64,000 nucleotides of DNA from Chromobacterium subtsugae. Lineage in GTDB: Bacteria; Pseudomonadota; Gammaproteobacteria; Burkholderiales; Chromobacteriaceae. The stretch covers positions 124,001-188,000 of the forward strand of contig NZ_JYKA01000001.1 of NCBI RefSeq assembly GCF_001676875.1, written 5' to 3'. The notes beneath the pieces are model-generated. The model saw nothing but the letters and a program-made list of their open reading frames with translations. It ran no database searches and was not told the origin of the DNA. Positions 1-64,000 of this stretch are shown here, in pieces. The stretch's first letter is position 1. Every line of letters begins with the position of its first letter. Position numbers and translations under genes: made by a program.

Positions 1-1
1 G

Positions 2-616
2 GTTCGCCACGGCGAAACCGACTGGAACCGCGAATACCGGCTGCAAGGCCACACCGACATCCCCCTCAACGACACCGGCCTGGAACAGGCGATCCAGCTG
101 GCCCGCGCCTTCTCGCCCGGCCAGCACCGTTTCGACGCGCTCTACGTCAGCGACCTCACCCGCACCCGCCAGACCGCCGCGCCCCTGGCAGACAAGCTGC
201 GACTGGCAGCCCTCGACACGCCGCAGCTGCGCGAGCGCCATATGGGAGCGCTGCAGGGCCTCACCTATGCCGAGGCGGCGCAACGCATTCCGGACATTTA
301 CCAACGCCAGCAAACGCGCGACCCCGACTATGACTTGGAGGGAGGCGAAAGCCTGCGCCGCTTCCGCGCCCGCGTCCTGGATGGCATGGCCAGCATCGCC
401 GCGCTGCATCCCGGCGAAGACGTGCTGATCGTCACCCACGGCGGAGTGCTGGACATCATGTACCGCGCCGCCACCGCCAAGCCGCTGGAAGACAAGCGCG
501 ACTTCCCCATTCCCAACGCCGCGCTGAACTGGCTGGATTATCAGGATGGAAGCTGGACGCTGCGGCGCTGGGCCGATGAATCGCACCTCTCCGGCGCGCT
601 GGATGAAATCCAGTGA
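2..616 (+). CDS. histidine phosphatase family protein, 5'-truncated by the window edge
   Basis: The reading frame is open from base 2 and begins VRHGETDWN, the RHG phosphohistidine motif of the phosphoglycerate mutase-like histidine phosphatase family, so only a few N-terminal residues are missing. The second catalytic histidine appears in VLIVTHGGVLD near the C-terminus, and an acidic catalytic position lies in LRERHMGALQG. The family transfers phosphate through a phosphohistidine; members include GpmB-like phosphatases and cobalamin/alpha-ribazole phosphatases, and the exact substrate cannot be told from sequence. It is followed after about 110 bases by msrB on the same strand. Confidence 0.9.
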   Translation, partial: VRHGETDWNREYRLQGHTDIPLNDTGLEQAIQLARAFSPGQHRFDALYVSDLTRTRQTAAPLADKLRLAALDTPQLRERHMGALQGLTYAEAAQRIPDIYQRQQTRDPDYDLEGGESLRRFRARVLDGMASIAALHPGEDVLIVTHGGVLDIMYRAATAKPLEDKRDFPIPNAALNWLDYQDGSWTLRRWADESHLSGALDEIQ

Positions 617-727
617 ATCCGCCGCCGCGGCAGGATTTTTGTTAGCCTCCGGTAAGAAAGCCGCCCGCGCGGCGACCCACCATCAAGCGCCCGGCCCGCC
701 GGGCGGGACGACACAAGGACACCCGCC

Positions 728-1117
728 ATGACCATAGAGAAAACCGACGCCGAATGGCGCGCCCAACTGACGCCGGAGCAATACCGCGTGGCCCGACAAT
801 CCGGCACCGAGCGTCCGTTCAGCGGCGAACACTACTTTCACCACAAGCAGGGCGACTACTTCTGCGTCTGCTGCGGCGCGTTGCTGTTCCACAGCGACAC
901 CAAATTCGACGCCGGCTGCGGCTGGCCCAGCTTCTGGGCAGAGGCCGCCGGAGCCAACATCCAGCGCATCACCGACACCAGCCACGGCATGGTGCGCGTG
1001 GAAGTGCGCTGCTCTCAATGCGATGCCCACCTGGGCCATGTTTTTGAAGATGGCCCGGAGCCAAGCGGGGAAAGATATTGCATCAACTCGGTGTGCCTGG
1101 ATTTCAAAGCGAAATAA
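728..1117 (+). CDS. msrB: peptide-methionine (R)-S-oxide reductase MsrB
   Basis: A 129-residue protein that reduces methionine-R-sulfoxide in oxidised proteins in the cytosol. It shows the MsrB signatures: zinc-binding CxxC pairs at C46/C49 (CVCC) and C95/C98 (CSQC), the GCGWPSFW block, and the catalytic cysteine at C118 in RYCIN; C64 may act as resolving cysteine. Length is normal for a stand-alone MsrB. An AAGGA ribosome binding site precedes the ATG. The stop codon (1115-1117) is only 15 bases from the end of the Tn7-like element and 2 bases from a second end-like sequence, so the 3' end of msrB is the probable attachment site of the island. Confidence 0.95.
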
Positions 1118-1119
1118 CA

Positions 1120-1129
1120 TGTAGGGAGG
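1120..1129 (+). repeat. second, outer copy of the transposon terminus TGTAGGGAGG
   Basis: These ten bases are identical to the first ten bases of the Tn7-like element at 1133-1142 and sit two bases after the msrB stop codon. With the younger element removed, the site reads TGTAGGGAGGTGT followed by the sequence at 18360 onward, so this is best explained as the left end of an older element, probably that of the NAD-salvage cassette, into which the younger element inserted. No matching 5-bp duplication was found: TAACA precedes it, whereas GTTTT and GTGGC follow the two downstream right ends. Confidence 0.6.
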
Positions 1130-1132
1130 TGT
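1128..1132. repeat. left copy of 5-bp target-site duplication (GGTGT)
   Basis: GGTGT directly precedes the left terminus TGTAGGGA at 1133. The same five bases directly follow the right terminus CCCTACA at 18355-18359. Five-base duplications are characteristic of Tn7-family transposition. Confidence 0.88.
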
Positions 1133-1208
1133 TGTAGGGAGGCAAGGTTATTGACAGCTCAAGGCAAATAAATTGCAACTCACTCCAAGTCGATAAAAAA
1201 AGCCTTCC
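1133..1208 (+). repeat. left (tns-proximal) transposon end with TnsB-type sites
   Basis: After the TGTAGGGA tip, site L1 (1142-1156, GCAAGGTTATTGACA) matches the first right-end site GCAAAGTTAGTGAAA at 12 of 15 bases. Site L2 (1188-1208, AGTCGATAAAAAAAGCC and flank) matches AGTTAGTGAAAAAAGCC and its flank closely. A weaker copy, TTCGGATAAAAATCC, is at 1413-1427. Tn7-family transposases bind several such repeats asymmetrically at the two ends. Confidence 0.75.
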
Positions 1209-1255
1209 ATCAAAACCCCAACGGCAAATTCAATAGCATGTCGTATCAAAATTAC

Positions 1256-1289
1256 AACACAGAATAGATTTCATCTGTTCTGTGTTTTT
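1256..1289 (+). terminator. rho-independent terminator inside the left end
   Basis: Arms 1256-1269 (AACACAGAATAGAT) and 1273-1286 (ATCTGTTCTGTGTT) form a 14-bp stem with one G-U pair and a TTC loop, followed by a T run to 1289. It would stop read-through from msrB into tnsA and so insulate the transposition genes from host transcription. Confidence 0.75.
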
Positions 1290-1857
1290 CATTTCAGTTC
1301 ACTGCAGGATAAAAAGCAAAGCCTGCCAACTCCCCCAATATCCAATCCCCGACTTACACCTCAGTAACTCATTGAAAATTACCCATTATTCCTTCGCAAA
1401 TCCGGAATCTCCTTCGGATAAAAATCCCGGGATCCAAAGAAGCATCCACGACAAAAATTGGCTTAAGTTCATCCTCGGAGCTAGCTTTATCATTCATCCA
1501 CAAAATTCCAATGTCATAATTTTTCGTAGAATATAGTTTCTACGAAAAAACAGCATGTTACGCAGAAAAATTGCTGTCGCATCAAGCAGTCGACAGCTAG
1601 AATTTAGAGGAAATGCAACGAGAACATCACGAGAAAACGTGAAAGGAACACCTATGGCTACATAGCAAAAAAGGACACCCCCTAAATGTAGAGAAGTGCC
1701 CTATTGCCCGTGCGATAAAGACCAGACGGTATTAATAACCCTAAGCAAGTTCAGTATCGTCTAACGTCTCGCACTGGTCAAGCTCCCCGCACGTCTTTTT
1801 TCCCTGTCTCGAGCCTCGAGATGGAAACGTGCGCCCTAAAAATCTTAGGAGATCGAC
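1290..1857. other. AT-rich non-coding region upstream of tnsA
   Basis: About 570 bases without a convincing gene. A short open frame at 1282-1536 starts inside the terminator, has no ribosome binding site and no recognisable domain. A perfect 12-bp inverted repeat (TTTTTCGTAGAA, 1520-1531, with 1538-1549) could be a hairpin or an operator. The tnsA promoter should lie here. An AGGAG ribosome binding site precedes tnsA at about 1847. Confidence 0.6.
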
Positions 1858-2529
1858 ATGACCAGTCAAATCTATGCAGCTTTACTTGCCACAATTCGAG
1901 AATTACTTAATTCCAAACGCCCTGTCCGTGATGCATTCCACAAGCACGGAAATGGTTCTTATCGCGGGATGTGTCCATCAAACAAAGGGATTGACGGCTG
2001 CATCCCCTATGAATCCGGGCTAGCACGCGACGCGATCCGACTTTACAACTTGGCTCCTGAGGTCATGCTCATCATCCCGGAGCCGTTCGTTCTGGACTAC
2101 GAGCTCGACGGTGAGGCCCATAGCTATACGCCAGATTTTTTGTTGCACCTACGCGACGGTCGACGCGCCGTTGTAGAGATCAAGTATCAGGAGGAAGCTG
2201 ACACCCCTGAGAACCAGCGCCGTTTCCAAGTGATCGCGCCACTGATCGAATCCGCAGGTGGGCTTTTCGCGGTCTTGACCGAAAAAACGCTGCGAGACAA
2301 GGTCTTGCTGCACAACCTTGGCTTGGTTGAAGGCCAGCGTCATCGACATATCCCACTAACAGCCAAGACTGCAATGCTTCAAACCCTCAGAGAGGGCTCT
2401 GCCTCACTGGAAGCCCTCAGTAGCGCTGCAGGAGATGTCCGACTGGTCTATGCCGCCATTGGCCAGGAATGGCTAGCAGTCAGCCTCTACCAGCCACTTC
2501 GTCCCAGTACCTTGATCCGGAGGATATGA
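1858..2529 (+). CDS. tnsA: Tn7-like transposition endonuclease TnsA
   Basis: A 223-residue TnsA nuclease, which cuts the 5' ends of the transposon so that, with TnsB, the element leaves by cut-and-paste. The restriction-endonuclease-like active site is visible: E52 (YESGLARDAI), D93 (YTPDF) and E107-x-K109 (VVEIKY), matching the E/D/ExK layout of Tn7 TnsA. The C-terminal part (about 140-223) is the region that contacts TnsC in Tn7. The ATG is preceded by AGGAG. It is followed with a 2-base gap by tnsB. Presence of TnsA separates this element from the Tn5053/Tn402 group, which lacks it. Confidence 0.93.
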   Translation: MTSQIYAALLATIRELLNSKRPVRDAFHKHGNGSYRGMCPSNKGIDGCIPYESGLARDAIRLYNLAPEVMLIIPEPFVLDYELDGEAHSYTPDFLLHLRDGRRAVVEIKYQEEADTPENQRRFQVIAPLIESAGGLFAVLTEKTLRDKVLLHNLGLVEGQRHRHIPLTAKTAMLQTLREGSASLEALSSAAGDVRLVYAAIGQEWLAVSLYQPLRPSTLIRRI

Positions 2530-2531
2530 TC

Positions 2532-4343
2532 ATGTCACTCCAGATCATTCTGGAAAGCCCGGAAGGGCTTTCCGGCCAAGAACCACTGGCCAGTGCTAAA
2601 CAGCGTCCATTCGACAGCCACTCCTCTCTTGCTCAAACCGCGGCTTTACGGCGGCAGGCCTATACTGACGCCTTCAATGCCCAGCGTAGCCCTTGCTACA
2701 CCAAACATAAGCTGGAAGCGTTCATCCAAGACATTGCCCAACGCATCGGGGATAGCAACCCACCCTCTAGCAGTACGCTATATCGATGGCATACGCGCCT
2801 GCAAAGCAGCGGAGGCAACCCCTTGGTGCTCGTGCCTAACTTTGACCGCCGCGGAGGGAAAGGCCCGCGGATGGAAGGCGAGTTGCTCCTCTTGGCAGAG
2901 GCCGCAATTCAAACAACCTACTTGACCTTGAAGCGCCCATCCATCCGACTCACCTACGAAAAGCTGCTTATCCAGATTGCTGCTCACAACGATCAAGCGC
3001 CTGCGGATAAACAACTCAAAGTCCCCTGCTACGACACCTTCCGACGGTTGGTTCGCAATCAACCTCAGTATGAGGTAGATCTTGCCCGCTACGGGCGCGA
3101 GTACGCCCGCAAAAAGTACCGGCACAGCAGCATCACACCCACCACGATGTACCTGCTGGAACGCATCGAGATTGACCATACGCCATTCAACATCTTCGTC
3201 ATCGATGAGGAGTCTATGCTGGTGCTGGGGCGCCCGTACATCACGGTGATCATCGATTGCCACACCCGCATGATCCTGGGCTTCTACTTGTCGTTCTCGC
3301 CACCCAGCATCGAGGCGGTGCTGCGTTGCTTGCAGCACGCCATCAGCAGCAAGGACTATGTGAAAGAGCGGTATCCCGACATCCAGCATGACTGGCCATG
3401 CCTTGGCATCCCCACCACTGCTGTCGTCGACAACGGATTGGAGTTTCACTCCCAGGACCTGCTGCGTGCTACTTTCGAACTGGGCATCAACTATCAGTTC
3501 TGCCCGCCCCGCACGCCGTGGTTCAAACCCATGGTCGAGCGATCACTGCGGACGCTGGCGGAACAGTTCGCCCACCAGTTGCCCGGCACCAGCTTTGCCA
3601 ACTGGTTCGACCGCTACGGCTACGACCCACTGAAAGAGTCGATCGTCACCCTGTCAGAGCTGGTCCACGCCCTGCACATCTGGATCATCGACATCTACTC
3701 CCAGGCTTACCATCGAGGCCTGAAGCAGACGCCGTATGCCGCCTGGCAACGCGCGGCGGAAATCGTCACGCCTCGCACCATCGATCCTGATCGCTTACGA
3801 CTGGTGCTCTCCAAGCAGGCTGAACGTGTGCTGGGTCATGCCGGCATTGAGCTACATGGCTTGCGTTACAACTGCAAAGATCTGCTCCCTTGGCGTAAAC
3901 AGCTCGGCGATCGCATCAAAGTGCAGGTCCGTTTCGATCCAGACAACCTGGGCTCGATATTCGCCCTCCACCCGCAGACCAAAGAAGCTATGCCCGTGCC
4001 CTGCCTCACCCCGGACTACGCCGAAGGACTGCAACTGCACCAGCACAAGTTGATTCAGGCATCGCTGCGCAAGGAGGGCCTGGCATCCGCCGATCCGCTA
4101 TCGCTGGCTCGGGCCAAGGTACGCATGCAGGAGGTGGTCGGCCAATTGCTGCAAAGCCGCAAACTGGCCGACCGCAAACGCGCCGCGCGGGCCAAAGGCG
4201 CGCACTCAAGCAAGGTGATGACCACCGGCAAACTGCCTCCTACGATTTCAGAGGACGCAGAACTCCCCCCGACAGACAGCTGGTCACCGCCCAGCACGTT
4301 GCCCGTACTCGCCCACGATCTAGAAGGAGATGGCCATGAGTGA
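2532..4343 (+). CDS. tnsB: Tn7-like DDE transposase TnsB (TniA family)
   Basis: A 603-residue transposase that binds the end repeats, cuts the 3' ends and joins them to target DNA. The RNase H-fold catalytic triad is D215 (EIDHTPF), D300 (VVDNGLEF) and E336 (WFKPMVERS). An N-terminal DNA-binding region precedes it and a Mu-transposase-C type barrel plus a charged TnsC-interaction tail follow. I chose the ATG at 2532 because GGAGGA lies 7 bases upstream; an upstream in-frame ATG at 2469 would overlap tnsA by 61 bases without a good ribosome binding site. The stop overlaps tnsC by 8 bases, indicating coupled translation. Confidence 0.93.
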   Translation: MSLQIILESPEGLSGQEPLASAKQRPFDSHSSLAQTAALRRQAYTDAFNAQRSPCYTKHKLEAFIQDIAQRIGDSNPPSSSTLYRWHTRLQSSGGNPLVLVPNFDRRGGKGPRMEGELLLLAEAAIQTTYLTLKRPSIRLTYEKLLIQIAAHNDQAPADKQLKVPCYDTFRRLVRNQPQYEVDLARYGREYARKKYRHSSITPTTMYLLERIEIDHTPFNIFVIDEESMLVLGRPYITVIIDCHTRMILGFYLSFSPPSIEAVLRCLQHAISSKDYVKERYPDIQHDWPCLGIPTTAVVDNGLEFHSQDLLRATFELGINYQFCPPRTPWFKPMVERSLRTLAEQFAHQLPGTSFANWFDRYGYDPLKESIVTLSELVHALHIWIIDIYSQAYHRGLKQTPYAAWQRAAEIVTPRTIDPDRLRLVLSKQAERVLGHAGIELHGLRYNCKDLLPWRKQLGDRIKVQVRFDPDNLGSIFALHPQTKEAMPVPCLTPDYAEGLQLHQHKLIQASLRKEGLASADPLSLARAKVRMQEVVGQLLQSRKLADRKRAARAKGAHSSKVMTTGKLPPTISEDAELPPTDSWSPPSTLPVLAHDLEGDGHE

Positions 4344-5310
4344 GCGCTACACATTGGCGGATCTTCGACGGGCGGAACGGATCCAGATCCTGCATCCACA
4401 ATTCAGCACAGCGTTGGAAAGACTGTCGCACAGCCATGCTCTGTCGCGCCAAGGCGCCGCGGCCAGGCATCTGCTGCTGGTTGGCGCATCCGGTACAGGC
4501 AAGACCTCTGTGCTGCTCAGCTTTGCCAAACAGCACCCCAGCTACGAAACGGAGGAGGCGACGATACGCCCAGTGGTCTATGTCCAAGTGCCCGCCCACC
4601 CCACCATCCGTGGTCTGGCAGAGGCCATTCTGATCGCGCTAGGGGCCGGCGTTCAGCTCCGGGGCAGCACCGCGGAGAAGACCAACCAGATCGTGCAGCT
4701 AATCCGCGGCGGTAAAACCGAAGCCTTGCTGCTGGATGAGTTCCATCACTTCGTCGACGCCGGCCGTAGAACCTTCGAGGAGGTCACCGAGTGGCTGAAG
4801 GCCCTGATCGATCAGATCGCCATTCCCACGGTACTGTCCGGCCTGCCAGAGTGCGAGTGGATCCTGCGCTCCAACGAGCAGTTGCGCCGTCGCTTCGCCG
4901 CCCGCGTGGCGCTGACGCCGATCGGTTTCTCCTGCAACGAGGACAAGTCCTTGTTCCGCGACGTTGTCCATGCCTGGGACACGCAGATCAATCAGGGGCG
5001 TCCAATCTGGGGACTCGCCGAGTGGGACTGCGTCAGGCGCCTGCACTATGCCAGCAATGGCCTGCTCGGCTATCTCTCCAAGGTAATTCTGGGGGCATTG
5101 GAATGTTTGATCGAACAGGAGCAGCAAGATCTCGACCAAAGCGTCTTGGCTATGGCTTTCTCCAACTATATCTGGCGAGACAGCCCGCCTGAGCTGAATC
5201 CCTTCGATGCCAACTTTGTATTCCGACGCCTAAATCAGCCTGACGAGCCATTCGAGCCGACACGGTTCTCCCGGAGGAATGCTCCAAAAGCCGCCATCCC
5301 CGCGTTGTAA
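4336..5310 (+). CDS. tnsC: Tn7-like AAA+ ATPase TnsC (TniB family)
   Basis: A 324-residue AAA+ ATPase that links target selection by TniQ/TnsD to the TnsAB transposase and carries target immunity in Tn7. The Walker A motif GASGTGKT is at residues 50-57 and Walker B LLLDE at 131-135, followed by a sensor region (TVLSGLPECEW) and an arginine-rich LRRRFAAR stretch. AAGGAG 6 bases before the ATG at 4336 supports this start over the ATG at 4330. It overlaps the end of tnsB by 8 bases. Confidence 0.92.
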   Translation: MSERYTLADLRRAERIQILHPQFSTALERLSHSHALSRQGAAARHLLLVGASGTGKTSVLLSFAKQHPSYETEEATIRPVVYVQVPAHPTIRGLAEAILIALGAGVQLRGSTAEKTNQIVQLIRGGKTEALLLDEFHHFVDAGRRTFEEVTEWLKALIDQIAIPTVLSGLPECEWILRSNEQLRRRFAARVALTPIGFSCNEDKSLFRDVVHAWDTQINQGRPIWGLAEWDCVRRLHYASNGLLGYLSKVILGALECLIEQEQQDLDQSVLAMAFSNYIWRDSPPELNPFDANFVFRRLNQPDEPFEPTRFSRRNAPKAAIPAL

Positions 5311-5317
5311 CCCCATG

Positions 5318-5340
5318 AGGATCGCCACCCAGGCGATCCT
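5318..5340 (+). repeat. hairpin between tnsC and tniQ
   Basis: Perfect 8-bp inverted repeat AGGATCGC / GCGATCCT with a 7-base loop, lying in the only real gap in the tns operon, 15 bases before the tniQ start. There is no T run, so it is more likely an mRNA-stability or translation-tuning structure than a terminator. Confidence 0.4.
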
Positions 5341-5355
5341 CCAACGGAACACACC

Positions 5356-7203
5356 ATGACCTCCCCACTACTGCAGATCCGCCCCAAGCCGCAGGCGGGT
5401 GAAAGTCTGCTGGGCTATTGCCTACGTCTGGGACACGCCAACGGCTACCCCGGACAGACTTGGCTACCGTTATTCGTCAAAAAGCACGACGCCGCCAAGC
5501 AGAATCTGACCCTGCTCACCGGCCATGATCAGACAGGTTTGGAATGCCTGACAGGCCCTGCACCAGCCAGCCTGGGCCGCCACAGCCACCATCGATTCGG
5601 TCTCAAGGTGACGTACTGGAACCACCACCACCGCCGCTGGTGCCCCGTCTGTCTGGCCGAGCACGGCATCTGGCAAACGGAATGGCTGCTGACCCTGCAA
5701 ATAGCCTGCCCGATTCATCGCCTGTTGCTACGAGAAAAATGCCCCGGCTGCAACCAACTCATCCGCTGGCATCAAGGCACCATGTTTACTTGCAGCTGCG
5801 GCGCCGACTTGCGCCATGCCGCCACACGTCCAGGCACCGCAGCCGAGCTGGCACTCGCCAAACTGATTGCCCAGGCCATCCGGCCACTGATTGGTTTACC
5901 CGACCTCGCTGTCAGCAATATCCCCACGCCGCCGGAGTTAGATCATCTGCACCCGGCACAGCTATGCGACCTGCTCTGGTTCTTTGGCGCCTATGCCTCG
6001 CATCGGCCCAATACCCGACCACAAAAAATAGCCGATCATGGCCGGATCGAAATCATTCAGCCCTATCTGCAGCTGGCCATGCAGATCGCTCAGCATTGGC
6101 CGCAACGCTTCCATCAGCTGCTGGAGGAGTACACGCTGCCCATACCCGGGAACACGGCATCACTGCGAGTGTACTTGCGGGAAATACATCAGGCCCTCTA
6201 CCGGCTGCTGATCCATCCAGAACTGCTATTTGTACGGGAAGAATTCGAGCGTTATGTCCATGCACGCTGGCCGGACAAACTGATCCTGCAGCAGGACCTG
6301 CGCCAGGCCCATCCCATCATCAGCTTGGCCAAGGCAGCGGAACAGCTCAATCTCTCAAGAGGAGCTGTACACAAGCTGATCGAAAGCGGCGCCATCAAAG
6401 GCTGCCAATCCTCATCGGCTAAAGGGAAAGCCACTTGGATGGTGGAGCGAAGCTCGCTGGATGCCTACGCCCGCAATGAGCACGGCACGCTGACCATTTC
6501 GGAGGTGGAACGCATGCTGCGCATCACCCCAAAACGGATCCGTTTGCTGATCGAAAGTGGTTTGCTGCAACCCCTGCCCCACGATAAAAAACGTACTCGA
6601 TGGTGCTTTCAACTGGAAACCATCAACGCCTTCCTGGAGCAGTTGAACCATAGCCAGATCAGCCCAGAACCGAACAATCCAGAACTGCTATCGGTGTGGG
6701 AAATCACTAAGCGGTGGATGCAAGGCAGCCAGCCCTTCTTGGCGGTGGTCCGCGCCCTGCAAGATGGCTCGCTGGAGGTTGTAGGCCGCACCCCGGCCGA
6801 CCATGGCCTCCGCGCGCTGCTGGTTTCCCGACAGCAATTCACGCTCTGGCATGAGCAATACCGCCGCTCCCGCGGCTTCTTCACGGTCAGGGAGGCGGCA
6901 GCCGCCATCCAGATGGACGTCAACTTGCTCTATCACCTGATTGGCGCCGGACATGCCCACGCTAGCCAGCAGCAGTATGGCTATGAGAAGCGGATGCTGC
7001 TGGGTATCGAGGCCAAGGAGCTGGAACGGTTGACCAACAACTACATCTGGGGCGAACACTTGGCGGAAATGGTCAACAAACCGGTGCGACAGGCCGCCAG
7101 ACACTTGGTTAAACAAGGACTATGTCCCCTCTATGGGCCAATGGAGAATTGCGGGGACGAGTATGTGTTTTGGCGCGCGGATGTAGCTGCAAGCCTAACT
7201 TGA
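5356..7203 (+). CDS. tniQ: target-selector protein TniQ/TnsD family
   Basis: A 615-residue TniQ-domain protein. The N-terminal domain (about 1-160) begins with the typical RPKPQAGESLLGYCLRLG block and holds a zinc-binding region: C96/C99, C118/H121, C129/C132, C146/C148. The long C-terminal half carries three helix-turn-helix-like units, near ISLAKAAEQLNLSRGAVHKL, LTISEVERMLRITPKRIRLL and FFTVREAAAAIQM. That architecture fits a TnsD-type site-specific selector, which in Tn7 binds the end of glmS. From the insertion point, I infer that this one recognises the 3' end of msrB. It shares the operon with tnsABC. Confidence 0.88.
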   Translation: MTSPLLQIRPKPQAGESLLGYCLRLGHANGYPGQTWLPLFVKKHDAAKQNLTLLTGHDQTGLECLTGPAPASLGRHSHHRFGLKVTYWNHHHRRWCPVCLAEHGIWQTEWLLTLQIACPIHRLLLREKCPGCNQLIRWHQGTMFTCSCGADLRHAATRPGTAAELALAKLIAQAIRPLIGLPDLAVSNIPTPPELDHLHPAQLCDLLWFFGAYASHRPNTRPQKIADHGRIEIIQPYLQLAMQIAQHWPQRFHQLLEEYTLPIPGNTASLRVYLREIHQALYRLLIHPELLFVREEFERYVHARWPDKLILQQDLRQAHPIISLAKAAEQLNLSRGAVHKLIESGAIKGCQSSSAKGKATWMVERSSLDAYARNEHGTLTISEVERMLRITPKRIRLLIESGLLQPLPHDKKRTRWCFQLETINAFLEQLNHSQISPEPNNPELLSVWEITKRWMQGSQPFLAVVRALQDGSLEVVGRTPADHGLRALLVSRQQFTLWHEQYRRSRGFFTVREAAAAIQMDVNLLYHLIGAGHAHASQQQYGYEKRMLLGIEAKELERLTNNYIWGEHLAEMVNKPVRQAARHLVKQGLCPLYGPMENCGDEYVFWRADVAASLT

Positions 7204-7215
7204 GTGGATTATGCA

Positions 7216-7253
7216 AATTATGGGAAACCAATAATTATGGGATTCCCATAATT
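7216..7253. promoter_or_regulatory. palindromic operator candidate AATTATGGGA-T-TCCCATAATT
   Basis: A perfect 21-bp palindrome at 7233-7253 is preceded by a direct half-site (AATTATGGGAA, 7216-7226) just after tniQ and about 170 bases before the next gene. The layout of one full site plus one half-site is typical of an operator. The likely reader is one of the two small antitoxin-like regulators that follow, but nothing in the sequence proves this. Confidence 0.45.
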
Positions 7254-7426
7254 TTCCATCGACACGCGATAATACGAGTTCGACTGAACTGGCCTGGATA
7301 TAAAGCATATTTAGCGAAGTATGTGTGGTTTATCAGAAAAAGATAAACTTATAGATCGAGCGTTGTAGCACCAGCTGGCCGGCAACCACTAAGTAGCTGG
7401 ATCTTCCCACGAACACCCAAATCGAG

Positions 7427-7774
7427 ATGATCCTCCAAGGACTACCTGCCACAGCTAGTCACGCCGTCAGCCAAGAGTTTGGCACTCCCCTTGAGTATCT
7501 ATACTTGGTACTTGGTCCTTCGCCACGGCTAACCTCGCACCGCATCAGCCAGCAGCGCCTGCTAGACTCGCCGGCCAGCGAAAAACTGCTTCGCATCATG
7601 AGGATTGCCCGCGTAGCTGAAGGCATTCTGGGAAACAAGAAACTGGCCGGAACCTGGCTCCTGCAACACAACATCACGCTGAGCGCATCCCCGCTTTCGC
7701 TGATGGATACGGAATTAGGAGGCGGAATGGCTCGCCGAGTCCTCGCGTCCATTGAGCATGGCTTGCCGGTCTAA
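7427..7774 (+). CDS. DUF2384 (Xre/MbcA/ParS-type) antitoxin-like protein, no RES toxin next to it
   Basis: A 115-residue protein whose C-terminal half (SPLSLMDTELGGGMARRVLASIEHG) matches the DUF2384 toxin-binding domain of Xre/MbcA/ParS antitoxins, preceded by a helical N-terminal DNA-binding region. In the usual arrangement a RES-domain NAD-degrading toxin follows at once; here the next gene is an unrelated HigA-like protein on the other strand, and no RES gene is in the element. It may be a remnant, an immunity protein against other elements, or a regulator of the transposon. The start has no clear ribosome binding site. Confidence 0.65.
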   Translation: MILQGLPATASHAVSQEFGTPLEYLYLVLGPSPRLTSHRISQQRLLDSPASEKLLRIMRIARVAEGILGNKKLAGTWLLQHNITLSASPLSLMDTELGGGMARRVLASIEHGLPV

Positions 7775-7813
7775 GGCGGCCAAGTAAGGTACCGCCATCG
7801 CGCTGGAGATGGG

Positions 7814-8092
7814 TCAGGCTGACAAGAGCTTTTCGACATGCGGCCTCGGCTTCTGCTTGGCCTGCCAAAGCTCCCAAGCCGTCTGCATGCCGAGCCACAA
7901 CTCCGGACTCGTCTCCAGGGACTCGGCTAGGCGCAACGCCATATCTGCGCTAATGCCAGCGTGGCCGTGCAGAATCCGCGACAAGGCAGCCCTAGTCACC
8001 CCCAACTTACGGGCAGCTTCCGTCACACTGATGCCTTCCAGCCATTCTTGCAGCACCTCACCTGGGTGTGCAGGGTTATACATAGGGCTCAT
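7814..8092 (-). CDS. higA: HigA-family (XRE) antitoxin-like regulator, no HigB partner seen
   Basis: A 92-residue protein starting [14 protein letters not shown], with the HigA signature [10 protein letters not shown], an XRE helix-turn-helix ([20 protein letters not shown]) and [17 protein letters not shown]. HigA binds HigB, an mRNA-cleaving toxin, and represses the operon. AGGAG lies 8 bases before the ATG at 8092. The usual order is higB then higA, but the 400 bases upstream on this strand do not encode a HigB-like protein. This is therefore an orphan antitoxin or a free-standing repressor. Confidence 0.8.
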
Positions 8093-8494
8093 CCTGAAGG
8101 CTCCTAGCCATGACTGGTCTGTTTTGATTCTAGTAAACCTTATACGTGAGTAGTCGATCCGACGACCTGAACTGTGAAATGCTATCAAGCTAGGAGGACC
8201 TCTGAAAGTCGTGCGTTGGACATCCCTCCGCATGATACCCTATCGTCATTCGTGCATTAGATCGGCATTGCCAAGCAAGTAGAGCTGCGAGTCAATGCTC
8301 AAGTACACCTTTTCATACGGTATACGTGAGCCACTCCCCAGAATTCCGGCCCAACCAAAATTGAAACTTGCATTAGCCGCTTGGTCTAGAAGTACGATCA
8401 ACGAGGTCTGGAGCAGAGACTGTTTTCGCCAATGCACGGTTTGACGGTCGATGTTTCCGTGCATTAACGGTCGTGAAAAAAACGGGGGAATTGC
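8093..8494. other. intergenic region between higA-like gene and sigma factor
   Basis: About 400 bases with no convincing gene. It must hold divergent promoters for the higA-like gene and the sigma-factor operon. The ten-mer TATACGTGAG occurs twice (near 8141 and 8323). A 72-residue minus-strand open frame (8246-8464) has no recognisable domain and I do not call it. Confidence 0.5.
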
Positions 8495-9670
8495 ATGAAT
8501 CGAAGGGAGAACGGCGAAGGCAATGATGACCAGCCCTTTGAAGACGAGGATGAAGTGCTAAGTGAGCCAACGTCTGTGGATGACTTAGACGACCTAGACT
8601 CTATCAGGCCGGAAGTCGTTGAAAAGGTGTTTAAGGCACTCTCGGCCGATGCTCAACGTGGTGATAGTCAGCTCCAAAGGAGCGATGTTAATCGTGCTTA
8701 CTTACGCAAGAATCTTTCGATCGCTGAATGCATGGCAGTTGAGGACAGAATTCTCGCCGCAGGTTACCAAGTTCTCGATGAAGATGAAACAGATGGTGAA
8801 GGGATAACTGGTTCAAAAACATATCACTATTTGACAGAAGTTGAGGAAAAGGATTTCGGGCGTCAAATTCAGCTTGCGTTGCGTATTCCCAAAGACACAA
8901 GTGGCCTAGATCCGACCTACGTCGATCGCATACTCGGGGATGCGGAGCGAGCTAAAGCTGCATTCGTTGTCAGCAACATCCGATTCGTTGAACAGCTTGC
9001 ACGGCGTTTCGGAGAGCATCAGCATTTGTCCTTAGAAGATGTAATACAAGAAGGTGTTCTTGGCCTACTCCACGCAGCCGATCTATACAACCCGGAGCGT
9101 GGCTTCCGCTTCAAGACGTATGCCGCGTGGTGGATCGAGCAGCGGATGCGGCGCGCCATTGGCAACTGCGATCGGACCATTAGGCTTCCAATCCACGTTC
9201 AACAGAAGATGGCCCAGATAAAGAAAGCCAAAAAGAAGCTGACACTAACTTGTGGCCGCCCGCCGACTTTGGAGGAACTAGCGATCGCCGTCGGGATGGA
9301 GCAAGAGAAATTGATGAAGCTTCTCTGGCACGTGGAGACCACAGACTGTGCCGAAGGAGATGTTGTCATCCGGGAAGACTCCAGCTTACTTTCCTTCGTT
9401 GCAGATTCGGCAGAATCAGTTTTTGACACAATTGTGCATCAAGAATTGAAGGAGCGGTTTCGCCATGTCTTGGCCACACTCACGCCTCAGGAAGCACACA
9501 TAGTACGGATGAGGTTCGGCATTGATGTGGATCGAGAGTACACACTTGAGAGCTTGGGCAAAGATTATAACGTGACCCGCGAGCGAATTAGACAGGTTGA
9601 AGCCAAGGCCCTTAAGAAATTATGCCATCCTATCCGCAAAGATCAATTAAGCGACTTCATAGACTTATAA
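8495..9670 (+). CDS. sigma-70 family RNA polymerase sigma factor carried as transposon cargo
   Basis: A 391-residue primary-type sigma factor. Regions visible: an acidic N-terminus (1-45) instead of a full region 1.1; region 2 about 150-222, with the core-binding and -10 recognition stretch GFRFKTYAAWWIEQRMR; region 3 about 228-300; region 4 about 315-385, with the -35 helix-turn-helix TRERIRQVEAKALKKL. It directs RNA polymerase to promoters. It is followed one base later by the NERD-helicase gene, so the two are co-transcribed. A sigma factor as mobile cargo could give the element its own promoter set, for example for the neighbouring defence genes; that role is inference. Confidence 0.9.
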   Translation: MNRRENGEGNDDQPFEDEDEVLSEPTSVDDLDDLDSIRPEVVEKVFKALSADAQRGDSQLQRSDVNRAYLRKNLSIAECMAVEDRILAAGYQVLDEDETDGEGITGSKTYHYLTEVEEKDFGRQIQLALRIPKDTSGLDPTYVDRILGDAERAKAAFVVSNIRFVEQLARRFGEHQHLSLEDVIQEGVLGLLHAADLYNPERGFRFKTYAAWWIEQRMRRAIGNCDRTIRLPIHVQQKMAQIKKAKKKLTLTCGRPPTLEELAIAVGMEQEKLMKLLWHVETTDCAEGDVVIREDSSLLSFVADSAESVFDTIVHQELKERFRHVLATLTPQEAHIVRMRFGIDVDREYTLESLGKDYNVTRERIRQVEAKALKKLCHPIRKDQLSDFIDL

Positions 9671-9671
9671 T

Positions 9672-11282
9672 ATGGCGACATACATAGGATTAGGGGCAGA
9701 TATGCCTATTGAGGACTCCGAACGACGGGTAGCTAATGCCCTGAAGCGTCTGCCAGATGGCTGGAGGATTCTTCACCATGTGAGCTGGCAGTCTAAGCGC
9801 GGTGGACGACAGGGGGACGGGGAAGCCGATTTTATCGTCCTCCACCCTAACAAAGGCATGCTCGTCATTGAAGTAAAGGGTGGTGGCATCGATATCGAGG
9901 CCGGTCGATGGTTTACAACTGATCGGTACGGCAAACGCCACTCAATCAAGAATCCCTATGAGCAGGCTATTATCTCAAAGCACGCTCTAGTTGGCTGGCT
10001 GCGCGAGCATGGACTGGGAGCAAGGGTACGTGTTGGCCACGCCGTGGCCTTCCCGCATATGGATAGCCTTCCATTTTCGGGGCCTGCGGCCACCGCTGAG
10101 ATCAGTCTAGCCAAGCCGCAACTAGAGAATATCTGCTCTGCAATCACGAATTGTTTCGAGCACTGGGAACTTGAAGCGGGGATCTCGCAAGAGGAAGCTG
10201 ACAAGCTTGTCGCATTGCTTGCGCCGACCGTTTCCATGCTCCCAAAGCTTTCAAGCCAAAGCTCTGAGGCCGAAACCGAAATCCTTATGTTTACCACAGA
10301 ACAGATTGAGGCATTCTCGGGCTTACGGGCTAGCCGTGGAGGTTTAATCTTAGGTGGAGCCGGGACAGGCAAAACAGTTCTCGCAATCGCGCGGGCCCAA
10401 CAGCTTGCAAGAGACGGCTTTCGCACTCTCTTGGTTTGTTACAATGAATTATTAGGTCGGGATTTGTTGGCACGCACGGAGAATCTTCCAAACCTTACCG
10501 CGTGCACATACCATTCACTATGCCTTCGAGAAGCTCACCGAGCAGCACTCGACATACCAGGACACAAACCTTCACATTGGTGGGAAAAAGAGGCCCCCAA
10601 CCTGTTAATTGAAGCTTGTGCAATTAATGGGACGTTGTACGATGCAGTGATTATCGATGAGGGACAGGATTTCTCACCACTCTGGTTTAATTCACTTCGC
10701 TGTTTAGTATCCACTCACCCTGACGCGCCTTTCTTCACGTTTGCGGACCCCCTGCAAGATATGTGGAAACGGGATTGGCTCCGAGACATGGATTATTCCT
10801 TTGCCTGGGAGTTAACGCGAAACATGAGGAATACCCAGCCGATAGCAACTTGTGTTGTGGCCACCCTGAATATGGAATGCAGAGGCAGGGGAATCCCTGG
10901 GCCAAAACCAACCTGGAAGATTTCAGAGGGAGTACCGAGTGAAAAGGACGTGATATCTGCGGTTGAAGGTCTTCTTGAAGAGGGTTTCGGGCCATCTAAC
11001 CTAGTCGTGCTTTGCGGATCAGCGGGCCTAATTACACGACTACACGAGCGTTCAGTTGGCCCTTATTCCTTTGGTAAGTGGGGAAGTCGCGGAATTGCTA
11101 CCGAAACAATTGCCCGCTTTAAAGGTTTAGAAGCACAGGCGATCATCCTAGCACTCCCCTCGATCACCACAGCCAATGATCGAATCGAAGCCTATGTTGG
11201 TATGAGCCGTGCACGTTCAATGCTTGTTGTCATTGGACGAGACTCTGATCGCCGCCTACTTAATTGGCCTGAGCCGCTGTAG
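9672..11282 (+). CDS. NERD nuclease-domain / UvrD-like superfamily 1 helicase
   Basis: A 536-residue protein with an N-terminal NERD nuclease-related domain (about 14-130; D53 in GEADF and E67-x-K69 in VIEVKG form a PD-(D/E)XK-like site) and a superfamily 1 helicase/ATPase: Walker A GGAGTGKT (228-235), Walker B IIDEGQ (328-332), and C-terminal RFKGLEAQAIIL and VGMSRARSMLVVIG motifs of the UvrD group. The start codon is one base after the sigma-factor stop. Its 3' end overlaps the end of the convergent drmB gene by 23 bases. NERD-helicases recur in defence islands; a role in DNA degradation or repair during phage attack is inferred. Confidence 0.88.
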   Translation: MATYIGLGADMPIEDSERRVANALKRLPDGWRILHHVSWQSKRGGRQGDGEADFIVLHPNKGMLVIEVKGGGIDIEAGRWFTTDRYGKRHSIKNPYEQAIISKHALVGWLREHGLGARVRVGHAVAFPHMDSLPFSGPAATAEISLAKPQLENICSAITNCFEHWELEAGISQEEADKLVALLAPTVSMLPKLSSQSSEAETEILMFTTEQIEAFSGLRASRGGLILGGAGTGKTVLAIARAQQLARDGFRTLLVCYNELLGRDLLARTENLPNLTACTYHSLCLREAHRAALDIPGHKPSHWWEKEAPNLLIEACAINGTLYDAVIIDEGQDFSPLWFNSLRCLVSTHPDAPFFTFADPLQDMWKRDWLRDMDYSFAWELTRNMRNTQPIATCVVATLNMECRGRGIPGPKPTWKISEGVPSEKDVISAVEGLLEEGFGPSNLVVLCGSAGLITRLHERSVGPYSFGKWGSRGIATETIARFKGLEAQAIILALPSITTANDRIEAYVGMSRARSMLVVIGRDSDRRLLNWPEPL

Positions 11283-12975
11283 TTACATCGAAATACCCAT
11301 CGCCTCCGGCGAGGGCTCTGCGTGTAAGCGCCGCATTGAACATCTGGCATGAGGGTTCGCCAAGATGCAGGCATACCGCACAGGCAGCACCGTTATCCTC
11401 ACAGCCGGGGTCTAACGCACAGCGATGCTCATCGTCGACTAATCCATCAAGGAGTATATGAAGCTCCGATTCCAAAAGAGCCTGCAACCCGCCAAGCACA
11501 AAACTACCTCGAGCCGCTGCGTAGACAAAGAACGAGAATGCCGTCGGCAAAATTAGTTCAGACAAGCCATTTCGATCAATTCCGGAGTACACTGCTGCAC
11601 GCTTGATAAAGGCATGCGAGAACGAATGGACAAGTTCGGTCACCCTGCGAGTCACCTCGTTTGGCCGGTCCATGGGAGACATAGCCGATAGAATGGCCTC
11701 AGCGGCCCCCCTTTTATCGGTTGCAGGTCCTACTGCCTGCCCCACCCTTACCAACCACCTATGGAGCATCATTGGGTCGAGACGTATCAAAAGTGCTTCA
11801 GTCTGTGCTAGTTCACCATAAATGCTATAGTCCCCATTCTTGTCACGATAAGTACGAAGACGGCTTTTCCCTGGCTCGGAGCCCCCCCGGGTGTAACCAA
11901 ATTGAGCCGTCAGTACAGGAAAACGATCGATAAGTTCGACTCGCTCCACACCCGCGCGTGCCAGGGCTAGAGGATAGTCATCCTTATACAACTGTCTGGT
12001 CACAAATCCTTCTGACTGGGCGAGCAAATCAGACAGCGTTATACGACTCTCAAACGTGGCCAATGCTATCTGCTTTGCCTGTCTTTCAGCATCTGTCCGT
12101 AATTGTGGATCAATTGCCATTGGCGAACGGGTATTTCCTTGTCCCGCCGGAGGCATTGCAGCAATCATGGCGTCGATGGTCGCAGTATCGAATCCCCGTC
12201 CCTCAAGCAGTTTCTTAATTGATTCTGAATTGCGAGCGGGTGCAGAGTCAGTGACACGCTTCCCTGCCATTCCATCGAGAATCCATTCGAGGGCACGTTC
12301 GCCACCACCAGCCTGCTCGATAGTGTTTAGAATTTCTCGCCGAGGAGGGTTGATCATGCTGATGCCGCGAGGCTTGAAAACCGTTCCGGAGCGATGGACA
12401 GTAAAGGCCAATGTTCCACCTTGATCACAGTCGCAAGCAGCACCAAACCCCCGCTGAATGATATCGTTGCATTCTGGACAGTAGAAAATTAATTCTGCAG
12501 CCGATGCGGTGCCTGGGAAGCGGACAGCCCGCTGCCCATGTGTACGGCACTTTTTTACGTATGGGGTCTTGATGGATCCGCAGGCATCATGGTATCCAAC
12601 AAAAGGAAGCTGACCTCTACGCCGGCGAGAACCACATTCACAAAGCCCCAGAGGTTCATCATGAAGCCGCTTACATATTTGGCAAAGGTATAGACGGGGA
12701 AATGGCTCACACCATATCCCCTCCTCACGGTTCAATGATCTCACCCTGACAGTACGTTGGGCATAGAGATCATCAACAAGACCACCGTCGCATTTTTCCT
12801 CCTTCCATGGATATGCTGCACGAATGATCTCTTCACGTAATGCAGCAACATCTATTGCAGACTCAGTCTTGGGGTCGTTCCAGCGTTTAACTTTCCAAAT
12901 ACCACCATCTGCATCTATGGTTTGTTCGGGAAGATGACCAAACAGGATTTGCGACCCACTCCTCTTTTCCTTCAT
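11260..12975 (-). CDS. drmB: DISARM-like DrmB (DUF1998 protein)
   Basis: A 571-residue protein with clustered cysteines in the N-terminal half (LCQICKRLHDEPLGLCECG, then CRTHG, YCPECND, ACDCDQGG) and a DUF1998 module near the C-terminus (VHSFSHAFIKRAAVYSG ... CALDPGCEDNGAACAVCLHL). In DISARM, DrmB binds the DrmA helicase and the complex acts on incoming phage DNA. The ATG overlaps the drmA stop by 4 bases (ATGA), so the two are translationally coupled. Length fits DrmB. The operon order drmMII-drmA-drmB on one strand supports the call. Confidence 0.85.
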   Translation of the reverse strand: MKEKRSGSQILFGHLPEQTIDADGGIWKVKRWNDPKTESAIDVAALREEIIRAAYPWKEEKCDGGLVDDLYAQRTVRVRSLNREEGIWCEPFPRLYLCQICKRLHDEPLGLCECGSRRRRGQLPFVGYHDACGSIKTPYVKKCRTHGQRAVRFPGTASAAELIFYCPECNDIIQRGFGAACDCDQGGTLAFTVHRSGTVFKPRGISMINPPRREILNTIEQAGGGERALEWILDGMAGKRVTDSAPARNSESIKKLLEGRGFDTATIDAMIAAMPPAGQGNTRSPMAIDPQLRTDAERQAKQIALATFESRITLSDLLAQSEGFVTRQLYKDDYPLALARAGVERVELIDRFPVLTAQFGYTRGGSEPGKSRLRTYRDKNGDYSIYGELAQTEALLIRLDPMMLHRWLVRVGQAVGPATDKRGAAEAILSAMSPMDRPNEVTRRVTELVHSFSHAFIKRAAVYSGIDRNGLSELILPTAFSFFVYAAARGSFVLGGLQALLESELHILLDGLVDDEHRCALDPGCEDNGAACAVCLHLGEPSCQMFNAALTRRALAGGDGYFDVTTAAQAN

Positions 12976-15900
12976 CGCGTACTATCCCCTTTAATTGGCA
13001 CTTGCTCTTCAACGTCCCGTAGTGAGGTCATTGCATTCCCAGTTGGGCAAAGGTCTGAAAGAAATTTTGAGTCACTTGGTGGTTCGCGCAGATTCCGAGA
13101 AAAATCGGTGAACCATTGACTTAGCTGCTTACGCATGAACTCATCCTCATCCGCAAGCCCCAAATCCTCTGCAATCGACTGTTCATCATTGGCAAGGACG
13201 CCCTGATTCGCAGATACAAAGGCATTCAGGGATCTGATCGTCGTGATAGGGGCTGCTGAGGAAGGCTCATGGATCATGGAAATCCTCGCAAGCTCAAGGC
13301 CAGAGATTGTACGCTCCAAAACACGGCGGCTTTTCCTGGTGATAGGAATTGGTTCAACGAATCGATCACCATGAGTAACGAATTCTGGAAATGCACGATA
13401 AACACTTGCATCTCGTTCACGTGTCATCTTTGGGATGACAAGTACTAGTGACGGCCAGAAGCGTCCTACGCGTGCCGTAGCCTGAATAAATTCAGCAACC
13501 CCAAGTGGAAAGGCTAACATAATCATGATGTTCAGTCGGTCAATATCCACACCATGGGACATCATGGATGATGCCGCGATAATATGAAGGCGTTTATCAA
13601 ATTCAGGCTCTGGCGACTCTAAGCGATCTAAAGTCTGCCGCACTTCTTCGAAATTCGTACGACCAGTAAGGGTCGCCACATTTGGTGGGGGTACAAGCTC
13701 AGCATACTGAGTCTCTGACGAACGCACCACGGCATCGATGTCCTGCAGCGTGTTTCCATAGACAACATTGGTGCCATACAAATCCACCAGTAACGATGCA
13801 TAAGATGGATCGATATTAAGTTCGCTACAAATTTTACCAGGAGTGTTAAGGAGACTACGTATTGCGTTCTGGAGCGTTACAATCAGCTTATCAACAACGA
13901 ATTCGACTGTGAGTCGGCGCGGCGCCAGCGCTACATAGCGACGCATCAACTTATCTGAATCAGTGGCCCAGAATCCCTGTCCATCCACAGGCGGGGGCAA
14001 TGGGAAAACGCGAGCCTTACGCCTATAAAGTACATCCACCTGCTTTTTGTACCCCGTAAGCGTCGCAGAGGAAGCCAGAATTTTTGGTTTGCTGCCAGCG
14101 ATCCTTTCCTGAATTCCGTCCATAGCGCATTCGTAGTGCGCGTCTACAGCACCGAGACTATCTCGCAGGAGATGGAGTTCGTCCTGAAGCCGGAACATTG
14201 CAGGGTATAGCTCCTCTGCCATAGGGAGCCCCTCAGGAGCCCCCCCTCGACAATCCGGAACTAAACAACCATTGGGAAAATCACTTCTAGTAGCATATGT
14301 GTAGCCGTGCCCAGGCTTAGTACATTTCCCCTTTGGGCTGCCAAGCAGACCACGCATGCCTGTTTGCCTAGCGATATTCGCAGCCTTATCAAGCGTGCCA
14401 ATCACAACGGTTGGCAAAAACCGCCAAATCTCATCATCAACAACATAAATTGGCAGCGGCCCTCCCTGACTCGGGCAATCACCGTTTGAACACAGATGAT
14501 TCAGGCGCCAATACACGCGATCGAATGAGGTAGATACATCACGCTCACGACAGAATGGGCATCGATCAAGCAGCTTGAATGGATTTGTTCGCTCTTCGAT
14601 TTTGTCGACGTCCTCATTCGCCTTATCGCTCTCTTTCTTTATGCGATTAGGAGTTGACGAGCCGCCGACCAGGAACCCCAGCGAGAACTGATCACCTTCA
14701 ATTTTTGCTTCGCGGCGAATCAGTTCGGCCGCCGCCAGCGCGTTTGCAAAGCGCTGCGTCTGCTGAAGCGAAAGCATCCGAAGTGGGAAACGTGACCACG
14801 CGGTAACACCGGATATCTTTCCGCGCATACGGTCAAGGAAGGCCGCAGTGAGAATAAGCCCGAGATAAGTCTCAGTCTTTCCACCACCTGTCGCGAACCA
14901 TACGATATCGACAATATCACTCTCAGATTCATGATTAACGAGGCATTCGAGGTTTGCGAGGAGAAACGCAAATTGAAAAGGGCGCCACTTTTTGTACCGA
15001 CCTCTCGCCGATATCGTCATTGAACGATTCATCCGCTGGAATGCCAGCCGAAGATTCGGGTTGGTAGCAAGAAGCTCGGCACCACGCTTTATGCGTCTCA
15101 ACTCGTCCTGGAATTCCTGCCGTGCAGCAGCTGCTTCTTCTCGCATGCCTGCCGACCAACTTTCATCTTTGGCACGCTGCGCCAGAGTCTCCTCAGACCA
15201 GACATCAGAGGCCCAAAGCTCAAATATGCCAACCAAATCTGTCGCACTTGCACACGGATCATGTGCAAGCCCATCAAAACTAACATCTACCTTCTTCTCA
15301 GACGATGCCGAAAAATTTGGGCGAAATCTTGTTGCGTTGGGTCCGTCACTAGTGCGGTATGCTTCACCATCGATCTCAACACCACAGTTAATACCATAGG
15401 CTGGCACTTTCCGATTGAATCTAAAGCTGTCAGGAAGGCTTTCGAGATCGAAAGGAACGCATTTTAATCCCGTTACCGACAATGAGGCTTCGAAGAATCG
15501 ACCATCCGCCAGATCGACATCTTCACGGCTCGTATTCACGAACGTAACCTCGATTGCCCGGGAGCTTGCCGTTCGCCCTGTTAAGCGCACCCGTACTTCA
15601 GCTGAGAGATTATTCGCATTCCAAGTGCTAAAAGCCTCACTGAAAGCGACTTCACCAAATATTTGGTCTCCGGTACGCTCTTCTACAGTTACTGGCACTT
15701 GAACTTCAATATATGGCGTCTTGTCGTAAGCCCAACGTAACCCTTTCTCTTCTGTCGAACGACGGCGGAGCCAAAGGGAAAATCGGACGGTAACCAGGAA
15801 TGCCCATGGACCACTCTCTGCAGGGCGAAGGCGCAAGCCGATAGCGCAGGGTTCAAGACGGTCCCCCCGTAAATCAGGGCGTGTTACGAAGTCCTTAGGA

Positions 15901-16112
15901 CCTAGTCGTCCCAACCAGTAGCGGCCAGTTGGGTCAACCGGAGAAGTAGTCTCGTCATCACCACGCGCCTCAATGAGAACACGTTTTTGCAACCAGTTAA
16001 CAAACCGCTCGGCTGCTTGATACTTGCTCTCATCCGTCTGCATCGGACCAATGAATTCCATTTCCATTCTTCCTGCCGCTAGTGTTCCATCATTGGGATC
16101 ACCGCTCTTCAA
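12972..16112 (-). CDS. drmA: DISARM-like DrmA helicase
   Basis: A 1046-residue superfamily 2 helicase. A long N-terminal region (about 1-390) precedes Walker A ATGGGKTE (407-414), a cysteine cluster (C518/C521, C541/C546), the DExH-type box DELH (644-647), SSATLTGYKK and the C-terminal SHGVDIDRLN and QATARVGR motifs V and VI. DrmA is the DNA-binding and translocating subunit of DISARM. The size and the linked DUF1998 partner fit DrmA better than single-chain Druantia DruE, in which helicase and DUF1998 are fused. In-frame ATGs at residues 16 and 18 are alternative starts. It is preceded by drmMII with a 101-base gap. Confidence 0.85.
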   Translation of the reverse strand: MKSGDPNDGTLAAGRMEMEFIGPMQTDESKYQAAERFVNWLQKRVLIEARGDDETTSPVDPTGRYWLGRLGPKDFVTRPDLRGDRLEPCAIGLRLRPAESGPWAFLVTVRFSLWLRRRSTEEKGLRWAYDKTPYIEVQVPVTVEERTGDQIFGEVAFSEAFSTWNANNLSAEVRVRLTGRTASSRAIEVTFVNTSREDVDLADGRFFEASLSVTGLKCVPFDLESLPDSFRFNRKVPAYGINCGVEIDGEAYRTSDGPNATRFRPNFSASSEKKVDVSFDGLAHDPCASATDLVGIFELWASDVWSEETLAQRAKDESWSAGMREEAAAARQEFQDELRRIKRGAELLATNPNLRLAFQRMNRSMTISARGRYKKWRPFQFAFLLANLECLVNHESESDIVDIVWFATGGGKTETYLGLILTAAFLDRMRGKISGVTAWSRFPLRMLSLQQTQRFANALAAAELIRREAKIEGDQFSLGFLVGGSSTPNRIKKESDKANEDVDKIEERTNPFKLLDRCPFCRERDVSTSFDRVYWRLNHLCSNGDCPSQGGPLPIYVVDDEIWRFLPTVVIGTLDKAANIARQTGMRGLLGSPKGKCTKPGHGYTYATRSDFPNGCLVPDCRGGAPEGLPMAEELYPAMFRLQDELHLLRDSLGAVDAHYECAMDGIQERIAGSKPKILASSATLTGYKKQVDVLYRRKARVFPLPPPVDGQGFWATDSDKLMRRYVALAPRRLTVEFVVDKLIVTLQNAIRSLLNTPGKICSELNIDPSYASLLVDLYGTNVVYGNTLQDIDAVVRSSETQYAELVPPPNVATLTGRTNFEEVRQTLDRLESPEPEFDKRLHIIAASSMMSHGVDIDRLNIMIMLAFPLGVAEFIQATARVGRFWPSLVLVIPKMTRERDASVYRAFPEFVTHGDRFVEPIPITRKSRRVLERTISGLELARISMIHEPSSAAPITTIRSLNAFVSANQGVLANDEQSIAEDLGLADEDEFMRKQLSQWFTDFSRNLREPPSDSKFLSDLCPTGNAMTSLRDVEEQVPIKGDSTR

Positions 16113-16213
16113 GCCATCGCAGAGGAAGGCGCAGCGGTCGCAAAATTACCCAAATATCATTTTATAGCACAAATTTACAATCCCTCAACATCAGCAAGGC
16201 AAAACTTCCCCGG

Positions 16214-17920
16214 CTACCGTTTATGGAAACAAGAGCGCCCACTCTCGCGCAGCTCAACCCACCACTTGTTTTTTTGTGCTCTCGGCACCATATCGACGTG
16301 ACCTGACAACTCCATGTTGGCCAACGATCCAATCAGAAGACCAGCCAAGATCAAGGGTGCGTTCCGTGCCAGCTTTGCTAAACCAGGAAGGCCACCCGCA
16401 GCCTGACCATACTCGGCCATAATCGCATCGCTAACCAACACCTGCGCAAGGAGTTCGTCTCCACCCAACAGCTTAACCATATCCGTACCGGACTCATCGA
16501 GTCTATCTAGCAGCATGAATGGGGTCGTACATCCGACCCCCTTATGGCTCCATATGCGCTGCATATGAGCAACGTCTGCATTGCGGATGAAATTCAATAG
16601 CGATGCAAGCTTTTCCTCGACCTTGGACCTAAGCGTTTTCGGCAATTTACCAATGAGGAATGTGTGTAGCGTATTGTCGAGTCGCAAAGACTGAATAGAC
16701 TTCGAAGTGCCAAAATAGAAATCAACTTTCCACACCGGCTGGCTGCCCTCGAACGTGTTGATCATTTCGAAGCGAACACCGCTCTTTAGTCGAAGACTAG
16801 GGATCGCAAATCGGAATTTCCGCTTCTCAGGATACTTGACCCCTGACCTATCTGGCTTTGCATCTACGGGCAGGGGGATTGGGCATTCCAAGCCAGTAGC
16901 AGCATCTGACAGCTTCGTAAGCTTATCAGCACTTACATTCTTGAGTGCCTGCGCAAGATAAAAAGTGAAGACAGGCGGAATAGCATTGCCCACCATCTGT
17001 TGGCGCTGTCCATAAGTCTCCCCATAAAATTGAAATGTGACAGGAAACCCCTGTAGACATGCACGCTCCCTGATGGTCAACCGGCGATATGCACCAGCTC
17101 TGTTGGGATCCTCAATGACAATGCTCTCCCGGGAAACACGTGTGCATGTGGCGGTGATCGTGCGTACCGGTCGGTCTAGCCGATCTGGAAAAGACATGCA
17201 GTTGTACACTGGGTGAGTCACCTTTGCTGCCTTGTTTATGCGCACTTCCTCAGCACTCAACACCTCTTCTGCAACATGGTCACGGAGATGCTGCCTGTTG
17301 AGCTGCAGACCATAAACAGGATCGACGATCGAATCGGAAGCCAGTGCCCTGATGACTTGCCCAAACGTCTTTTTCGGTACTTCTGGCACATATGATGACA
17401 ACAGATTGAAATCGAAATTGCCCGCAATGCAGCGCAAGCGCTTCTGAGGAACGCCGAAATCCGCCATATTGATTGTGTGCGGAACAATATTTAGATGCTT
17501 GAAGCGGTGAAGACGTCCCTTAGGTAGGAGCTCAGTTTCGATAATCTTGGCAACACGGGGCACGTTCTCCATTGCCCACATCTTAGGCTTCACATGATCA
17601 ACGATTTCGAGGAACTTGATGATATCCTGAAGACCATCCTCAATGTCGCCATTGCCACCACGATTGGAAAAAGAGAATTGAGTGCAAGGAGGACTACCGA
17701 CGACAATGTCAATATTCTTAGGCAGCTCATTGAGGTCGAGACGCCGGATATCGACAGTCTGGGCCTGATGCCGGTTATTCTTGAAATTTGTCTCGTTAGC
17801 GACACCCCTGCGCTCATATGATGCAACTATCTCGATGCCGGCTAGTCTCAATCCAAGCGCCCATCCACCGACACCCGAATATAAGTCTATTGCTCGCAAA
17901 TTTTTCGTCTTCTTGTTCAT
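16214..17920 (-). CDS. drmMII: DISARM class 2-type DNA cytosine-5 methyltransferase DrmMII
   Basis: A 568-residue C5-cytosine DNA methyltransferase. Motif I DLYSGVGG (residues 12-19), motif IV GSPPCT with catalytic C79, motif VI ENVP, motif VIII QKRLRCIAG and motif X VGNAIPP are all present, so it should be active. It would mark host DNA against the DISARM nuclease/helicase activity. The C-terminal 200 residues extend beyond a minimal methylase and have no domain I recognise. I use the ATG at 17920 because GAGGGG lies 5 bases upstream; an ATG at 17938 is possible. It is the first gene of the drm operon. Confidence 0.87.
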   Translation of the reverse strand: MNKKTKNLRAIDLYSGVGGWALGLRLAGIEIVASYERRGVANETNFKNNRHQAQTVDIRRLDLNELPKNIDIVVGSPPCTQFSFSNRGGNGDIEDGLQDIIKFLEIVDHVKPKMWAMENVPRVAKIIETELLPKGRLHRFKHLNIVPHTINMADFGVPQKRLRCIAGNFDFNLLSSYVPEVPKKTFGQVIRALASDSIVDPVYGLQLNRQHLRDHVAEEVLSAEEVRINKAAKVTHPVYNCMSFPDRLDRPVRTITATCTRVSRESIVIEDPNRAGAYRRLTIRERACLQGFPVTFQFYGETYGQRQQMVGNAIPPVFTFYLAQALKNVSADKLTKLSDAATGLECPIPLPVDAKPDRSGVKYPEKRKFRFAIPSLRLKSGVRFEMINTFEGSQPVWKVDFYFGTSKSIQSLRLDNTLHTFLIGKLPKTLRSKVEEKLASLLNFIRNADVAHMQRIWSHKGVGCTTPFMLLDRLDESGTDMVKLLGGDELLAQVLVSDAIMAEYGQAAGGLPGLAKLARNAPLILAGLLIGSLANMELSGHVDMVPRAQKNKWWVELRESGRSCFHKR

Positions 17921-18216
17921 ACGAGCCCCTCTTGGCATCTCATTCGTCTTTTCATGATGCGATTTAACCTGAATCCAGTTGCACGATCAAGATCCGCAGC
18001 AACCGACTCCCCAAGTAGGCATCACACGACAGCACATCACCGCCCCACGTGAGAGTGAGGTTAGGCTGATCTACCCACTGATCTGCTCCCCAAACAACCC
18101 AACCGTTTCAGCAAACCTCGCGACAGCATGACGCGTACCGCCAGATGAAGGGTGCTTTCAACGGAAAAATCCTGTTCAAAGCACCCATTTCAGGATTCGG
18201 GACACCTTGACCAACA
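17921..18216. other. promoter region of the drm operon and inner right-end region
   Basis: Non-coding. It must carry the minus-strand promoter for drmMII. A 9-bp inverted repeat (GGGTGCTTT, 18150-18158, with AAAGCACCC, 18178-18186) encloses a loop with the run GGAAAAATCC, possibly a further degenerate transposase site. Confidence 0.5.
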
Positions 18217-18354
18217 GATTTTTTCAACAACTACGCAGAAAAGTTGGTTTTTTTCAGGAACTCTGCACCTGATCAGTCTTGCTACGCTGACAAGAAAGTG
18301 CAAAAAGCCTTATCTGGCAAGGAAGGCTTTTTTCACTAACTTTGCTTCCCTACA
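18217..18354 (-). repeat. right end A of the Tn7-like element, three TnsB-type sites
   Basis: Read on the minus strand from the tip TGTAGGGA: site R1 GCAAAGTTAGTGAAAAAAGC (18321-18345 with flank), R2 GCAGAGTTCCTGAAAAAAAC (18246-18266), R3 GCGTAGTTGTTGAAAAAATC (18217-18236). The same three-site layout recurs almost base-for-base in spacing at end B. R1 also sits in a hairpin (AAAAAGCCTT / AAGGCTTTTT, 18302-18332). Confidence 0.85.
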
Positions 18355-18359
18355 GGTGT
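18355..18359. repeat. right copy of 5-bp target-site duplication (GGTGT)
   Basis: Directly follows the CCCTACA terminus and matches 1128-1132. Confidence 0.88.
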
Positions 18360-18419
18360 AGGCATTCCTGCCTTATGCAAAATCTAGAAAACGGAGGCGA
18401 TTCAGAAAGCACTTCCGGA

Positions 18420-19115
18420 CTACCACCAAGCCCGCCGGAACAGGCTCAGCTGATTCACCCTGAACAAGCGAGCAGGCCGTTGGCTCCCGCCCAAGAAATC
18501 CTCCGTAGCCACCAGTATGTTTGCGTCATCGGCAGCTTCACCGGCCTGCACCTCGCCAACCCTGATCCCCAGCCGGGAACGGAAGGTGCCGCGTGATACG
18601 GTTTCGCCGAAAATCTGCTCATATACACGCTGCAGTTGAGTCAGCGTAAATGTCTCTGGCAGCAGCCAGCACGGTAGCGTGGAGTAGCTGGCCTTGTTGC
18701 GCACCCTCTGCACTGCCTCAGCCACCTGCTGCGCGTGGTCGAATGCCAAATCGGGGAGCTGGTCCACCTCATAGAAGTGGAACACTCCCTCTCCTGCCGA
18801 TTGCAGCTCCTCTACCGGCATCAGCGCCACATAGGAAATGGCGACGGACCAGCCGCGAGGATCGCGGTCCCGCCCCGCAAAGGTGCGCAGCTGTTCCAGA
18901 TAACGGGGACTGAGCCCCGTTTTCTGCCGCAGCGTGCGAATAGCCGCCTCTTCAAGAGTGAGGTCCTCATCCACATGGATATACCCTCCCGGCAGCGCCA
19001 GACGATCCTGAAATGGCGCACTGTTCCGACGGTGCAAGGCGACCTGCAGTTTGTTGTCGAACAGGGTAAGCAGCACGATATCCACGCTGACATCGGGTTT
19101 CTGATATGGAGCCAT
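18420..19115 (-). CDS. nrtR: NrtR family NAD-metabolism repressor (degenerate Nudix domain + winged helix)
   Basis: About 231 residues: an N-terminal Nudix domain (SVDIVLLTLFDNKLQVALHR onward) and a C-terminal winged-helix region (TLTQLQRVYEQIFGETVSRG, FRSRLG), the two-domain layout of NrtR, an ADP-ribose-sensing repressor of NAD synthesis genes. The Nudix box keeps GYIHVDE but its catalytic REUxEE core reads RTLRQK, so hydrolase activity is almost certainly lost, as is usual for regulator members. I chose the ATG at 19115 (GGGA upstream); an in-frame ATG at 19166 abuts an operator box and has no ribosome binding site. It is divergent from the prs-like/nadV pair it should control. Confidence 0.88.
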   Translation of the reverse strand: MAPYQKPDVSVDIVLLTLFDNKLQVALHRRNSAPFQDRLALPGGYIHVDEDLTLEEAAIRTLRQKTGLSPRYLEQLRTFAGRDRDPRGWSVAISYVALMPVEELQSAGEGVFHFYEVDQLPDLAFDHAQQVAEAVQRVRNKASYSTLPCWLLPETFTLTQLQRVYEQIFGETVSRGTFRSRLGIRVGEVQAGEAADDANILVATEDFLGGSQRPARLFRVNQLSLFRRAWW

Positions 19116-19165
19116 AGCGGCATATGTCCCTGCTTGTTGCGGCAGTGCCAAAATTCTTTCACACA

Positions 19166-19184
19166 TAGTTGCTATTTTCAACTA
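19166..19184. promoter_or_regulatory. NrtR operator box 1
   Basis: A 19-bp dyad TAGTTG-N7-CAACTA in the divergent promoter region between nrtR and the prs-like gene, on the nrtR side. Repeated with the same arm spacing at 19209-19227, which supports a bound dimeric repressor; NrtR is the obvious candidate. Confidence 0.7.
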
Positions 19185-19208
19185 AGAAGAAGTACACTGC
19201 AACCTAGT

Positions 19209-19227
19209 TAGTCGATAAAAACAACTA
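19209..19227. promoter_or_regulatory. NrtR operator box 2
   Basis: TAGTCG-N7-CAACTA, one mismatch from a perfect dyad, ending 13 bases before the GTG start of the prs-like gene, so bound repressor would block its transcription. The centre-to-centre distance to box 1 is 43 bases, about four helical turns. Confidence 0.7.
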
Positions 19228-19240
19228 AGTGGAGCGTGAA

Positions 19241-20050
19241 GTGAAAATATTCAAGATTGCAAACGGCAGTCACAGGCTGCCGGTATCGCTGCAAAGCCTG
19301 GTCTTTCCCGGAGGCGAAGTACACGTCACGGTCGAAACCGATGTCCCCGGCGAAGCCTTGCTGATTGATGCCCACCTCCCGGATTCGGCAGCCATCATGA
19401 CCCTGCTGCTAGTAACCGACGCGTTGCACCACGCTTATCCCGGCACGCCGATCACCCTGCGTCTGCCCTATGTGCCCTATGCGCGCCAGGACCGGGTGGC
19501 CAATCCGGGCGAAGCGCTCAGCGCCAAAGTGTTTTGTCAGCTGATCAATAGCCAGCAATACCAGCGCGTAGTGATTCAAGACCCGCACAGCGATGTGGTG
19601 TCGGCGCTGCTGGACCGCGTCGAAATCGAAGATCCTCTGCCCGCGCTGCGTGAGGTCATCCAGCAAATCGGCCCTGTCGCCCTGGTGGCGCCCGATGCCG
19701 GCGCGCGCAAGCGTGTGCTGAAGCTGGCCAAATCATTGGCGCTGGACGTGGTCTTCGCCGACAAAATCCGCGATACCCGCACCGGCGCCATCACCGGCAC
19801 CCAAATCGCCTCCCCGCTGCCTGATCTCCCCCTACTGGTGGTGGACGATATCTGCGATGGAGGCCGCACCTTCACCGAGTTGGCCGCGGCCCTGGCCACG
19901 CAACAGCAAACGCAGAACCAAGACCATCCGCTTTATCTCTTTGTGACGCACGGCATTTTCAGCAAGGGCCTGGAGCCTCTGCTGTCCTGCTACCACGGCA
20001 TCTTCACGCGCAACAACTGGACCCAAGACAACCGCTGCCAGCTGGTTTGA
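19241..20050 (+). CDS. prs: ribose-phosphate pyrophosphokinase-like protein (PRPP synthesis)
   Basis: A 269-residue PRPP synthetase homologue: RLPYVPYARQDRV (ATP-binding loop), IQDPHSD (metal/ribose-phosphate loop), VAPDAGARKR, and the PRPP-binding loop LLVVDDICDGGRTF. It makes phosphoribosyl pyrophosphate from ribose-5-phosphate and ATP. It is somewhat shorter than housekeeping Prs (about 310 residues) and is paired with nadV, which consumes PRPP, so it is a dedicated partner rather than the housekeeping enzyme. The start is GTG at 19241, set by GGAG six bases upstream; GTG at 19229 would overlap that ribosome binding site. Confidence 0.9.
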   Translation: MKIFKIANGSHRLPVSLQSLVFPGGEVHVTVETDVPGEALLIDAHLPDSAAIMTLLLVTDALHHAYPGTPITLRLPYVPYARQDRVANPGEALSAKVFCQLINSQQYQRVVIQDPHSDVVSALLDRVEIEDPLPALREVIQQIGPVALVAPDAGARKRVLKLAKSLALDVVFADKIRDTRTGAITGTQIASPLPDLPLLVVDDICDGGRTFTELAAALATQQQTQNQDHPLYLFVTHGIFSKGLEPLLSCYHGIFTRNNWTQDNRCQLV

Positions 20051-20071
20051 AACCTGATATTGGAAACTGAG

Positions 20072-21757
20072 ATGAACACAAACACCCCTATCGCTGAAAA
20101 AAACGCCCTGGTTCCATTCAATCTTGCCGACTTCTACAAAACCGGCCACCCCGCCATGTACCCGCAAGAAACCACCAAGCTAGTGGCCAATTTCACGCCG
20201 CGCTCCGCCAAGTACGCGCCGGTGCTGCCGGAACTGTTCGACAACAAAGTGGTGTGGTTCGGCCTGCAGGGTTTTATCAAGGAATACCTGCAAGAGCTGT
20301 TTCAGAAGGAGTTTTTCGCCAAACCCAAAACTGCCGCCGTACGAAAGTTTCAGCGCCGCATGGATACGGCCCTAGGCCCTGAGGCGGTGCCCGTCAACCG
20401 GCTGGAAGCCTTGCATGACTTAGGCTATCTGCCGCTGGAAATCCGCTCTTTGCCGGAGGGTGTTCGCGTAGACATCAAGGTGCCCCCTATTGTCTTCATC
20501 AACACTCACCCCAGCTTTCCCTGGGTAGCCACGTATTTCGAAACCTTGTTCAGCTGCGAATCGTGGAAGCCCTCCACTGTCGCCACCATCGCTTTCGAAT
20601 TCCGCAAACTGTTGAGCTATTTCGCCAAACTGACCGGCGCGCCGCAAGAATTTGTCGACTGGCAAGGACACGACTTTTCCATGCGCGGCATGAGCGGCGT
20701 GCACGACGCCATGCGCAGCGGCGCCGGCCACTTGCTGTCCTTCACCGGAACAGACACCATTCCGGCCATCGACTATCTGGAAGACTTCTACGGCGCCAAT
20801 GCCGATCAAGAGCTGGTTGGCGGCTCCATCCCGGCATCGGAGCACAGCGTGATGGCGCTGCGCATCCTGCTGACCCAGCAGCGGCTGGCTCGCGATCCGG
20901 CACATGCCCACCTGGACGCCAAATCCTTGCGCCGCCTGGCGGAACGCGAGGTGATTCGCGAGTTCGTGACCCAGGACTATCCTGTCGGCATGGTCTCCTT
21001 AGTCAGCGACACCTTCGATTTCTGGAATGTCATCACCGTCATCGCCAAGGAACTGAAATCCGACATTTTGGCTCGACAAGCCAACGCGCTGGGCATGTGC
21101 AAAGTGGTGTTCCGACCCGACTCCGGCGACCCGGTACGCATCCTGACCGGTTATGCCGACGATGAGGTTCGAGCAGATGCCGAAGCTGGCGGGTATGAGG
21201 TGATCGCCACTGGACAACGCATTACCGATGCGGAACGCAAGGGCGCAGTGGAATGCCTGTGGGACATTTACGGCGGCACGGTCACCGAACGCGGCTACAA
21301 GGTGCTGGATTCGCATGTCGGACTGATCTATGGCGACTCCATTACCCTGCAGCGCGGCCGCGACATCATGCTGCGCCTGGCGGACAAAGGCTTCGCCTCT
21401 TGCAATGTCGTCTTCGGCATCGGCTCTTTCACCTACAACATGCTGTCCCGCGATACTTTTGGCTACGCGATGAAGGCCATCTATGCCGAAGTAGACGGCG
21501 AGTGCGTGGACATTTACAAAGACCCGGCTACAGACGATGGCACCAAGAAGTCGGCCAAGGGCCTGCTGCGGGTAGAGCAAGAAGGAAACCAGTATGTCCT
21601 CTACGAACAGCAAACCTTGGAGCAATTTGATAGTGGCGCGCTGCAAACGGTATTCCGCGATGGCGAGTTGCTGATCACACAGTCGCTGGCGGACATCCGA
21701 GCTAGACTCCAAGCTTCGTGGACTTGCCCCGAACCGGGTGCCATCGCTTGGGGCTAA
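20072..21757 (+). CDS. nadV: nicotinamide phosphoribosyltransferase NadV
   Basis: A 561-residue NAMPT/NadV enzyme, converting nicotinamide and PRPP to NMN, the first step of one-enzyme nicotinamide salvage. Family blocks are clear: FNLADFYKTGHPAMYP, DFSMRGMSGVHDA, SFTGTDTIPAIDY, IPASEHSVMA, VFRPDSGDPV, VGLIYGDSITLQR and GSFTYNMLSRDTFGYAMKA. The ATG at 20072 is preferred over a TTG at 20060. It follows the prs-like gene after 21 bases, and the pair, with NrtR, forms a compact salvage module also seen in some phages, where it rebuilds NAD after NAD-depleting defences. Confidence 0.95.
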   Translation: MNTNTPIAEKNALVPFNLADFYKTGHPAMYPQETTKLVANFTPRSAKYAPVLPELFDNKVVWFGLQGFIKEYLQELFQKEFFAKPKTAAVRKFQRRMDTALGPEAVPVNRLEALHDLGYLPLEIRSLPEGVRVDIKVPPIVFINTHPSFPWVATYFETLFSCESWKPSTVATIAFEFRKLLSYFAKLTGAPQEFVDWQGHDFSMRGMSGVHDAMRSGAGHLLSFTGTDTIPAIDYLEDFYGANADQELVGGSIPASEHSVMALRILLTQQRLARDPAHAHLDAKSLRRLAEREVIREFVTQDYPVGMVSLVSDTFDFWNVITVIAKELKSDILARQANALGMCKVVFRPDSGDPVRILTGYADDEVRADAEAGGYEVIATGQRITDAERKGAVECLWDIYGGTVTERGYKVLDSHVGLIYGDSITLQRGRDIMLRLADKGFASCNVVFGIGSFTYNMLSRDTFGYAMKAIYAEVDGECVDIYKDPATDDGTKKSAKGLLRVEQEGNQYVLYEQQTLEQFDSGALQTVFRDGELLITQSLADIRARLQASWTCPEPGAIAWG

Positions 21758-21790
21758 CAACACATGGATTCGCTCGTGGCGAATATATTA

Positions 21791-21929
21791 CGTATTTTCC
21801 AGGATCTTCGCGGAAAAGTAGGATTTTTCCACTAAATCTGCACACGAACCTCTGCCACAAGTGTTCATGCAAGTGAAAAAAGCCTTACCAGACAAGGAAG
21901 GCTTTTTTCACTAACTTTGCTTCCCTACA
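21791..21929 (-). repeat. right end B of a second Tn7-like element
   Basis: On the minus strand: tip TGTAGGGA (ending at 21929), then R1 at 21896-21920 (identical to R1 of end A), R2 GCAGATTTAGTGGAAAAATC at 21821-21841, and R3 GCGAAGATCCTGGAAAATAC at 21791-21811. Distances from R1, R2 and R3 to the tip match end A within one base. It closes the NAD-salvage cassette. Confidence 0.8.
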
Positions 21930-22351
21930 GTTTTCAGAGTTAGTAAAAACTCTGTGCGCATAATTGAAAAAACACCGACTCGGGGGCGTAGCCATTGATG
22001 GTTACGCCCTTGCCTATCCCTATCTCAACGCCCCCTCTCAGCCCCTTCCAATCACCATTAATTTTGAAATTGAATCGCCTTCTGCCTGTCTAGATATGAG
22101 TCAACCGAAATAAACCTAGCGAATTTTCGTCAGCTAGCGGACTACACCAAACAGGCATGGAGCCAACCTTCCCCAGCCAACAAGAAGCCCACCAAAGCAA
22201 TCCTGCAACACTTATTGCATCCTGCCGACAACAAATCCATGTCGTCTGAATTTAAATGGTGGCATGATAGCGCCCTTATAAAGAAATCACGACATTCGAT
22301 GCTTGGCGCGAAGACGCATTCGGATGCCGCTCGTGGACGAATAAGGGACGT
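21930..22351. other. intergenic region after end B, possible third left end
   Basis: About 420 bases without a gene. Two forward-oriented TnsB-like sites (CAGAGTTAGTAAAAACTC at 21935-21952; GCGCATAATTGAAAAAACAC at 21957-21977) suggest a truncated left end of the third element, but no TGTAGGG tip remains. An 11-bp hairpin (GGGCGTAGCCA, 21984-21994, with 21999-22009, TTGA loop) follows; it has no T run. The helicase promoter should be between 22010 and 22350. Confidence 0.45.
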
Positions 22352-25060
22352 ATGGTTTCTATCCATGTAGATGGCGAAGACAAGACCGCTCAAATCAGCG
22401 ACTGGACAATTGCCTGGAGTAAAAAAGACGAAGCTCTGAAGTTGACCTGCCATTTTCCATCCAAGAAAACCTACACGCGCCCGCTCAGCGATTGCCGCAT
22501 AGTGCCTACCCGGGAGCTGGGCGAGATGCTGCTGAAGAAGCGCAACAGTAGCGTCGTCAAGCCTATAGAAAAAGCGATGGTCTACGGCGAGCGCTATGCC
22601 CTTGTCTACTATCCGGGCACAGCCAAGCCCTATCTGCACAAGTTGGACAGCATCAGCTTCGTCGCACAGACCGCGCTGAAGGAAAGCTCGGTCTTTCGCT
22701 ACTTTGCAAACGTTGCGCATGCCCGGCGGGACCGCGCCAGCTCATCGGACCAACAAACCATCGCAGCCAATGTCATTCGCCAACTGGAAAAACTCCCTTC
22801 CTGCGCCGATACCGCTTTGCACGCCTATTGCACGGGTCAGAACGGAAGGCAAGCGCCGGGAGAAGCACTGATCTATCCGTTTGGTGTCAATGAAAGCCAG
22901 CTGGCGGCTGTTGAGCAGGCCTTCAGCGCGCAAATCAGTGTGATTGAGGGTCCACCGGGCACCGGCAAGACACAAACCATCCTCAACATTCTGGCCAATA
23001 TCCTGCTGCGTGGGAAAACAGTTGCAGTGCTGTCCAACAACAATGCGGCGGTGGAAAACGTCTACGACAAGCTGGAAAGGTTTAGCCTTGACCACCTGGT
23101 CGCCAAGCTCGGCAGCCAGGAGAATCGGGACAACTTCTTCGCCAACCAGCCTCCCTGGCCATCAGCTGAACCCGAAGCTGCACCGGAAATGGCCGAGATC
23201 CAGGAGATGCTGGCGCGGTTGAAACAGCACCTGCACGATCACAACCGAGCGGCCCAGCTACAGGCGGAAATCGACGAGCTGAACATCGAGCGGCGCTATC
23301 TGCAACACTGGCAGAAAGACAGCGGAGTATACGTATCCGTTCCCCTGGACAAATACGGCTTGTCCCCGCGCAAAACGGCGGACCTGATGGCTTATCTATC
23401 CCATCTTGGCGAACAGCGCGTCCGGCTCAGAGACCGCTTTGAATTGCTATTCAACTTCAAGATTTTCCGTACCAAGCCTTTCGCCCAGCTCGATGATCGC
23501 CTGTCCTTCTTCCATGCCCTGCAGATGCATTACTACGACAAGGCGCTAAAAGACAAGGAAGCGGCTCTGCAGACTTGTCGCGAATCGCTGGCGCGCGGGA
23601 ATTTCACTGCCCTGTTGCAAGAATTGACGATAAGTTCAATGCACTATCTGAAGCAACATCTGCATACTCAAGATCGAGGATCAGATACCTTCGACGCAAA
23701 AACATACCGCAATCATTTCGATGACTTCGTGAAGCGCTTTCCAATTGTCGGCAGCAGCACGCACTCCATCGTCAACTCAATCGCGCCAGGAACGATCCTC
23801 GATTACGTGATCATCGACGAGGCCTCTCAGCAGGACATCGTGCCTGGCATTCTGGCGCTGGGTTGTGCAAAGAACCTGATCATCGTCGGCGACAGTCGAC
23901 AGCTGGCGCACATTCCCGTGAAGCTGGACCTGCCGGCCCCCGCCGACGCCTATGATTGCGAGCGATACAGCCTGCTGGACTCCTGCATCGCCGTGTTCAA
24001 GGATGCCGTACCCAGGACTTTGCTAAAAGAGCACTACCGCTGCCATCCCAGGATCATCCAGTTCTGCAACTGGCAATTCTATGGCAATGAGTTGATCCCA
24101 ATGACCCAGGACAAGGGCGAGGCACCCCTGCGGCTGGTGCTGACCGCCAAGGGCAACCACACCCGGGAAAACACCAATCAGCGAGAACTGGACTCCTTGC
24201 TCAAGGTGTTGGACGGCAAAGGCGAGTCCATCGAATGGGACCAGGACGGCCGCGGTTTCATTTCCCCCTTCAGAGCACAGGTCAAGCTCTCCAGTACCTG
24301 CCTGCCCGGGGATTTCGTCAAAGATACCGTTCACAAATTCCAGGGTAGGGAGTGTGACGAAATCGTCTTCTCCACCGTGCTGGACAAGAAGCGCCACAAT
24401 CAGGAACGACTGGATTTTGTCGATGATCCGCGCATGGTCAATGTGGCGGTGTCGCGGGCCAAGAGCCGATTCACCCTGGTGACCGGCGATGAGGTTTTTA
24501 CCGCAAACAACGGCCATATCGCGGCCTTGATTCGCTATGTGGAGTATTACGCGGAGGACGGACAAATTGCGCGGGCCCCGGTGGTATCAGCGTTTGATCT
24601 GCTGTACCGGGAATTTGACCAGTCACTGGCACGACTCCAGACCAGGCTACGCCCCGAAGACTCGCGCTTCCAATCCGAGCAAATCGTGGCGCAACTGTTG
24701 CGTGAAGCTCTGTCCAAGGAGCCATACCGGACATTGACATGCCACGCCCAGATCCGGCTGAACCAGGTCGCCTCTTCACTCAATCCGGCTTTAACGGAGC
24801 GCGAGCTGGCGTTCATGCGCAACCGCGCCAGCTGTGATTTCGTAGTGTATTTCAAAGTGGGCAAAACCCCGCTGGGGGTGATTGAAGTGGATGGCGGCTC
24901 TCACGACCGGCCTGAGCAGGCAATGCGCGATGCCTTGAAGAACAGCATCCTGACGAAGAGCAATATTCCCATCCTGCGCCTGCGCACCGTAGAAAGCCAC
25001 ATCGAAGAAAAGATTGATAGCTTTCTCGCTCAATGGGCGAGTGCTACAACAAATGACTGA
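22352..25060 (+). CDS. superfamily 1 (Upf1/AAA_12-type) helicase with C-terminal DUF2726 domain
   Basis: A 902-residue protein. Walker A GPPGTGKT is at 200-207; an inserted coiled region (about 260-400) follows; Walker B is IIDEASQQD; then GDSRQLAHIP, KEHYRCHPRIIQFCNW, FQGRECDEIVFS and VAVSRAKSRFTLVTG, the motif set of Upf1-like SF1B helicases (COG1112). The last 130 residues (FQSEQIVAQLL ... VIEVDGGSHDRPEQ) match DUF2726, a restriction-endonuclease-fold domain. Helicase-nuclease fusions like this are typical of defence islands; Mokosh systems use a related helicase with a phospholipase-D nuclease instead. AAGGGA precedes the ATG. It lies between right ends B and C, so it is probably transposon cargo. 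Confidence 0.88.
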   Translation: MVSIHVDGEDKTAQISDWTIAWSKKDEALKLTCHFPSKKTYTRPLSDCRIVPTRELGEMLLKKRNSSVVKPIEKAMVYGERYALVYYPGTAKPYLHKLDSISFVAQTALKESSVFRYFANVAHARRDRASSSDQQTIAANVIRQLEKLPSCADTALHAYCTGQNGRQAPGEALIYPFGVNESQLAAVEQAFSAQISVIEGPPGTGKTQTILNILANILLRGKTVAVLSNNNAAVENVYDKLERFSLDHLVAKLGSQENRDNFFANQPPWPSAEPEAAPEMAEIQEMLARLKQHLHDHNRAAQLQAEIDELNIERRYLQHWQKDSGVYVSVPLDKYGLSPRKTADLMAYLSHLGEQRVRLRDRFELLFNFKIFRTKPFAQLDDRLSFFHALQMHYYDKALKDKEAALQTCRESLARGNFTALLQELTISSMHYLKQHLHTQDRGSDTFDAKTYRNHFDDFVKRFPIVGSSTHSIVNSIAPGTILDYVIIDEASQQDIVPGILALGCAKNLIIVGDSRQLAHIPVKLDLPAPADAYDCERYSLLDSCIAVFKDAVPRTLLKEHYRCHPRIIQFCNWQFYGNELIPMTQDKGEAPLRLVLTAKGNHTRENTNQRELDSLLKVLDGKGESIEWDQDGRGFISPFRAQVKLSSTCLPGDFVKDTVHKFQGRECDEIVFSTVLDKKRHNQERLDFVDDPRMVNVAVSRAKSRFTLVTGDEVFTANNGHIAALIRYVEYYAEDGQIARAPVVSAFDLLYREFDQSLARLQTRLRPEDSRFQSEQIVAQLLREALSKEPYRTLTCHAQIRLNQVASSLNPALTERELAFMRNRASCDFVVYFKVGKTPLGVIEVDGGSHDRPEQAMRDALKNSILTKSNIPILRLRTVESHIEEKIDSFLAQWASATTND

Positions 25061-25239
25061 AGTAACAAACGGGCAGCCACGATAACGTGACGGCCCATTC
25101 CGATCCATCTGGAAACAGTCGATTGGACACAACCGGTCGATGGCACCCATCGGCCAGAACCTGGCCTCCTACAACCTCCACTGCCCGCAGCGGGAAATCG
25201 GCCCCTCTAGTTTGTTGTTAAGATTTTATTGGATGTTGA

Positions 25240-25593
25240 ATGTTCACTTGCCCATGCTGTGGCTACGAGGTTTTCGCAGGGCCACCTGGTTCCTACGATA
25301 TTTGTCCCATCTGTTTTTGGGAGAATGATGTCTTTCAGCTTTACTATCCAAGCCAATCAGGCGGCCCAAATAAATGCTCTCTAATTGAATCGCAAGTAAA
25401 CTTCATTCAGTTCGGTGCCTGTGACCACAGTATGAAAAAAAATGTACGCATAGCGACGAAAGCAGACAGCAGAGACCTATTGTGGTTTCCACTTTGGGTT
25501 AGGAGAGTTGAGCTACCAAACCATGAGTCAGATATGTCACACCCACAGCATGAAAAGTCAGTTGCTAAGCTTTGCTATTGGCTGCGCGCCTAA
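25240..25593 (+). CDS. CPCC-family cysteine-rich protein
   Basis: A 117-residue protein beginning MFTCPCCGYEVF and continuing GSYDICPICFWENDVFQ, GGPNKCSLIESQVNFIQFG: the two CxxC-type zinc knuckles and following block of the CPCC domain. Proteins of this family are small, common near toxin-immunity and defence genes, and of unknown function. The AT-rich codon use differs from the backbone. It sits between the helicase and right end C, so it belongs to the third cassette. Confidence 0.75.
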   Translation: MFTCPCCGYEVFAGPPGSYDICPICFWENDVFQLYYPSQSGGPNKCSLIESQVNFIQFGACDHSMKKNVRIATKADSRDLLWFPLWVRRVELPNHESDMSHPQHEKSVAKLCYWLRA

Positions 25594-25627
25594 CATTTTA
25601 TTCGAACTGGATGGACTAACGCTCGCC

Positions 25628-25745
25628 GGCTTATCCAAAAATTTTTGCAGTCACGATGCTCCGCAGTCCTTGCTCAGCATGGCCGCGCAAATGCAAAGAG
25701 CCTTGAGTGGCAAGGCTCTTTTTTCACTGATTTTGCCGCCCTACA
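25628..25745 (-). repeat. right end C, outermost and most diverged Tn7-like end
   Basis: On the minus strand: tip TGTAGGGCGGCAAAATCAGT (ending at 25745), R1 at 25712-25736 with the same distance to the tip as in ends A and B (33 bases from R1 start), and a weaker R2 (GCAAAAATTTTTGGATAAGC, 25628-25648). It marks the border of the island; backbone genes start 98 bases further on. Confidence 0.7.
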
Positions 25746-25843
25746 GTGGCGTCGGCACTAGGGTAAACACCACCCCCGCCAAACGCTGACCGGGCTTGGC
25801 GGATGCGGGGAATATCAAGCCGCGCCGCCGGCCTCCGGCTCAG

Positions 25844-27184
25844 TCAATCAGCCCGCAATTTCACCACCACTTTCAAACCCAACCGTTCAGCCTCTTCGCT
25901 CCAGTTGAGGGCGATGCTGCCGCCCAGCCTGCCAGCCACCTCGCGCGCGATAGCCAAGCCCAGCCCGGACCCCTGCTGCTCAGTCCCCAGCATTCGGTAA
26001 AACGGATCGAATACCCGTTCGCGCTCGGGCTCCGGAATGCCGGGGCCATTGTCGGCCACCACCAAAAAAACGCCATCGGGCAGGACGCCGGCGGATAAAT
26101 CCACCTTGCCGCCAGATGGCGTATAGCGGATGGCGTTGTCCACCAAGTTTTTCACCACCGTGGCCAGGTCCAGTTCGGAAGCCTTCACCGCGACATCCGT
26201 CCCATCCTCCACCCCGATATCAATGCCCTTGGCTTCCGCCAAGGGCATCAAGTCCTCCAACACGCTGCGAAACACCGCCTGGATGGACACCGGCGCAGCC
26301 ATGCCGGCTTGCGGAGCGGCCGTAGTCTGCACCCGCGCCATTGTCAGCAGCTGGTTCAACAAGCGGCGGCTGCGCTCAATGCCGCAACGCAAAGTCGCCA
26401 TGCGTTCCCGGGCATTGTCCGGCAGATCTATCGCGGCCAAGCGCTCCGCCTGCAAGGACAAGGCGGTCATCGGCGAACGCAGCTCGTGCGCGGCATCGGC
26501 CAGAAAGCGCCGCTGACTGTCCACGCTCTGCGACACTCGGTCCAGCAGGCGATTGATCGCCACCGCGAAGGGACGGATTTCCAATGGCAAACGCTCCTCC
26601 TCGACGGAGTGCAACTCCGTTACCTGGCGCAGATCGATTTCCCGAGATAATTCCGTTATGGGCCGCAACATGTTTTTGATCAGGCGCGCGACCAGCCAGA
26701 TCATGAAGGGCAGCAACAAAAAAGGCGGCAAGGCGGTACGCATCGCCACGTCCGCCGCGATGTCGTCTCGAATATGCCGCTCCTGCGCCACCGCCACGCG
26801 AACCCCGTTGAATAGCGTTTTCACCAGCACGCGATAAGGCTCGCCGTTCAATTGCAAGGTCTGCAATCCATTCGGCAGATCGGCTGGGAGCGGCAGCCGG
26901 CCCGGCACGGCTTGATGCGCGGCTAAAAATTGAATCAGCACCCTAGACTCGTTTTCCAACACCACCGGGTGCATGGCCGTGGTCTCGATAGGCGGCACCC
27001 GCTCTTGGTCCAGCAGCCATGCCGCCTGATTCAGCATGCCGTCCTGCATGTCGTTGGCTTCTTTGAAAGCCGACCAATAAGACACGCCGCCCACCGCCAG
27101 CGTCAACAGCAGGATCATTGCGATCAGTGAAACCAGCAGCCGCAGCTGCAGCGAATCTCTCAGGCGCTTTTGGACACCATCCAT
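25844..27184 (-). CDS. qseC: two-component sensor histidine kinase, QseC-like
   Basis: A 446-residue membrane kinase: TM1 about 14-36, a short periplasmic sensor (37-145), TM2 about 150-170, HAMP-like linker, H-box AAHELRSPM with H233 as phospho-acceptor, N-box LVDNAIRYTP, G1 DNGPGIP and G2 GSGLGLAIA. It phosphorylates the response regulator encoded just upstream, whose 3' end overlaps its start by 25 bases. QseC-like is based on the overall family; the signal is unknown. The gene is native backbone, transcribed toward the island. Confidence 0.88.
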   Translation of the reverse strand: MDGVQKRLRDSLQLRLLVSLIAMILLLTLAVGGVSYWSAFKEANDMQDGMLNQAAWLLDQERVPPIETTAMHPVVLENESRVLIQFLAAHQAVPGRLPLPADLPNGLQTLQLNGEPYRVLVKTLFNGVRVAVAQERHIRDDIAADVAMRTALPPFLLLPFMIWLVARLIKNMLRPITELSREIDLRQVTELHSVEEERLPLEIRPFAVAINRLLDRVSQSVDSQRRFLADAAHELRSPMTALSLQAERLAAIDLPDNARERMATLRCGIERSRRLLNQLLTMARVQTTAAPQAGMAAPVSIQAVFRSVLEDLMPLAEAKGIDIGVEDGTDVAVKASELDLATVVKNLVDNAIRYTPSGGKVDLSAGVLPDGVFLVVADNGPGIPEPERERVFDPFYRMLGTEQQGSGLGLAIAREVAGRLGGSIALNWSEEAERLGLKVVVKLRAD

Positions 27185-27825
27185 CCCATTCCCCTGACAT
27201 TCTTGATCACGGCGCTGCCCAGCTTGCGGCGCAGGGAATGAATCAGAAACTCCACCGCATTGCTTTCCACCTCTTCGCCCCAGCCATAGATGCGCTCTTC
27301 CAATTCTCCGCGCGACAGAATGGCGCCAGGCCGCGCCAACAACGCCTGCAACAGCGAAAATTCTCGATTGGACAGCAAAACGGGATCGGCGCCGGCGGCG
27401 CTTGCCTCGCGAGTGGCCGGGTCCAGCGTTACCACGCCGTTCCCCAGACAGGCGGCCGCGTGGCCGCTTTTTCTTCTGGCCACCGCGCGCATCCGCGCCA
27501 GCAGCTCAGCCATGTCGAAGGGCTTGAGCAAGTAATCGTCCGCGCCGCCATCCAAGCCTTTCAGTCTGTCGTCCAGGCTGTCGCGGGCACTGACGATCAG
27601 CACGGGGACCGGATTGCCGCCTCGGCGCACGGCAGCCAGCACATCCATGCCATCTCGGCCAGGCAGACCCAGATCCAGCAATAACAAGTCATAAACATGA
27701 TTTTCCAAAGCCAACAGCGCGCGCTTGCCGTCCCGCACCCAGTCCGCCGCGTAGCTGGCGTCCCGCAATGCCGACACGACAGCCTCGCCCACCATGGGAT
27801 CGTCTTCTATCAACAAAACCCTCAT
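27160..27825 (-). CDS. qseB: OmpR-family response regulator, QseB/PmrA-like
   Basis: A 221-residue regulator: receiver domain with E7-D8-D9, phospho-acceptor D51 (LLLDLGLPG), T/S83-like VSA and K (LLKPFDMAEL); winged-helix output domain (LSNREFSLLQALLARPGAILSR, NAVEFLIHSLRRKLG, NVRGMGWM). It starts at ATG 27825 with AGGGG upstream. It overlaps its kinase gene, so the pair is one operon. Cytochrome b561/b562 genes downstream in the chromosome could be targets, since cybB and similar loci neighbour QseBC in many proteobacteria; that link is inference. Confidence 0.9.
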   Translation of the reverse strand: MRVLLIEDDPMVGEAVVSALRDASYAADWVRDGKRALLALENHVYDLLLLDLGLPGRDGMDVLAAVRRGGNPVPVLIVSARDSLDDRLKGLDGGADDYLLKPFDMAELLARMRAVARRKSGHAAACLGNGVVTLDPATREASAAGADPVLLSNREFSLLQALLARPGAILSRGELEERIYGWGEEVESNAVEFLIHSLRRKLGSAVIKNVRGMGWMVSKSA

Positions 27826-28241
27826 GCGTCCCCTTTCGACAGTTGCGCGGCGCCCCAGCTTGCACATTGATTTCACAGCAGGCCGCTGGATTCTTTCAGC
27901 ATATAGCGTCATTGCGCCATCGCATAAACGGGATCCGGGATTCAGCGCTTGCGCGTTCTGCCACGCTCAGTCTCCCGGCGCGGCACATGCCCTTTTCTCC
28001 ACCGCTGCGCAATCCACGCCGCGCAGCCGGAACAGGCAACCGCCAGCGACAACAGAAACAAGGGTAAAAAAATAAGATGCGCCCCATGGCCGCGCCAAGC
28101 GCATCGCGCGAACAGAAGCAAAAACGGAGGATGCGCTTCAAACAGCGCCAGTGCGTGCGACAAGAACATGTCGATCATTCGCAAGCAGCGCAGGCGGGGC
28201 GGCGGACGATGACGACACCTCCGCGCCCGCCGAGCCGGCGA
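27826..28241. other. intergenic region upstream of qseB-like gene
   Basis: About 415 bases. It holds the qseBC promoter. An 80-residue minus-strand open frame (27942-28184) with one hydrophobic stretch could encode a small membrane protein, but it lacks a ribosome binding site and is not called as a gene. Confidence 0.4.
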
Positions 28242-28460
28242 TCAGCTTTGTCCGCTCGCCGCCTCTTGCGCGGCTTGGGCGGCGGACTCGGCGGCTTCTT
28301 CCTGTTGTTTGGCGCGGCCCGCGCTGCTGATGCGGACCTGATCCTGCGCCGGCGCGCCATTGGCAGCGGCAGGCTGATAGGCCGCGGCTGCGTTTGCGCC
28401 GCGGAACGTCACGGGAGACAAAGCTTGCGGCCCCGTTGCCGCGATGGGAGCGATAGACAT
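28242..28460 (-). CDS. small alanine/glutamine-rich hypothetical protein
   Basis: A 72-residue protein starting MSIAPIAATG with GGAG six bases upstream. The middle contains QDQVRISSAGRAKQQEE, a pattern found in small proteins annotated near motility and secretion genes in betaproteobacteria, and the C-terminus is an Ala/Glu/Gln-rich helix. There is no signal peptide or membrane segment. Function unknown. Confidence 0.55.
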   Translation of the reverse strand: MSIAPIAATGPQALSPVTFRGANAAAAYQPAAANGAPAQDQVRISSAGRAKQQEEAAESAAQAAQEAASGQS

Positions 28461-28569
28461 GGTTTTCTCCATTTAAACTGCATCGTTCTGCCGGACCAGC
28501 CGGCCCAAGCCGTTGGGGCTGTTTTCAGATTAGCCACGCAGACTTAGCGGCGGCTTAGTTGGCCAAAGA

Positions 28570-29166
28570 TTATTTAACACTCCCGGAATGGGAGGAAAAA
28601 TAGCTGGACAGCTGACGCTCCATCGCCAATGCCGCGCAATAAACAGGCGGCAAATACCGCCAGGCCAATCGATACGCAACCCAGGCGCTGAACCAGGCCA
28701 CCGCCGCCGCGCCCAGCATATCGAGCGGAAAGTGCACGCCCAGATAGATTCTGGCCCAAGCCATAGGCAAGCCGGCCGCCAGCAAACCGTATCCGCAGTT
28801 TCGCATCGCCCTCCCCAACCAGAAGCTGGCGGCGACGGACCACCACAAGGTCAGATGGTCGCTCGGGAACGAGGCATCGGCGGCATGATTGAGAAAGCAA
28901 TGTCCCAGCCCCAGCATGAAAGGCCGAGGCTGCGGCCACAGCCAGGCGATCAGCTGATTAAGCCCCAGCGCCGACAAGGCCGCCGCCAGGGCCTCCAAAG
29001 CCGCCTTGCGCTGCCGGGCCCCTCCCCAGAGCCAACAGCCGGCCAACAGCAGCGGCATCAGCGCAATCAAGTATTCGCCTAAAAATTTGGCCAGCGCCAA
29101 CAAGCAACCAGATGGCAAAGCCGGCGCGTTGAGCCATTCAAAAAGCGTGTAATTGACATCATCCAT
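28570..29166 (-). CDS. PAP2-family phosphatase (undecaprenyl-diphosphatase-like)
   Basis: A 198-residue integral membrane protein with several hydrophobic helices and the PAP2 motifs: QPRPF (from KxxxxxxRP), PSDHLT (PSGH variant) and RIYLGVHFPLDMLGA (SRxxxxxHxxxD). Members such as BcrC/YbjG dephosphorylate undecaprenyl pyrophosphate at the outer face of the inner membrane for reuse in peptidoglycan synthesis. It is followed upstream by cytochrome b561 with a 16-base gap on the same strand. Confidence 0.85.
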   Translation of the reverse strand: MDDVNYTLFEWLNAPALPSGCLLALAKFLGEYLIALMPLLLAGCWLWGGARQRKAALEALAAALSALGLNQLIAWLWPQPRPFMLGLGHCFLNHAADASFPSDHLTLWWSVAASFWLGRAMRNCGYGLLAAGLPMAWARIYLGVHFPLDMLGAAAVAWFSAWVAYRLAWRYLPPVYCAALAMERQLSSYFSSHSGSVK

Positions 29167-29182
29167 GACAACGCGTTCCGCT

Positions 29183-29719
29183 TCAGCGTTTCACGCCGCG
29201 CATGGGCAGCATCCGCGCCTGCCCCAAGCCGGGATGGCTGATGCGATGCCACAGCGCCGCCGCGACATGCAGCCCGATCAACAAAGCAAACAAGGCGGCC
29301 AAGCTTTCGTGCATGCCGCCGAACCAGTGCGACAGAGTGCGGTTTGTCGCCGCCAGCGCCGGCAAATCCAAGCCGGGGAACAACGTCACGGCGTGACCCG
29401 CAGCATTGGTTTTCAGCCACCCCAAGAGCGGCACTCCCAGCATGCACAGATACAGCAAGCCATGCGCCCACTTTTCCGCCAGATACGGCCAGGAGCCGGG
29501 CGGATTGAGCGAGGCCGGCAAGCGCTTGCGCAAGCGCATCTTGTTCGCGGCCCGCGCCAACGCCAGCAATAAAATCCAGGCCCCGATCAATTTATGCGCG
29601 GCCAGCAGCGACTCTTCGTCATCGAGCAAGTAACCGAGCGCGAAATTTAAAAACACCAGCAAGGCCAATAACCAGTGCAACAAGCTGACGGAAAGCGGAT
29701 AGCGAGCATTGTCCGACAT
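29183..29719 (-). CDS. cybB: cytochrome b561 (CybB-like)
   Basis: A 178-residue protein with four predicted transmembrane helices and the b561 histidines (LLHWLLALL, AAHKLIGAW, SHWFGGMHESL, GLHVAAALWHR). Bacterial b561 is a di-heme inner-membrane quinone:superoxide oxidoreductase-type protein. It sits in a same-strand run cybC-cybB-PAP2, with 14- and 16-base gaps, so probably one operon. Confidence 0.9.
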   Translation of the reverse strand: MSDNARYPLSVSLLHWLLALLVFLNFALGYLLDDEESLLAAHKLIGAWILLLALARAANKMRLRKRLPASLNPPGSWPYLAEKWAHGLLYLCMLGVPLLGWLKTNAAGHAVTLFPGLDLPALAATNRTLSHWFGGMHESLAALFALLIGLHVAAALWHRISHPGLGQARMLPMRGVKR

Positions 29720-29733
29720 GATGTCCCCCCGTT

Positions 29734-30114
29734 TCAGTTGAGCAAATGGTGATAGCGCTTCTTGGTCTGATTGGCGGCTTGCAGCGATTGCTTCGCCGCC
29801 GCAAGGTTGCCCGCTCGGGCGAACTGTTCCGCCTTGTTCAAATCGACGCTCAAAGTGCGCATGCCCTCCCGATAATCGGTTGGATTATCGGGATAAGGCA
29901 GTTTCGCGGCGCGGTCCACATCCAGGCGCAAGCGCTGCAGACAATTGGAAAACTCGTTGACGTCGGCGCTGCCCATCGCGCCGTTCATCGCGGTTTTCAT
30001 ATCCTTCATCAAGCTTTTCAGCTCGCCAGCCTGCGCCGGCACAGTCAGCGCCAACATCAGAACCGCCGCGCCTGCCGCCTGAGCCCACCGCCCTGGCATA
30101 TCCAGTGAAAACAT
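29734..30114 (-). CDS. cybC: periplasmic cytochrome b562 family protein (CybC)
   Basis: A 126-residue protein with a signal peptide (cleavage probably AQA before GELK) and a four-helix-bundle region. The heme ligands expected in b562, an N-terminal Met (LKSLMKDMK) and a C-terminal His (KKRYHHLLN), are both present. It is a periplasmic electron carrier. AGGAGGGG precedes the ATG at 30114. It is first in the operon with cybB, giving a plausible membrane-periplasm electron relay. Confidence 0.87.
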   Translation of the reverse strand: MFSLDMPGRWAQAAGAAVLMLALTVPAQAGELKSLMKDMKTAMNGAMGSADVNEFSNCLQRLRLDVDRAAKLPYPDNPTDYREGMRTLSVDLNKAEQFARAGNLAAAKQSLQAANQTKKRYHHLLN

Positions 30115-30462
30115 ATCGCTCCCCTCCTGACGACGATCGCAAAGACATCGGCCGCGCCTGCGCGGCAGCGGCCAAACTCTGCTCCGAAGCATAACCAGAG
30201 CGGCTTAGAAGAAACTTAGCGTCATAAACACAATGCGCCACGGCGCGGACAAGGGGCTTTGGCAGCCGCGCTCAAGGGGAAAGCAGCCATCTTGCATCTA
30301 TCCCAAAAGACAACTCAGACGACCTACCGCCAGCAGGCGAAAGCGGCCGCGGCTCCGCCCTCCCACGCGCGATCATGCGCGGGACAAGGAAGCGGCCCGG
30401 CGCTAACCAGGCTATGCTTTCCACTGACACGGCTGAAATCCGGTACTTTGGCATTGCGCCCC
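30115..30462. other. intergenic region between cybC and BON-domain gene
   Basis: About 350 bases, divergent promoters expected. No RNA gene, hairpin or extra open frame that I can support. Confidence 0.5.
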
Positions 30463-31026
30463 ATGATGTTTCTCGCCAGGAATGCTAACAAAAGCGGCAA
30501 AAGCCCCAGGAGCTTTTTCGCTGACGCCGCTTCTCTACGCGCCCTCGTTTTGGGCCTGGCCGGCGGCCTGCTTGCGGCGACCTCCGCCGCTCTCGCCTCG
30601 CCGCCGCTGAAAAACTGGTTCGACGACCCCTTCTTCCAGGCGCGCGGCCGGATAGCCGCTTGCCCGCTGCCGCAGGGCCCGTTCGCCACCGAGGCGGAAA
30701 TGAAACAGCAAGCGCATTCGCGCATCGAGCGCGGCACCAGCTGCTGGCTGGCCAAACAATGCGCCAAGCCCAACGCCTACATGTACGACGCCGACATCGC
30801 CGCCGATTTGCGGCGCCGTTTTTCTCAAAGCCGCCGTTTCGCCGACGCCAGCCTATGGCTCACCGTGCAGCGCCGCTTCGTCTACGTGGAAGGCTGCGCC
30901 CGCGCGCGCCGCGCGGTGGCCGGGATAGAGTCTTTCATCAAGCGCACCCCCAATGTGCAGCTGGTGATCGCCAACATCCGCGTCGGCGCGGAAAAGCCAG
31001 GCTACGCGGTGATGCCCGCGCCTTAG
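30463..31026 (+). CDS. secreted BON-domain-like protein
   Basis: About 187 residues. The N-terminus has a signal-peptide-like stretch (LRALVLGLAGGLLAATSAALASP). The C-terminal region (YMYDADIAADLRRRFSQSRRFADASLWLTVQRRFVYVEG ... VQLVIANIRVG) resembles the BON fold of OsmY-type envelope proteins. Two cysteine pairs (AACPL, SCWLAKQC) are visible. The start is uncertain: there is no clear ribosome binding site before the ATGs at 30463/30466, and the sequence just after them (30481-30538) resembles a transposon end. Confidence 0.6.
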   Translation: MMFLARNANKSGKSPRSFFADAASLRALVLGLAGGLLAATSAALASPPLKNWFDDPFFQARGRIAACPLPQGPFATEAEMKQQAHSRIERGTSCWLAKQCAKPNAYMYDADIAADLRRRFSQSRRFADASLWLTVQRRFVYVEGCARARRAVAGIESFIKRTPNVQLVIANIRVGAEKPGYAVMPAP

Positions 31027-31099
31027 GCGCAAGCTTAAAACAGGCCAGGCTAACGCCCGCCAGTCACGGCCCTGCCGCCCGGCGCATGGCCCAATGCCC

Positions 31100-31591
31100 T
31101 CATCCGCGCCGATCCGCCGCTACCGGCAGCCGGCCCGACATTTTCACCTCGCGCAGCGACAAGCTGGAGCGGATCGACGATACCCCGGGCAGCTCGCGCA
31201 GCACGTCGCGCACGAAAACGCCGAACGCTTCCAGATCCTCGGCGACCACCTGCAGCAGGTAATCGCACTCGCCGGTCAGGTTGTGGCAGGACAACACCTC
31301 CGGAATCGCCTGCAGTTGCGCCTCGAAACGCAGCGGCGCATCGCCGGTATGGCTGCCGAAACCGACCTGCACGAAGGCGAGCACCCCGTAGCCCAGCTTC
31401 TTGCGGTTCAGCACCGCCTGATAGCCCTCGATATAGCCGTCGGCCTCCAGCCGCTTCAGCCGGCGCCAGCACGGCGTTTCGCTCAACGCCACTTGCTCGG
31501 CCAGCTTCGCATTGGACAGCCTGCCGTCCCGCTGCAGCAGCGCCATCATGGCGCGATCCACATCATCAAGCTCTGATTTTGGAAGATTCAT
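31100..31591 (-). CDS. Lrp/AsnC-family transcriptional regulator
   Basis: A 163-residue protein: N-terminal helix-turn-helix (LDDVDRAMMALLQRDGRLSNAKLAEQVALSETPCWRRLKRLE) and a C-terminal RAM/AsnC ligand domain (VLSCHNLTGECDYLLQV). It probably senses an amino acid. It is divergent from a LysE exporter with a 27-bp palindrome between them, so it likely controls export of its ligand, as in LrpC/LysG-type arrangements. Confidence 0.93.
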   Translation of the reverse strand: MNLPKSELDDVDRAMMALLQRDGRLSNAKLAEQVALSETPCWRRLKRLEADGYIEGYQAVLNRKKLGYGVLAFVQVGFGSHTGDAPLRFEAQLQAIPEVLSCHNLTGECDYLLQVVAEDLEAFGVFVRDVLRELPGVSSIRSSLSLREVKMSGRLPVAADRRG

Positions 31592-31604
31592 TTACATAAA
31601 ACCA

Positions 31605-31631
31605 AAATTTAGAAAGAGTCTTTCTAAATTT
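31605..31631. promoter_or_regulatory. 27-bp perfect palindrome, operator of the Lrp-family regulator
   Basis: Arms AAATTTAGAAAGA and TCTTTCTAAATTT around a central G, 14 bases before the regulator's start and about 85 before lysE. The AT-rich dyad is typical of Lrp-family sites; its position suits control of both genes. Confidence 0.75.
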
Positions 31632-31715
31632 AGCGTGACAGCGCAAGGGAAAGCAAAGCAATTTCAGCATGCCGCGGGCAAACTAAGCCTATCGCCATTG
31701 ATGCCGGAACCCGCC

Positions 31716-32333
31716 ATGCTGCCACTCTCCCTGCTGTCGCTATACCTAGCCGCCCTGGTCGCCGTCTATGTCTTGCCGGGGCCGGACATGGCGCTGGTGA
31801 TGGCCACCTCCGCCAGCCGCGGCGCCGGCGCCGGCCTCATGACCGCGTTGGGCATCGCCGCATCGCGCTTCCTGCACGTGATGATGTCGGGCCTGGGCCT
31901 CGCCGCGCTGATGGCCACCCACCCGCTGCTGTTCAACGCCGTGCGCTGGATAGGCGCGGGCTACTTGCTGTGGCTGGCGTGGAAAGTCGTGAGCGCCAAG
32001 CCTGCGGCTGAAAACGCGCCTCAAGTGGCGGAATCGGGCCGCGCCGCGATCGCGCGCGGTTTTCTGACCAATCTGCTCAATCCCAAGGCCTTGATGTTCT
32101 GCGCCTTGTTCCTGCCGCAATTCGTGTCGCCGGCGTATGGCGCGGCGCTGCCGCAGTTCGCATTGCTCGCGGCCATCCTGGTCGCGGTCGGGCTGTGCTT
32201 CGATACCGCCTACGCCTTCGCCGCCAGCGGCATCGCACGCCGCCTGAAAACCAGCCGCTCGACGGCGAAGCTGCAAAAAGGCCTGCTGGGCGGCATGTTC
32301 GTGGCGATGGCCGGGCGGCTGATCTTCGGCTGA
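31716..32333 (+). CDS. LysE/RhtB-family amino-acid exporter
   Basis: A 205-residue, six-helix membrane protein with the family signature YVLPGPDMALVMATSASRG and GAGYLLWLAWK, LLNPKALMFCALFLPQF. The family exports amino acids or homoserine lactones. The ATG at 31716 has GGAA upstream and gives the usual length of about 205. It is divergent from the Lrp-type gene that probably regulates it. Confidence 0.9.
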   Translation: MLPLSLLSLYLAALVAVYVLPGPDMALVMATSASRGAGAGLMTALGIAASRFLHVMMSGLGLAALMATHPLLFNAVRWIGAGYLLWLAWKVVSAKPAAENAPQVAESGRAAIARGFLTNLLNPKALMFCALFLPQFVSPAYGAALPQFALLAAILVAVGLCFDTAYAFAASGIARRLKTSRSTAKLQKGLLGGMFVAMAGRLIFG

Positions 32334-32461
32334 GCCCCTCTCCAGGCCGGCGCGCCGCCGCGCCGGCTATTCCCAAAATCCTGCTCTCATCCGACAATCC
32401 AGGGGCTCGGCCTACAAACCGGGCCCGCCGCCACGGCGTGCCCATGCCTGACGGATGCCCC

Positions 32462-33394
32462 ATGCCACTGCCTCTGAATCTGAACCTGCTGCGTTCGCTG
32501 GAAGCGCTGCTGGAAACCCGCAACCTCACCCGCTCCGCAGACAAGCTGGGGCTGACCCAATCGGCGATGAGCCGCCACCTGGTGCAGTTGCGGGCGCAGT
32601 TCCACGACCCGCTGCTGCTGCGCGAGGGACAGCGCTTCGTGCTGACCGAGCGGGCGGAAGAGCTGCGGCTGGGACTGAAAACGGTGCTGGAGCAGGTGGA
32701 GCGGCTATACCAGCCGCCGCAGTTCGATCCGGCCGTCTGCGAGCGGGAGTTCTCCTTCGCCGGCTCCGACTACCTGGCCGAATACATGCTGCCGGACATC
32801 CTGGACCAGGTGCTGCCGCAGGCGCCGAACATGCGCCTGAAATTCCTGCCCTGGCAGGCCGGGCGTTTCGACATGCTGGTGGATGGCAGCGCGGACCTGG
32901 TTTCCACCATCGCCGACGAAATCCCGGACAACATCTACGGCAAGTCGCTGGGCCAGGATCAGCCGCTGTGCGTGATGGCGAATGACCACCCCTTGCGCGG
33001 CAAGTCCGCGCTGAAACAGGACGACTACCTGGCCTGGCCGCACGCGCGCGTCAGTTCGGCCAGCGACAAGGACGGCTTCGTCGACGTGCAGCTGGCGCAA
33101 AACGGTCTGGCCCGCCAGGTGCGCATCGCCACCCCCTATTTCGTGTCGGCGCTGAGCATCGTCTCCCGCAGCCAGATGCTGCTGACGCTGCCCGAGCACT
33201 TGGCCGTCCGCTTCCAGCGCCAATTCCCGGTATGCGCCAAGCCGATGCCCTTCATCGATTACACCTACCGCTACTGGCTGCTGTGGCATGGCCGCGCGGA
33301 CAAGGACCCGGCGCACCGCTGGTTCCGCGGCCACGTTTTCGACGCGCTGCACCACTCCATCCACGGCGTCAGCAACTATGCGGGAGACGCATAG
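32462..33394 (+). CDS. LysR-family transcriptional regulator
   Basis: A 310-residue regulator: N-terminal winged helix (LNLLRSLEALLETRNLTRSADKLGLTQSAMSRHL) and a periplasmic-binding-protein-like effector domain (FSFAGSDYLAEYMLPDIL onward), of the NodD/LinR-like subgroup. ATGs at 32444 and 32462 are both possible. It precedes a LysE-family exporter on the same strand by 82 bases and may regulate it. Confidence 0.9.
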   Translation: MPLPLNLNLLRSLEALLETRNLTRSADKLGLTQSAMSRHLVQLRAQFHDPLLLREGQRFVLTERAEELRLGLKTVLEQVERLYQPPQFDPAVCEREFSFAGSDYLAEYMLPDILDQVLPQAPNMRLKFLPWQAGRFDMLVDGSADLVSTIADEIPDNIYGKSLGQDQPLCVMANDHPLRGKSALKQDDYLAWPHARVSSASDKDGFVDVQLAQNGLARQVRIATPYFVSALSIVSRSQMLLTLPEHLAVRFQRQFPVCAKPMPFIDYTYRYWLLWHGRADKDPAHRWFRGHVFDALHHSIHGVSNYAGDA

Positions 33395-33476
33395 CGGCTA
33401 TCAGGCCATGGCGGTTCTGCCCGCCGCGTCCACGCCATAGACTTTGTCCTGACTGTCATCAAACAAGGAGAAAGTT

Positions 33477-34100
33477 ATGACCTGGACGATCTGGCTGCAA
33501 TTCGCCGGCGTGTGCATGCTGGGCGCGATGTCCCCCGGCCCCAGCCTGGCGATGGTGCTGCAGCAGACGACCCGCGGCGGACGAAGCAGCGGCCTGGCCG
33601 CCGCGTCGGGACACGCGCTGGGCGTGGGCCTGTACGCGCTCGCCGCGGCCCAGGGCCTGGCGCTGCTGATGGCGGCGCACCCGCTGTTGTTCCGAATCAT
33701 CGCTGGTCTGGGCGCCGCCTATCTGGTGTGGCTGGGCGTGCAGGGCCTGCGCGCGGCGGCCCGTCCGCGCGCGGCCGCCGGCGCGACCACCGCCGCCGCC
33801 GCGCCGACGTCCGCCTGGAAAGCCGCCCGCACCGGCCTGGCCGTGTCGCTGTCCAATCCGCATCTGGCGGTGATGTTCGTCGCCCTGCTCAGCCAGTTCG
33901 TCACCGTCGATATGCCAGCCAGCGGCCAGGCGCTGCTGATCGTCACCGCGATGGGGCTGGATTTTGGCTGGTACGCGCTGCTGGCGCTGCTGATCTCCCA
34001 GCCCGCCGTCCTGGGCGGCCTGCACCGCAAGGCCAGATGGATAGACGGCTGCGGCGGCGCGCTGATGCTGCTGCTGGGTCTGCGCATCCTGATGGTGTGA
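33477..34100 (+). CDS. LysE/RhtB-family exporter (second copy)
   Basis: A 207-residue membrane protein with the LysE signature MLGAMSPGPSLAMVLQQTTRGG and LSNPHLAVMFVALLSQF. AAGGAG lies six bases before the ATG. It differs from the exporter at 31716 in the central Ala/Arg-rich loop. A YbaK-type deacylase gene follows at 17 bases, so the two are probably co-transcribed. Confidence 0.9.
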   Translation: MTWTIWLQFAGVCMLGAMSPGPSLAMVLQQTTRGGRSSGLAAASGHALGVGLYALAAAQGLALLMAAHPLLFRIIAGLGAAYLVWLGVQGLRAAARPRAAAGATTAAAAPTSAWKAARTGLAVSLSNPHLAVMFVALLSQFVTVDMPASGQALLIVTAMGLDFGWYALLALLISQPAVLGGLHRKARWIDGCGGALMLLLGLRILMV

Positions 34101-34117
34101 CGATGCGGGAACATGCC

Positions 34118-34576
34118 ATGAAATGGAATCCGCAAACTTTCGCCGCGCTGGCCGCGCGCCACGGCGGCGAATTGCTGGAGCACGACGCGCCGCTGCGCTC
34201 GGCCCGCGAGGGTGCCGCCCACTTCGGCATCGCCATGGCGCAGACCGCGCCCACGCTGATTGTGGAGGCCGACGGCGACATCTTCGCCTGCATCCTGTCT
34301 GGCGGCCGCAACGGCGTGGACTGGGACAAGCTAGCGCGGCTGCTGGACCGCGCCCATGTTCGCCTGCTTGACCGCCGCCGCGTCCGCGATATCACCGGTT
34401 GCGACGCCGGCGCGGTGCCGCCGCTGGGCCTGGGCCTGGGCCTGCCCTGCGTGATGGACCGCCTGCTGTTGGCCCACGACTTCGTCTACGGCGGCGCCGG
34501 CGATCCGCTCAGAACGCTGAAGATCGCTCCCCGCGTCCTGGCGGAACTGAACCGGGTGTCGGCCTGGTACGAATAG
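34118..34576 (+). CDS. YbaK/EbsC-family aminoacyl-tRNA deacylase
   Basis: A 152-residue protein of the YbaK/ProX fold, which hydrolyses mischarged tRNAs in trans: SAREGAAHFGIAMAQTAPTLIVE, ACILSGGRNGVDWDKLARLL, ITGCDAGAVPPLGL (the GxxPxG-like loop) and LRTLKIAPRVL. The ATG at 34118 has GGGAA eight bases upstream; 34103 is an alternative. A much longer open frame upstream in the same phase is only a shadow of the exporter gene. Confidence 0.87.
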   Translation: MKWNPQTFAALAARHGGELLEHDAPLRSAREGAAHFGIAMAQTAPTLIVEADGDIFACILSGGRNGVDWDKLARLLDRAHVRLLDRRRVRDITGCDAGAVPPLGLGLGLPCVMDRLLLAHDFVYGGAGDPLRTLKIAPRVLAELNRVSAWYE

Positions 34577-34809
34577 CGCCCGCGGCTTACAGATGCTCCC
34601 GCAGGAGTCGAGCGCCGGCAGCGCCACCCAGACCCGGCGGCATGGCCTGCGGCCAGAACGCCGCGCTGGCGACCACAAGCCTGGCGCGGCATCCGGCATG
34701 GCGGGTGGCGGGGTGTACGCTGGCCGTCCCGGCATCGGCCTGGGCTTCCCGATATTGTCGGTGCCGCCCCGGAACCCAGCGGCCAGCGCAGCCATCCGAA
34801 ACCGCGCCG

Positions 34810-35589
34810 TCACAAGGCTTGCGGGTCGATGTCGGCGACGCTGTCGAACACGTAGTCCGGCTGATAGGGGAATTGCTCCATCGATTCGCGGCTGGAGACG
34901 CCGGACAGCACCAGCGCGGTGCTCATGCCGGCCTCCAGGCCGCCGACGATGTCGGTGTCCATCCGGTCGCCTATCATCACCGCCTCTTCCGGATGCACGC
35001 CCAGCTTGCGGGTGGCCAGCATCATCATCAGCGAATTGGGCTTGCCGACGATGTAGGGCTTCTTGCCGGTGGCGGCCTCTATCGCCGCCAAGAGCGTGCC
35101 GGCGGCCGGCTCGTAGCCGCCGCCTTCGATCGGGTCGATCATGTCCGGGTTGGTGCCGATGAACTTGGCGCCCTGGTCGATGAAGCGCACCGCCTTCTTG
35201 ATCTGCTCGAAGCTGAAAGTCTGCGACTTGGCCACCACCACGTAGTCCGGATGGGATTCGGAAATGGAGAAGCCGACGTTGTACAGCTCGTTGATCAGGC
35301 CGGCCCCGCCCACCACGTAGGCGGTGGGCATCGCCTTGCGGGTCTGGCTTCTCAGGAACATCGCCGTCGCCATCGCGCTGGTGATGAAGTTGTCTTCGGT
35401 CAGGCCGCCTATGCCCAGGCTCTCCAGCTTCAGCCGCAAATCCAGCGGCGTCTGCTCGGCGTTGTTGGTCAGAAACAGGAAAGGGGTTCGGGTGTCGATC
35501 AGGCGCTGGATGAATTCGCGCGCGCCGGGGATCAGCTGCTTGCCCCGATAGATCACGCCATCCATGTCGGAAATGATGCTTTTGCTCAT
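34810..35589 (-). CDS. nagD: HAD-IIA family phosphatase NagD
   Basis: A 259-residue HAD hydrolase: motif I SDMDGVIYRG (D8/D10), motif II FLTNN, motif III K in YIVGKPN and motif IV MIGDRMDTDI, with the C2-type cap of the NagD group. It dephosphorylates nucleotides and sugar phosphates. The ATG at 35589 starts MSKSIISDMDG, the natural N-terminus. About 230 non-coding bases separate it from the YbaK gene. Confidence 0.92.
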   Translation of the reverse strand: MSKSIISDMDGVIYRGKQLIPGAREFIQRLIDTRTPFLFLTNNAEQTPLDLRLKLESLGIGGLTEDNFITSAMATAMFLRSQTRKAMPTAYVVGGAGLINELYNVGFSISESHPDYVVVAKSQTFSFEQIKKAVRFIDQGAKFIGTNPDMIDPIEGGGYEPAAGTLLAAIEAATGKKPYIVGKPNSLMMMLATRKLGVHPEEAVMIGDRMDTDIVGGLEAGMSTALVLSGVSSRESMEQFPYQPDYVFDSVADIDPQAL

Positions 35590-35761
35590 GCGGTGTATCC
35601 AGAACACGAGTGCCGGTTGCGCGGGCACGGTCGCGGGCTGCGGCATGCCGCCGCAGCCTGGACAGCATAGCATGGCCGCAAGACGGCTTGATTGCGCCAC
35701 TGGCGCCCCAGCGCGCCTGCCCGCAGCCGCCCATCCTTAGCCGCGCGCCAGACTGGCCGCG

Positions 35762-36103
35762 TCAATGCGGCCGCAGCGCGGCGCGGCCCCAGTGGATGCG
35801 GTCTATCTCCGGCAGCTTGCTGATGCTGAGCGCCAGCTCATTGCAGGCCTGCGGCCCCAGCGCCGAGCCGCTCAGCACGATCTGCAGGCAGGCGCGGTCG
35901 TTGGCGCAGGCCGGCATGCTGACGATGCGGCACGCGCACAGGCCCCGGCTTCGCAGCTCGCGCATCACCTGCCTGCGCAGGCTGGTCAACTCCGCCGCCG
36001 CGCAGGTCAGGGTCAATTTGAAGCCTAGCGCGGCGCGTTCGCGCGGGGCCGCGCCGCCGCGCCGAGCCAACATCCGGAAAAAGGCCGCCACTCCCATGCC
36101 CAC
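35762..36103 (-). CDS. small protein resembling the C-terminal ACT-like domain of MgtC
   Basis: A 113-residue protein without membrane segments. Residues 28-110 (FKLTLTCAAAELTSLRRQVMRELRSRGL ... LALSISKLPEIDRIHWGRA) have the rhythm of the cytoplasmic domain that follows the membrane part of MgtC/SapB. No MgtC membrane domain is encoded next to it. It could be a domain remnant or a free-standing regulator. Assignment is tentative; there are no close functional neighbours. Confidence 0.5.
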   Translation of the reverse strand: MGMGVAAFFRMLARRGGAAPRERAALGFKLTLTCAAAELTSLRRQVMRELRSRGLCACRIVSMPACANDRACLQIVLSGSALGPQACNELALSISKLPEIDRIHWGRAALRPH

Positions 36104-36307
36104 CCCCTTTCGGCGCCCGGACGCCGCGCATCGGCCGCTCCCCGCGCCTTATTATCGTTTGTCGATGCCGGCGCCCGCCCTGCTGCCGCGCGCCGGCCAC
36201 TGATGCAGTAAACCGCGTTCCGCATAAAGAAAACGAAAAAAGTGAGAGGATGAGGATAAACATTTCGCCGGACCGGATTGGAGAAAATCCAGCCGGGCGA
36301 GAGCCGG

Positions 36308-37408
36308 CTAGCCGGCCGACGGCAGGTCGATGGTGACCGTCAAGCCGCCGCCGACGCGGTTGGCCGCCATCACGCTGCCTCCATGAGCCAGGATCACGCG
36401 GCGGGTGATGGCGAGGCCCAGGCCGTAGCCGGCGGCGGGAGGGCGCGAACCGCTGCGGAAAAAGGGCTCGAAAATGGCGGCGAGGTCGCCGTCGAACACG
36501 CCAGGCCCCCGATCGGACACGCTGACGCGCAGCCGGCCGGCGTCGGCGCGGGCGGCGATCTCCACCCGGCTGCCGTCCTCGGCATGGCGCACCGCGTTGC
36601 GCGCCACATTCTCGATGGCGCGGTGCAGCAGCTCGCGGCTGCCGCGCGCGCTCAGATGCCCGGCGCAATCCACGCTGATGGCGCAGGCCTTGGCCTCCGC
36701 CTCCAAACCGGCGTCGGCGGCGATATCGGCCAGCATCTCGGCCAGATCGAACGTCTCTTCCACGCCGTCGGCGATGCCGGCGTCCAGCCGCGCCAGGGTC
36801 AGCAACTCGCCCACCAGCGCATCCATCCGCGCCGTGTCGCGCTCGATGCGGTCGATGAACTCCGCCGCGCGCTCCGGCTGCTGCCGCGTCAGGTCGGCCG
36901 CCGCCTGCAGCCGCGCCAGCGGCGAACGCAGTTCGTGCGACACGTCGTGCAGCAGCCGGCGCTGCGCGTCCAACAGTTTTTGCAGCCGCTCGGCCATGCG
37001 GTCGAAATCGTCGCCCAGATCGGCCAGCTCATCGTTGCGCCCCGCCATCGCGGCGCCGGCGCGGACATCCAGCCGTCCTGTCGCCGCCGCGTCGAACGCG
37101 GCCCGCATAGTCCGGATGGGTTTGGCGAAATACCAGGCCAACAAGGCGGCGAACAGCAAGCTGGCGATGCTGCCGGCCAGCAAGGGCAGCAACAGCATGG
37201 ACAGGCCGGCAGGCGGCGGACCATGGCGCGGCGGCCGCGGCGGGCCGTGCGCCGGGGGGCCGGCATCCGGCGGCGGCCCCTCTCCGGCGGCCAGCGCCGG
37301 CCGGGGCCGATCAGGATGGCCCAGCCACACCGCGGTGGCCACGCCGCCCATGGTGAGCAGCTGCGCCAGCCACAAAAACAGGAAGAACTTCCAGAACAGG
37401 CGGCCCAT
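36308..37408 (-). CDS. cpxA: two-component sensor kinase, CpxA/RstB-like, with proline-rich short sensor loop
   Basis: A 366-residue kinase. TM1 about 7-28; a periplasmic loop of only about 40 residues (30-70) that is almost entirely Pro, Gly and His; TM2 about 71-93; HAMP; H-box LLHDVSHELRSPLARL with H158; N-box ENVARNAVRHA; DRGPG and GYGLGLAI. It is called CpxA-like because of its partner and a perfect CpxR box nearby, but E. coli CpxA has a large folded sensor, so signal input must differ. It follows the regulator gene at a 4-base gap. Confidence 0.85.
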   Translation of the reverse strand: MGRLFWKFFLFLWLAQLLTMGGVATAVWLGHPDRPRPALAAGEGPPPDAGPPAHGPPRPPRHGPPPAGLSMLLLPLLAGSIASLLFAALLAWYFAKPIRTMRAAFDAAATGRLDVRAGAAMAGRNDELADLGDDFDRMAERLQKLLDAQRRLLHDVSHELRSPLARLQAAADLTRQQPERAAEFIDRIERDTARMDALVGELLTLARLDAGIADGVEETFDLAEMLADIAADAGLEAEAKACAISVDCAGHLSARGSRELLHRAIENVARNAVRHAEDGSRVEIAARADAGRLRVSVSDRGPGVFDGDLAAIFEPFFRSGSRPPAAGYGLGLAITRRVILAHGGSVMAANRVGGGLTVTIDLPSAG

Positions 37409-37412
37409 CGCG

Positions 37413-38096
37413 TCAACCGGCTATCAATTGGTAACCCTTGCGGATCACGGTCTGGATCCGCGGGCTGCCGTCCGCCAGCGGCCCCAGCTTGTGGCGGATG
37501 CTGCTGATATGCACGTCTATGCTGCGGTCGAAGCGGGCCAAGGGCCGGCCCAGCGCTTGTTGCGACAATTCGGCCTTGGACACCGGCATGCCGGCGTGGC
37601 GCGCCAGCGCCTCCACCAGATTGTATTCGGTGCTGGTCAGCTCCACCGCTTGCCCGCCGCGCTCCACCCGCCGCAGCGCCGGCCACACCGTCAGCGCCCC
37701 GGCCACGATGGCCGGCGCCGCCGGAAGCTGCGCCGCGCCTGCCACACGCTTCAGAATGGCGCGGATGCGCGCCGCCAGTTCGCGCGGCGTGCATGGCTTG
37801 GGCACATAGTCGTCGGCGCCCAGCTCCAGCCCGGCGATGCGGTCGGCATCGTCGCCGCGCGCGGTCAGCATGATCACCGGCATCGCGCTCGCGGCGCGGA
37901 TGCGGGACAACGCCGCTATGCCGTCCATGCCCGGCATCATCACGTCCAGCACCGCGATGTCATGCCGCCCCGACAAGGCCGCGGCCACGCCGGCCGGGCC
38001 GTCGTGGGCGCAGGACACGGCGAAGCCTTCGCGCGCCAGGTAGTCGCGCAGCAGCTCCAGCAATTCGATGTCGTCGTCCACCAGCAGCACATTCAT
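37413..38096 (-). CDS. cpxR: OmpR-family response regulator, CpxR-like
   Basis: A 227-residue regulator: D8/D9, phospho-acceptor D51 (VLDVMMPGMDG), T78-like MLTARGDD, K (YVPKPCTPREL) and a winged-helix output domain (LTSTEYNLVEALARHAGMPVSKAEL, DVHISSIRHKLG). It is operonic with the kinase and divergent from the CpxP/Spy-like gene, whose upstream region has a consensus CpxR site. That context makes CpxR the best name. Confidence 0.9.
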   Translation of the reverse strand: MNVLLVDDDIELLELLRDYLAREGFAVSCAHDGPAGVAAALSGRHDIAVLDVMMPGMDGIAALSRIRAASAMPVIMLTARGDDADRIAGLELGADDYVPKPCTPRELAARIRAILKRVAGAAQLPAAPAIVAGALTVWPALRRVERGGQAVELTSTEYNLVEALARHAGMPVSKAELSQQALGRPLARFDRSIDVHISSIRHKLGPLADGSPRIQTVIRKGYQLIAG

Positions 38097-38163
38097 GTCA
38101 AACCGCGCCTCATGATCGCAATGCTGCGGATATTAAGGCACGCCCCCGCGGCGGCGGCAATCC

Positions 38164-38178
38164 TTTACCCCGATTTAC
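38164..38178 (-). promoter_or_regulatory. CpxR binding box
   Basis: On the minus strand the sequence is GTAAA-TCGGG-GTAAA, a perfect match to the E. coli CpxR-P consensus GTAAA-N5-GTAAA. It lies in the 179-base divergent region, 68 bases from the regulator start and 98 from the Spy/CpxP-like start, so it can control both. Confidence 0.75.
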
Positions 38179-38275
38179 ACCGGCGCTAACGCCGTTTAAC
38201 GCCGGCGCGGGAAACAATGGCTTCCATGGCGCGGCCGGCTTCTTCGGCAGGCCGGCCAGACTGGAGGGAATGCAA

Positions 38276-38767
38276 ATGCAGACCGCGAAGAAACGATGGA
38301 CCATCCGCCTGGCGGCGGGAATGGCGGCGGCGGCGCTGGCCGCCGGGGTGATGGCGCATGAACCGGCCGGCGACGAGCAGCCTGCCGAATGCCCGCCTCT
38401 GCCGCCGCTGCACGGCGCCGGCTGGCTGGCCGTCCCAGGACTGCCGCAGGCGGCGCTGCGCGGCATCAAGCTGACCGAGGCGCAAGAGGACAAGCTATTC
38501 GAGTTGTCGCAGGCGCAAGCGCCGGCGCGGCGCGCGCTGGCCAAGCAAGCGGCGCGCTCGCATGAAGACCTGCGCCGCGCCGCCGAAACCGAGCCTTTCG
38601 ACGAAGCGCGGGTGCGCGCGCTGGCGGAAGTGCACGCCCAGGCGATGGCCAGGCTGTTTCTGATGCAGGCCGAGCTGGATGCCAAAGCCCGCGCGCTGCT
38701 GACAAGCGAGCAACGCCGACAATACGCCGCGGCGCGCCCGGCGCCCTGCCCTCCTCAGGCCCGCTAG
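38276..38767 (+). CDS. CpxP/Spy-family periplasmic protein
   Basis: A 163-residue secreted protein: signal peptide (RWTIRLAAGMAAAALAAGVMA) then an all-helical LTxxQ-type region (IKLTEAQEDKLFELSQAQAPARRALAK ... LTSEQRRQYAA). Spy/CpxP proteins bind misfolded periplasmic proteins and damp the Cpx response. GGAGGG lies seven bases before the ATG at 38276. It is divergent from the cpxRA-like operon with a CpxR box between, matching the cpxP-cpxRA layout. Confidence 0.87.
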   Translation: MQTAKKRWTIRLAAGMAAAALAAGVMAHEPAGDEQPAECPPLPPLHGAGWLAVPGLPQAALRGIKLTEAQEDKLFELSQAQAPARRALAKQAARSHEDLRRAAETEPFDEARVRALAEVHAQAMARLFLMQAELDAKARALLTSEQRRQYAAARPAPCPPQAR

Positions 38768-39073
38768 CCCTGCCGACCAACACTGACGGCGGCGCATCGG
38801 CAGCCCGGTCGCCCCTCCCGCCATGGCCGGCCGCCCGAAACGCCTGCCGATGCATTTATCATTTTAATGTTAATATACCGGTTCTGAACCTTCATTCAGG
38901 CCAAGTTGAAATTCATTACAAAAATAATACTTAAAAGTACTTTATTCGGCGCCGCGCGCACTGTAGATCGCCTGCGCAACGCTTGCCGCCTCCCGGCTCA
39001 TGATTCGGCTTTTGCCGCGGAAAACCAGCTATCCAAACAAGCTATTCGCGCACACTGATGAAATGGGATTTCC
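38768..39073. other. AT-rich promoter region of the luxR-type gene
   Basis: About 300 bases. The second half is strongly AT-rich and leads into an equally AT-rich gene. A small dyad (AAAGTACTTT-like, near 38935) is the only structure I see. No gene. Confidence 0.45.
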
Positions 39074-39937
39074 ATGGAAAACATCAATTTTCAAAGCGAT
39101 GCCTTCTACGCCACCAATCCGTCATTCACTGCCACCAATCATATTATTGAATTCACCAAACCGCTGAAAATCCTGAAAATAGATTACTTCACGTTTGATC
39201 GGCACTTCAAAGACAACTCCAGAGTGGTGCTGACCAATTCGATAGACTGGATCACCCACTACTGGCGCAACGACATGTACCAGCACGCCATTTTCGAGAA
39301 CAATCCGCTGAGTTTCTCCGATGGCCATGTCTTCTGGAACTGGCTCAACCGCGAACCTATCTATTCCGCCGCCAGCCAATTCGGCATAGACAACGGCATC
39401 ACCATGATCGAGAAGCACATCGACTACACCGATTTCTTTCATTTCGGCTCAATCAATGACAACAGCGTGAACAACAACTACATCATGAGCAAAATGGGAA
39501 TCCTGCACCAGTTCATTTCCCTGTTCAAATACAAAATGCAGGACATGATCAGCGATGCCGGCAAGAAAAGAATCTATGTTCCGGATTTCAAGAAAAGCCT
39601 GGCTTCGATACAGGAAGGCGAAGTCAACAATGAAATCGTCGGGCTGGATTTTTACAAGCTGATCAATCGGCGCGATGTTTCCCGGATCTACCTGGGCGAG
39701 GAATACAACAACGCCTATCTGACCAAGAAAGAGGTAGAGCTGATGAAGGAGCTGACCAGCGGCAATTCATGCCAGGAAGCCTCGCTCAATCTGGGTATTT
39801 CCAGCGACGCGGTCAACAAGCACATCAAGAACATCAAGGACAAGCTGAATTGCCGCACGCTTTGCCAGCTTGGCTTCGTGATGGGCAAGCTGAGCTCGAA
39901 AAACATCTATCCGTTTTTAATAGGCGACAGGAGTTGA
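39074..39937 (+). CDS. LuxR-family transcriptional regulator
   Basis: A 287-residue protein. The C-terminal LuxR helix-turn-helix is at about 217-275 (LTKKEVELMKELTSGNSCQEASLNLGISSDAVNKHIKNIKDKL). The N-terminal 180 residues have a spacing of aromatic residues like the autoinducer-binding domain (WITHYWRNDMYQHAIFENNPLSF), but the DP pair that contacts acyl-homoserine lactone is NP, so AHL sensing is doubtful. Base composition is clearly lower in GC than neighbours, suggesting transfer. Its stop is 2 bases before the transaldolase start, so it shares the operon with the fsa- and fucP-like genes and probably regulates them. Confidence 0.85.
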   Translation: MENINFQSDAFYATNPSFTATNHIIEFTKPLKILKIDYFTFDRHFKDNSRVVLTNSIDWITHYWRNDMYQHAIFENNPLSFSDGHVFWNWLNREPIYSAASQFGIDNGITMIEKHIDYTDFFHFGSINDNSVNNNYIMSKMGILHQFISLFKYKMQDMISDAGKKRIYVPDFKKSLASIQEGEVNNEIVGLDFYKLINRRDVSRIYLGEEYNNAYLTKKEVELMKELTSGNSCQEASLNLGISSDAVNKHIKNIKDKLNCRTLCQLGFVMGKLSSKNIYPFLIGDRS

Positions 39938-39939
39938 GA

Positions 39940-40638
39940 ATGAAGATTTGGCTGGACACGATAGATTTCGACATCATCCGCAATGCGCAAGCGCTGGGCG
40001 TTCTCGCCGGGGTAACCACCAATCCGGCGATACTGGCCGCGGCCGACCTGCCGGCGCAAACCGTCATCGAAACCCTGCTGGACATCCAGGATGGCCAGGT
40101 GGCGGCCCAGGTCACCCGTGACGACTTGCCGGGCATGCTGGCCCAGGCGCGCGCGCTAGCGCGAATCAGCCCGCGGATGGTGATCAAGATCCCGGCGATC
40201 CGCCACGGCTTCCAGGCGATCGCCACCTTGGAAAAGGAAGGCATCGCCACCCTGGCCACCACCATCTTCGAAACCCGGCAGATCCTGATGGCCGGCATGG
40301 TGGGCGCCAGCTACGCCGCCCCCTATGTGAACCGCATCGAACAATCCACCGGCAACGCCTTCGCCATCCTCAGCGAATCGCAGGCCATCCTCGAACGCTA
40401 CCGCTACAAGACCATCATCATGGCCGCCGCCATCAAATCGGTCGAACAATGCGTGCGCTGCGCGCAGTTGGGAATCGGCGCCGCCACCCTGCCGTCCGAC
40501 ATCTACCGCGGCCTGTTCGCCTCCAACCACGATATCGACGACAGCCTGGCCAAATTCGACGCGGCATGGGCGGCAAGCAAGTTCACCTCCGGCTCCAGCC
40601 TGTTTCACGTTCCGGCCGCCAAGGAAGCCCGCCTATGA
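39940..40638 (+). CDS. transaldolase / fructose-6-phosphate aldolase-family protein
   Basis: A 232-residue class I aldolase of the small transaldolase group: MKIWLDTIDFDIIRNA, LAGVTTNPAILA, MVIKIPAIRHGFQAI (with the Schiff-base lysine in KIPA), ATTIFETRQ and TIIMAAAIKS. It probably splits or makes a ketose phosphate. CAGGAG precedes the ATG at 39940. Its TGA overlaps the FucP-type transporter ATG by 4 bases, so sugar uptake and aldol cleavage are linked. Confidence 0.88.
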   Translation: MKIWLDTIDFDIIRNAQALGVLAGVTTNPAILAAADLPAQTVIETLLDIQDGQVAAQVTRDDLPGMLAQARALARISPRMVIKIPAIRHGFQAIATLEKEGIATLATTIFETRQILMAGMVGASYAAPYVNRIEQSTGNAFAILSESQAILERYRYKTIIMAAAIKSVEQCVRCAQLGIGAATLPSDIYRGLFASNHDIDDSLAKFDAAWAASKFTSGSSLFHVPAAKEARL

Positions 40639-41858
40639 ACCGTCCCGACCCCGCGCTGAGGAAAACCATCTTCCTGGTGACCTGCACCTTCTTCCTGTGG
40701 GGCATGTCCTACGGCTTGCTCGACGTGCTGAACAAGCACTTCCAGGAATCCATGCACATCGGCAAGGCGCAATCCGGCCTGCTGCAGCTGTCTTACTTTT
40801 CCGCCTACTTCGTCATCGCGCTGCCCGCGGCGGCCATCAACAAGCGCTACGGCTATAAAAAGGGACTGATCGCGGGCCTGCTGCTGTTTTCCGCCGGCGC
40901 GCTGCTGTTCATCCCCTCGCTGCGCGAAGGCAGCTTCGCCGGCTTCATTTGCGCGCTGTTCATCCTCGCTTGCGGCCTGGGCGTGCTGGAGGCCACCGCC
41001 AATCCTTACATGACGCTGCTGGGCGACCCGCGCGGCTCGGAAAAGCGGCTGAACCTGGCCCAGTCGTTCTGCGGCCTCGGCACCATAGTCGGCCCGCTGA
41101 TCGGCGGCGCGCTCTTCTTCAGGATCGGCGGCAGCGACGCGCAAGCGCAGCACGGCGCGGTGATGCAGGTTTACGTGTGGATTTCCGCCTTCGTGGTGCT
41201 GCTGGCCGCGGTGATCGCCCGCACCGACATGCCGGCGGCGGAGCAGGCAAGCGAGCGCGCCTCCGACCCGGGCGCGTCCCTGCTCGGCAACGGCCGCTTC
41301 ATCGGCGGGGTGGCCGCGCAATTCTTCTATGTGGCGGCCCAGGTCGGCATCGGCGCCTTCTTCATCAACTACGCGATGGAAAACCAGGCCTCGCTGTCCG
41401 CCAAGGACGCCGCCTGGCTGCTGTCGGCGGCGATGCTGCTGTTCATGGCCGGCCGCTTCGCCGGCACCTACGCCATCGCCCGCCTGCCTTCGCAAAGGCT
41501 GCTGACCGGCTATGCGCTCGCCAGCATCGTCCTGTCGCTGGTCGTCGTCTTCGCCGGCGGCCGGCTGGCGGTCTTCGCCCTGATGGGCTTGTTTTTCTTC
41601 ATGTCCATCATGTATCCGACGATATTCTCGCTCGCGATCAAGGACGTGGGAGCGAAGACCAAACAGGCCGGCTCCATCCTGACCATGGCGGTCAGCGGCG
41701 GCGCGCTCTATCCGTACCTGATGGGCTATATCGCCGACCGGCAGCCCATCGCCCACGCCTACCTGCTGCCGCTGGCCAGCTTCGTGGCGATCTTCGCCTA
41801 CGGCCTGTACCTGGAAAACAAGCCGGCGCCGCTGCCGGCGCCCGCCGCCGCGCGCTGA
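40635..41858 (+). CDS. MFS sugar:H+ symporter, FucP family
   Basis: A 407-residue, 12-helix major facilitator protein of the L-fucose permease group: TFFLWGMSYGLLDVLNKHFQ, SYFSAYFVIALPAA, ACGLGVLEATANPY and SIMYPTIFSLAIKDVG are characteristic. Substrates of this family are fucose, glucose/galactose or N-acetylglucosamine; which applies here is unknown. It is translationally coupled to the aldolase gene and third in the LuxR-led operon. A strong hairpin follows. Confidence 0.9.
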   Translation: MNRPDPALRKTIFLVTCTFFLWGMSYGLLDVLNKHFQESMHIGKAQSGLLQLSYFSAYFVIALPAAAINKRYGYKKGLIAGLLLFSAGALLFIPSLREGSFAGFICALFILACGLGVLEATANPYMTLLGDPRGSEKRLNLAQSFCGLGTIVGPLIGGALFFRIGGSDAQAQHGAVMQVYVWISAFVVLLAAVIARTDMPAAEQASERASDPGASLLGNGRFIGGVAAQFFYVAAQVGIGAFFINYAMENQASLSAKDAAWLLSAAMLLFMAGRFAGTYAIARLPSQRLLTGYALASIVLSLVVVFAGGRLAVFALMGLFFFMSIMYPTIFSLAIKDVGAKTKQAGSILTMAVSGGALYPYLMGYIADRQPIAHAYLLPLASFVAIFAYGLYLENKPAPLPAPAAAR

Positions 41859-41885
41859 AGCGCAGACGCCAGCCCGGCATGCCCG

Positions 41886-41912
41886 CGATAGCCATCCTTG
41901 CGATGGCTATCG
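41886..41912 (+). terminator. hairpin terminator after the fucP-type gene
   Basis: Perfect 11-bp stem CGATAGCCATC / GATGGCTATCG with a 5-base loop, 28 bases after the stop codon, followed by a short T-containing tail. Probably ends the LuxR operon. Confidence 0.6.
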
Positions 41913-42108
41913 TCCGTTTCGGCCGCCGGAAATCTACTACAGATTTCTGTACTTACCGCCGCCCGGCGGATACGGTATCTTCCCGCATGCCATCAGCACA
42001 TGGCTTTCGGCCTGCTTGGCCGGCATGGGGGCAACACTTTTTCAAACCGTCTCGACAATAACAAAAGCATGGGAATTCCGGCGCTTCTACAGGCTTGAGG
42101 TGCAAAGC

Positions 42109-42351
42109 ATGGAACTGAAAAACCTAGTCAAGAAAATAGAAGACGACGACTTCGCCGTCGACAGCATCCAGGGCGACTCCGTGATCATCACCCGGCCCGT
42201 GATCCTGGGCGAGAAAGACTCGGAATGGGAAGGTTCGCCGATTTTCAACCGCGAATACCTGATAGACCTGATCGCCATCAGCCTGGCCTACCAGGTGTTG
42301 GACCACTCCGACCTGAACACCGCCTTAAGCAAAGCCAACGCCTTCACCTGA
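42109..42351 (+). CDS. small hypothetical protein
   Basis: An 80-residue acidic protein starting MELKNLVKKIEDDDFAVD, with GAGGTG seven bases upstream. No signal peptide, membrane segment or domain I recognise. The sequence looks well folded (alternating hydrophobic pattern) and is probably a real, lineage-specific gene. Upstream 250 bases hold the terminator at 41886 and nothing else clear. Confidence 0.6.
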   Translation: MELKNLVKKIEDDDFAVDSIQGDSVIITRPVILGEKDSEWEGSPIFNREYLIDLIAISLAYQVLDHSDLNTALSKANAFT

Positions 42352-42509
42352 AGACGCCGTTCCGCTCCATTCCGCCGCGGCTGCCCTGTTTTCCCCCGGA
42401 TGCCCAGCTTGCCTTTCGCCTGTCCCGCAACCGCCAGACCGCCGCCGCAGGCAAGGGAAACCGGGCGGCGTCCGCCGCGAACGCGGAGCCCCTCGCCAAC
42501 AGCTCAGGC

Positions 42510-43916
42510 TTATTGCCACTCGGCGGCGGCCAGCCCCAGCGCTCCGGCCGGATGCGCCCAATGCATGGGCGCGCCGGCGATGGCCAGCGGCGGCAGGATG
42601 CGCCGCGCCGCGCCCCACGACGTGCTTTCCACAGCGCCAGCCAGATCCTCCGGCCGCTCCGGCGACAGCGGGCCGGCATCGCCGGGGTTGGCATGCGCCG
42701 TCAACAGCCGGGCGGTGCGCGCCAGCGAGGCCTGGGCGCTGCAGCCTTCGCCGCTTGCCAGCCGCCCGCTCAGTCCGCGGATCGCCGCCGCCGCCAGCAA
42801 ATAGCCGGTGGCATGGTCTAGCGCCTGGTTCGGCAAGGGCAGCGGACGCTCGGCGCCGCTGGCGCGCATGCCGGCGTCGGCAATGCCGCTGCTCATCTGG
42901 ATCAGGCTGTCGAAACCACGGCGGCCGCGCCAAGGTCCGGTCCAGCCGTAGGCGTCCAAAGACACGTCCACCAGCCCCGGATTGAGCTCGCGCCGCCGCG
43001 CCGCGCCCAGGCCCAGCCGCTCCAGCGCATCCGGCCGATAACCATGCACCAGCACATCCGCCCCGATCAACAGCCGCTCCAGCCGGGCGCGGCCGGCCGG
43101 GTTTTTCAGATCCAGCCGCGCGCAGCGCTTTCCCAGCGTCACCTCCGGCACCGTGCCCGGCTCCTCCCAGCCATGCGGGTCTATCCGCAGCACCTCGGCG
43201 CCGAAGCCGGCCAGGAAACGCGTGGCCACCGGCCCGGCCAATACCCGCGTCAGATCCAGCACGCGCACGCCGCGCAAGGGGCGCTCGCGCGTCGGCGTCC
43301 ATGCCGGCGCGGCGGCGCGGATGCCGGCTCGCCAACGCAGCAGCGGCTCGTCCGCCACCGCCCGGCCCTGCGGATGCTCGGCCCATTCGGCCAACGTGCG
43401 CATGGCGGCGGCGCAGCCATGGCGTTCCACCACCGCCGCCTCCAGCTCATCCGCGCGCCAGCCGGCCACCGCCCGCGCCACCGCCTCCCGGTCGGCCGCG
43501 GCGCCCAGCACCGCCAGCGCGGCGTCGCGGTGATGCGGCGCATTGGTGTGCAGCCGTATCCAGCCGTCGGCCGCCCGGTAGTCGCCGGCGACGGCATCCC
43601 AGATTGGCGGCAGGGCCCAGCCTTGCGGCCGCAGCGACGCGGTGAACCAGAACGACGCCAGACGCTTGTCCACCACCACCTGCGGCATCGCCCCGCCGGC
43701 CAGCGCCAGCAGCTCCGCCATCGCCAAACCCGCCGCGCTTATCGCCGCCGCGGCGAAATCGGTGACGGCGAACGCCGACGGCAACGCGCCGTCGCCCGTC
43801 ATCGCGACGTGGGCCAACAAGGCGGCATCGCCGCCCGCCGCCTGCCAGAAAGCCTTCAGATAATGCTGCGCCGGCGCTATTCGGCCGGCTGTCGCGATGC
43901 ATTCCGTATCGAACAT
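42510..43916 (-). CDS. CoA-transferase family III (CaiB/BaiF) protein
   Basis: A 468-residue protein of the formyl-CoA transferase/CaiB group: GVRVLDLTRVLAGPVATRFLAGFGAEVLRIDP is the family hallmark, followed by LGKRCARLDLKNPAGRARL, DVLVHGYRPDALERLGLG and RRGFDSLIQMSSGIA. These enzymes move CoA between carboxylic acids. It is divergent from an HTH-citrate synthase fusion, a pairing that suggests one short-chain or C4-C6 acyl-CoA pathway, with the fusion as its regulator. Confidence 0.87.
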   Translation of the reverse strand: MFDTECIATAGRIAPAQHYLKAFWQAAGGDAALLAHVAMTGDGALPSAFAVTDFAAAAISAAGLAMAELLALAGGAMPQVVVDKRLASFWFTASLRPQGWALPPIWDAVAGDYRAADGWIRLHTNAPHHRDAALAVLGAAADREAVARAVAGWRADELEAAVVERHGCAAAMRTLAEWAEHPQGRAVADEPLLRWRAGIRAAAPAWTPTRERPLRGVRVLDLTRVLAGPVATRFLAGFGAEVLRIDPHGWEEPGTVPEVTLGKRCARLDLKNPAGRARLERLLIGADVLVHGYRPDALERLGLGAARRRELNPGLVDVSLDAYGWTGPWRGRRGFDSLIQMSSGIADAGMRASGAERPLPLPNQALDHATGYLLAAAAIRGLSGRLASGEGCSAQASLARTARLLTAHANPGDAGPLSPERPEDLAGAVESTSWGAARRILPPLAIAGAPMHWAHPAGALGLAAAEWQ

Positions 43917-43976
43917 GACGCTTCTCCTTTGCGTGAACCCACTCGAAGAATATGCTCATTGAAATAATTGTCAACA

Positions 43977-43993
43977 TTGATTAATGTAATCAA
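43977..43993. promoter_or_regulatory. dyad TTGATTA-N3-TAATCAA between the divergent CoA-transferase and citrate-synthase-like genes
   Basis: Perfect 7-bp arms, 61 bases upstream of the CoA-transferase start and 24 before the HTH-citrate synthase start. A natural operator for the fusion protein's helix-turn-helix. Confidence 0.55.
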
Positions 43994-44016
43994 CATAACC
44001 CTTGGAATCGACCATC

Positions 44017-45204
44017 ATGCCCCGCTACCTGAGCTCCGCCGCCGCCGCCGCCCGCCTGGGCGTCTCCCGCCAAACGCTGTACGCCTACGTCAGCCGCGGG
44101 CTGCTGCATGCCGACAACAGCGGCGGCCAGCGCGAAAGCCGCTATCTGGAAACCGAGGTGGAGCAACTGGCCGCCCAACGCACCCGCGGCCGCAAGCCCA
44201 AGGAAGTGGCCAAGGCCACCCTCAGCTGGGGTCTGCCGGTGCTGGAGTCGGCCATCACCCTGATCGAGGACGGCCAGCTGTACTACCGCGGCGAGAACGC
44301 GCTGGAACTGGCCGCCTCGCAGAGCCTGGAAGAAGTGGCCGCCCACCTGTGGCAATGCGACGCCGCGGCCGCCTTCGGCGTGGACGCGCCGCCCTGGCCG
44401 GACACGCTGCCGGCGCTGATGGCGCATTACCGGGGCCGCCGCGCCGAAGAGACGCTGCTGCCGCTGTTCACCGCCGCCAGCGACGACGCCCCCACCGCGC
44501 TGTGGCAGAAATCGGCGCCGCGCCAGGCCGAAGGCTGCGGCGCCATCCTGCGGCTGATGACGGCCTGCCTGCTCGGCACCCGGCCCGACGCCGCTCCCAT
44601 CCACCTGCAATGCGCGCGCGCCTGGGGCGTGGACGCCGAAGGCGCGGAACTGATCCGGATGGCGCTGGTGCTGTGCGCCGACCACGAACTGAACGCCTCC
44701 AGCTTCACCGCGCGCTGCATCGCCTCCACCGGCGCCAGCCTGCGCGCCGCGGTAGTCGGCGGCCTGGCCGCGCTGACCGGCGGCCGCCATGGCGCCACCA
44801 CCGCCAGGGGCGAGGCGCTGCTGGACGAGATAGGCGATGACGACAGCGGGCAAAAAATGCGTGAACGGCTGGCAAGAGGAGAGGATTTGCCGGGATTTGG
44901 CCACCATCTCTATCCCAATGGCGACGTCCGCGCCATCGCCCTGCTGGCGCGGATATTGCCCCATCGCCCGCGCTTGAAAACCATGGTCGAGCAGGGTCTG
45001 GCCCTGACCGGGCAGCCGCCCTCCGTCGACTTCGCGCTGGTCGCCGTGCGCCGGCACCTGGGGCTGCCGCCCGGTTCGGCCTTCGGCCTGTTCGCGCTGG
45101 GCCGCGCCGCCGGCTGGATCGCCCATGGACTGGAGCAACGCGATGGCGAAAACCTGATCCGCCCGCGCGCGGCCTACATCGGCAAGCCACCCGGCATCGC
45201 CTGA
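44017..45204 (+). CDS. helix-turn-helix / citrate synthase fusion protein
   Basis: A 395-residue protein with an N-terminal MerR/excisionase-type helix-turn-helix (SSAAAAARLGVSRQTLYAYVSRGLL, residues 5-30) and a citrate synthase domain. All three citrate synthase catalytic positions seem kept: His in CADHELNASSF, His in GGRHGATT and Asp in SVDFAL. It may be a regulator that senses acyl-CoA/oxaloacetate, or an active synthase with autoregulation. The ATG at 44017 is used; a TTG at 44002 is possible. It is divergent from the CoA-transferase. Confidence 0.85.
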   Translation: MPRYLSSAAAAARLGVSRQTLYAYVSRGLLHADNSGGQRESRYLETEVEQLAAQRTRGRKPKEVAKATLSWGLPVLESAITLIEDGQLYYRGENALELAASQSLEEVAAHLWQCDAAAAFGVDAPPWPDTLPALMAHYRGRRAEETLLPLFTAASDDAPTALWQKSAPRQAEGCGAILRLMTACLLGTRPDAAPIHLQCARAWGVDAEGAELIRMALVLCADHELNASSFTARCIASTGASLRAAVVGGLAALTGGRHGATTARGEALLDEIGDDDSGQKMRERLARGEDLPGFGHHLYPNGDVRAIALLARILPHRPRLKTMVEQGLALTGQPPSVDFALVAVRRHLGLPPGSAFGLFALGRAAGWIAHGLEQRDGENLIRPRAAYIGKPPGIA

Positions 45205-45315
45205 ACCGGCTCCCGGCGCGGCGGGAAATTTGCCTGCCGCCGCGCCGCTGCGCATATACTCAAGCGAGCGCCGGCCGCGCACGCAGCCGGACGCCGGATT
45301 CCGAATCGACGATAC

Positions 45316-47037
45316 ATGCGCCTGTCCCATATTTTCATCATCGCCACCGTCTCCCTGTTCGTATTGATCAGCCTGCCGCTGGCATGGATCATCAGCAGCG
45401 AATGGGCGGTCTTCCATGCCACCGACGATGGCCTGGACGCCATACAGGTGGCGCATCTGGCCATGGTGACGGTGGAGAAGATCGCGCTGGAGCGCGGCCC
45501 GACCAATTCGCTGCTGGGCTCGCCACCCGATGACGGCCGGCGCAAGCGGCTGCAGCATGCCCGCCAGGCCAGCGACCACGCCCTGCTTGCCCTGCGGCGC
45601 GAGCTATCGTCGTCCGCGTCCGACGACCATCGCCGCGCCATGGGCTCGGTGCGCCAGGGAGAGGCGATACTGGCCGATGCCCGCGTCCGGGTGGACCGCG
45701 TGGCCGGCCTGCCGATGCGCGCGTCTACCCAGATCATGGACGCGGTGCGCCGGATGTACGACGCGATCCCGCCGGTGCTGCAGGCGGTAACCGCGTTGTC
45801 GTTCCGGGCGGAAAGCATCTATCCGCAACTGGCCAATCCGCTGGCCGGTGCCCGCCAAGCCACCGAGCTGAGGGAATACGCCGGCCGCCTGGGTTCGCAG
45901 CTGACCGCCGCGCTGACGGAAAACCGCCCGTTGACCGAAGAGGAAATCCAGGCGGTGGACATCCTGCGCGGCCGCATCGAACAGCTGCACAGCACCCTGC
46001 GCCTGCGCATCAACGTGCCGGAAGCATCGGCCGCCACGCTGCAGGCCGCCCAGGCGATGGAAGACCATTATTTCCGCGCCGGCCTGCCCATGGTGGAGGC
46101 CATCCTCCTCGCCAGCCGGCAGGGCCGGGTCTACCAGGTCGGCCCGGCCGGCTTCGCCGCCGGCTACGTGCCCACCATGGCCACCATCGTGAGCTTGCGC
46201 GACACCATGATCGCCGAGGCAGTCGCCTCCGCCCAGGCCCGCCACCGGCGAGCGTTGGTGCATCTGGCGCTCGCCGCCGCGCTGGGCCTGCTGGCGCTGA
46301 TCAGCCAGGCCGGGCTGTTCGCCTACATGCGCTGGCAAGTGGCCAAGCCTTTGCTGCAAGCCTCCACGCTGCTGACCGCCATCGCCAACGGCAAACTGGA
46401 CGCCGACATTCCCGCCGGCCGCCGCAAGGACGAAATCGGCGAAGTGCTGGCGGCCATCGAGGCGCTGCGGCGCAACAGCGTGGAAAAAAGCCGGCTGGAA
46501 AAAGAAAAACAGCGGTTGATAGAAGAACTGACCGAGGTGTCCAGCGTCGACTTCCTCACCGGCATCGCCAACCGGCGCGCCTTCACCCAGGCGGCACAGG
46601 CGGAAATCGCCCGCGCCGGCCGCAACGCCGCGCCGGCGGCGCTGATCCTGTTCGACATCGACTACTTCAAGCAGGTGAACGACAGCCACGGCCATGACGC
46701 CGGCGACGCCGTGCTGAAGCACGTCGCCGCCATCGCCGAGCAAACCTGCCGCGAAGGCGACCTGCTCGGCCGCTACGGCGGCGAGGAGTTCGTGGTGCTG
46801 ACCAGCCACAGCGGCGGAGCCGGCGGCGTCAGCCTGGCCGAGCGGCTGCGCGCCAATCTGCAGGCGTCGCCGCTGGCCCTGCCCCACGGCCAGGCCCTGA
46901 CTGTCACCGCTAGCTTCGGCGTCGCCGCGCTGAATGAAGAGCGCCATTCGCTGGAAACGCTATTGGCCGCCGCCGACCACGCGCTTTACGCCGCCAAGCG
47001 GCGGGGCCGCAACCAGGTGGTCGTGGCGGAACCATGA
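45316..47037 (+). CDS. membrane diguanylate cyclase (HAMP-GGDEF)
   Basis: A 573-residue protein: TM1 about 7-27, a periplasmic helical sensor (28-315), TM2 about 315-335, HAMP (about 335-385), coiled coil, then a GGDEF domain starting SSVDFLTGIANRRAF with active site RYGGEEF. It makes cyclic di-GMP from GTP. The preceding R-x-x-D inhibitory site (RxxD five residues before GGEEF) is not present: REGDLLGRYGGEEF. A single gene, not in an evident operon. Confidence 0.92.
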   Translation: MRLSHIFIIATVSLFVLISLPLAWIISSEWAVFHATDDGLDAIQVAHLAMVTVEKIALERGPTNSLLGSPPDDGRRKRLQHARQASDHALLALRRELSSSASDDHRRAMGSVRQGEAILADARVRVDRVAGLPMRASTQIMDAVRRMYDAIPPVLQAVTALSFRAESIYPQLANPLAGARQATELREYAGRLGSQLTAALTENRPLTEEEIQAVDILRGRIEQLHSTLRLRINVPEASAATLQAAQAMEDHYFRAGLPMVEAILLASRQGRVYQVGPAGFAAGYVPTMATIVSLRDTMIAEAVASAQARHRRALVHLALAAALGLLALISQAGLFAYMRWQVAKPLLQASTLLTAIANGKLDADIPAGRRKDEIGEVLAAIEALRRNSVEKSRLEKEKQRLIEELTEVSSVDFLTGIANRRAFTQAAQAEIARAGRNAAPAALILFDIDYFKQVNDSHGHDAGDAVLKHVAAIAEQTCREGDLLGRYGGEEFVVLTSHSGGAGGVSLAERLRANLQASPLALPHGQALTVTASFGVAALNEERHSLETLLAAADHALYAAKRRGRNQVVVAEP

Positions 47038-47056
47038 CCGGCCGGGCGCCCGGCCC

Positions 47057-48052
47057 CTATCTGCCGGCTTTCGCCGAACCGGATCCCGCATCGTCGTTGG
47101 CGCTGCCGCTTTTGGCCAGCTGGGTCAGCAAATCGGGAATGAAACGTTCGGCGAAACCGAAGAAGAACGCCCAGACCGCCATCTTGCCGTAATCGACGCC
47201 GCGCAGCAGATAAGGCAAAACGTCGGAGGATGGCTCATGCGGGCCAAACTGCGGCGCCAAACCGCTGCTCAAAAAAGCGGCGCCCAAGCCCGCGGCGAAT
47301 AGCCAGAATCCCAGAATGCCGAACAGCACCCCGCTGGCCAGCGCCAGATAGAGGCTCCAGGAGCCATCCATCAGCATGGCGACGCTCGCGCCGGACTGCC
47401 CATTGCCGCTGGTTTTATTGCCCACATCCTGAATGCGCTGCAATATGCTCGCATAAGCGCCCAAAATGCCGAAAATGGCGGCCACTGCCAAGGAGCTATC
47501 CGTCCGGCCGACAGACAACCAGTAATAGCACGCCCCCAGCAACAGCAGCGCCAGGGTGAACCTGCCCAAACGAAAACGCAGCCTGTCCAATGCGCGTTCG
47601 CGTCTCAGCGCCCGGAAAAAACGCTGCTGGCCAAGCAACACCGCGGCTCTCAACGCCGCCCGCGAAACAGCGGGGGCGCCCGCCGGCTGCTTCGCCGCCT
47701 CCTGCGCCGAAGCGACGCCATCGCCTTCGCTCATGTCGAGCGACAAATCGATATCGGCCGGGCGGATCATGGCCAGCATGTCGTCGCGGGCCAGTTCCAC
47801 GCACAGCTCCTCCATCTCGAACAAATCTCCCCACGTATAGCGGCTCTGCGACAGCAACTGCTTGGCCCGGACAAGCTTCTCGCCGTTTTCAGGCTCGTTC
47901 AGCAAGATCGCCTTCATGGTGGTTTGCACTTTCAGGACATAACCGAACGCGCTCCGCTCCACCTCATTCTCCGCGGCGGCAAGGCGCACGCCGGCAAGCG
48001 GCAGCCAGTGCTCCGCCAACGGCAAACCATTCTTCAAATCGGAAACGGACAT
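47057..48052 (-). CDS. uncharacterised membrane protein
   Basis: A 331-residue protein. A soluble N-terminal half (about 1-165) has helical segments (KLVRAKQLLSQSRYTWGDLFEMEELCVE), then four hydrophobic segments follow in pairs (about 170-225 and 245-285), then a cytosolic tail. The start MSVSDLKNG has GGGAG eight bases upstream. I do not recognise a family. It is convergent with the diguanylate cyclase and divergent from the collagenase. Confidence 0.65.
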   Translation of the reverse strand: MSVSDLKNGLPLAEHWLPLAGVRLAAAENEVERSAFGYVLKVQTTMKAILLNEPENGEKLVRAKQLLSQSRYTWGDLFEMEELCVELARDDMLAMIRPADIDLSLDMSEGDGVASAQEAAKQPAGAPAVSRAALRAAVLLGQQRFFRALRRERALDRLRFRLGRFTLALLLLGACYYWLSVGRTDSSLAVAAIFGILGAYASILQRIQDVGNKTSGNGQSGASVAMLMDGSWSLYLALASGVLFGILGFWLFAAGLGAAFLSSGLAPQFGPHEPSSDVLPYLLRGVDYGKMAVWAFFFGFAERFIPDLLTQLAKSGSANDDAGSGSAKAGR

Positions 48053-48473
48053 GGCGGGAACTCCCAGATAGCCGGATGCCGATCCGGCATGGTCAACAGA
48101 GAACGGGAAAAAGGCTCTCGCCGCGCGCGCCCCTGGCCGCGCCGACTTCCATCCAAGCTTGCCAAAACTTTTGTCGAGTCCTCGCACGGGGCCGGCGGGT
48201 GTCCTACGCCGCGCCTGTCATTACTTATTGCCAAGCCAAACTGTTAATTCAAGCTAGTACGAACACTTAAGCCGCGGCCCCCGCCTACAGGACAAAACAC
48301 GCGTCAGCCCGCAGCGGACTGGCGCGGGATCGGCTGGCGAACAACGACGCGGCCGCGCCCGGAGGGATTTGGCAAATCTGCGCGCGCCGGCGCGGAGGCG
48401 CGCCAAGAAATCGGCGCGTGCGCTGGGCATGATGGCGGACATCGGGGCGCCGCCCCGGTTTCCGGAGACGAAT
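48053..48473. other. intergenic region before the collagenase gene
   Basis: About 420 bases carrying divergent promoters. A short AT-rich patch near 48220-48270 is the likely core promoter area. No gene or strong hairpin. Confidence 0.45.
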
Positions 48474-50723
48474 ATGCATAAAATCCCTCTCGCCGCGCTT
48501 TGCGCCGCCATGGCCGCCGCGCTGCTGGCCTTGCCCGCGCAGGCCGCGCCAAAACAAAAACTGCAGAAAACCCCGCACCTGGCGCAGGCCCGGCCGCAGC
48601 AGGCCGCCGCGCCGCGCCTGTGGCGCCAGCGCCCGCCGACCGACGCCCAGGCCCGCTACCGCCTGCCTGACAACCGCACCGTGATCGGCAAACCGCAGAG
48701 AAAACTGGCGCGCCACGCCGCCACGCCGCAATGCCAGGACATGAACGCGCTGGCCAGCCACAGCGGCGCCGATCTGGCCAACTACCTGGCCACGCTGCCC
48801 GATTACACCTGCGGCTACGGCCTGTTCTCGCTGGACAAAAAACTGGCCGCCACCATTTACAGCGCCGGCAATCTGAACGCCGTCGCCGGCCGCTTCGCCC
48901 AGGAGGCTGCCGGCTACAATGCCTCGTCGATGGCGCTGGTCAATCTGACGCTCTACCTGCGCGCCGGCTACTACCTGGCCAGCACCGGCGTCCTGCCGGC
49001 GCTGGACGCCAACCTGCAGACCGTGCTGCGCCCCGGCATCAAGCAACTGGCCGACGGCGCGGCGCTGTTCGCCGCCAACGCCCAGGCCCCCACCACCGCT
49101 AACGAGGTGATGACGCTGATCACCAATATGGCGGACGAGGCCTATTACCTGCCGTCCATCCGCGCCATCGTCCAGCGCTACACCAACGGCGCGGCCAATC
49201 CCGCCGCCGCGCAAGCCTTGCGCGAAACCACCGCGGCGCAGGGCTTCACCGGCGCGCTGACCGTGTTCTTCTACGCCCACGGCCGCGCCAACGCCGCGCC
49301 GCTGCTGCAGAACGACGGCAGCTACTCCGCCGCGCTGACGCAATTCGTCCAGGCAGACAAGGCCAGCCTGATCGGCACCGAAAGCGCCTACCAATTAGGT
49401 GACGCCACCCGCGAGGGCCTGCGCTTCATGCAATACCCGGCGCTCAAGCCCGCCATCAAGCCGCAAGCCAAGGCCATCCTGGCCGGCAGCAGCATGACCG
49501 GCGCCGACAACGAGCTGTGGCTGGCGGCAGCCGAGGCGGTGAAGTACTACGACAATGCCAATTGCTCCGAGTACGGCACCTGCAATTTCGAGACCCGGCT
49601 TGCCGACGCCGTCCTGGCCAACCGCTACACCTGCAGCCCCACCATCCATATCCGCGCGCAGGAAATGACCACCGAGCAGATGCAGTCGTCGTGCGCGCTG
49701 CTGCAGAAAGAGGAATCGTACTTCCACCAGATGCTGCAGACGCATAACCAACCGGTGGCCAATGACAACAACACCTCGCTGGAGGTGGTGGTGTTCGACG
49801 ACTACGACAATTATTCCAAGTACGCCGGCGTGATCTACGGCATCGGCACCGACAACGGCGGCATGTATCTGGAAGGCAATCCGGCCGATCCGGGCAACCA
49901 GGCGCGCTTCATCGCCCACGAAGCGTCGTGGCTGCGGCCGACGTTCAAGGTATGGAATCTGGAGCACGAATACATCCACTACCTGGACGGCCGCTTCGAC
50001 ATGTACGGCGACTTCGCCGCCGCCACCCGCCAGCCCACCGTGTGGTGGATTGAAGGCCTGGCCGAGTACCTGTCGCTGCGCAACGACAATCAGACCGCCA
50101 TCGACATCGCCAAGACCGGCACTTACAAGCTGAGCCAGATCTACGGCAACACCTACGACATGGCCGACTACGTCCCCCGCGCCTACCGCTGGGGCTATAT
50201 GGCCACCCGCTTCATGTTCGAGCGCCATCGCGCCGACATCGACGCCATGCTGCCGCTGTGGCGCAAGGGCGATTACGATGGCTACATGGGCCAGATGCGG
50301 CAGATAGGCAACCGCTACGACGCGGAGTTCGCCAACTGGACGCAAAACGCCTCCACTGCCGGCCAGCCGCCGCTGCCGCCCGCCTCCGGCCTGCCGGCAT
50401 GCGACGAGGGCTACCCGAATCGGCTGGGCAAGAATTGCTCGATCAGCGGCCAGGCCTCGTCCAGCGCGGCTTACCTCGCCATTCTGGTGCCGGCCGGCGT
50501 GCGCAACCTGAAGCTGTGGACCAGCGGCGGCAGCGGCGACGTCGACCTCTACGTGGCCAAGGACCGTTACCCGACCACCGGCAGCTATGATTTTTCGTCC
50601 GCCTCCGCCGGCAACGAGGAGTCCGTGGCCATCGCCGCGCCGCAGGGCGGACACTGGTATTACCTGACGCTGCAGGCCAAGCAGCCCTTTGCCAACGTCA
50701 CCGTCAGCGCCAGCTACGAGTAA
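48474..50723 (+). CDS. colA: secreted collagenase, peptidase family M9
   Basis: A 749-residue secreted metalloprotease. Signal peptide MHKIPLAALCAAMAAALLAL ending AQA; an M9 N-terminal activator domain (about 80-360); peptidase domain with zinc motif H498-E499-Y-I-H502 and third ligand E527 in WIEGLAEYL; C-terminal PPC-type beta domain (about 650-749, LWTSGGSGDVDLYVAKDRYP) that aids substrate binding. It degrades collagen outside the cell and is a probable virulence or scavenging factor. GGAG eight bases before the ATG at 48474 fixes the start. A very strong hairpin follows. Confidence 0.93.
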   Translation: MHKIPLAALCAAMAAALLALPAQAAPKQKLQKTPHLAQARPQQAAAPRLWRQRPPTDAQARYRLPDNRTVIGKPQRKLARHAATPQCQDMNALASHSGADLANYLATLPDYTCGYGLFSLDKKLAATIYSAGNLNAVAGRFAQEAAGYNASSMALVNLTLYLRAGYYLASTGVLPALDANLQTVLRPGIKQLADGAALFAANAQAPTTANEVMTLITNMADEAYYLPSIRAIVQRYTNGAANPAAAQALRETTAAQGFTGALTVFFYAHGRANAAPLLQNDGSYSAALTQFVQADKASLIGTESAYQLGDATREGLRFMQYPALKPAIKPQAKAILAGSSMTGADNELWLAAAEAVKYYDNANCSEYGTCNFETRLADAVLANRYTCSPTIHIRAQEMTTEQMQSSCALLQKEESYFHQMLQTHNQPVANDNNTSLEVVVFDDYDNYSKYAGVIYGIGTDNGGMYLEGNPADPGNQARFIAHEASWLRPTFKVWNLEHEYIHYLDGRFDMYGDFAAATRQPTVWWIEGLAEYLSLRNDNQTAIDIAKTGTYKLSQIYGNTYDMADYVPRAYRWGYMATRFMFERHRADIDAMLPLWRKGDYDGYMGQMRQIGNRYDAEFANWTQNASTAGQPPLPPASGLPACDEGYPNRLGKNCSISGQASSSAAYLAILVPAGVRNLKLWTSGGSGDVDLYVAKDRYPTTGSYDFSSASAGNEESVAIAAPQGGHWYYLTLQAKQPFANVTVSASYE

Positions 50724-50737
50724 GCGCTTGCGCCAAA

Positions 50738-50774
50738 CGAGAACAGGCCGCGCCGCACGCGCGGCCTGTTCTCG
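50738..50774. terminator. 16-bp perfect hairpin after colA
   Basis: Arms CGAGAACAGGCCGCGC and GCGCGGCCTGTTCTCG with a 5-base loop, 14 bases after the stop. There is no T run, but stem strength argues for termination or 3'-end protection. Confidence 0.65.
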
Positions 50775-50895
50775 TAGCGCGTGCGCGAGGAAACTTGCAA
50801 ACCTCATGAATGTAGGCCATGTTATTTTCAACAAATGCCATTGTAATAATTGACCCATTTGATGGAATTAATCACGCAATCCGAGGATGGCCCAC

Positions 50896-51714
50896 ATGCT
50901 CATGCAGCTTCCGCAACCCAGCATCATCAGCGACCTGCCGGCCGCGCGCGCCATGGCGGCGCTGTTCGACCACCTGCTGGACGTGGTTTTCTCGATCAAG
51001 GACACCGAAGGACGCTATCTGGCGATGAGCGAAGGCTGCGTGGTGCGCTGCGCGCTGCGCCACCGCGGCCAGGCGGAAGGCCGCACCGCCCACGAGCTGT
51101 TTCCCAGCGCCATGGCCAACCGCTACCGCTTGCAGGACCTGGCCGTATTCGCCGAGCGCAGGCCGCTGCGCAACCGGCTGGACCTCACCGTCTACGCCGA
51201 CGGCGCGCCCGGCTGGTGCCTCACCAGCAAGCAGCCGCTTTATCATCCCGATGGCCAGTTGCTGGGCCTGGTCTGCATTTCCCGGGACCTGGCCGAACTG
51301 ACCCGCGAAAAACTGCTGGACGAGCGCTTCGCCGCCTGCGTCGACCATATCCAGACGCATTACCACCGGCCGTTGCGGCTGGAAGAGCTATGCGGGCTGT
51401 CCGGACTGAGCATAGGCCAGCTGGACAGGCGCATGAAGCGGGTGTTCCAGGTCTGCGCCGGCGAGTTCATCCGCCGCACCCGGATGGAAGCCGCCTGCCA
51501 TGCCATTCAGCACAGCCGGCAGCCGCTGGCCGACATCGCCGCCAATTGCGGCTTTTCCGACCAGAGCGCGCTCACCCGCTTGTGCCGGCAGATGCTGGGG
51601 CTCAGCCCGCGCCAGCTCAGGCTGCGCATGCCACCCGGCCACGCTACGGCGCTGGTATTTGCACCTAGTAAAACTACTAGGCACATCCCGCGGCACAAGA
51701 ACATACCCTTATAA
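50896..51714 (+). CDS. PAS-sensor AraC-family regulator
   Basis: A 272-residue regulator: N-terminal PAS-like domain (about 20-135; LLDVVFSIKDTEGRYLAMSEG, DLTVYADGAPGWCLTSKQPL, GLVCISRDLAELTREKL) and a C-terminal AraC double helix-turn-helix (about 145-250; RLEELCGLSGLSIGQLDRRMKRVF, ADIAANCGFSDQSALTRLCRQM). GAGG nine bases before the ATG at 50896 supports this start over 50887. It is followed by a PAS histidine kinase on the same strand. Confidence 0.88.
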   Translation: MLMQLPQPSIISDLPAARAMAALFDHLLDVVFSIKDTEGRYLAMSEGCVVRCALRHRGQAEGRTAHELFPSAMANRYRLQDLAVFAERRPLRNRLDLTVYADGAPGWCLTSKQPLYHPDGQLLGLVCISRDLAELTREKLLDERFAACVDHIQTHYHRPLRLEELCGLSGLSIGQLDRRMKRVFQVCAGEFIRRTRMEAACHAIQHSRQPLADIAANCGFSDQSALTRLCRQMLGLSPRQLRLRMPPGHATALVFAPSKTTRHIPRHKNIPL

Positions 51715-51802
51715 GTGGATGCTTCGCCGGAGCATGCCGCGCCGCCGCGCGCTGTTCGGCGCCTCCCCTCACCCGATGCCAAACGCGCCATGGGGAACCA
51801 CG

Positions 51803-53230
51803 ATGTCGATTATCGATAACGCCATCCTGCCAGGCATCAGCGAAAGCGATGCCTGTTTCCGCCTGCTGGCCAGCTGCGTGGACGACTACGCGATCTTCCT
51901 GCTGGACACCGAGGGCCGTGTCCGCAGCTGGAACGCCGGCGCCGAGCGCATGGAAGGCTACCGCGCCGAAGAAATCATCGGCGAGCACTTCAGCCTATTC
52001 TATCCGCCAGGAACCGACGCCGAGGCGCGGGCGATGAGCGAACTCGCCATCGCCCGCCAGGATGGGCGCTATGCCGGCGAAGGCTGGCGCATGCGCAAGG
52101 ACGGCAGCCGCTTTCTCGCCGACATCCTGCTCAAGCCGCTGCATGATCAACAGGGCGTGCTGCGCGGCTACGCCAAGATCACCCGCGACATCGGCCCGCG
52201 CCGCCGTCTGGAAGAGCGCTTCCACCAAGTGGTGCAGGAAGCGCCCAACGCCATGATCATGGTAAACGCCGCCGGCACCATCACCCTGTTCAACCGGCTG
52301 GCCGAATCGTTGTTCGGCTACGAATCGCACGAACTGCATGGCATGCGAATGGAAAACCTGGTGCCGGAACGCTTCCGCAGCCAGCACGGGCAACTGCGGC
52401 AAAACTACCTGCAACGGCCCGAAGCGCGGCCGATGGGCGTAGGCCGCGACCTGTTCGGCCTGCGCAAGGACGGCGTCGAGTTTCCCATCGAGATCGGACT
52501 CAATCCGATAGAAACCGAAGACGGCCCGATGGTGCTGGCCGGCATCGTCGACATCACCTCGCGCAAGCAGGTTCAGCGCCAGCTGGAGATGGCGCTGCAG
52601 GAAAAAACCACGCTGCTCAACGAGGTGCACCACCGGGTGAAGAACAATCTGCAGGTCATCATCAGCCTGCTGAACATGCAGACCCATTACGTCGAGGAGG
52701 AAAGCACGCGGCACGTGCTGCAGGACAGCCAGGCGCGCGTGCGCTCGATGTCGCTGATCCACCAGCTGCTATACGAGCGCCGGGATTTCTCCAAAGTGGA
52801 TTTGGGCGAATACCTGCAGCGCATCAACCAGCTGCTGCTGAGCAGCTACGGCTTGCTGACCAGCCAGTTGCAGGTGGAGCAGGACGCGCCGGAAGGGCTG
52901 GTGTATATCGAACTGCAGCGCGCCACGCCGTGCGGCCTGTTGATCAACGAACTGCTGACCAACGCCCTCAAGCACGCCTATCCGGCGGGCAAGGGATCTA
53001 TCGACATCCGCCTGTCGCTGCTGGACGACAAGCACGCGCTGCTGGTGGTCGGCGACCACGGCATCGGCATGCCGACACCATCCGGCCCCGGACCATCCAA
53101 ATCTCTGGGGTTGCAGTTGGTGCCTATGCTGGCGGAACAGATGGGAGCGGAGCTGAGCCTGCACGACAATCAGCCGGGCGTGCGCTTCGAGGCTCGCTTC
53201 CCGGTATTCGGCACAATGGAGCCTGCCTGA
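51803..53230 (+). CDS. PAS-PAS-HisKA_2 sensor histidine kinase
   Basis: A 475-residue soluble kinase: PAS 1 (about 18-135; YAIFLLDTEGRVRSWNAGAERMEGY), PAS 2 (about 145-265; ANAMIMVNAAG-type block), HisKA_2 phospho-acceptor box LNEVHHRVKNNLQVIISLL and an HATPase domain (LINELLTNALKHAYP, GDHGIGMP). This kinase class pairs with receivers in general-stress or light/redox pathways. GGGGAA precedes ATG 51803. Its TGA overlaps the next ATG, so it is coupled to the REC-GGDEF-EAL gene, its likely phosphotransfer partner. Confidence 0.9.
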   Translation: MSIIDNAILPGISESDACFRLLASCVDDYAIFLLDTEGRVRSWNAGAERMEGYRAEEIIGEHFSLFYPPGTDAEARAMSELAIARQDGRYAGEGWRMRKDGSRFLADILLKPLHDQQGVLRGYAKITRDIGPRRRLEERFHQVVQEAPNAMIMVNAAGTITLFNRLAESLFGYESHELHGMRMENLVPERFRSQHGQLRQNYLQRPEARPMGVGRDLFGLRKDGVEFPIEIGLNPIETEDGPMVLAGIVDITSRKQVQRQLEMALQEKTTLLNEVHHRVKNNLQVIISLLNMQTHYVEEESTRHVLQDSQARVRSMSLIHQLLYERRDFSKVDLGEYLQRINQLLLSSYGLLTSQLQVEQDAPEGLVYIELQRATPCGLLINELLTNALKHAYPAGKGSIDIRLSLLDDKHALLVVGDHGIGMPTPSGPGPSKSLGLQLVPMLAEQMGAELSLHDNQPGVRFEARFPVFGTMEPA

Positions 53231-55668
53231 TGAACTTCCGCATTTTGATCGTCGAAGACGAACGCATCATCGCGATGGATCTGCAGCTGCAGTTGCAGGC
53301 GCTGGGCTACGCGGTGTGCGCCGTGGTGGCCAGCGGCCCTCAGGCGATAGACAAGGCGCTGGAGCTGCGCCCGGACCTGGTGCTGATGGACATCCACCTG
53401 GAAGGCGCGATGGACGGGGTGGAAGCCGCGCGCGAAATCCACCAGCGCCTGAGGATCCCCATCATTTTCCTCAGCGCCTATGCCGAAGACGCCACCTTGC
53501 AGCGGGCGGAAAGCGCGCTGCCCTACGGCTATCTGGTCAAACCGGTATCGCCGCGCGAACTGCACGCCACGCTGCAGATGGCGATGGTGCGTTTCGGCAT
53601 CCAGCGCGGCAGCGACGAACAGGTGGAGCGCTTTTGCAAGGCGATGGAGGCCGCGCAGCTGGAAGTGTGGGAATGGCATGTCGAAATCGACCAGATGAAT
53701 GTATTCAGCCTGAACGACAATGACATGCGTTCGCTCAGTTCGGTGCTGTGCGAGTCGATCCGCAGCTTCCTGCAGCATATCGACCCGCGCGACGAATCCG
53801 AAGTGGCCAGCGCGATCAACCGCACCCGCCAAGGCGGCGACAGCTTCAACGTCAGCTTCCGCCTGCGCGCCGACGACCAGGCCGATGTCCGCTGGATGGA
53901 GGCCCACGGCAAGCGCTTCGACGACGGCGAACGCGGCGGCCGCATCATAGGCGTGATGCAGGATGTCACCGAGCGCCGCCGCGCCGAGGAGAGGCTGCGC
54001 CAGGCGGTGACGGTGTTCGAATCCACCGCCGAAGGCATCGCCATCCTCGACGCCGGCCGCAAGGTGATATCGGCGAATCCCGCCTTCAGCCAGCTCACCG
54101 GCTACGCCGAGGACGAGGCCAAAGCCTGGCCCAGCATCGACGCGTTGTACCAAGTCCCGCACAGCTCGCCCTTCCTGGAGCAGCTGCGCCATGGCGAGCG
54201 GCAGATGTGGCAAGGCAACGCCAGCTATCTGCACCGGAACGGCGCCGCGCTCTGCATCTGGGAAAGCATCAGCATCGTACCCGGTCCGGACGGCACCATC
54301 GGCAACTACGTGCTGGTGTTTTCCGACATCAGCTCGGTGCTGGCGGTGCAGGAGCAGTTGGACTTTCTGGCCAAGCACGACCCGCTGACCAGCCTGTGCA
54401 ACCGCCGCATGCTGCACGACAGGCTGGAATACGAACTGGCGCAGGCCGCGCGCCACGGCAGCATGGTGGCGGTGCTGCTGCTGGACCTCGACCACTTCAA
54501 GACCATCAACGATTCGCTGGGCCACGGCGTCGGCGACCAGGTGCTGGCGCTGGTGGCCAGGCGGCTGCAAAGCTGCATGCGCGCCAGCGACACCGTGGCC
54601 AGGCTGGGCGGCGACGAATTCTGCATCGTGTTCGGCGGCATCGGAACGCTGGGCGATGTCGATCAGGTGGCGCAGAAAGCGTTGGCGCGGCTGGCCGAGC
54701 CGATCGAGCTGGAGCACATGACCTGCTACGTAACCGGCAGCATAGGCATCGCTTTGTCGCCCGCCGACGGCGCCAGCGTGGACGAGTTGCTGCGCAACGC
54801 CGACCAGGCGATGTACGGCGCCAAGCACGCCGGCCGCAACCGCTGCTGCTTTTACGCGCCGGCCATGCAGAAAGCCGCCGAAGTCCGGCTGCGGATATCC
54901 AGCGGCCTGCACGAGGCGCTTGAGCGCAAGCAGCTGCTGCTCGCGTATCAACCCATCGTCGAACTGGGCACCGGACGCGTGCACAAGGCGGAGGCGCTGC
55001 TGCGCTGGCGCCACCCGCAGCAAGGCAATATCGCGCCAGCGGCTTTCATTCCCATCGCGGAAGAGTGCGGCATGATAGGCGAGCTCTCCGAGTGGGTGCT
55101 GGACGAAGCGCTGCGCGCCGCCCGAATCTGGCGCGAAACCCTGCGGCCCGACTTCCGGATATCGATCAATGTGTCGGCCCTGCATTTCCGCGAAAAACAA
55201 AACCACCAGCGCTGGTTGCGCAAACTGGCGGACAGCGGCGTGCCCGGCGACGCGTTGGTGCTGGAAATCACCGAAGGCGTGCTGCTGGGCGCCGATTACG
55301 CGGTGCAGGAGGCGCTGGAGCGCTATCACGCTGCCGGCATCCGCATCGCGCTGGACGACTTCGGCACCGGCTATTCGGCGCTGTCTTATCTGAAACGTTA
55401 CCGGCTGGACTACCTGAAGATAGACCAGTCCTTCGTCCGCCAGATCGCCGAGGACGCGCGCGATTTGGCGCTGTGCGAAGCCATCATCATGATGGCGCGC
55501 AAGCTGGGGCTGGAGGTGATCGCCGAAGGCGTGGAAACCGAAGCGCAGGCTGCCATCCTGCGCGCCAACCGCTGCCAGTACGCGCAAGGCTTCCTGTATT
55601 CCCAAGCGCTGCCGGCGGACGAATTCTCCGCCTGGCTGCAAAGAAGCGACGGCATCGCCGTTCCATAG
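53230..55668 (+). CDS. response regulator with PAS, GGDEF and EAL domains
   Basis: An 812-residue protein: receiver domain (1-125, phospho-acceptor D54 in VLMDIHLEG, K in YLVKPVSPREL), PAS domains (about 135-255 and 258-385), GGDEF domain with intact LGGDEF active site, and EAL domain with KAEALLRWRHP and DDFGTGYSAL. Both the cyclase and the phosphodiesterase signatures look intact, so it may switch between making and breaking cyclic di-GMP on phosphorylation by the kinase encoded upstream. Confidence 0.92.
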   Translation: MNFRILIVEDERIIAMDLQLQLQALGYAVCAVVASGPQAIDKALELRPDLVLMDIHLEGAMDGVEAAREIHQRLRIPIIFLSAYAEDATLQRAESALPYGYLVKPVSPRELHATLQMAMVRFGIQRGSDEQVERFCKAMEAAQLEVWEWHVEIDQMNVFSLNDNDMRSLSSVLCESIRSFLQHIDPRDESEVASAINRTRQGGDSFNVSFRLRADDQADVRWMEAHGKRFDDGERGGRIIGVMQDVTERRRAEERLRQAVTVFESTAEGIAILDAGRKVISANPAFSQLTGYAEDEAKAWPSIDALYQVPHSSPFLEQLRHGERQMWQGNASYLHRNGAALCIWESISIVPGPDGTIGNYVLVFSDISSVLAVQEQLDFLAKHDPLTSLCNRRMLHDRLEYELAQAARHGSMVAVLLLDLDHFKTINDSLGHGVGDQVLALVARRLQSCMRASDTVARLGGDEFCIVFGGIGTLGDVDQVAQKALARLAEPIELEHMTCYVTGSIGIALSPADGASVDELLRNADQAMYGAKHAGRNRCCFYAPAMQKAAEVRLRISSGLHEALERKQLLLAYQPIVELGTGRVHKAEALLRWRHPQQGNIAPAAFIPIAEECGMIGELSEWVLDEALRAARIWRETLRPDFRISINVSALHFREKQNHQRWLRKLADSGVPGDALVLEITEGVLLGADYAVQEALERYHAAGIRIALDDFGTGYSALSYLKRYRLDYLKIDQSFVRQIAEDARDLALCEAIIMMARKLGLEVIAEGVETEAQAAILRANRCQYAQGFLYSQALPADEFSAWLQRSDGIAVP

Positions 55669-55971
55669 CGCCGCCGCGCCATCGCGGCGGAAACCTGCCA
55701 CCGCAGCCACGCCTCCCAATCACGCTGATGGCGGGTCAAAACGGAAAGCTCCGCCTGTGGCCGCGGCCGGCGGCACACGCGCGGCCCGGACGCGCGCCAG
55801 GCTGCCATGCCGCCGGAATTCGGCGCTCATCCGTCTGGGATCCGCTGCTAAAACGTAGTTACTGACCTTAATATCAGTCTATGCCGGCGCTTAAGGGTTT
55901 GAACTCCGCCCTGCCCCTGAATATGATGCTGACAGGGCATCTGCCCGCTACACGAATAGGATAGACACGCA
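55669..55971. other. intergenic and 5' leader region of the cold-shock gene
   Basis: About 300 bases. The last 110 or so probably form the long 5' leader typical of csp mRNAs. I see no separate gene. Confidence 0.45.
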
Positions 55972-56175
55972 ATGGCAACTGGCACCGTAAAGTGGTTCAA
56001 CGACGCAAAAGGTTTCGGCTTCATCACTCCGGACGAAGGCGGCGACGATCTGTTCGCTCACTTCTCCGCGATCAACACCGGCGGCTTCAAGTCGCTGAAG
56101 GAAGGCCAGAGAGTCAGCTTCGACGTCATCTCCGGCCCGAAAGGCAAGCAAGCCTCGAACATCCTGCCGCAGTAA
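55972..56175 (+). CDS. cold-shock protein, CspA family
   Basis: A 67-residue single cold-shock domain: [20 protein letters not shown] with RNP1 (KGFGFI) and RNP2 (DLFAHFSAI) RNA-binding motifs. An RNA chaperone. A perfect terminator follows within 25 bases. Confidence 0.97.
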
Positions 56176-56196
56176 ACGCGCTGCGATAGGCATGAA

Positions 56197-56222
56197 AAAA
56201 AACCGGCGGCAGCCGGTTTTTT
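56197..56222. terminator. bidirectional rho-independent terminator
   Basis: AAAAAACCGGC-ggca-GCCGGTTTTTT, an 11-bp perfect stem with T runs in both directions. It ends the csp transcript and the convergent minus-strand peptide operon. Confidence 0.9.
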
Positions 56223-56245
56223 CATTGCGCCCAGCAACCGCGCGG

Positions 56246-56683
56246 CTAGGCCCCCTTCAAGTAGATGTCCGGCCGGTGCAGCTCCATATACCGCTCCGGA
56301 TGCTCCAACGCGGTGAAACCGAACGGCAGGTAAACCGCATGGGCATTGGACGTGACCAGCACCATGCGGCGCAGCCGACGCAACGCCGGCTCGTCCGCCA
56401 TCCTTTGCATCAGCTGCCTGGCATAGCCGCGGCCGCGGCACTCCGGCACCACGAACACATCGCACAAATAGCCGAAAGTCGCCAGGTCGGTGACCACGCG
56501 GGCGAAACCCACCTGGCGCTCCCCCAGATAGGCGCCGTAGCACAGCGAGCCGGCTATCGCCTGCTCGACGGTGGCGCGGGCAATGCCTTTGGCCCAGGGG
56601 GCGTGGTCGCGCAGGAAGGCATGGATCAAACCGACATCCAGCCGGTGCTTGTCGGTGGAGATTTGCAGCCTATCGTCTTTCAT
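56246..56683 (-). CDS. GNAT-family N-acetyltransferase, last gene of the peptide operon
   Basis: A 145-residue GNAT protein: VGFARVVTDLATFGYLCDVFVVPECRGRGYARQLMQRM is the acetyl-CoA-binding core (RGRGYA is the Q/RxxGxG/A loop), followed by LVTSNAHAVYLPFGF. It overlaps the EamA stop by 4 bases (ATGA). In this context it may acetylate the pathway product or give self-protection; both are inference. Confidence 0.88.
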   Translation of the reverse strand: MKDDRLQISTDKHRLDVGLIHAFLRDHAPWAKGIARATVEQAIAGSLCYGAYLGERQVGFARVVTDLATFGYLCDVFVVPECRGRGYARQLMQRMADEPALRRLRRMVLVTSNAHAVYLPFGFTALEHPERYMELHRPDIYLKGA

Positions 56684-57603
56684 CGGTGTGGAAGCTCCTT
56701 GATGGCCAGGTGGGCGCGCTGCAGCCAACTCTTGCAAGCGGCCAGCCGGCCCGAATAAATGTTCAGCGCCAGCGCCGCCACGATCAGCGCCGAGGCCAGG
56801 ATGCTCAGGCTGTCGTAGCGTTCTCCCAGAATGAGGTAGCCGCCCAGCAGGCCGAACACCGGGCTGAGCAAGGAAAACGGCGCCACCAGCGATGCCGGGT
56901 ACAGGCTGAGCAGCTTGCCCCAGCTCCCCAGCGCGAACAGCGTGCCGATCAATGCCAGGAACAGCAGCGCCAGCAGCCCGATCCAGGAAAAATGGGCCAG
57001 CGCGCTCCATGCCGCGGCGGGTCCGCCCTCCAGCGCGAGCGACAGCACCAGCAGCGGCAGCGGCGGCACCGCGCTCATCCATACGGTGAAGCCGAACATG
57101 TCCACCTTGCCGGAGCGCTTCAGCTCGATATTGCCCCAGGCGAAGCCCGCGGCGCCCATCAAGGCCAGCAGCAGCGGCAACAGCGGCAAGGCGTCATGGT
57201 AGCGGGCATAGCCAAGAAGCAGCACGCCCAGCAAGGCCAGCGCCATCACCGCCTTCTGCGTCGCCGAGCGGTTTTCCTGCAACAGCGCGGCGGCCAGCAG
57301 CAGGGTGATGAACACCTGCACCTGGGCCAGCACCGCCACGATGCCGGCCGGCATGCCCAGCTTGATGGCGGAGAACAAGCCGGCGAACTGGATCACGCCC
57401 AGGCACAAGCCAGCGCGCAGATACAGCCGCCGCGGCAGCGTCGGCCGCGGAAACAGCCAGACCCCGGCCACGAACACCACCATGAAGCGCAGCGCCGCCA
57501 GCAGCAGCGGCGGGCACTGGGTCAGCCCTATCTTCACCACGATGAAGCTCAGGCCCCAGATCGCGGCCACCAGCACCGCCAACAATACGTGCGCCGTCTT
57601 CAT
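56680..57603 (-). CDS. EamA/DMT-family transporter
   Basis: A 307-residue, ten-helix drug/metabolite transporter with two EamA repeats (AIWGLSFIVVKIGLTQCPPL; second repeat ALMGAAGFAWGNIELKRSG onward). The family exports small metabolites and amino-acid derivatives. It is coupled by 4-base ATGA overlaps to both the aminotransferase and GNAT genes, so it most likely exports the product of this operon. Confidence 0.9.
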   Translation of the reverse strand: MKTAHVLLAVLVAAIWGLSFIVVKIGLTQCPPLLLAALRFMVVFVAGVWLFPRPTLPRRLYLRAGLCLGVIQFAGLFSAIKLGMPAGIVAVLAQVQVFITLLLAAALLQENRSATQKAVMALALLGVLLLGYARYHDALPLLPLLLALMGAAGFAWGNIELKRSGKVDMFGFTVWMSAVPPLPLLVLSLALEGGPAAAWSALAHFSWIGLLALLFLALIGTLFALGSWGKLLSLYPASLVAPFSLLSPVFGLLGGYLILGERYDSLSILASALIVAALALNIYSGRLAACKSWLQRAHLAIKELPHR

Positions 57604-58859
57604 GGCATTTCCTCCTCTTCTTCCAGCGCGGCCAGCGCGCGCCGGTACGCGTCCAGGAAATAGTCCAGCTCGTCCTCGCCCACCGTCAGCGGCGGCAGCA
57701 GCCGCAGCGCGTCGGCATCATGGGCGGCGGGCGCGGTGAGCACACCCTCGGACAATAATTGCAGCCACAAGGCGCCGGCGGCCTGCTCGCCGAAACGCCG
57801 CTTCGCCCGCGGCGTGGCGCGCAAGGCCAGCATCAGCCCAGCGCCCTCCAGCGCAAACAGGCCATCCGGCCAGGCGCGGCGCAGATAGGCCGAGCGCGCG
57901 GCGGCCCTGGCCGGCGCGTCTATGCCGCGCAGCGCCGCCAGCATATGCAGCCCGCAGCGCATGGCGAGCCGGTTGCCGCCGAAGGTGGAGCCGTGGATCT
58001 TGGCGCAGCCGGGCCGGGCGAACACCGCTTGATAGATCGCGTCGCGAAACAGTATCGCCGACACCGGCACGATGCCGCCGGTCAGCCCCTTGGCCAGCAG
58101 CAGCATGTCCGGCGGCGGCCCGCCCAGCGCCTGGTAGGCGAACCAGGCGCCGCAACGTCCCAGGCCTGACTGCGCTTCGTCGTAGATCAGCCAGGCGCCG
58201 TGGCGGCGGCACAGCGCCGCCAAGCCATGCAGCGCGTCCGCGCGCCACGCCCGCGCGCCGGCGCTGCCCTGCACTGGCTCCAGCATGACCGCGGCCACGT
58301 CGTTCGCCGCCAGCGCGGCTTCCGCCGCGGCAAGGTCCCCCCACGGCAGCCTCAGCACCGCCTCATCCTCCGGCAAACCCTGCCGCCAGAAATCGCTGCC
58401 GGCCAGCTGGGTGGCGGCAAGCGTCAAACCATGGAAACCGCCTTCGAAAACTATCGCGCGCGCCCTGCCGCAGGCCATGCGCGCCAGCTTCAGCGCGCCT
58501 TCCACCGCCTCCGCTCCGCTGCTGGCGAACAAGGCCTTGCCGCCAGCCAGGCCCGCCAAATCCAGCAAGCCCGCCGCCAACTCGCCAGCTGACGCCGACC
58601 AGCCCAGCGGGTGCAAATTGGGGGTGGGATCCATCAAGTCTTGCGCCAGCAGAGCCGACAAGGCCGGCGGATTATGGCCCAGCGCCGCCGCGCCGTAGCC
58701 GGCGACGAAGTCCAGCAGGCGGCGGCCATCGTCCAGCAGCAGCCAGCTGCCGTCGGCGGCGGCGGGCTGCGCGTCCAGCCCGCATTGGCGCAAAATCTCG
58801 CGCCAGGCCGGATTGACGCAGGCCTCGTAGGCGTCACCGCTGGCCATGTCGCGCCGCAT
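57600..58859 (-). CDS. class III PLP-dependent aminotransferase
   Basis: About 419 residues of the ornithine/acetylornithine/diaminobutyrate aminotransferase fold: LFASSGAEAVEGALKLAR, FHGLTLAATQL, VMLEPVQGSAG, DEAQSGLGRCG and the PLP lysine in LLLAKGLTGGI, STFGGNRLA. It moves amino groups on an omega-amino or keto substrate. The start (58859, with GGA upstream; 58847 also possible) overlaps the end of the preceding diiron-enzyme gene, showing tight coupling. It may process a modified or released amino acid. Confidence 0.88.
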   Translation of the reverse strand: MRRDMASGDAYEACVNPAWREILRQCGLDAQPAAADGSWLLLDDGRRLLDFVAGYGAAALGHNPPALSALLAQDLMDPTPNLHPLGWSASAGELAAGLLDLAGLAGGKALFASSGAEAVEGALKLARMACGRARAIVFEGGFHGLTLAATQLAGSDFWRQGLPEDEAVLRLPWGDLAAAEAALAANDVAAVMLEPVQGSAGARAWRADALHGLAALCRRHGAWLIYDEAQSGLGRCGAWFAYQALGGPPPDMLLLAKGLTGGIVPVSAILFRDAIYQAVFARPGCAKIHGSTFGGNRLAMRCGLHMLAALRGIDAPARAAARSAYLRRAWPDGLFALEGAGLMLALRATPRAKRRFGEQAAGALWLQLLSEGVLTAPAAHDADALRLLPPLTVGEDELDYFLDAYRRALAALEEEEEMP

Positions 58860-60330
58860 AGCTGTCCAGCGAGCAGATGGCCAAGCGGCTTTGCGCGCCA
58901 TAGAAATCAGCCACCTGGTCCATCGCCCGCAGATTCAGTTCCAGCAAATAGCCCAGATTTCCCAGCGCCCGCTGCTGGGCCAGCGGCGCCAGCACCGATA
59001 TCTCGCGGAAAAACAGACGCGACAATGCCGCGTGGTTCAGCTCCAGATTGAGATCATCGTGGCGCTTGGCCACGCGCTGATAGTCGGCGCGGCCCTCCAC
59101 CAGCTCCTCCAGCCGATGGTGGACCGGATTGTCCACGCCCGGCATGCCCTCGGTCACCATGATGGAGCCGAGATAGCCTATCGGATCGTAGCGGCCCAGC
59201 ACGGTGAAGGCGTCGACATAGGCCTGGAACAGCGGCAGCGGCAGCGCCTGGTCCAGCCAGGCCGGCGGCACGCCCAATGCCTCGCAGGTCGCGCGTTCGA
59301 ACGCCTCGTGGCCCAGCTCCTCCTGAAAATAGCGGTACACCCGCTGCTTGAGCGGCGTGCGCAGGCGCTTGGTCATCAGCGGCGCGATGATTTCGACGAA
59401 GCGCTGGGTGACGTGGTACTGCTCGATGAACAGGCCCTGCACCAGCGGGCTGAATCCCGCGCCATCGGCGTTCAGCCGCCGCACATAGCGGGACTCGCCA
59501 AGCTGCGCGAGGCTGTCCAGCGCGTACTGCTCGGCGCGGCGCATGAAGTTGACGCCGCTATCCGGCTCGGTCGCCGCCGGCCGGCTCGGCAGCCGGCGCC
59601 GCGCGTCGGGCAGCGGCGCCTGCAGCAGCAAATCCATCAGGCACAGCAAATAGGCTTCGACATGGGCCGGGCAGTAAAAACCCAGGCTGTCCGGCCGCTC
59701 AACCGGCGGGGGCCGGGAGGCGGCGCGCCCGGCCAGCCCGCAGGCGTCGGCGAAGCCGTTCAGTACCCTCCGCCACAGGCCGATCAGCTGCGGCATGTTG
59801 TCGGCCAGATACAGCTTTTGCAGATAGAAGGTTTGCAACGCGAAATTGTCGCTCCACTCCGGCGCGCCTATGCCGTCCACCGTGAAGGCATCCGCCTGCG
59901 GCGCCGGCTCATCCAGCAGATTCAGCATGACCAGCGCCGCCGGCGCGTAAAGGCCGCGGTTAGCCGCAGTGGCCTCCAACAGCCGAGCCACGCAGCGCTG
60001 CGTCAGCGACTCCAGCTCCTGCCGCCGCGCCTCCAGCGCGGAATGGTCCGCCGGCGCGTCGCGGATCAGCGACAGCTCGTCCAGCTGCCGCGCCAGCGAC
60101 AGCTGCCACGACGGGGCCGATCCTTCATGAATGTCGAACCAGATTTCGGAGCCGGGATTGGCCATTGCCAGCACGCTGTCCAGCACGCGTCCGCCATCCA
60201 CTCCGGTGAAATTGATTTCGTACTCGCTGGCGTCGGCGGCCAGCACCACGGTCTGGCCGTCTTCGGCCAGATGGGCGCTGAACGGCACCAGGCGCGGCAT
60301 GCGGTAATGACTGATGCGCCAGGCTTCCAT
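58834..60330 (-). CDS. heme-oxygenase-like diiron enzyme 3 (long form)
   Basis: A 498-residue protein. The N-terminal about 95 residues resemble a small winged-helix/PqqD-like module; a 160-residue insert follows; the C-terminal domain is of the iron-containing redox enzyme (HDO) type. Probable metal ligands: E303-x2-H306 (IEQYH), E338-x2-H341 (EELGH) and H424-x8-H433 (HDDLNLELNH). The same three motifs with matching spacing occur in its two paralogues. HDO enzymes use O2 for oxidative decarboxylation, C-C cleavage or N-oxidation. GAGGAG lies six bases before the ATG. It starts 25 bases after the previous gene. Confidence 0.75.
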   Translation of the reverse strand: MEAWRISHYRMPRLVPFSAHLAEDGQTVVLAADASEYEINFTGVDGGRVLDSVLAMANPGSEIWFDIHEGSAPSWQLSLARQLDELSLIRDAPADHSALEARRQELESLTQRCVARLLEATAANRGLYAPAALVMLNLLDEPAPQADAFTVDGIGAPEWSDNFALQTFYLQKLYLADNMPQLIGLWRRVLNGFADACGLAGRAASRPPPVERPDSLGFYCPAHVEAYLLCLMDLLLQAPLPDARRRLPSRPAATEPDSGVNFMRRAEQYALDSLAQLGESRYVRRLNADGAGFSPLVQGLFIEQYHVTQRFVEIIAPLMTKRLRTPLKQRVYRYFQEELGHEAFERATCEALGVPPAWLDQALPLPLFQAYVDAFTVLGRYDPIGYLGSIMVTEGMPGVDNPVHHRLEELVEGRADYQRVAKRHDDLNLELNHAALSRLFFREISVLAPLAQQRALGNLGYLLELNLRAMDQVADFYGAQSRLAICSLDSYAARHGQR

Positions 60331-60355
60331 GTCCCGCTCCTCGTTGTCGGCGTTG

Positions 60356-61357
60356 TTACAGGTAGAGGCGCGGCATCGCCGCGTCGGCGCGGCTGTAGTA
60401 GTCGACGATTTCCTCGTCCTGCAGCGCCATGGTTTCCACGGTCAGCACCAGATTCTTCTCCACCACCAGCTGTTCTTCGCGGCCGATGGCCGAGATGTCC
60501 TCCAGCAGCTCGCCGGTGATGTCATCGTGCCCCAGCGTGTCGTTGATGTGGGCGTGGCGCAGCAGCGGCTCCCAGAATGTCCTCGCCAGGCCCTGGCGCT
60601 CGCAGCAGCGCACCAGCGCCTGATTGAATTGTTCGCCCGGCATTTCGAAAAGGAACAACACGCTCTTGAACGACAGCAGATGCTGGCGGGCGAACACGCC
60701 CAGCGCCGAGCACAAGGCGAACGTGGACGGCAGCGGCTGCAGATGCTCCAGTCCGGTCACCTCCATGTCCACGCTGGCCAGGCTGTCCGCCAGCATCTGG
60801 TCGTGGTCCAGCTCAGACATCAGAAAACGCTGCAGCGAGCGCTGGTTCTGCCGGCTATCGGCGTGCGACAGCGCCGAGGCGATCAATCCCGGCGCGGCAC
60901 GCACCAGGCAGTAATATTCCAGCGCGTAGCCGATCAGCACATTGCGCGGCGCGCTGCCGTCGGCCAGCATGCCGTACAGCCGCGAGCGGCCGCGCTTGCG
61001 CATGGCGCGCTGAGCCAGATTGCGCAGCCGCGAATTGAATTCCAGCCCGGAAATGGCGTCGGCCGGCAGCTCGAAACGGGCCTCGGTCACCAGTCCCAGC
61101 CGGTCCAGCTCCTCCAGCAGGCCAGGCAGGCTGGCCGCCATGCGGGGATGGGAGGCGCGCAGTTCCGGCATGCTGGCCGGCGCGCGCTGCAGATCGTCGA
61201 GCAAGGCCAGCAGTTCGCGCCGGCCTTCGTCGGCGACGGACAAATCGCAGGATTGGTCGCGGTACAACAGCGCGACGCCGTCTTCTTGCTCCTGGATTTC
61301 CACGCCGGCCCGCAAGGCCGGCCGGTGGAATAGATCGTGGACACCGGGTGCGCGCAT
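60356..61357 (-). CDS. heme-oxygenase-like diiron enzyme 2
   Basis: A 333-residue paralogue. Residues about 25-95 (VALLYRDQSCDLSVADEGRR ... GLLEELDRLGLVTEA) look like a PqqD/winged-helix module. The HDO motifs are E147-x2-C150 (LEYYC, Cys in place of His), E182-x2-H185 (SELDH) and H268-x8-H277 (HAHINDTLGH). The His-to-Cys change suggests altered metal binding or a structural/pseudo-enzyme role beside enzymes 1 and 3. AGGAGG six bases before the ATG; 15 bases after the previous gene. Confidence 0.75.
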   Translation of the reverse strand: MRAPGVHDLFHRPALRAGVEIQEQEDGVALLYRDQSCDLSVADEGRRELLALLDDLQRAPASMPELRASHPRMAASLPGLLEELDRLGLVTEARFELPADAISGLEFNSRLRNLAQRAMRKRGRSRLYGMLADGSAPRNVLIGYALEYYCLVRAAPGLIASALSHADSRQNQRSLQRFLMSELDHDQMLADSLASVDMEVTGLEHLQPLPSTFALCSALGVFARQHLLSFKSVLFLFEMPGEQFNQALVRCCERQGLARTFWEPLLRHAHINDTLGHDDITGELLEDISAIGREEQLVVEKNLVLTVETMALQDEEIVDYYSRADAAMPRLYL

Positions 61358-61372
61358 CGCCCGCCTCCTCTC

Positions 61373-62362
61373 TCAGTAGTCTTCGATGCGGCGCAGCAGC
61401 GGGCCGTCGCCGGAATAGTGCCGCCATACCGCGCTGTAAAAGGCGTCGTACAGTTCGACGAACAGGTGGGTCTGCGCGTGCATGCGACGCGCCGTCTCCA
61501 GGTCGACCACATCGATCTGCGAGAAGATCTGCCGGGTGAGGCTGCCGTGCTCGCCCTTGAGGTTGATGTCGGAGTGGGCCTTGACCGGGCGCAGGAAGGC
61601 GGGATCCAGCCCCAGCCGGTAGCCGGCGTCAAGAAAGGAGTCCTGGCGGATGTCCTTGCCTTCGAGCACGCCCAGCGTGGTGAAGAAGAACAGCGGATCG
61701 TTGTGCGACCAGTAAGCCAGCGCGTTGCACAATGCCATGGTCTGCGGCAGCGGCACCGTGCGCGCCAGGTCTTCGCGGCTGATGCCGATGCGGTTCAACG
61801 CCTGCAGCAACAGCTCGTCATGGCCGTACTCCTCGGCGAAGAAGGCGTTCATCGCCAGCCGCGCCCGGGTATTGGGCACGTAGGACAGCACCGGCGCGTC
61901 GAAATAGCTTTCGCGGAACAGGAAATGGTAGTTCTCGATCACCATGCCATGGAATACCTTCTCCGGTATGTCGCCGGGCCGGCTGGCGTTCTGGCAGTTC
62001 ACCCAGAATTCGTTGCGGTACAGCGTCCGGTACAGCAGCTGATTGGACAGGTCCTCGATTTCCAGCAGGATTTCCATGCCGGTCTTGCCGGCGGCCGGCG
62101 CGATCGAGCGGATCACGCCGTAATCCTCCAGGCTGGCCAGCAACTGGCGGATGCTGTCCGCCGACTGGCGCGGCAGCGCGCCCTGCACTTCCGCCTGGCT
62201 GCAGCCCCGCCCCAGCCGCGCCACCAGTTCCGCCACTTCCGCCGCGCTGGCCTGGCCGGCGGACAGCTCCAATTCTTCGTCGCCGGCAGTCTTCACCACC
62301 AGCGGCGACTGCGAAATCACTTCGCCGTTCAGGCAATAACGCGCTTCCGGTTGGTGGATCAC
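61373..62362 (-). CDS. heme-oxygenase-like diiron enzyme 1
   Basis: A 329-residue protein, first enzyme after the small peptide gene. Residues about 5-88 (YCLNGEVISQSPLVVKT ... LLASLEDYGVIRS) have the layout of a PqqD-like/RRE winged-helix domain, the type used to bind leader peptides. The HDO domain has E143-x2-H146 (IENYH), E178-x2-H181 (EEYGHDE) and H263-x8-H272 (HSDINLKGEH). I chose GTG at 62362 because GGGAGG lies eight bases upstream; a TTG at 62398 has none. Confidence 0.75.
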   Translation of the reverse strand: MIHQPEARYCLNGEVISQSPLVVKTAGDEELELSAGQASAAEVAELVARLGRGCSQAEVQGALPRQSADSIRQLLASLEDYGVIRSIAPAAGKTGMEILLEIEDLSNQLLYRTLYRNEFWVNCQNASRPGDIPEKVFHGMVIENYHFLFRESYFDAPVLSYVPNTRARLAMNAFFAEEYGHDELLLQALNRIGISREDLARTVPLPQTMALCNALAYWSHNDPLFFFTTLGVLEGKDIRQDSFLDAGYRLGLDPAFLRPVKAHSDINLKGEHGSLTRQIFSQIDVVDLETARRMHAQTHLFVELYDAFYSAVWRHYSGDGPLLRRIEDY

Positions 62363-62458
62363 GTCGCTTCCCTCCCAGGACAGCCGGCCGCCGGCCAATC
62401 CGGCGGCGCGGCAGTCCGGCAGACCGAGGGCCGCATCGCGACACCCCGGCCGGCCGGC

Positions 62459-62539
62459 TTACAGGTGAACCGGCACCAGGACCGGACGCGGATTGCGGGG
62501 TTTGACCACCACCACCGCCTCTTGCATGCTGGTTTGCAT
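62459..62539 (-). CDS. 26-residue proline-rich peptide, candidate precursor of a RiPP-like product
   Basis: A short gene with an excellent ribosome binding site (AAGGAGA, five bases before ATG 62539) at the head of the diiron-enzyme operon. The N-terminus MQTSMQEA is followed by a four-valine run and the basic, proline-rich C-terminus KPRNPRPVLVPVHL. It is too short to fold alone and is placed where a RiPP precursor is expected, 96 bases before enzyme 1. The PRP-rich tail resembles proline-rich antimicrobial peptides in composition. Whether it is modified or just a leader peptide controlling the operon is not decided by sequence. Confidence 0.65.
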   Translation of the reverse strand: MQTSMQEAVVVVKPRNPRPVLVPVHL

Positions 62540-62919
62540 TTGGCTCTCCTTTGCTTGCGGAAAAGAAACAGCGCCTGGCTCAGGCGCTTTCTTATCTTAT
62601 GCCTGACAGTCCGCCTCAGAAATATCAAATACCTGTCATAAATAACTGTTTTTAAACAGATTTAACCTACCGCGCCAGCCAAAACCTGCCGGCAGCAGGC
62701 CGCGCGCGTCTCTCCCCCCTGCCTGCCAGCGCGCCGCTCATCCGCATCGACTTGACATCGATGCCTCCCCGGCTATAACCACCACATGAATATATTCCAA
62801 ACAAGTATCAATTCTAAGTAATAACACCTATATAGCATTACCCGGCCCAACTTCCGGCCCGCCGGCTTGCATATCAAGGGAGACCACCCCGCCTCGGCAA
62901 TCCACCAGGGAGATTCGAC
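62540..62919. promoter_or_regulatory. divergent promoter and leader region of the peptide operon
   Basis: AT-rich. On the minus strand a hairpin (AGCGCCTG / CAGGCGCT, 62570-62588, 3-base loop) followed by a T-rich run lies just upstream of the peptide's ribosome binding site and could act as an attenuator or a terminator. A small dyad CTGTTT-TT-AAACAG (62646-62659) may be an operator. The region also carries the promoter of the plus-strand gene at 62920. Confidence 0.45.
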
Positions 62920-63759
62920 ATGAACCTGTTCCAACGCGCAGCCGCGCCGCTAGCCATCAGCCGCAACAACCTCGGCCCCTTGGCCGAACTGGCCGGCAAC
63001 TGGGTAGGCCACGGCTACAACATGATCGCGGTGCCCGACCACCAAAACCACAAGCCTTTTCGCCTGATCGTCAACGCCACCAAGGAAACGCTGGCCTTCA
63101 CCCCGATAGGCGGCCCGGTGCCGAATCGCGGCTCGCTGCAAAACGACATCGACATCTTCGGCCTCACCTATCTGCAACAGGTCAACGACGCCGCCACCGA
63201 CGAAGGCATTCACATCGAACCCGGCATCTGGCTGCATGTGCCCGCCACCAGCGACCCGAAAAAACCCGCCACCATCGTGCGCCAATCCACCATCCCGCAT
63301 GGCGATTCGCTACTGGCAGGGGGAGAAAGCTCCTGTGAAAAGCGCGCTCCCCACATCGCGCCGGCCAGCACCGAACCCCATCGGGTGGATGGCAAGCCGT
63401 TGCCATTCGGCTATACCGATCCCTACCAGAACGGCAAGTTTCCTCCCGGCTTCGACATGAAAAACCCCAACCAGGCGCTGGTGGACGTGCTGCAATACCA
63501 GCAGCAGCAGCTGGAGTTGAAGGTGGTCGAAACCATCAACCTGAAGGTCAGCACCAACGATGCCGGCGGCATCACCAACATTCCCTTCATCGTCAAGAAT
63601 GCCAACGCCACCCACATGGACGCCATTTTCTGGATTGAAACCGTCCAGCGCCCCGACGGCTCGCAGTTCATGCAGTTGCAGTACACGCAGACCGTGCTGC
63701 TGGTATTCGAGGAAATCGTCTGGCCGCACGTCTCGGTCGCCACGCTGCTCAAGCGCTAG
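62920..63759 (+). CDS. heme-binding-like beta-barrel protein
   Basis: A 279-residue protein without a signal peptide. GPLAELAGNWVGHGYNMIAVPDH, NRGSLQNDIDIFGLTYLQQVND, GIHIEPGIWLHVPAT, ATIVRQSTIPHGDSLLAGG and THMDAIFWIETVQ match a widespread family annotated as heme-binding or peroxidase-like, with a nitrobindin/lipocalin-type barrel. Function is not established. It is divergent from the peptide operon; a terminator follows. Confidence 0.65.
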   Translation: MNLFQRAAAPLAISRNNLGPLAELAGNWVGHGYNMIAVPDHQNHKPFRLIVNATKETLAFTPIGGPVPNRGSLQNDIDIFGLTYLQQVNDAATDEGIHIEPGIWLHVPATSDPKKPATIVRQSTIPHGDSLLAGGESSCEKRAPHIAPASTEPHRVDGKPLPFGYTDPYQNGKFPPGFDMKNPNQALVDVLQYQQQQLELKVVETINLKVSTNDAGGITNIPFIVKNANATHMDAIFWIETVQRPDGSQFMQLQYTQTVLLVFEEIVWPHVSVATLLKR

Positions 63760-63793
63760 GCCTCCCCGTCTCGCCATACGGCGCGGCATAAAA

Positions 63794-63823
63794 AAGGGAT
63801 GGCGCCCTTTGGCGCCATCCCTT
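63794..63823. terminator. hairpin terminator between convergent genes
   Basis: Perfect 13-bp stem AAGGGATGGCGCC / GGCGCCATCCCTT with a CTTT loop, preceded by an A run (T run on the minus strand), so it can serve both convergent genes. Confidence 0.8.
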
Positions 63824-63844
63824 GCGCCAAAAGGCGCTCAGTCC

Positions 63845-64000
63845 TCATGCATCGCTGGCCGAAAAAATCTCGCCAGGTATCATCGCGGTGCTCAGATTGG
63901 GAAAGTCCCGCACCGACGCATGCTGCCTGTCGTCGCCGGTGACCATGCGCAGCAGCAGATTGGTGCCGGCCTGGAAATACAGCGTGGACGGTCCCTTGCC
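63845..64000 (-). CDS. C-terminal fragment of a gene running off the window
   Basis: An open frame of 51 residues ending IPGEIFSASDA, entering from the window edge. No domain recognisable from the fragment (LYFQAGTNLLLRMVTGDD). High-GC codon use and a shared terminator support a real gene. Confidence 0.6.
   Translation of the reverse strand, partial: GKGPSTLYFQAGTNLLLRMVTGDDRQHASVRDFPNLSTAMIPGEIFSASDA

What the first reader, a model, noticed from the sequence alone, without database searches (positions are those of the whole stretch)
56246..62539. Undescribed RiPP-like operon: 26-residue peptide plus three diiron enzyme paralogues, aminotransferase, exporter and acetyltransferase
Seven same-strand genes, several with 4-base overlaps, begin with a tiny gene having an AAGGAGA ribosome binding site and a PRP-rich tail. 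The enzymes carry PqqD/RRE-like N-terminal modules, as leader-peptide-binding modification enzymes do. I know of no named pathway with three heme-oxygenase-like diiron enzymes, a class III aminotransferase and such a peptide.
Basis: partly seen in the sequence, partly recalled or inferred. Interest (0 to 1): 0.9.

Follow-up and report, generated by a model that had tools for sequence, protein, structure and literature searches.

The report
Unknown peptide pathway with iron oxidases
A bacterium carries a small operon that makes a tiny peptide ending in histidine-leucine together with iron-type oxidases that look built to grip and modify it, and the same peptide-enzyme set turns up in distantly related bacteria, so it looks like an undescribed route to a natural product.

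Summary
Seven minus-strand genes (56246-62539) encode a 26-aa peptide, three heme-oxygenase-like di-metal oxidases (HDO1-3), a class III aminotransferase, an EamA exporter and a GNAT. Only two junctions are 4-base overlaps. The reading as an undescribed RiPP-like pathway is well supported. A 6-sequence HDO1 profile found 45 named loci; 42 have a short ORF upstream ending in His-Leu, in Pseudomonadota and Bacteroidota; a Rhodococcus plasmid adds a 17-aa version. In 39 distinct peptides (17-70 aa) the last two residues are always His-Leu. HDO1, HDO2 and HDO3 form three separate clades. The N-terminal domains of HDO1 and HDO3 are predicted as PqqD/RRE-like winged helices, the rest as HDO folds, with a characteristic Asn at one metal-ligand position. 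Within the three clades, HDO1 of three cyanobacteria and relic HDO3 of four Chromobacterium genomes lack both a His-Leu peptide and the ligand histidines. Best explanation: the enzymes dock on the peptide's RPxL stretch and oxidise the C-terminal His-Leu; a carbonyl is then transaminated. Release as a small exported amino compound is inferred. No product is known; ten searches of an open-access library showed no described system.

The parts
62459..62539 (-). Precursor-like peptide gene, 26 aa, MQTSMQEAVVVVKPRNPRPVLVPVHL; invariant C-terminal His-Leu
   Evidence: ORF and RBS; conserved in 7 of 7 HDO1-bearing genus genomes; His-Leu-ending ORF in 42 of 45 loci
62363..62458 (-). Intergenic stem-loop region just after the peptide stop
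   Evidence: Folding z -2.8; 22 of 33 loci tested (many closely related) have z below -2, three have z above 0
61373..62362 (-). HDO1: N-terminal RRE-like domain (about residues 8-90) plus heme-oxygenase-like di-metal oxidase; putative ligands E178, H181, E234, H263, N267, H272 (E143 possible extra)
   Evidence: Pfam; AF2; Foldseek; hhalign; ligand columns
60356..61357 (-). HDO2: second RRE-like plus HDO enzyme; putative ligands E182, H185, E238, H268, N272, H277
   Evidence: no structure model made
58834..60330 (-). HDO3: RRE-like domain, extra helical domain (about 96-237), C-terminal HDO domain; putative ligands E338, H341, E394, H424, N428, H433
57600..58847 (-). Class III (PLP) aminotransferase
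   Evidence: PF00202 1.9e-65; NCBIfam list includes daptide aminotransferase and LysJ, both below cut-off
56680..57603 (-). EamA/DMT exporter, nearest NCBIfam model the O-acetylserine/cysteine exporter (below its cut-off)
56246..56683 (-). GNAT acetyltransferase, likely modifying or protecting step
   Evidence: by BLAST also in Robbsia, two Paraburkholderia, Pseudomonas-type, Legionellales, Lysobacteraceae and Rhodococcus operons, not in L077-L084, the Sphingomonas/B. stagnalis/Dyella type, the TPP type or Klebsiella
62570..62588 (-). Terminator-like hairpin in the 5' leader, before the peptide's RBS
   Evidence: by eye a strong hairpin plus T run also in L071 and L024, a weaker one in the other four leaders
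56195..56223 (.). Inverted repeat between A and T runs after the last gene, terminator-like
   Evidence: Read directly in the sequence; not scanned

Best explanation
A RiPP-like pathway. The 26-aa peptide is a substrate whose C-terminal His-Leu is the modified core. Its VVVVKPRNPRPVL stretch acts as the recognition sequence and docks on the RRE-like domains of HDO1-3, which place the C-terminal carboxylate and side chains of His-Leu at a di-metal centre. Two or three successive O2-dependent oxidations of Leu (and perhaps His) give a carbonyl-bearing C-terminus. The class III aminotransferase turns that carbonyl into an amine, peptide-bound as in daptides or after release. The modified end is then cut off as a small amino compound, which EamA exports and GNAT acetylates for self-protection or as a last step. 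Supported by sequence and model evidence: a conserved peptide gene, RRE-like domains, HDO folds, shared fate of peptide and active sites. Inferred: site and kind of oxidation, order of steps, role of AT and GNAT, release as a small molecule.
For: His-Leu-ending ORF upstream in 42 of 45 loci found with an HDO1 profile; 39 of 39 distinct peptides end HL, L at -6 in 38, P at -8 in 35, lengths 17-70 aa. The tail pattern had one unrelated hit in 1.19 Mb read in six frames. Purifying selection on the peptide. HDO1 N-domain: AF2 bbb-aaa-b; hhalign to PqqD 94%, HDO2 69%, the three N-domains to each other 95-97%, catalytic-domain controls under 2%. HDO folds: Foldseek best 3dde, CADD, PqqC, UndA, BesC, PolF; nearest solved sequence MboA, which modifies the C-terminal residue of a peptide whose carboxylate binds the metal (PMC13185094 section 10). 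HDO1, HDO2, HDO3 are three clades (0.957, 0.986, 1.0), so the set is old, not a local duplication. Within these clades, where the His-Leu peptide was not found histidine ligands are gone: three cyanobacterial HDO1s and four relic HDO3s. Related operons add L-amino-acid-ligase ATP-grasps and MFS pumps, a GMC oxidoreductase or a TPP enzyme: small-molecule and carbonyl chemistry. Precedents: daptide C-terminal transamination (PMC10036551 abstract), thiovarsolin heme-oxygenase-like protein (PMC8120280 passage).
Against: No product, mass shift or metal content is known. The operon has no protease. By BLAST the aminotransferase and GNAT are missing from the Sphingomonas/B. stagnalis/Dyella and TPP-type operons, the aminotransferase from Rhodococcus, the GNAT from L077-L084 and Klebsiella, and HDO3 from Rhodococcus. 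Three TPP-type HDO1s (L108-L110) have no N-terminal domain although a His-Leu peptide is present, so not every HDO need bind the peptide itself. HDO3 N-domain to PqqD is only 21% and Foldseek listed no RRE structure. The Asn at one ligand position departs from characterised HDOs. Cyanobacterial HDO1-HDO2 pairs exist without a His-Leu peptide and their HDO2 keeps its ligands. The HDOs of the L029 cluster, outside the three clades, keep the histidines beside a different small ORF.
Confidence: 0.72

Rival explanations
1. A RiPP whose mature product is the whole or most of the peptide with a changed C-terminus, as in daptides, rather than a released small molecule.
For: Class III aminotransferase and RRE logic recall daptides (PMC10036551 abstract; NCBIfam daptide aminotransferase 159 bits, below its 450 cut-off).
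Against: Only the last two residues are strictly invariant and the rest of the peptide varies from 17 to 70 aa in all, odd for a mature peptide; the exporter here is EamA, elsewhere MFS, with no peptidase-exporter among the seven genes; ATP-grasp amino-acid ligases occur in some operons.
Confidence: 0.22
2. The ORF is a regulatory nascent peptide (ribosome arrest or attenuation) and the HDOs act on a free small molecule.
For: Conserved C-terminus next to the stop, stem-loops after the stop (22 of 33 loci with z below -2) and a terminator-like hairpin before the ORF all fit attenuation.
Against: RRE-like domains on the enzymes; same tail in Pseudomonadota, Bacteroidota and an actinobacterial plasmid; the 55-70 aa forms are alike in their body too; the peptide sits before a TPP gene in another operon type; within the clades loss of the peptide goes with loss of active-site histidines.
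Confidence: 0.1
3. The peptide is a carrier protein like LysW: something is attached to its C-terminus, modified by HDOs and aminotransferase, and released.
For: Aminotransferase matches LysJ (149 bits, below cut-off); ATP-grasp ligases in some operons.
Against: No ATP-grasp among the seven genes here; a C-terminal Leu carboxylate is a poor attachment point compared with the Glu of LysW (recalled); His-Leu is invariant as a pair.
Confidence: 0.06
4. A peptide-derived redox cofactor or metal carrier, as PQQ or methanobactin are, kept for the cell's own use.
For: HDO fold is shared with PqqC, and the N-domain with PqqD.
Against: Exporter and acetyltransferase genes in the operon; patchy distribution (7 of 19 genus genomes) and plasmid locations; no PqqE-like radical SAM gene among the seven and no Glu/Tyr pair in the peptide.
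Confidence: 0.05

Closest known systems
MboA, mangotoxin HDO (PDB 9YPI; PMC13185094)
   Same: Nearest solved relative of HDO1 by sequence (E 0.004, E 7.6e-4); same H-x3-D/N-x4-H ligand spacing (H172, D176, H181); acts on the C-terminal residue of a peptide
   Different: Its tripeptide is made by ATP-grasp ligases, not a ribosome; a redox partner MboB; Asp176 where this family has Asn; its 250-residue chain is too short for an added RRE domain
Daptides (PMC10036551)
   Same: RRE-guided modification of a peptide C-terminus and an aminotransferase step after an oxidation there
   Different: C-terminal Thr; an oxidative decarboxylase with an accessory RRE protein, and a methyltransferase (abstract); that no HDO is involved is recalled
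PQQ pathway (PqqC, PqqD)
   Same: Heme-oxygenase-like fold of PqqC and the PqqD-type domain; a natural PqqC-PqqD fusion is known (5vrd)
   Different: No PqqE radical SAM gene among the seven, no Glu/Tyr core; PQQ synthesis by PqqC is metal-independent (PMC13108848 opening text)
Thiovarsolin-type RiPPs
   Same: A heme oxygenase-like protein is said to dehydrogenate a ribosomal peptide (passage in PMC8120280)
   Different: YcaO/TfuA thioamidation genes, absent among the seven here
PEARL pathways such as 3-thiaglutamate (recalled, not looked up)
   Same: A peptide serves as a scaffold for a small amino-acid product
   Different: There an amino acid is added from tRNA; no such gene is among the seven here, and the presumed core is encoded

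Membership tests
RiPP pathway | Ribosomal precursor gene next to the modifying enzymes, conserved across relatives | tested here: met
   42 of 45 loci plus Robbsia and Rhodococcus plasmids; selection on codons
RiPP pathway | Enzymes with a precursor-recognition (RRE) domain | tested here: met
   AF2 topology for HDO1 and HDO3; hhalign to PqqD 94% for HDO1, 69% HDO2, 21% HDO3; no RRE structure among the 50 listed Foldseek hits. Binding itself not tested
RiPP pathway | Peptide is post-translationally modified and gives a product | not testable with these tools
   Needs mass spectrometry
HDO superfamily | Heme-oxygenase-like helical fold | tested here: met
   Foldseek: HDO1 to 3dde 2.7e-6, CADD 3.7e-5; HDO3 to 3dde 1.8e-5; HDO2 by sequence only
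HDO superfamily | Three His and three carboxylate metal ligands | tested here: inconclusive
   Three His and two Glu conserved, but Asn at the Asp176 position of MboA in 28 of 28 HDO2 rows, 32 of 34 HDO1 rows and 20 of 23 HDO3 rows; an extra Glu143 is invariant in HDO1. Metal content unknown
Daptides | C-terminal Thr, oxidative decarboxylase, aminotransferase, methyltransferase | tested here: not met
   Peptide ends His-Leu; no methyltransferase among the seven genes; aminotransferase 159 bits against a cut-off of 450
Mangotoxin-type pathway | HDO plus ATP-grasp ligases making the substrate peptide | tested here: not met
   No ATP-grasp gene among the seven genes here; found in some relatives
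PQQ pathway | PqqE radical SAM and PqqA with Glu/Tyr | tested here: not met
   Neither among the seven genes
Thioamidated RiPPs | YcaO-TfuA pair | tested here: not met
   Not among the seven genes

The most novel reading that the evidence does not exclude
A widespread, undescribed RiPP-like class in which the encoded core is just His-Leu: RRE-fused HDOs with an Asn-modified di-metal site oxidise it on a disposable peptide handle, and the last one or two residues are released as a small antimetabolite amino compound, optionally ligated to amino acids by ATP-grasp enzymes, exported and held in check by an acetyltransferase. It would be peptide-templated amino-acid synthesis without a tRNA-dependent extension step.
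Probability: 0.35. Interest if true: 0.93.

Novelty: new variant of a known kind. Interest (0 to 1): 0.86.

Why it matters
It points to a family of ribosomal-peptide pathways, in Chromobacterium, Burkholderia and Paraburkholderia, Pseudomonas, Photorhabdus, Vibrio, Klebsiella, Sphingomonas, Bacteroidota and Rhodococcus, that Pfam and NCBIfam as searched here do not name. The precursor can be recognised by a simple tail rule, so the class can be mined at once. Only about a dozen HDOs have been validated (PMC13108848 section 4), so three co-occurring ones with a shared ligand change offer new chemistry, and the conserved His-Leu makes the substrate obvious and directly testable in E. coli.

Tried and rejected
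Profile scans of thin taxonomic samples (order 399, class 369, phylum 398 genomes at E 1e-25 or 1e-20, at most five candidates scored per genome) matched only 1, 2 and 3 genomes, the own genome included, and would have suggested a local oddity; the deep scan of named genomes showed this was sampling. The three loci those scans gave (L064-L066) were not studied.

I at first took the TPP-enzyme operons (L108-L110, L115) to lack a peptide; a scan of the whole loci found it before the TPP gene. The cyanobacterial loci L112-L114 stayed without one. The Enterobacter plasmid hit (38% of HDO1) was fetched and not studied further.

Considered and rejected: daptide, PQQ, thioamidated RiPP and mangotoxin membership (see membership tests). 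Pfam and NCBIfam gave no family for the peptides scanned (one long peptide had a Rib-repeat line at 14.7 bits, under half its cut-off), and Rfam none at gathering scores for 55600-63000. No sigma-70-like promoter was found in 62380-62920.

A claim that this is not in print rests on ten searches of an open-access library. Most subscription papers are not in it. Papers seen: PMC13185094 (abstract; first of six parts of the text; sections 9 and 10), PMC13108848 (abstract and opening text, section 4, passages), PMC13060819 and PMC10036551 (abstract and outline), PMC8120280 (one passage); the others only in search listings. PEARL and LysW are recalled.
Full report
1. The observation. Seven genes lie head to tail on the minus strand between 62539 and 56246: a 26-aa peptide with a good ribosome binding site, HDO1 (best start GTG 62362), HDO2, HDO3, a class III aminotransferase, an EamA-type exporter and a GNAT (Pfam). 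Junctions: gaps of 96, 15 and 25 bases, a 14-base overlap and two 4-base overlaps.

2. In the genus. HDO1 has orthologues in 7 of 19 same-genus genomes, own included (80-92% identity for the other six). All seven have the peptide just upstream, with EAVVVVKPRNPRPVLVPVHL unchanged. Over the seven, 10 codon columns vary only synonymously and 3 change the amino acid, all in residues 3-5. A degenerate DNA pattern for the tail hits these 7 of 61 family genomes, once each, and no other; read backwards it hit once.

3. Outside the genus. Protein search of plasmids found 4 records. Robbsia andropogonis plasmid p4 carries the entire operon with peptide MSQATTKQPVIVVKPRNPRPVLIPVHL. Rhodococcus gordoniae pDND3A has a 17-aa ORF MTITKKKRTIVAVAVHL before HDO1, HDO2, an MFS pump and a GNAT. 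Tistrella mobilis pTM3 has HDO1 and HDO2 fused plus HDO3. The fourth, Enterobacter, matches over 38% of HDO1 and was not pursued. A profile of six HDO1s then gave 162 candidate stretches and 45 confirmed loci in a collection of 84,980 species genomes. 42 of the 45 have a short ORF ending His-Leu before HDO1 or before the gene preceding it; the three without are cyanobacterial (L112-L114). In the 1.19 Mb of loci and window then held, the pattern P-x-[LIVM]-x3-[HY]-L-stop had one further, unrelated hit, in the window.

4. The peptide family. 39 distinct peptides of 17-70 aa: His at -2 in 39 and Leu at -1 in 39; Leu at -6 in 38; Pro at -8 in 35; Arg at -9 in 32; Pro or Ala at -4 in all 39 (40 rows typed of 47 available, the other seven repeating listed tails). 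The body before this tail differs: basic forms (VxVKPRxxRP) of 17-48 aa and 55-70-aa forms such as VHEVK..FDGKKADLYINTGTLGGKHFLFTVEKADGRPTLIAIHL. A stem-loop follows the stop in many loci: mean z -2.5 over 33 loci, 22 below -2, three above 0; close relatives are counted separately. Some have a T run. This would keep the peptide more abundant than the enzymes, but also fits attenuation.

5. Operon types (presence by BLAST to this operon's proteins unless said). A: peptide, HDO1-3, AT, EamA, GNAT (Chromobacterium, Robbsia, two Paraburkholderia, L075 and L076); L077-L084 have HDO1-3 and AT, an EamA scanned in L077, and no GNAT match. B: peptide, HDO1-3, AT, ATP-grasp with an L-amino-acid-ligase C-terminal domain, MFS, GNAT (ATP-grasp and MFS scanned in Pseudomonas L097, ATP-grasp in Enterovibrio L095; by the gap between AT and GNAT probably also L096, L098, L100, L101, L107). 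A Lysobacteraceae MAG (L099) has two ATP-grasps; a Legionellales MAG has an MFS pump, Klebsiella L104 one just under the Pfam cut-off. C: long peptide, HDO1-3, no AT: B. stagnalis with a GMC oxidoreductase next (scanned), Dyella with a similar ORF (by eye), Sphingomonas with other ORFs (not scanned). D: long peptide, TPP enzyme, HDO1-3, no AT (Pedobacter, where the TPP gene was scanned; a Bacteroidetes MAG, an alphaproteobacterial MAG and Tistrella). F: Rhodococcus as above. HDO1 and HDO2 occur together in every locus whose contig reaches past HDO1 (L102 ends there).

6. The enzymes. In a midpoint-rooted tree of catalytic domains (96 sequences) HDO1 (36), HDO2 (30) and HDO3 (24 plus three solo copies) each form one clade, support 0.957, 0.986 and 1.0. 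AF2 of HDO1 (34-row alignment): pLDDT 89.0, pTM 0.73; residues 8-87 give strands, three helices and a strand, then an all-helical domain. HDO3 (23 rows): pLDDT 89.1, pTM 0.85, same N-terminal order, an extra helical domain, then the HDO domain. Foldseek puts both on heme-oxygenase-like proteins and lists no RRE structure among the 50 best.

7. Active site. The MboA structure paper gives ligands E86, H89, E143, H172, D176, H181 (PMC13185094 section 10). In the HMMER alignment these fall, by my reading, on HDO1 E178, H181, E234, H263, N267, H272 (the PDB chain is numbered 25 higher than the paper). The set E-H-E-H-N-H is complete in 30 of 34 HDO1 rows (window plus 33 of the 45 loci; exceptions: three cyanobacteria and P. 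luminescens, which has Tyr for H181), 28 of 28 HDO2 rows, and 20 of 23 HDO3 rows (the other three have Asp for Asn). Asn in place of the Asp ligand thus marks the family. In MboA the substrate's C-terminal carboxylate binds the metal, a natural parallel for a C-terminal His-Leu.

8. Natural experiments. Four Chromobacterium genomes (G008, G009, G017, G018) have an HDO3 but no HDO1 or HDO2 at E 1e-12, beside a gene that by eye is the FMP-type heme-binding neighbour, and no match to the tail pattern. Their ORFs are intact, but in all four H341 is Arg, H424 aligns to a gap, N428 is Cys or Gly and H433 is Cys or Phe; dN/dS in the three pairs compared is 0.14-0.21, against 0.29-0.32 for three pairs of operon copies. 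So the metal site went with the peptide while the protein stayed under selection. The cyanobacterial HDO1s, also without a His-Leu peptide, have Gln, Leu and Gln at the three His positions. This ties catalysis to the peptide, though the cyanobacterial HDO2s keep their ligands, and so do the L029 HDOs, which lie outside the three clades and beside another small ORF.

9. Mechanism. Supported: a ribosomal peptide with a fixed His-Leu end, three HDO-fold proteins with RRE-like domains, an aminotransferase, an exporter and a GNAT, with peptide, HDO1 and HDO2 as the shared core. Inferred: recognition through VxVK..RPxL; oxidation of His-Leu; carbonyl formation, which would explain why different operons add an aminotransferase, a GMC oxidoreductase or a TPP enzyme; release and export of a small amino compound, suggested by small-molecule pumps, amino-acid ligases and the GNAT. 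My confidence that the peptide is the HDO substrate is about 0.85; that the product is a released small molecule about 0.4.

10. Known or new. No model in Pfam or NCBIfam names the peptides scanned or the enzymes beyond superfamily level. Ten searches of the open-access library listed no RRE-fused HDO pathway; the nearest are thiovarsolin's heme-oxygenase-like protein, MboA and daptides. I rate it a new variant of a known kind: RiPP-like logic, but a class of its own by precursor, enzymes and gene content.

Noticed in passing
L029 4522-6798 (minus) and L062 6718-10690; genome G016, contig C83: A second cluster in one Chromobacterium genome: a 61-aa ORF (ends VVGVIVK), two HDOs, a class III aminotransferase, an aldehyde-dehydrogenase-like ORF (by eye) and a third HDO-like ORF. 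The two HDOs put in the tree fall outside the three clades, so it may be a sister pathway with a different precursor.
   Followed up: partly
L058-L061; G017, G008, G018, G009: Intact HDO3 relics without the ligand histidines, under purifying selection, in genomes without the rest of the HDO set: a possible pseudoenzyme with a new role.
   Followed up: partly
window 62570-62588: Terminator-like hairpin before the peptide RBS, strong also in L071 and L024 and weaker in four other leaders (by eye); suggests attenuation of the operon.
   Followed up: partly
L103 7551-9706: Photorhabdus luminescens DSM 3368 has the peptide and HDO1-HDO2 only, with Tyr for a ligand His in HDO1: looks like an operon in decay.
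   Followed up: no
L114 7434-7694: Cyanobacterial HDO1-HDO2 pair with an 86-aa ORF upstream that has a double-glycine-type motif instead of a His-Leu end.
   Followed up: no
L068 11950-14025 (Tistrella pTM3): HDO1 and HDO2 are fused in one 691-aa protein, suggesting the two work together.
   Followed up: no
L067 10078-11475: In the Robbsia plasmid a gene annotated as a PLP-dependent aminotransferase family protein, probably a MocR-type regulator, is divergent from the peptide operon; a possibly similar ORF precedes one Paraburkholderia operon (L077 5607-7028, by eye).
   Followed up: no
window 62920-63759: Divergent FMP-type heme-binding protein (NF040572, 299 bits) beside the operon; a similar gene by eye is next to the HDO3-only relics.
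   Followed up: no
L087 5866-6963 (minus); L111 5867-6964 (minus): A further HDO on the opposite strand near the operon of two Burkholderia; the L087 copy groups with the L029 HDOs in the tree.
   Followed up: no
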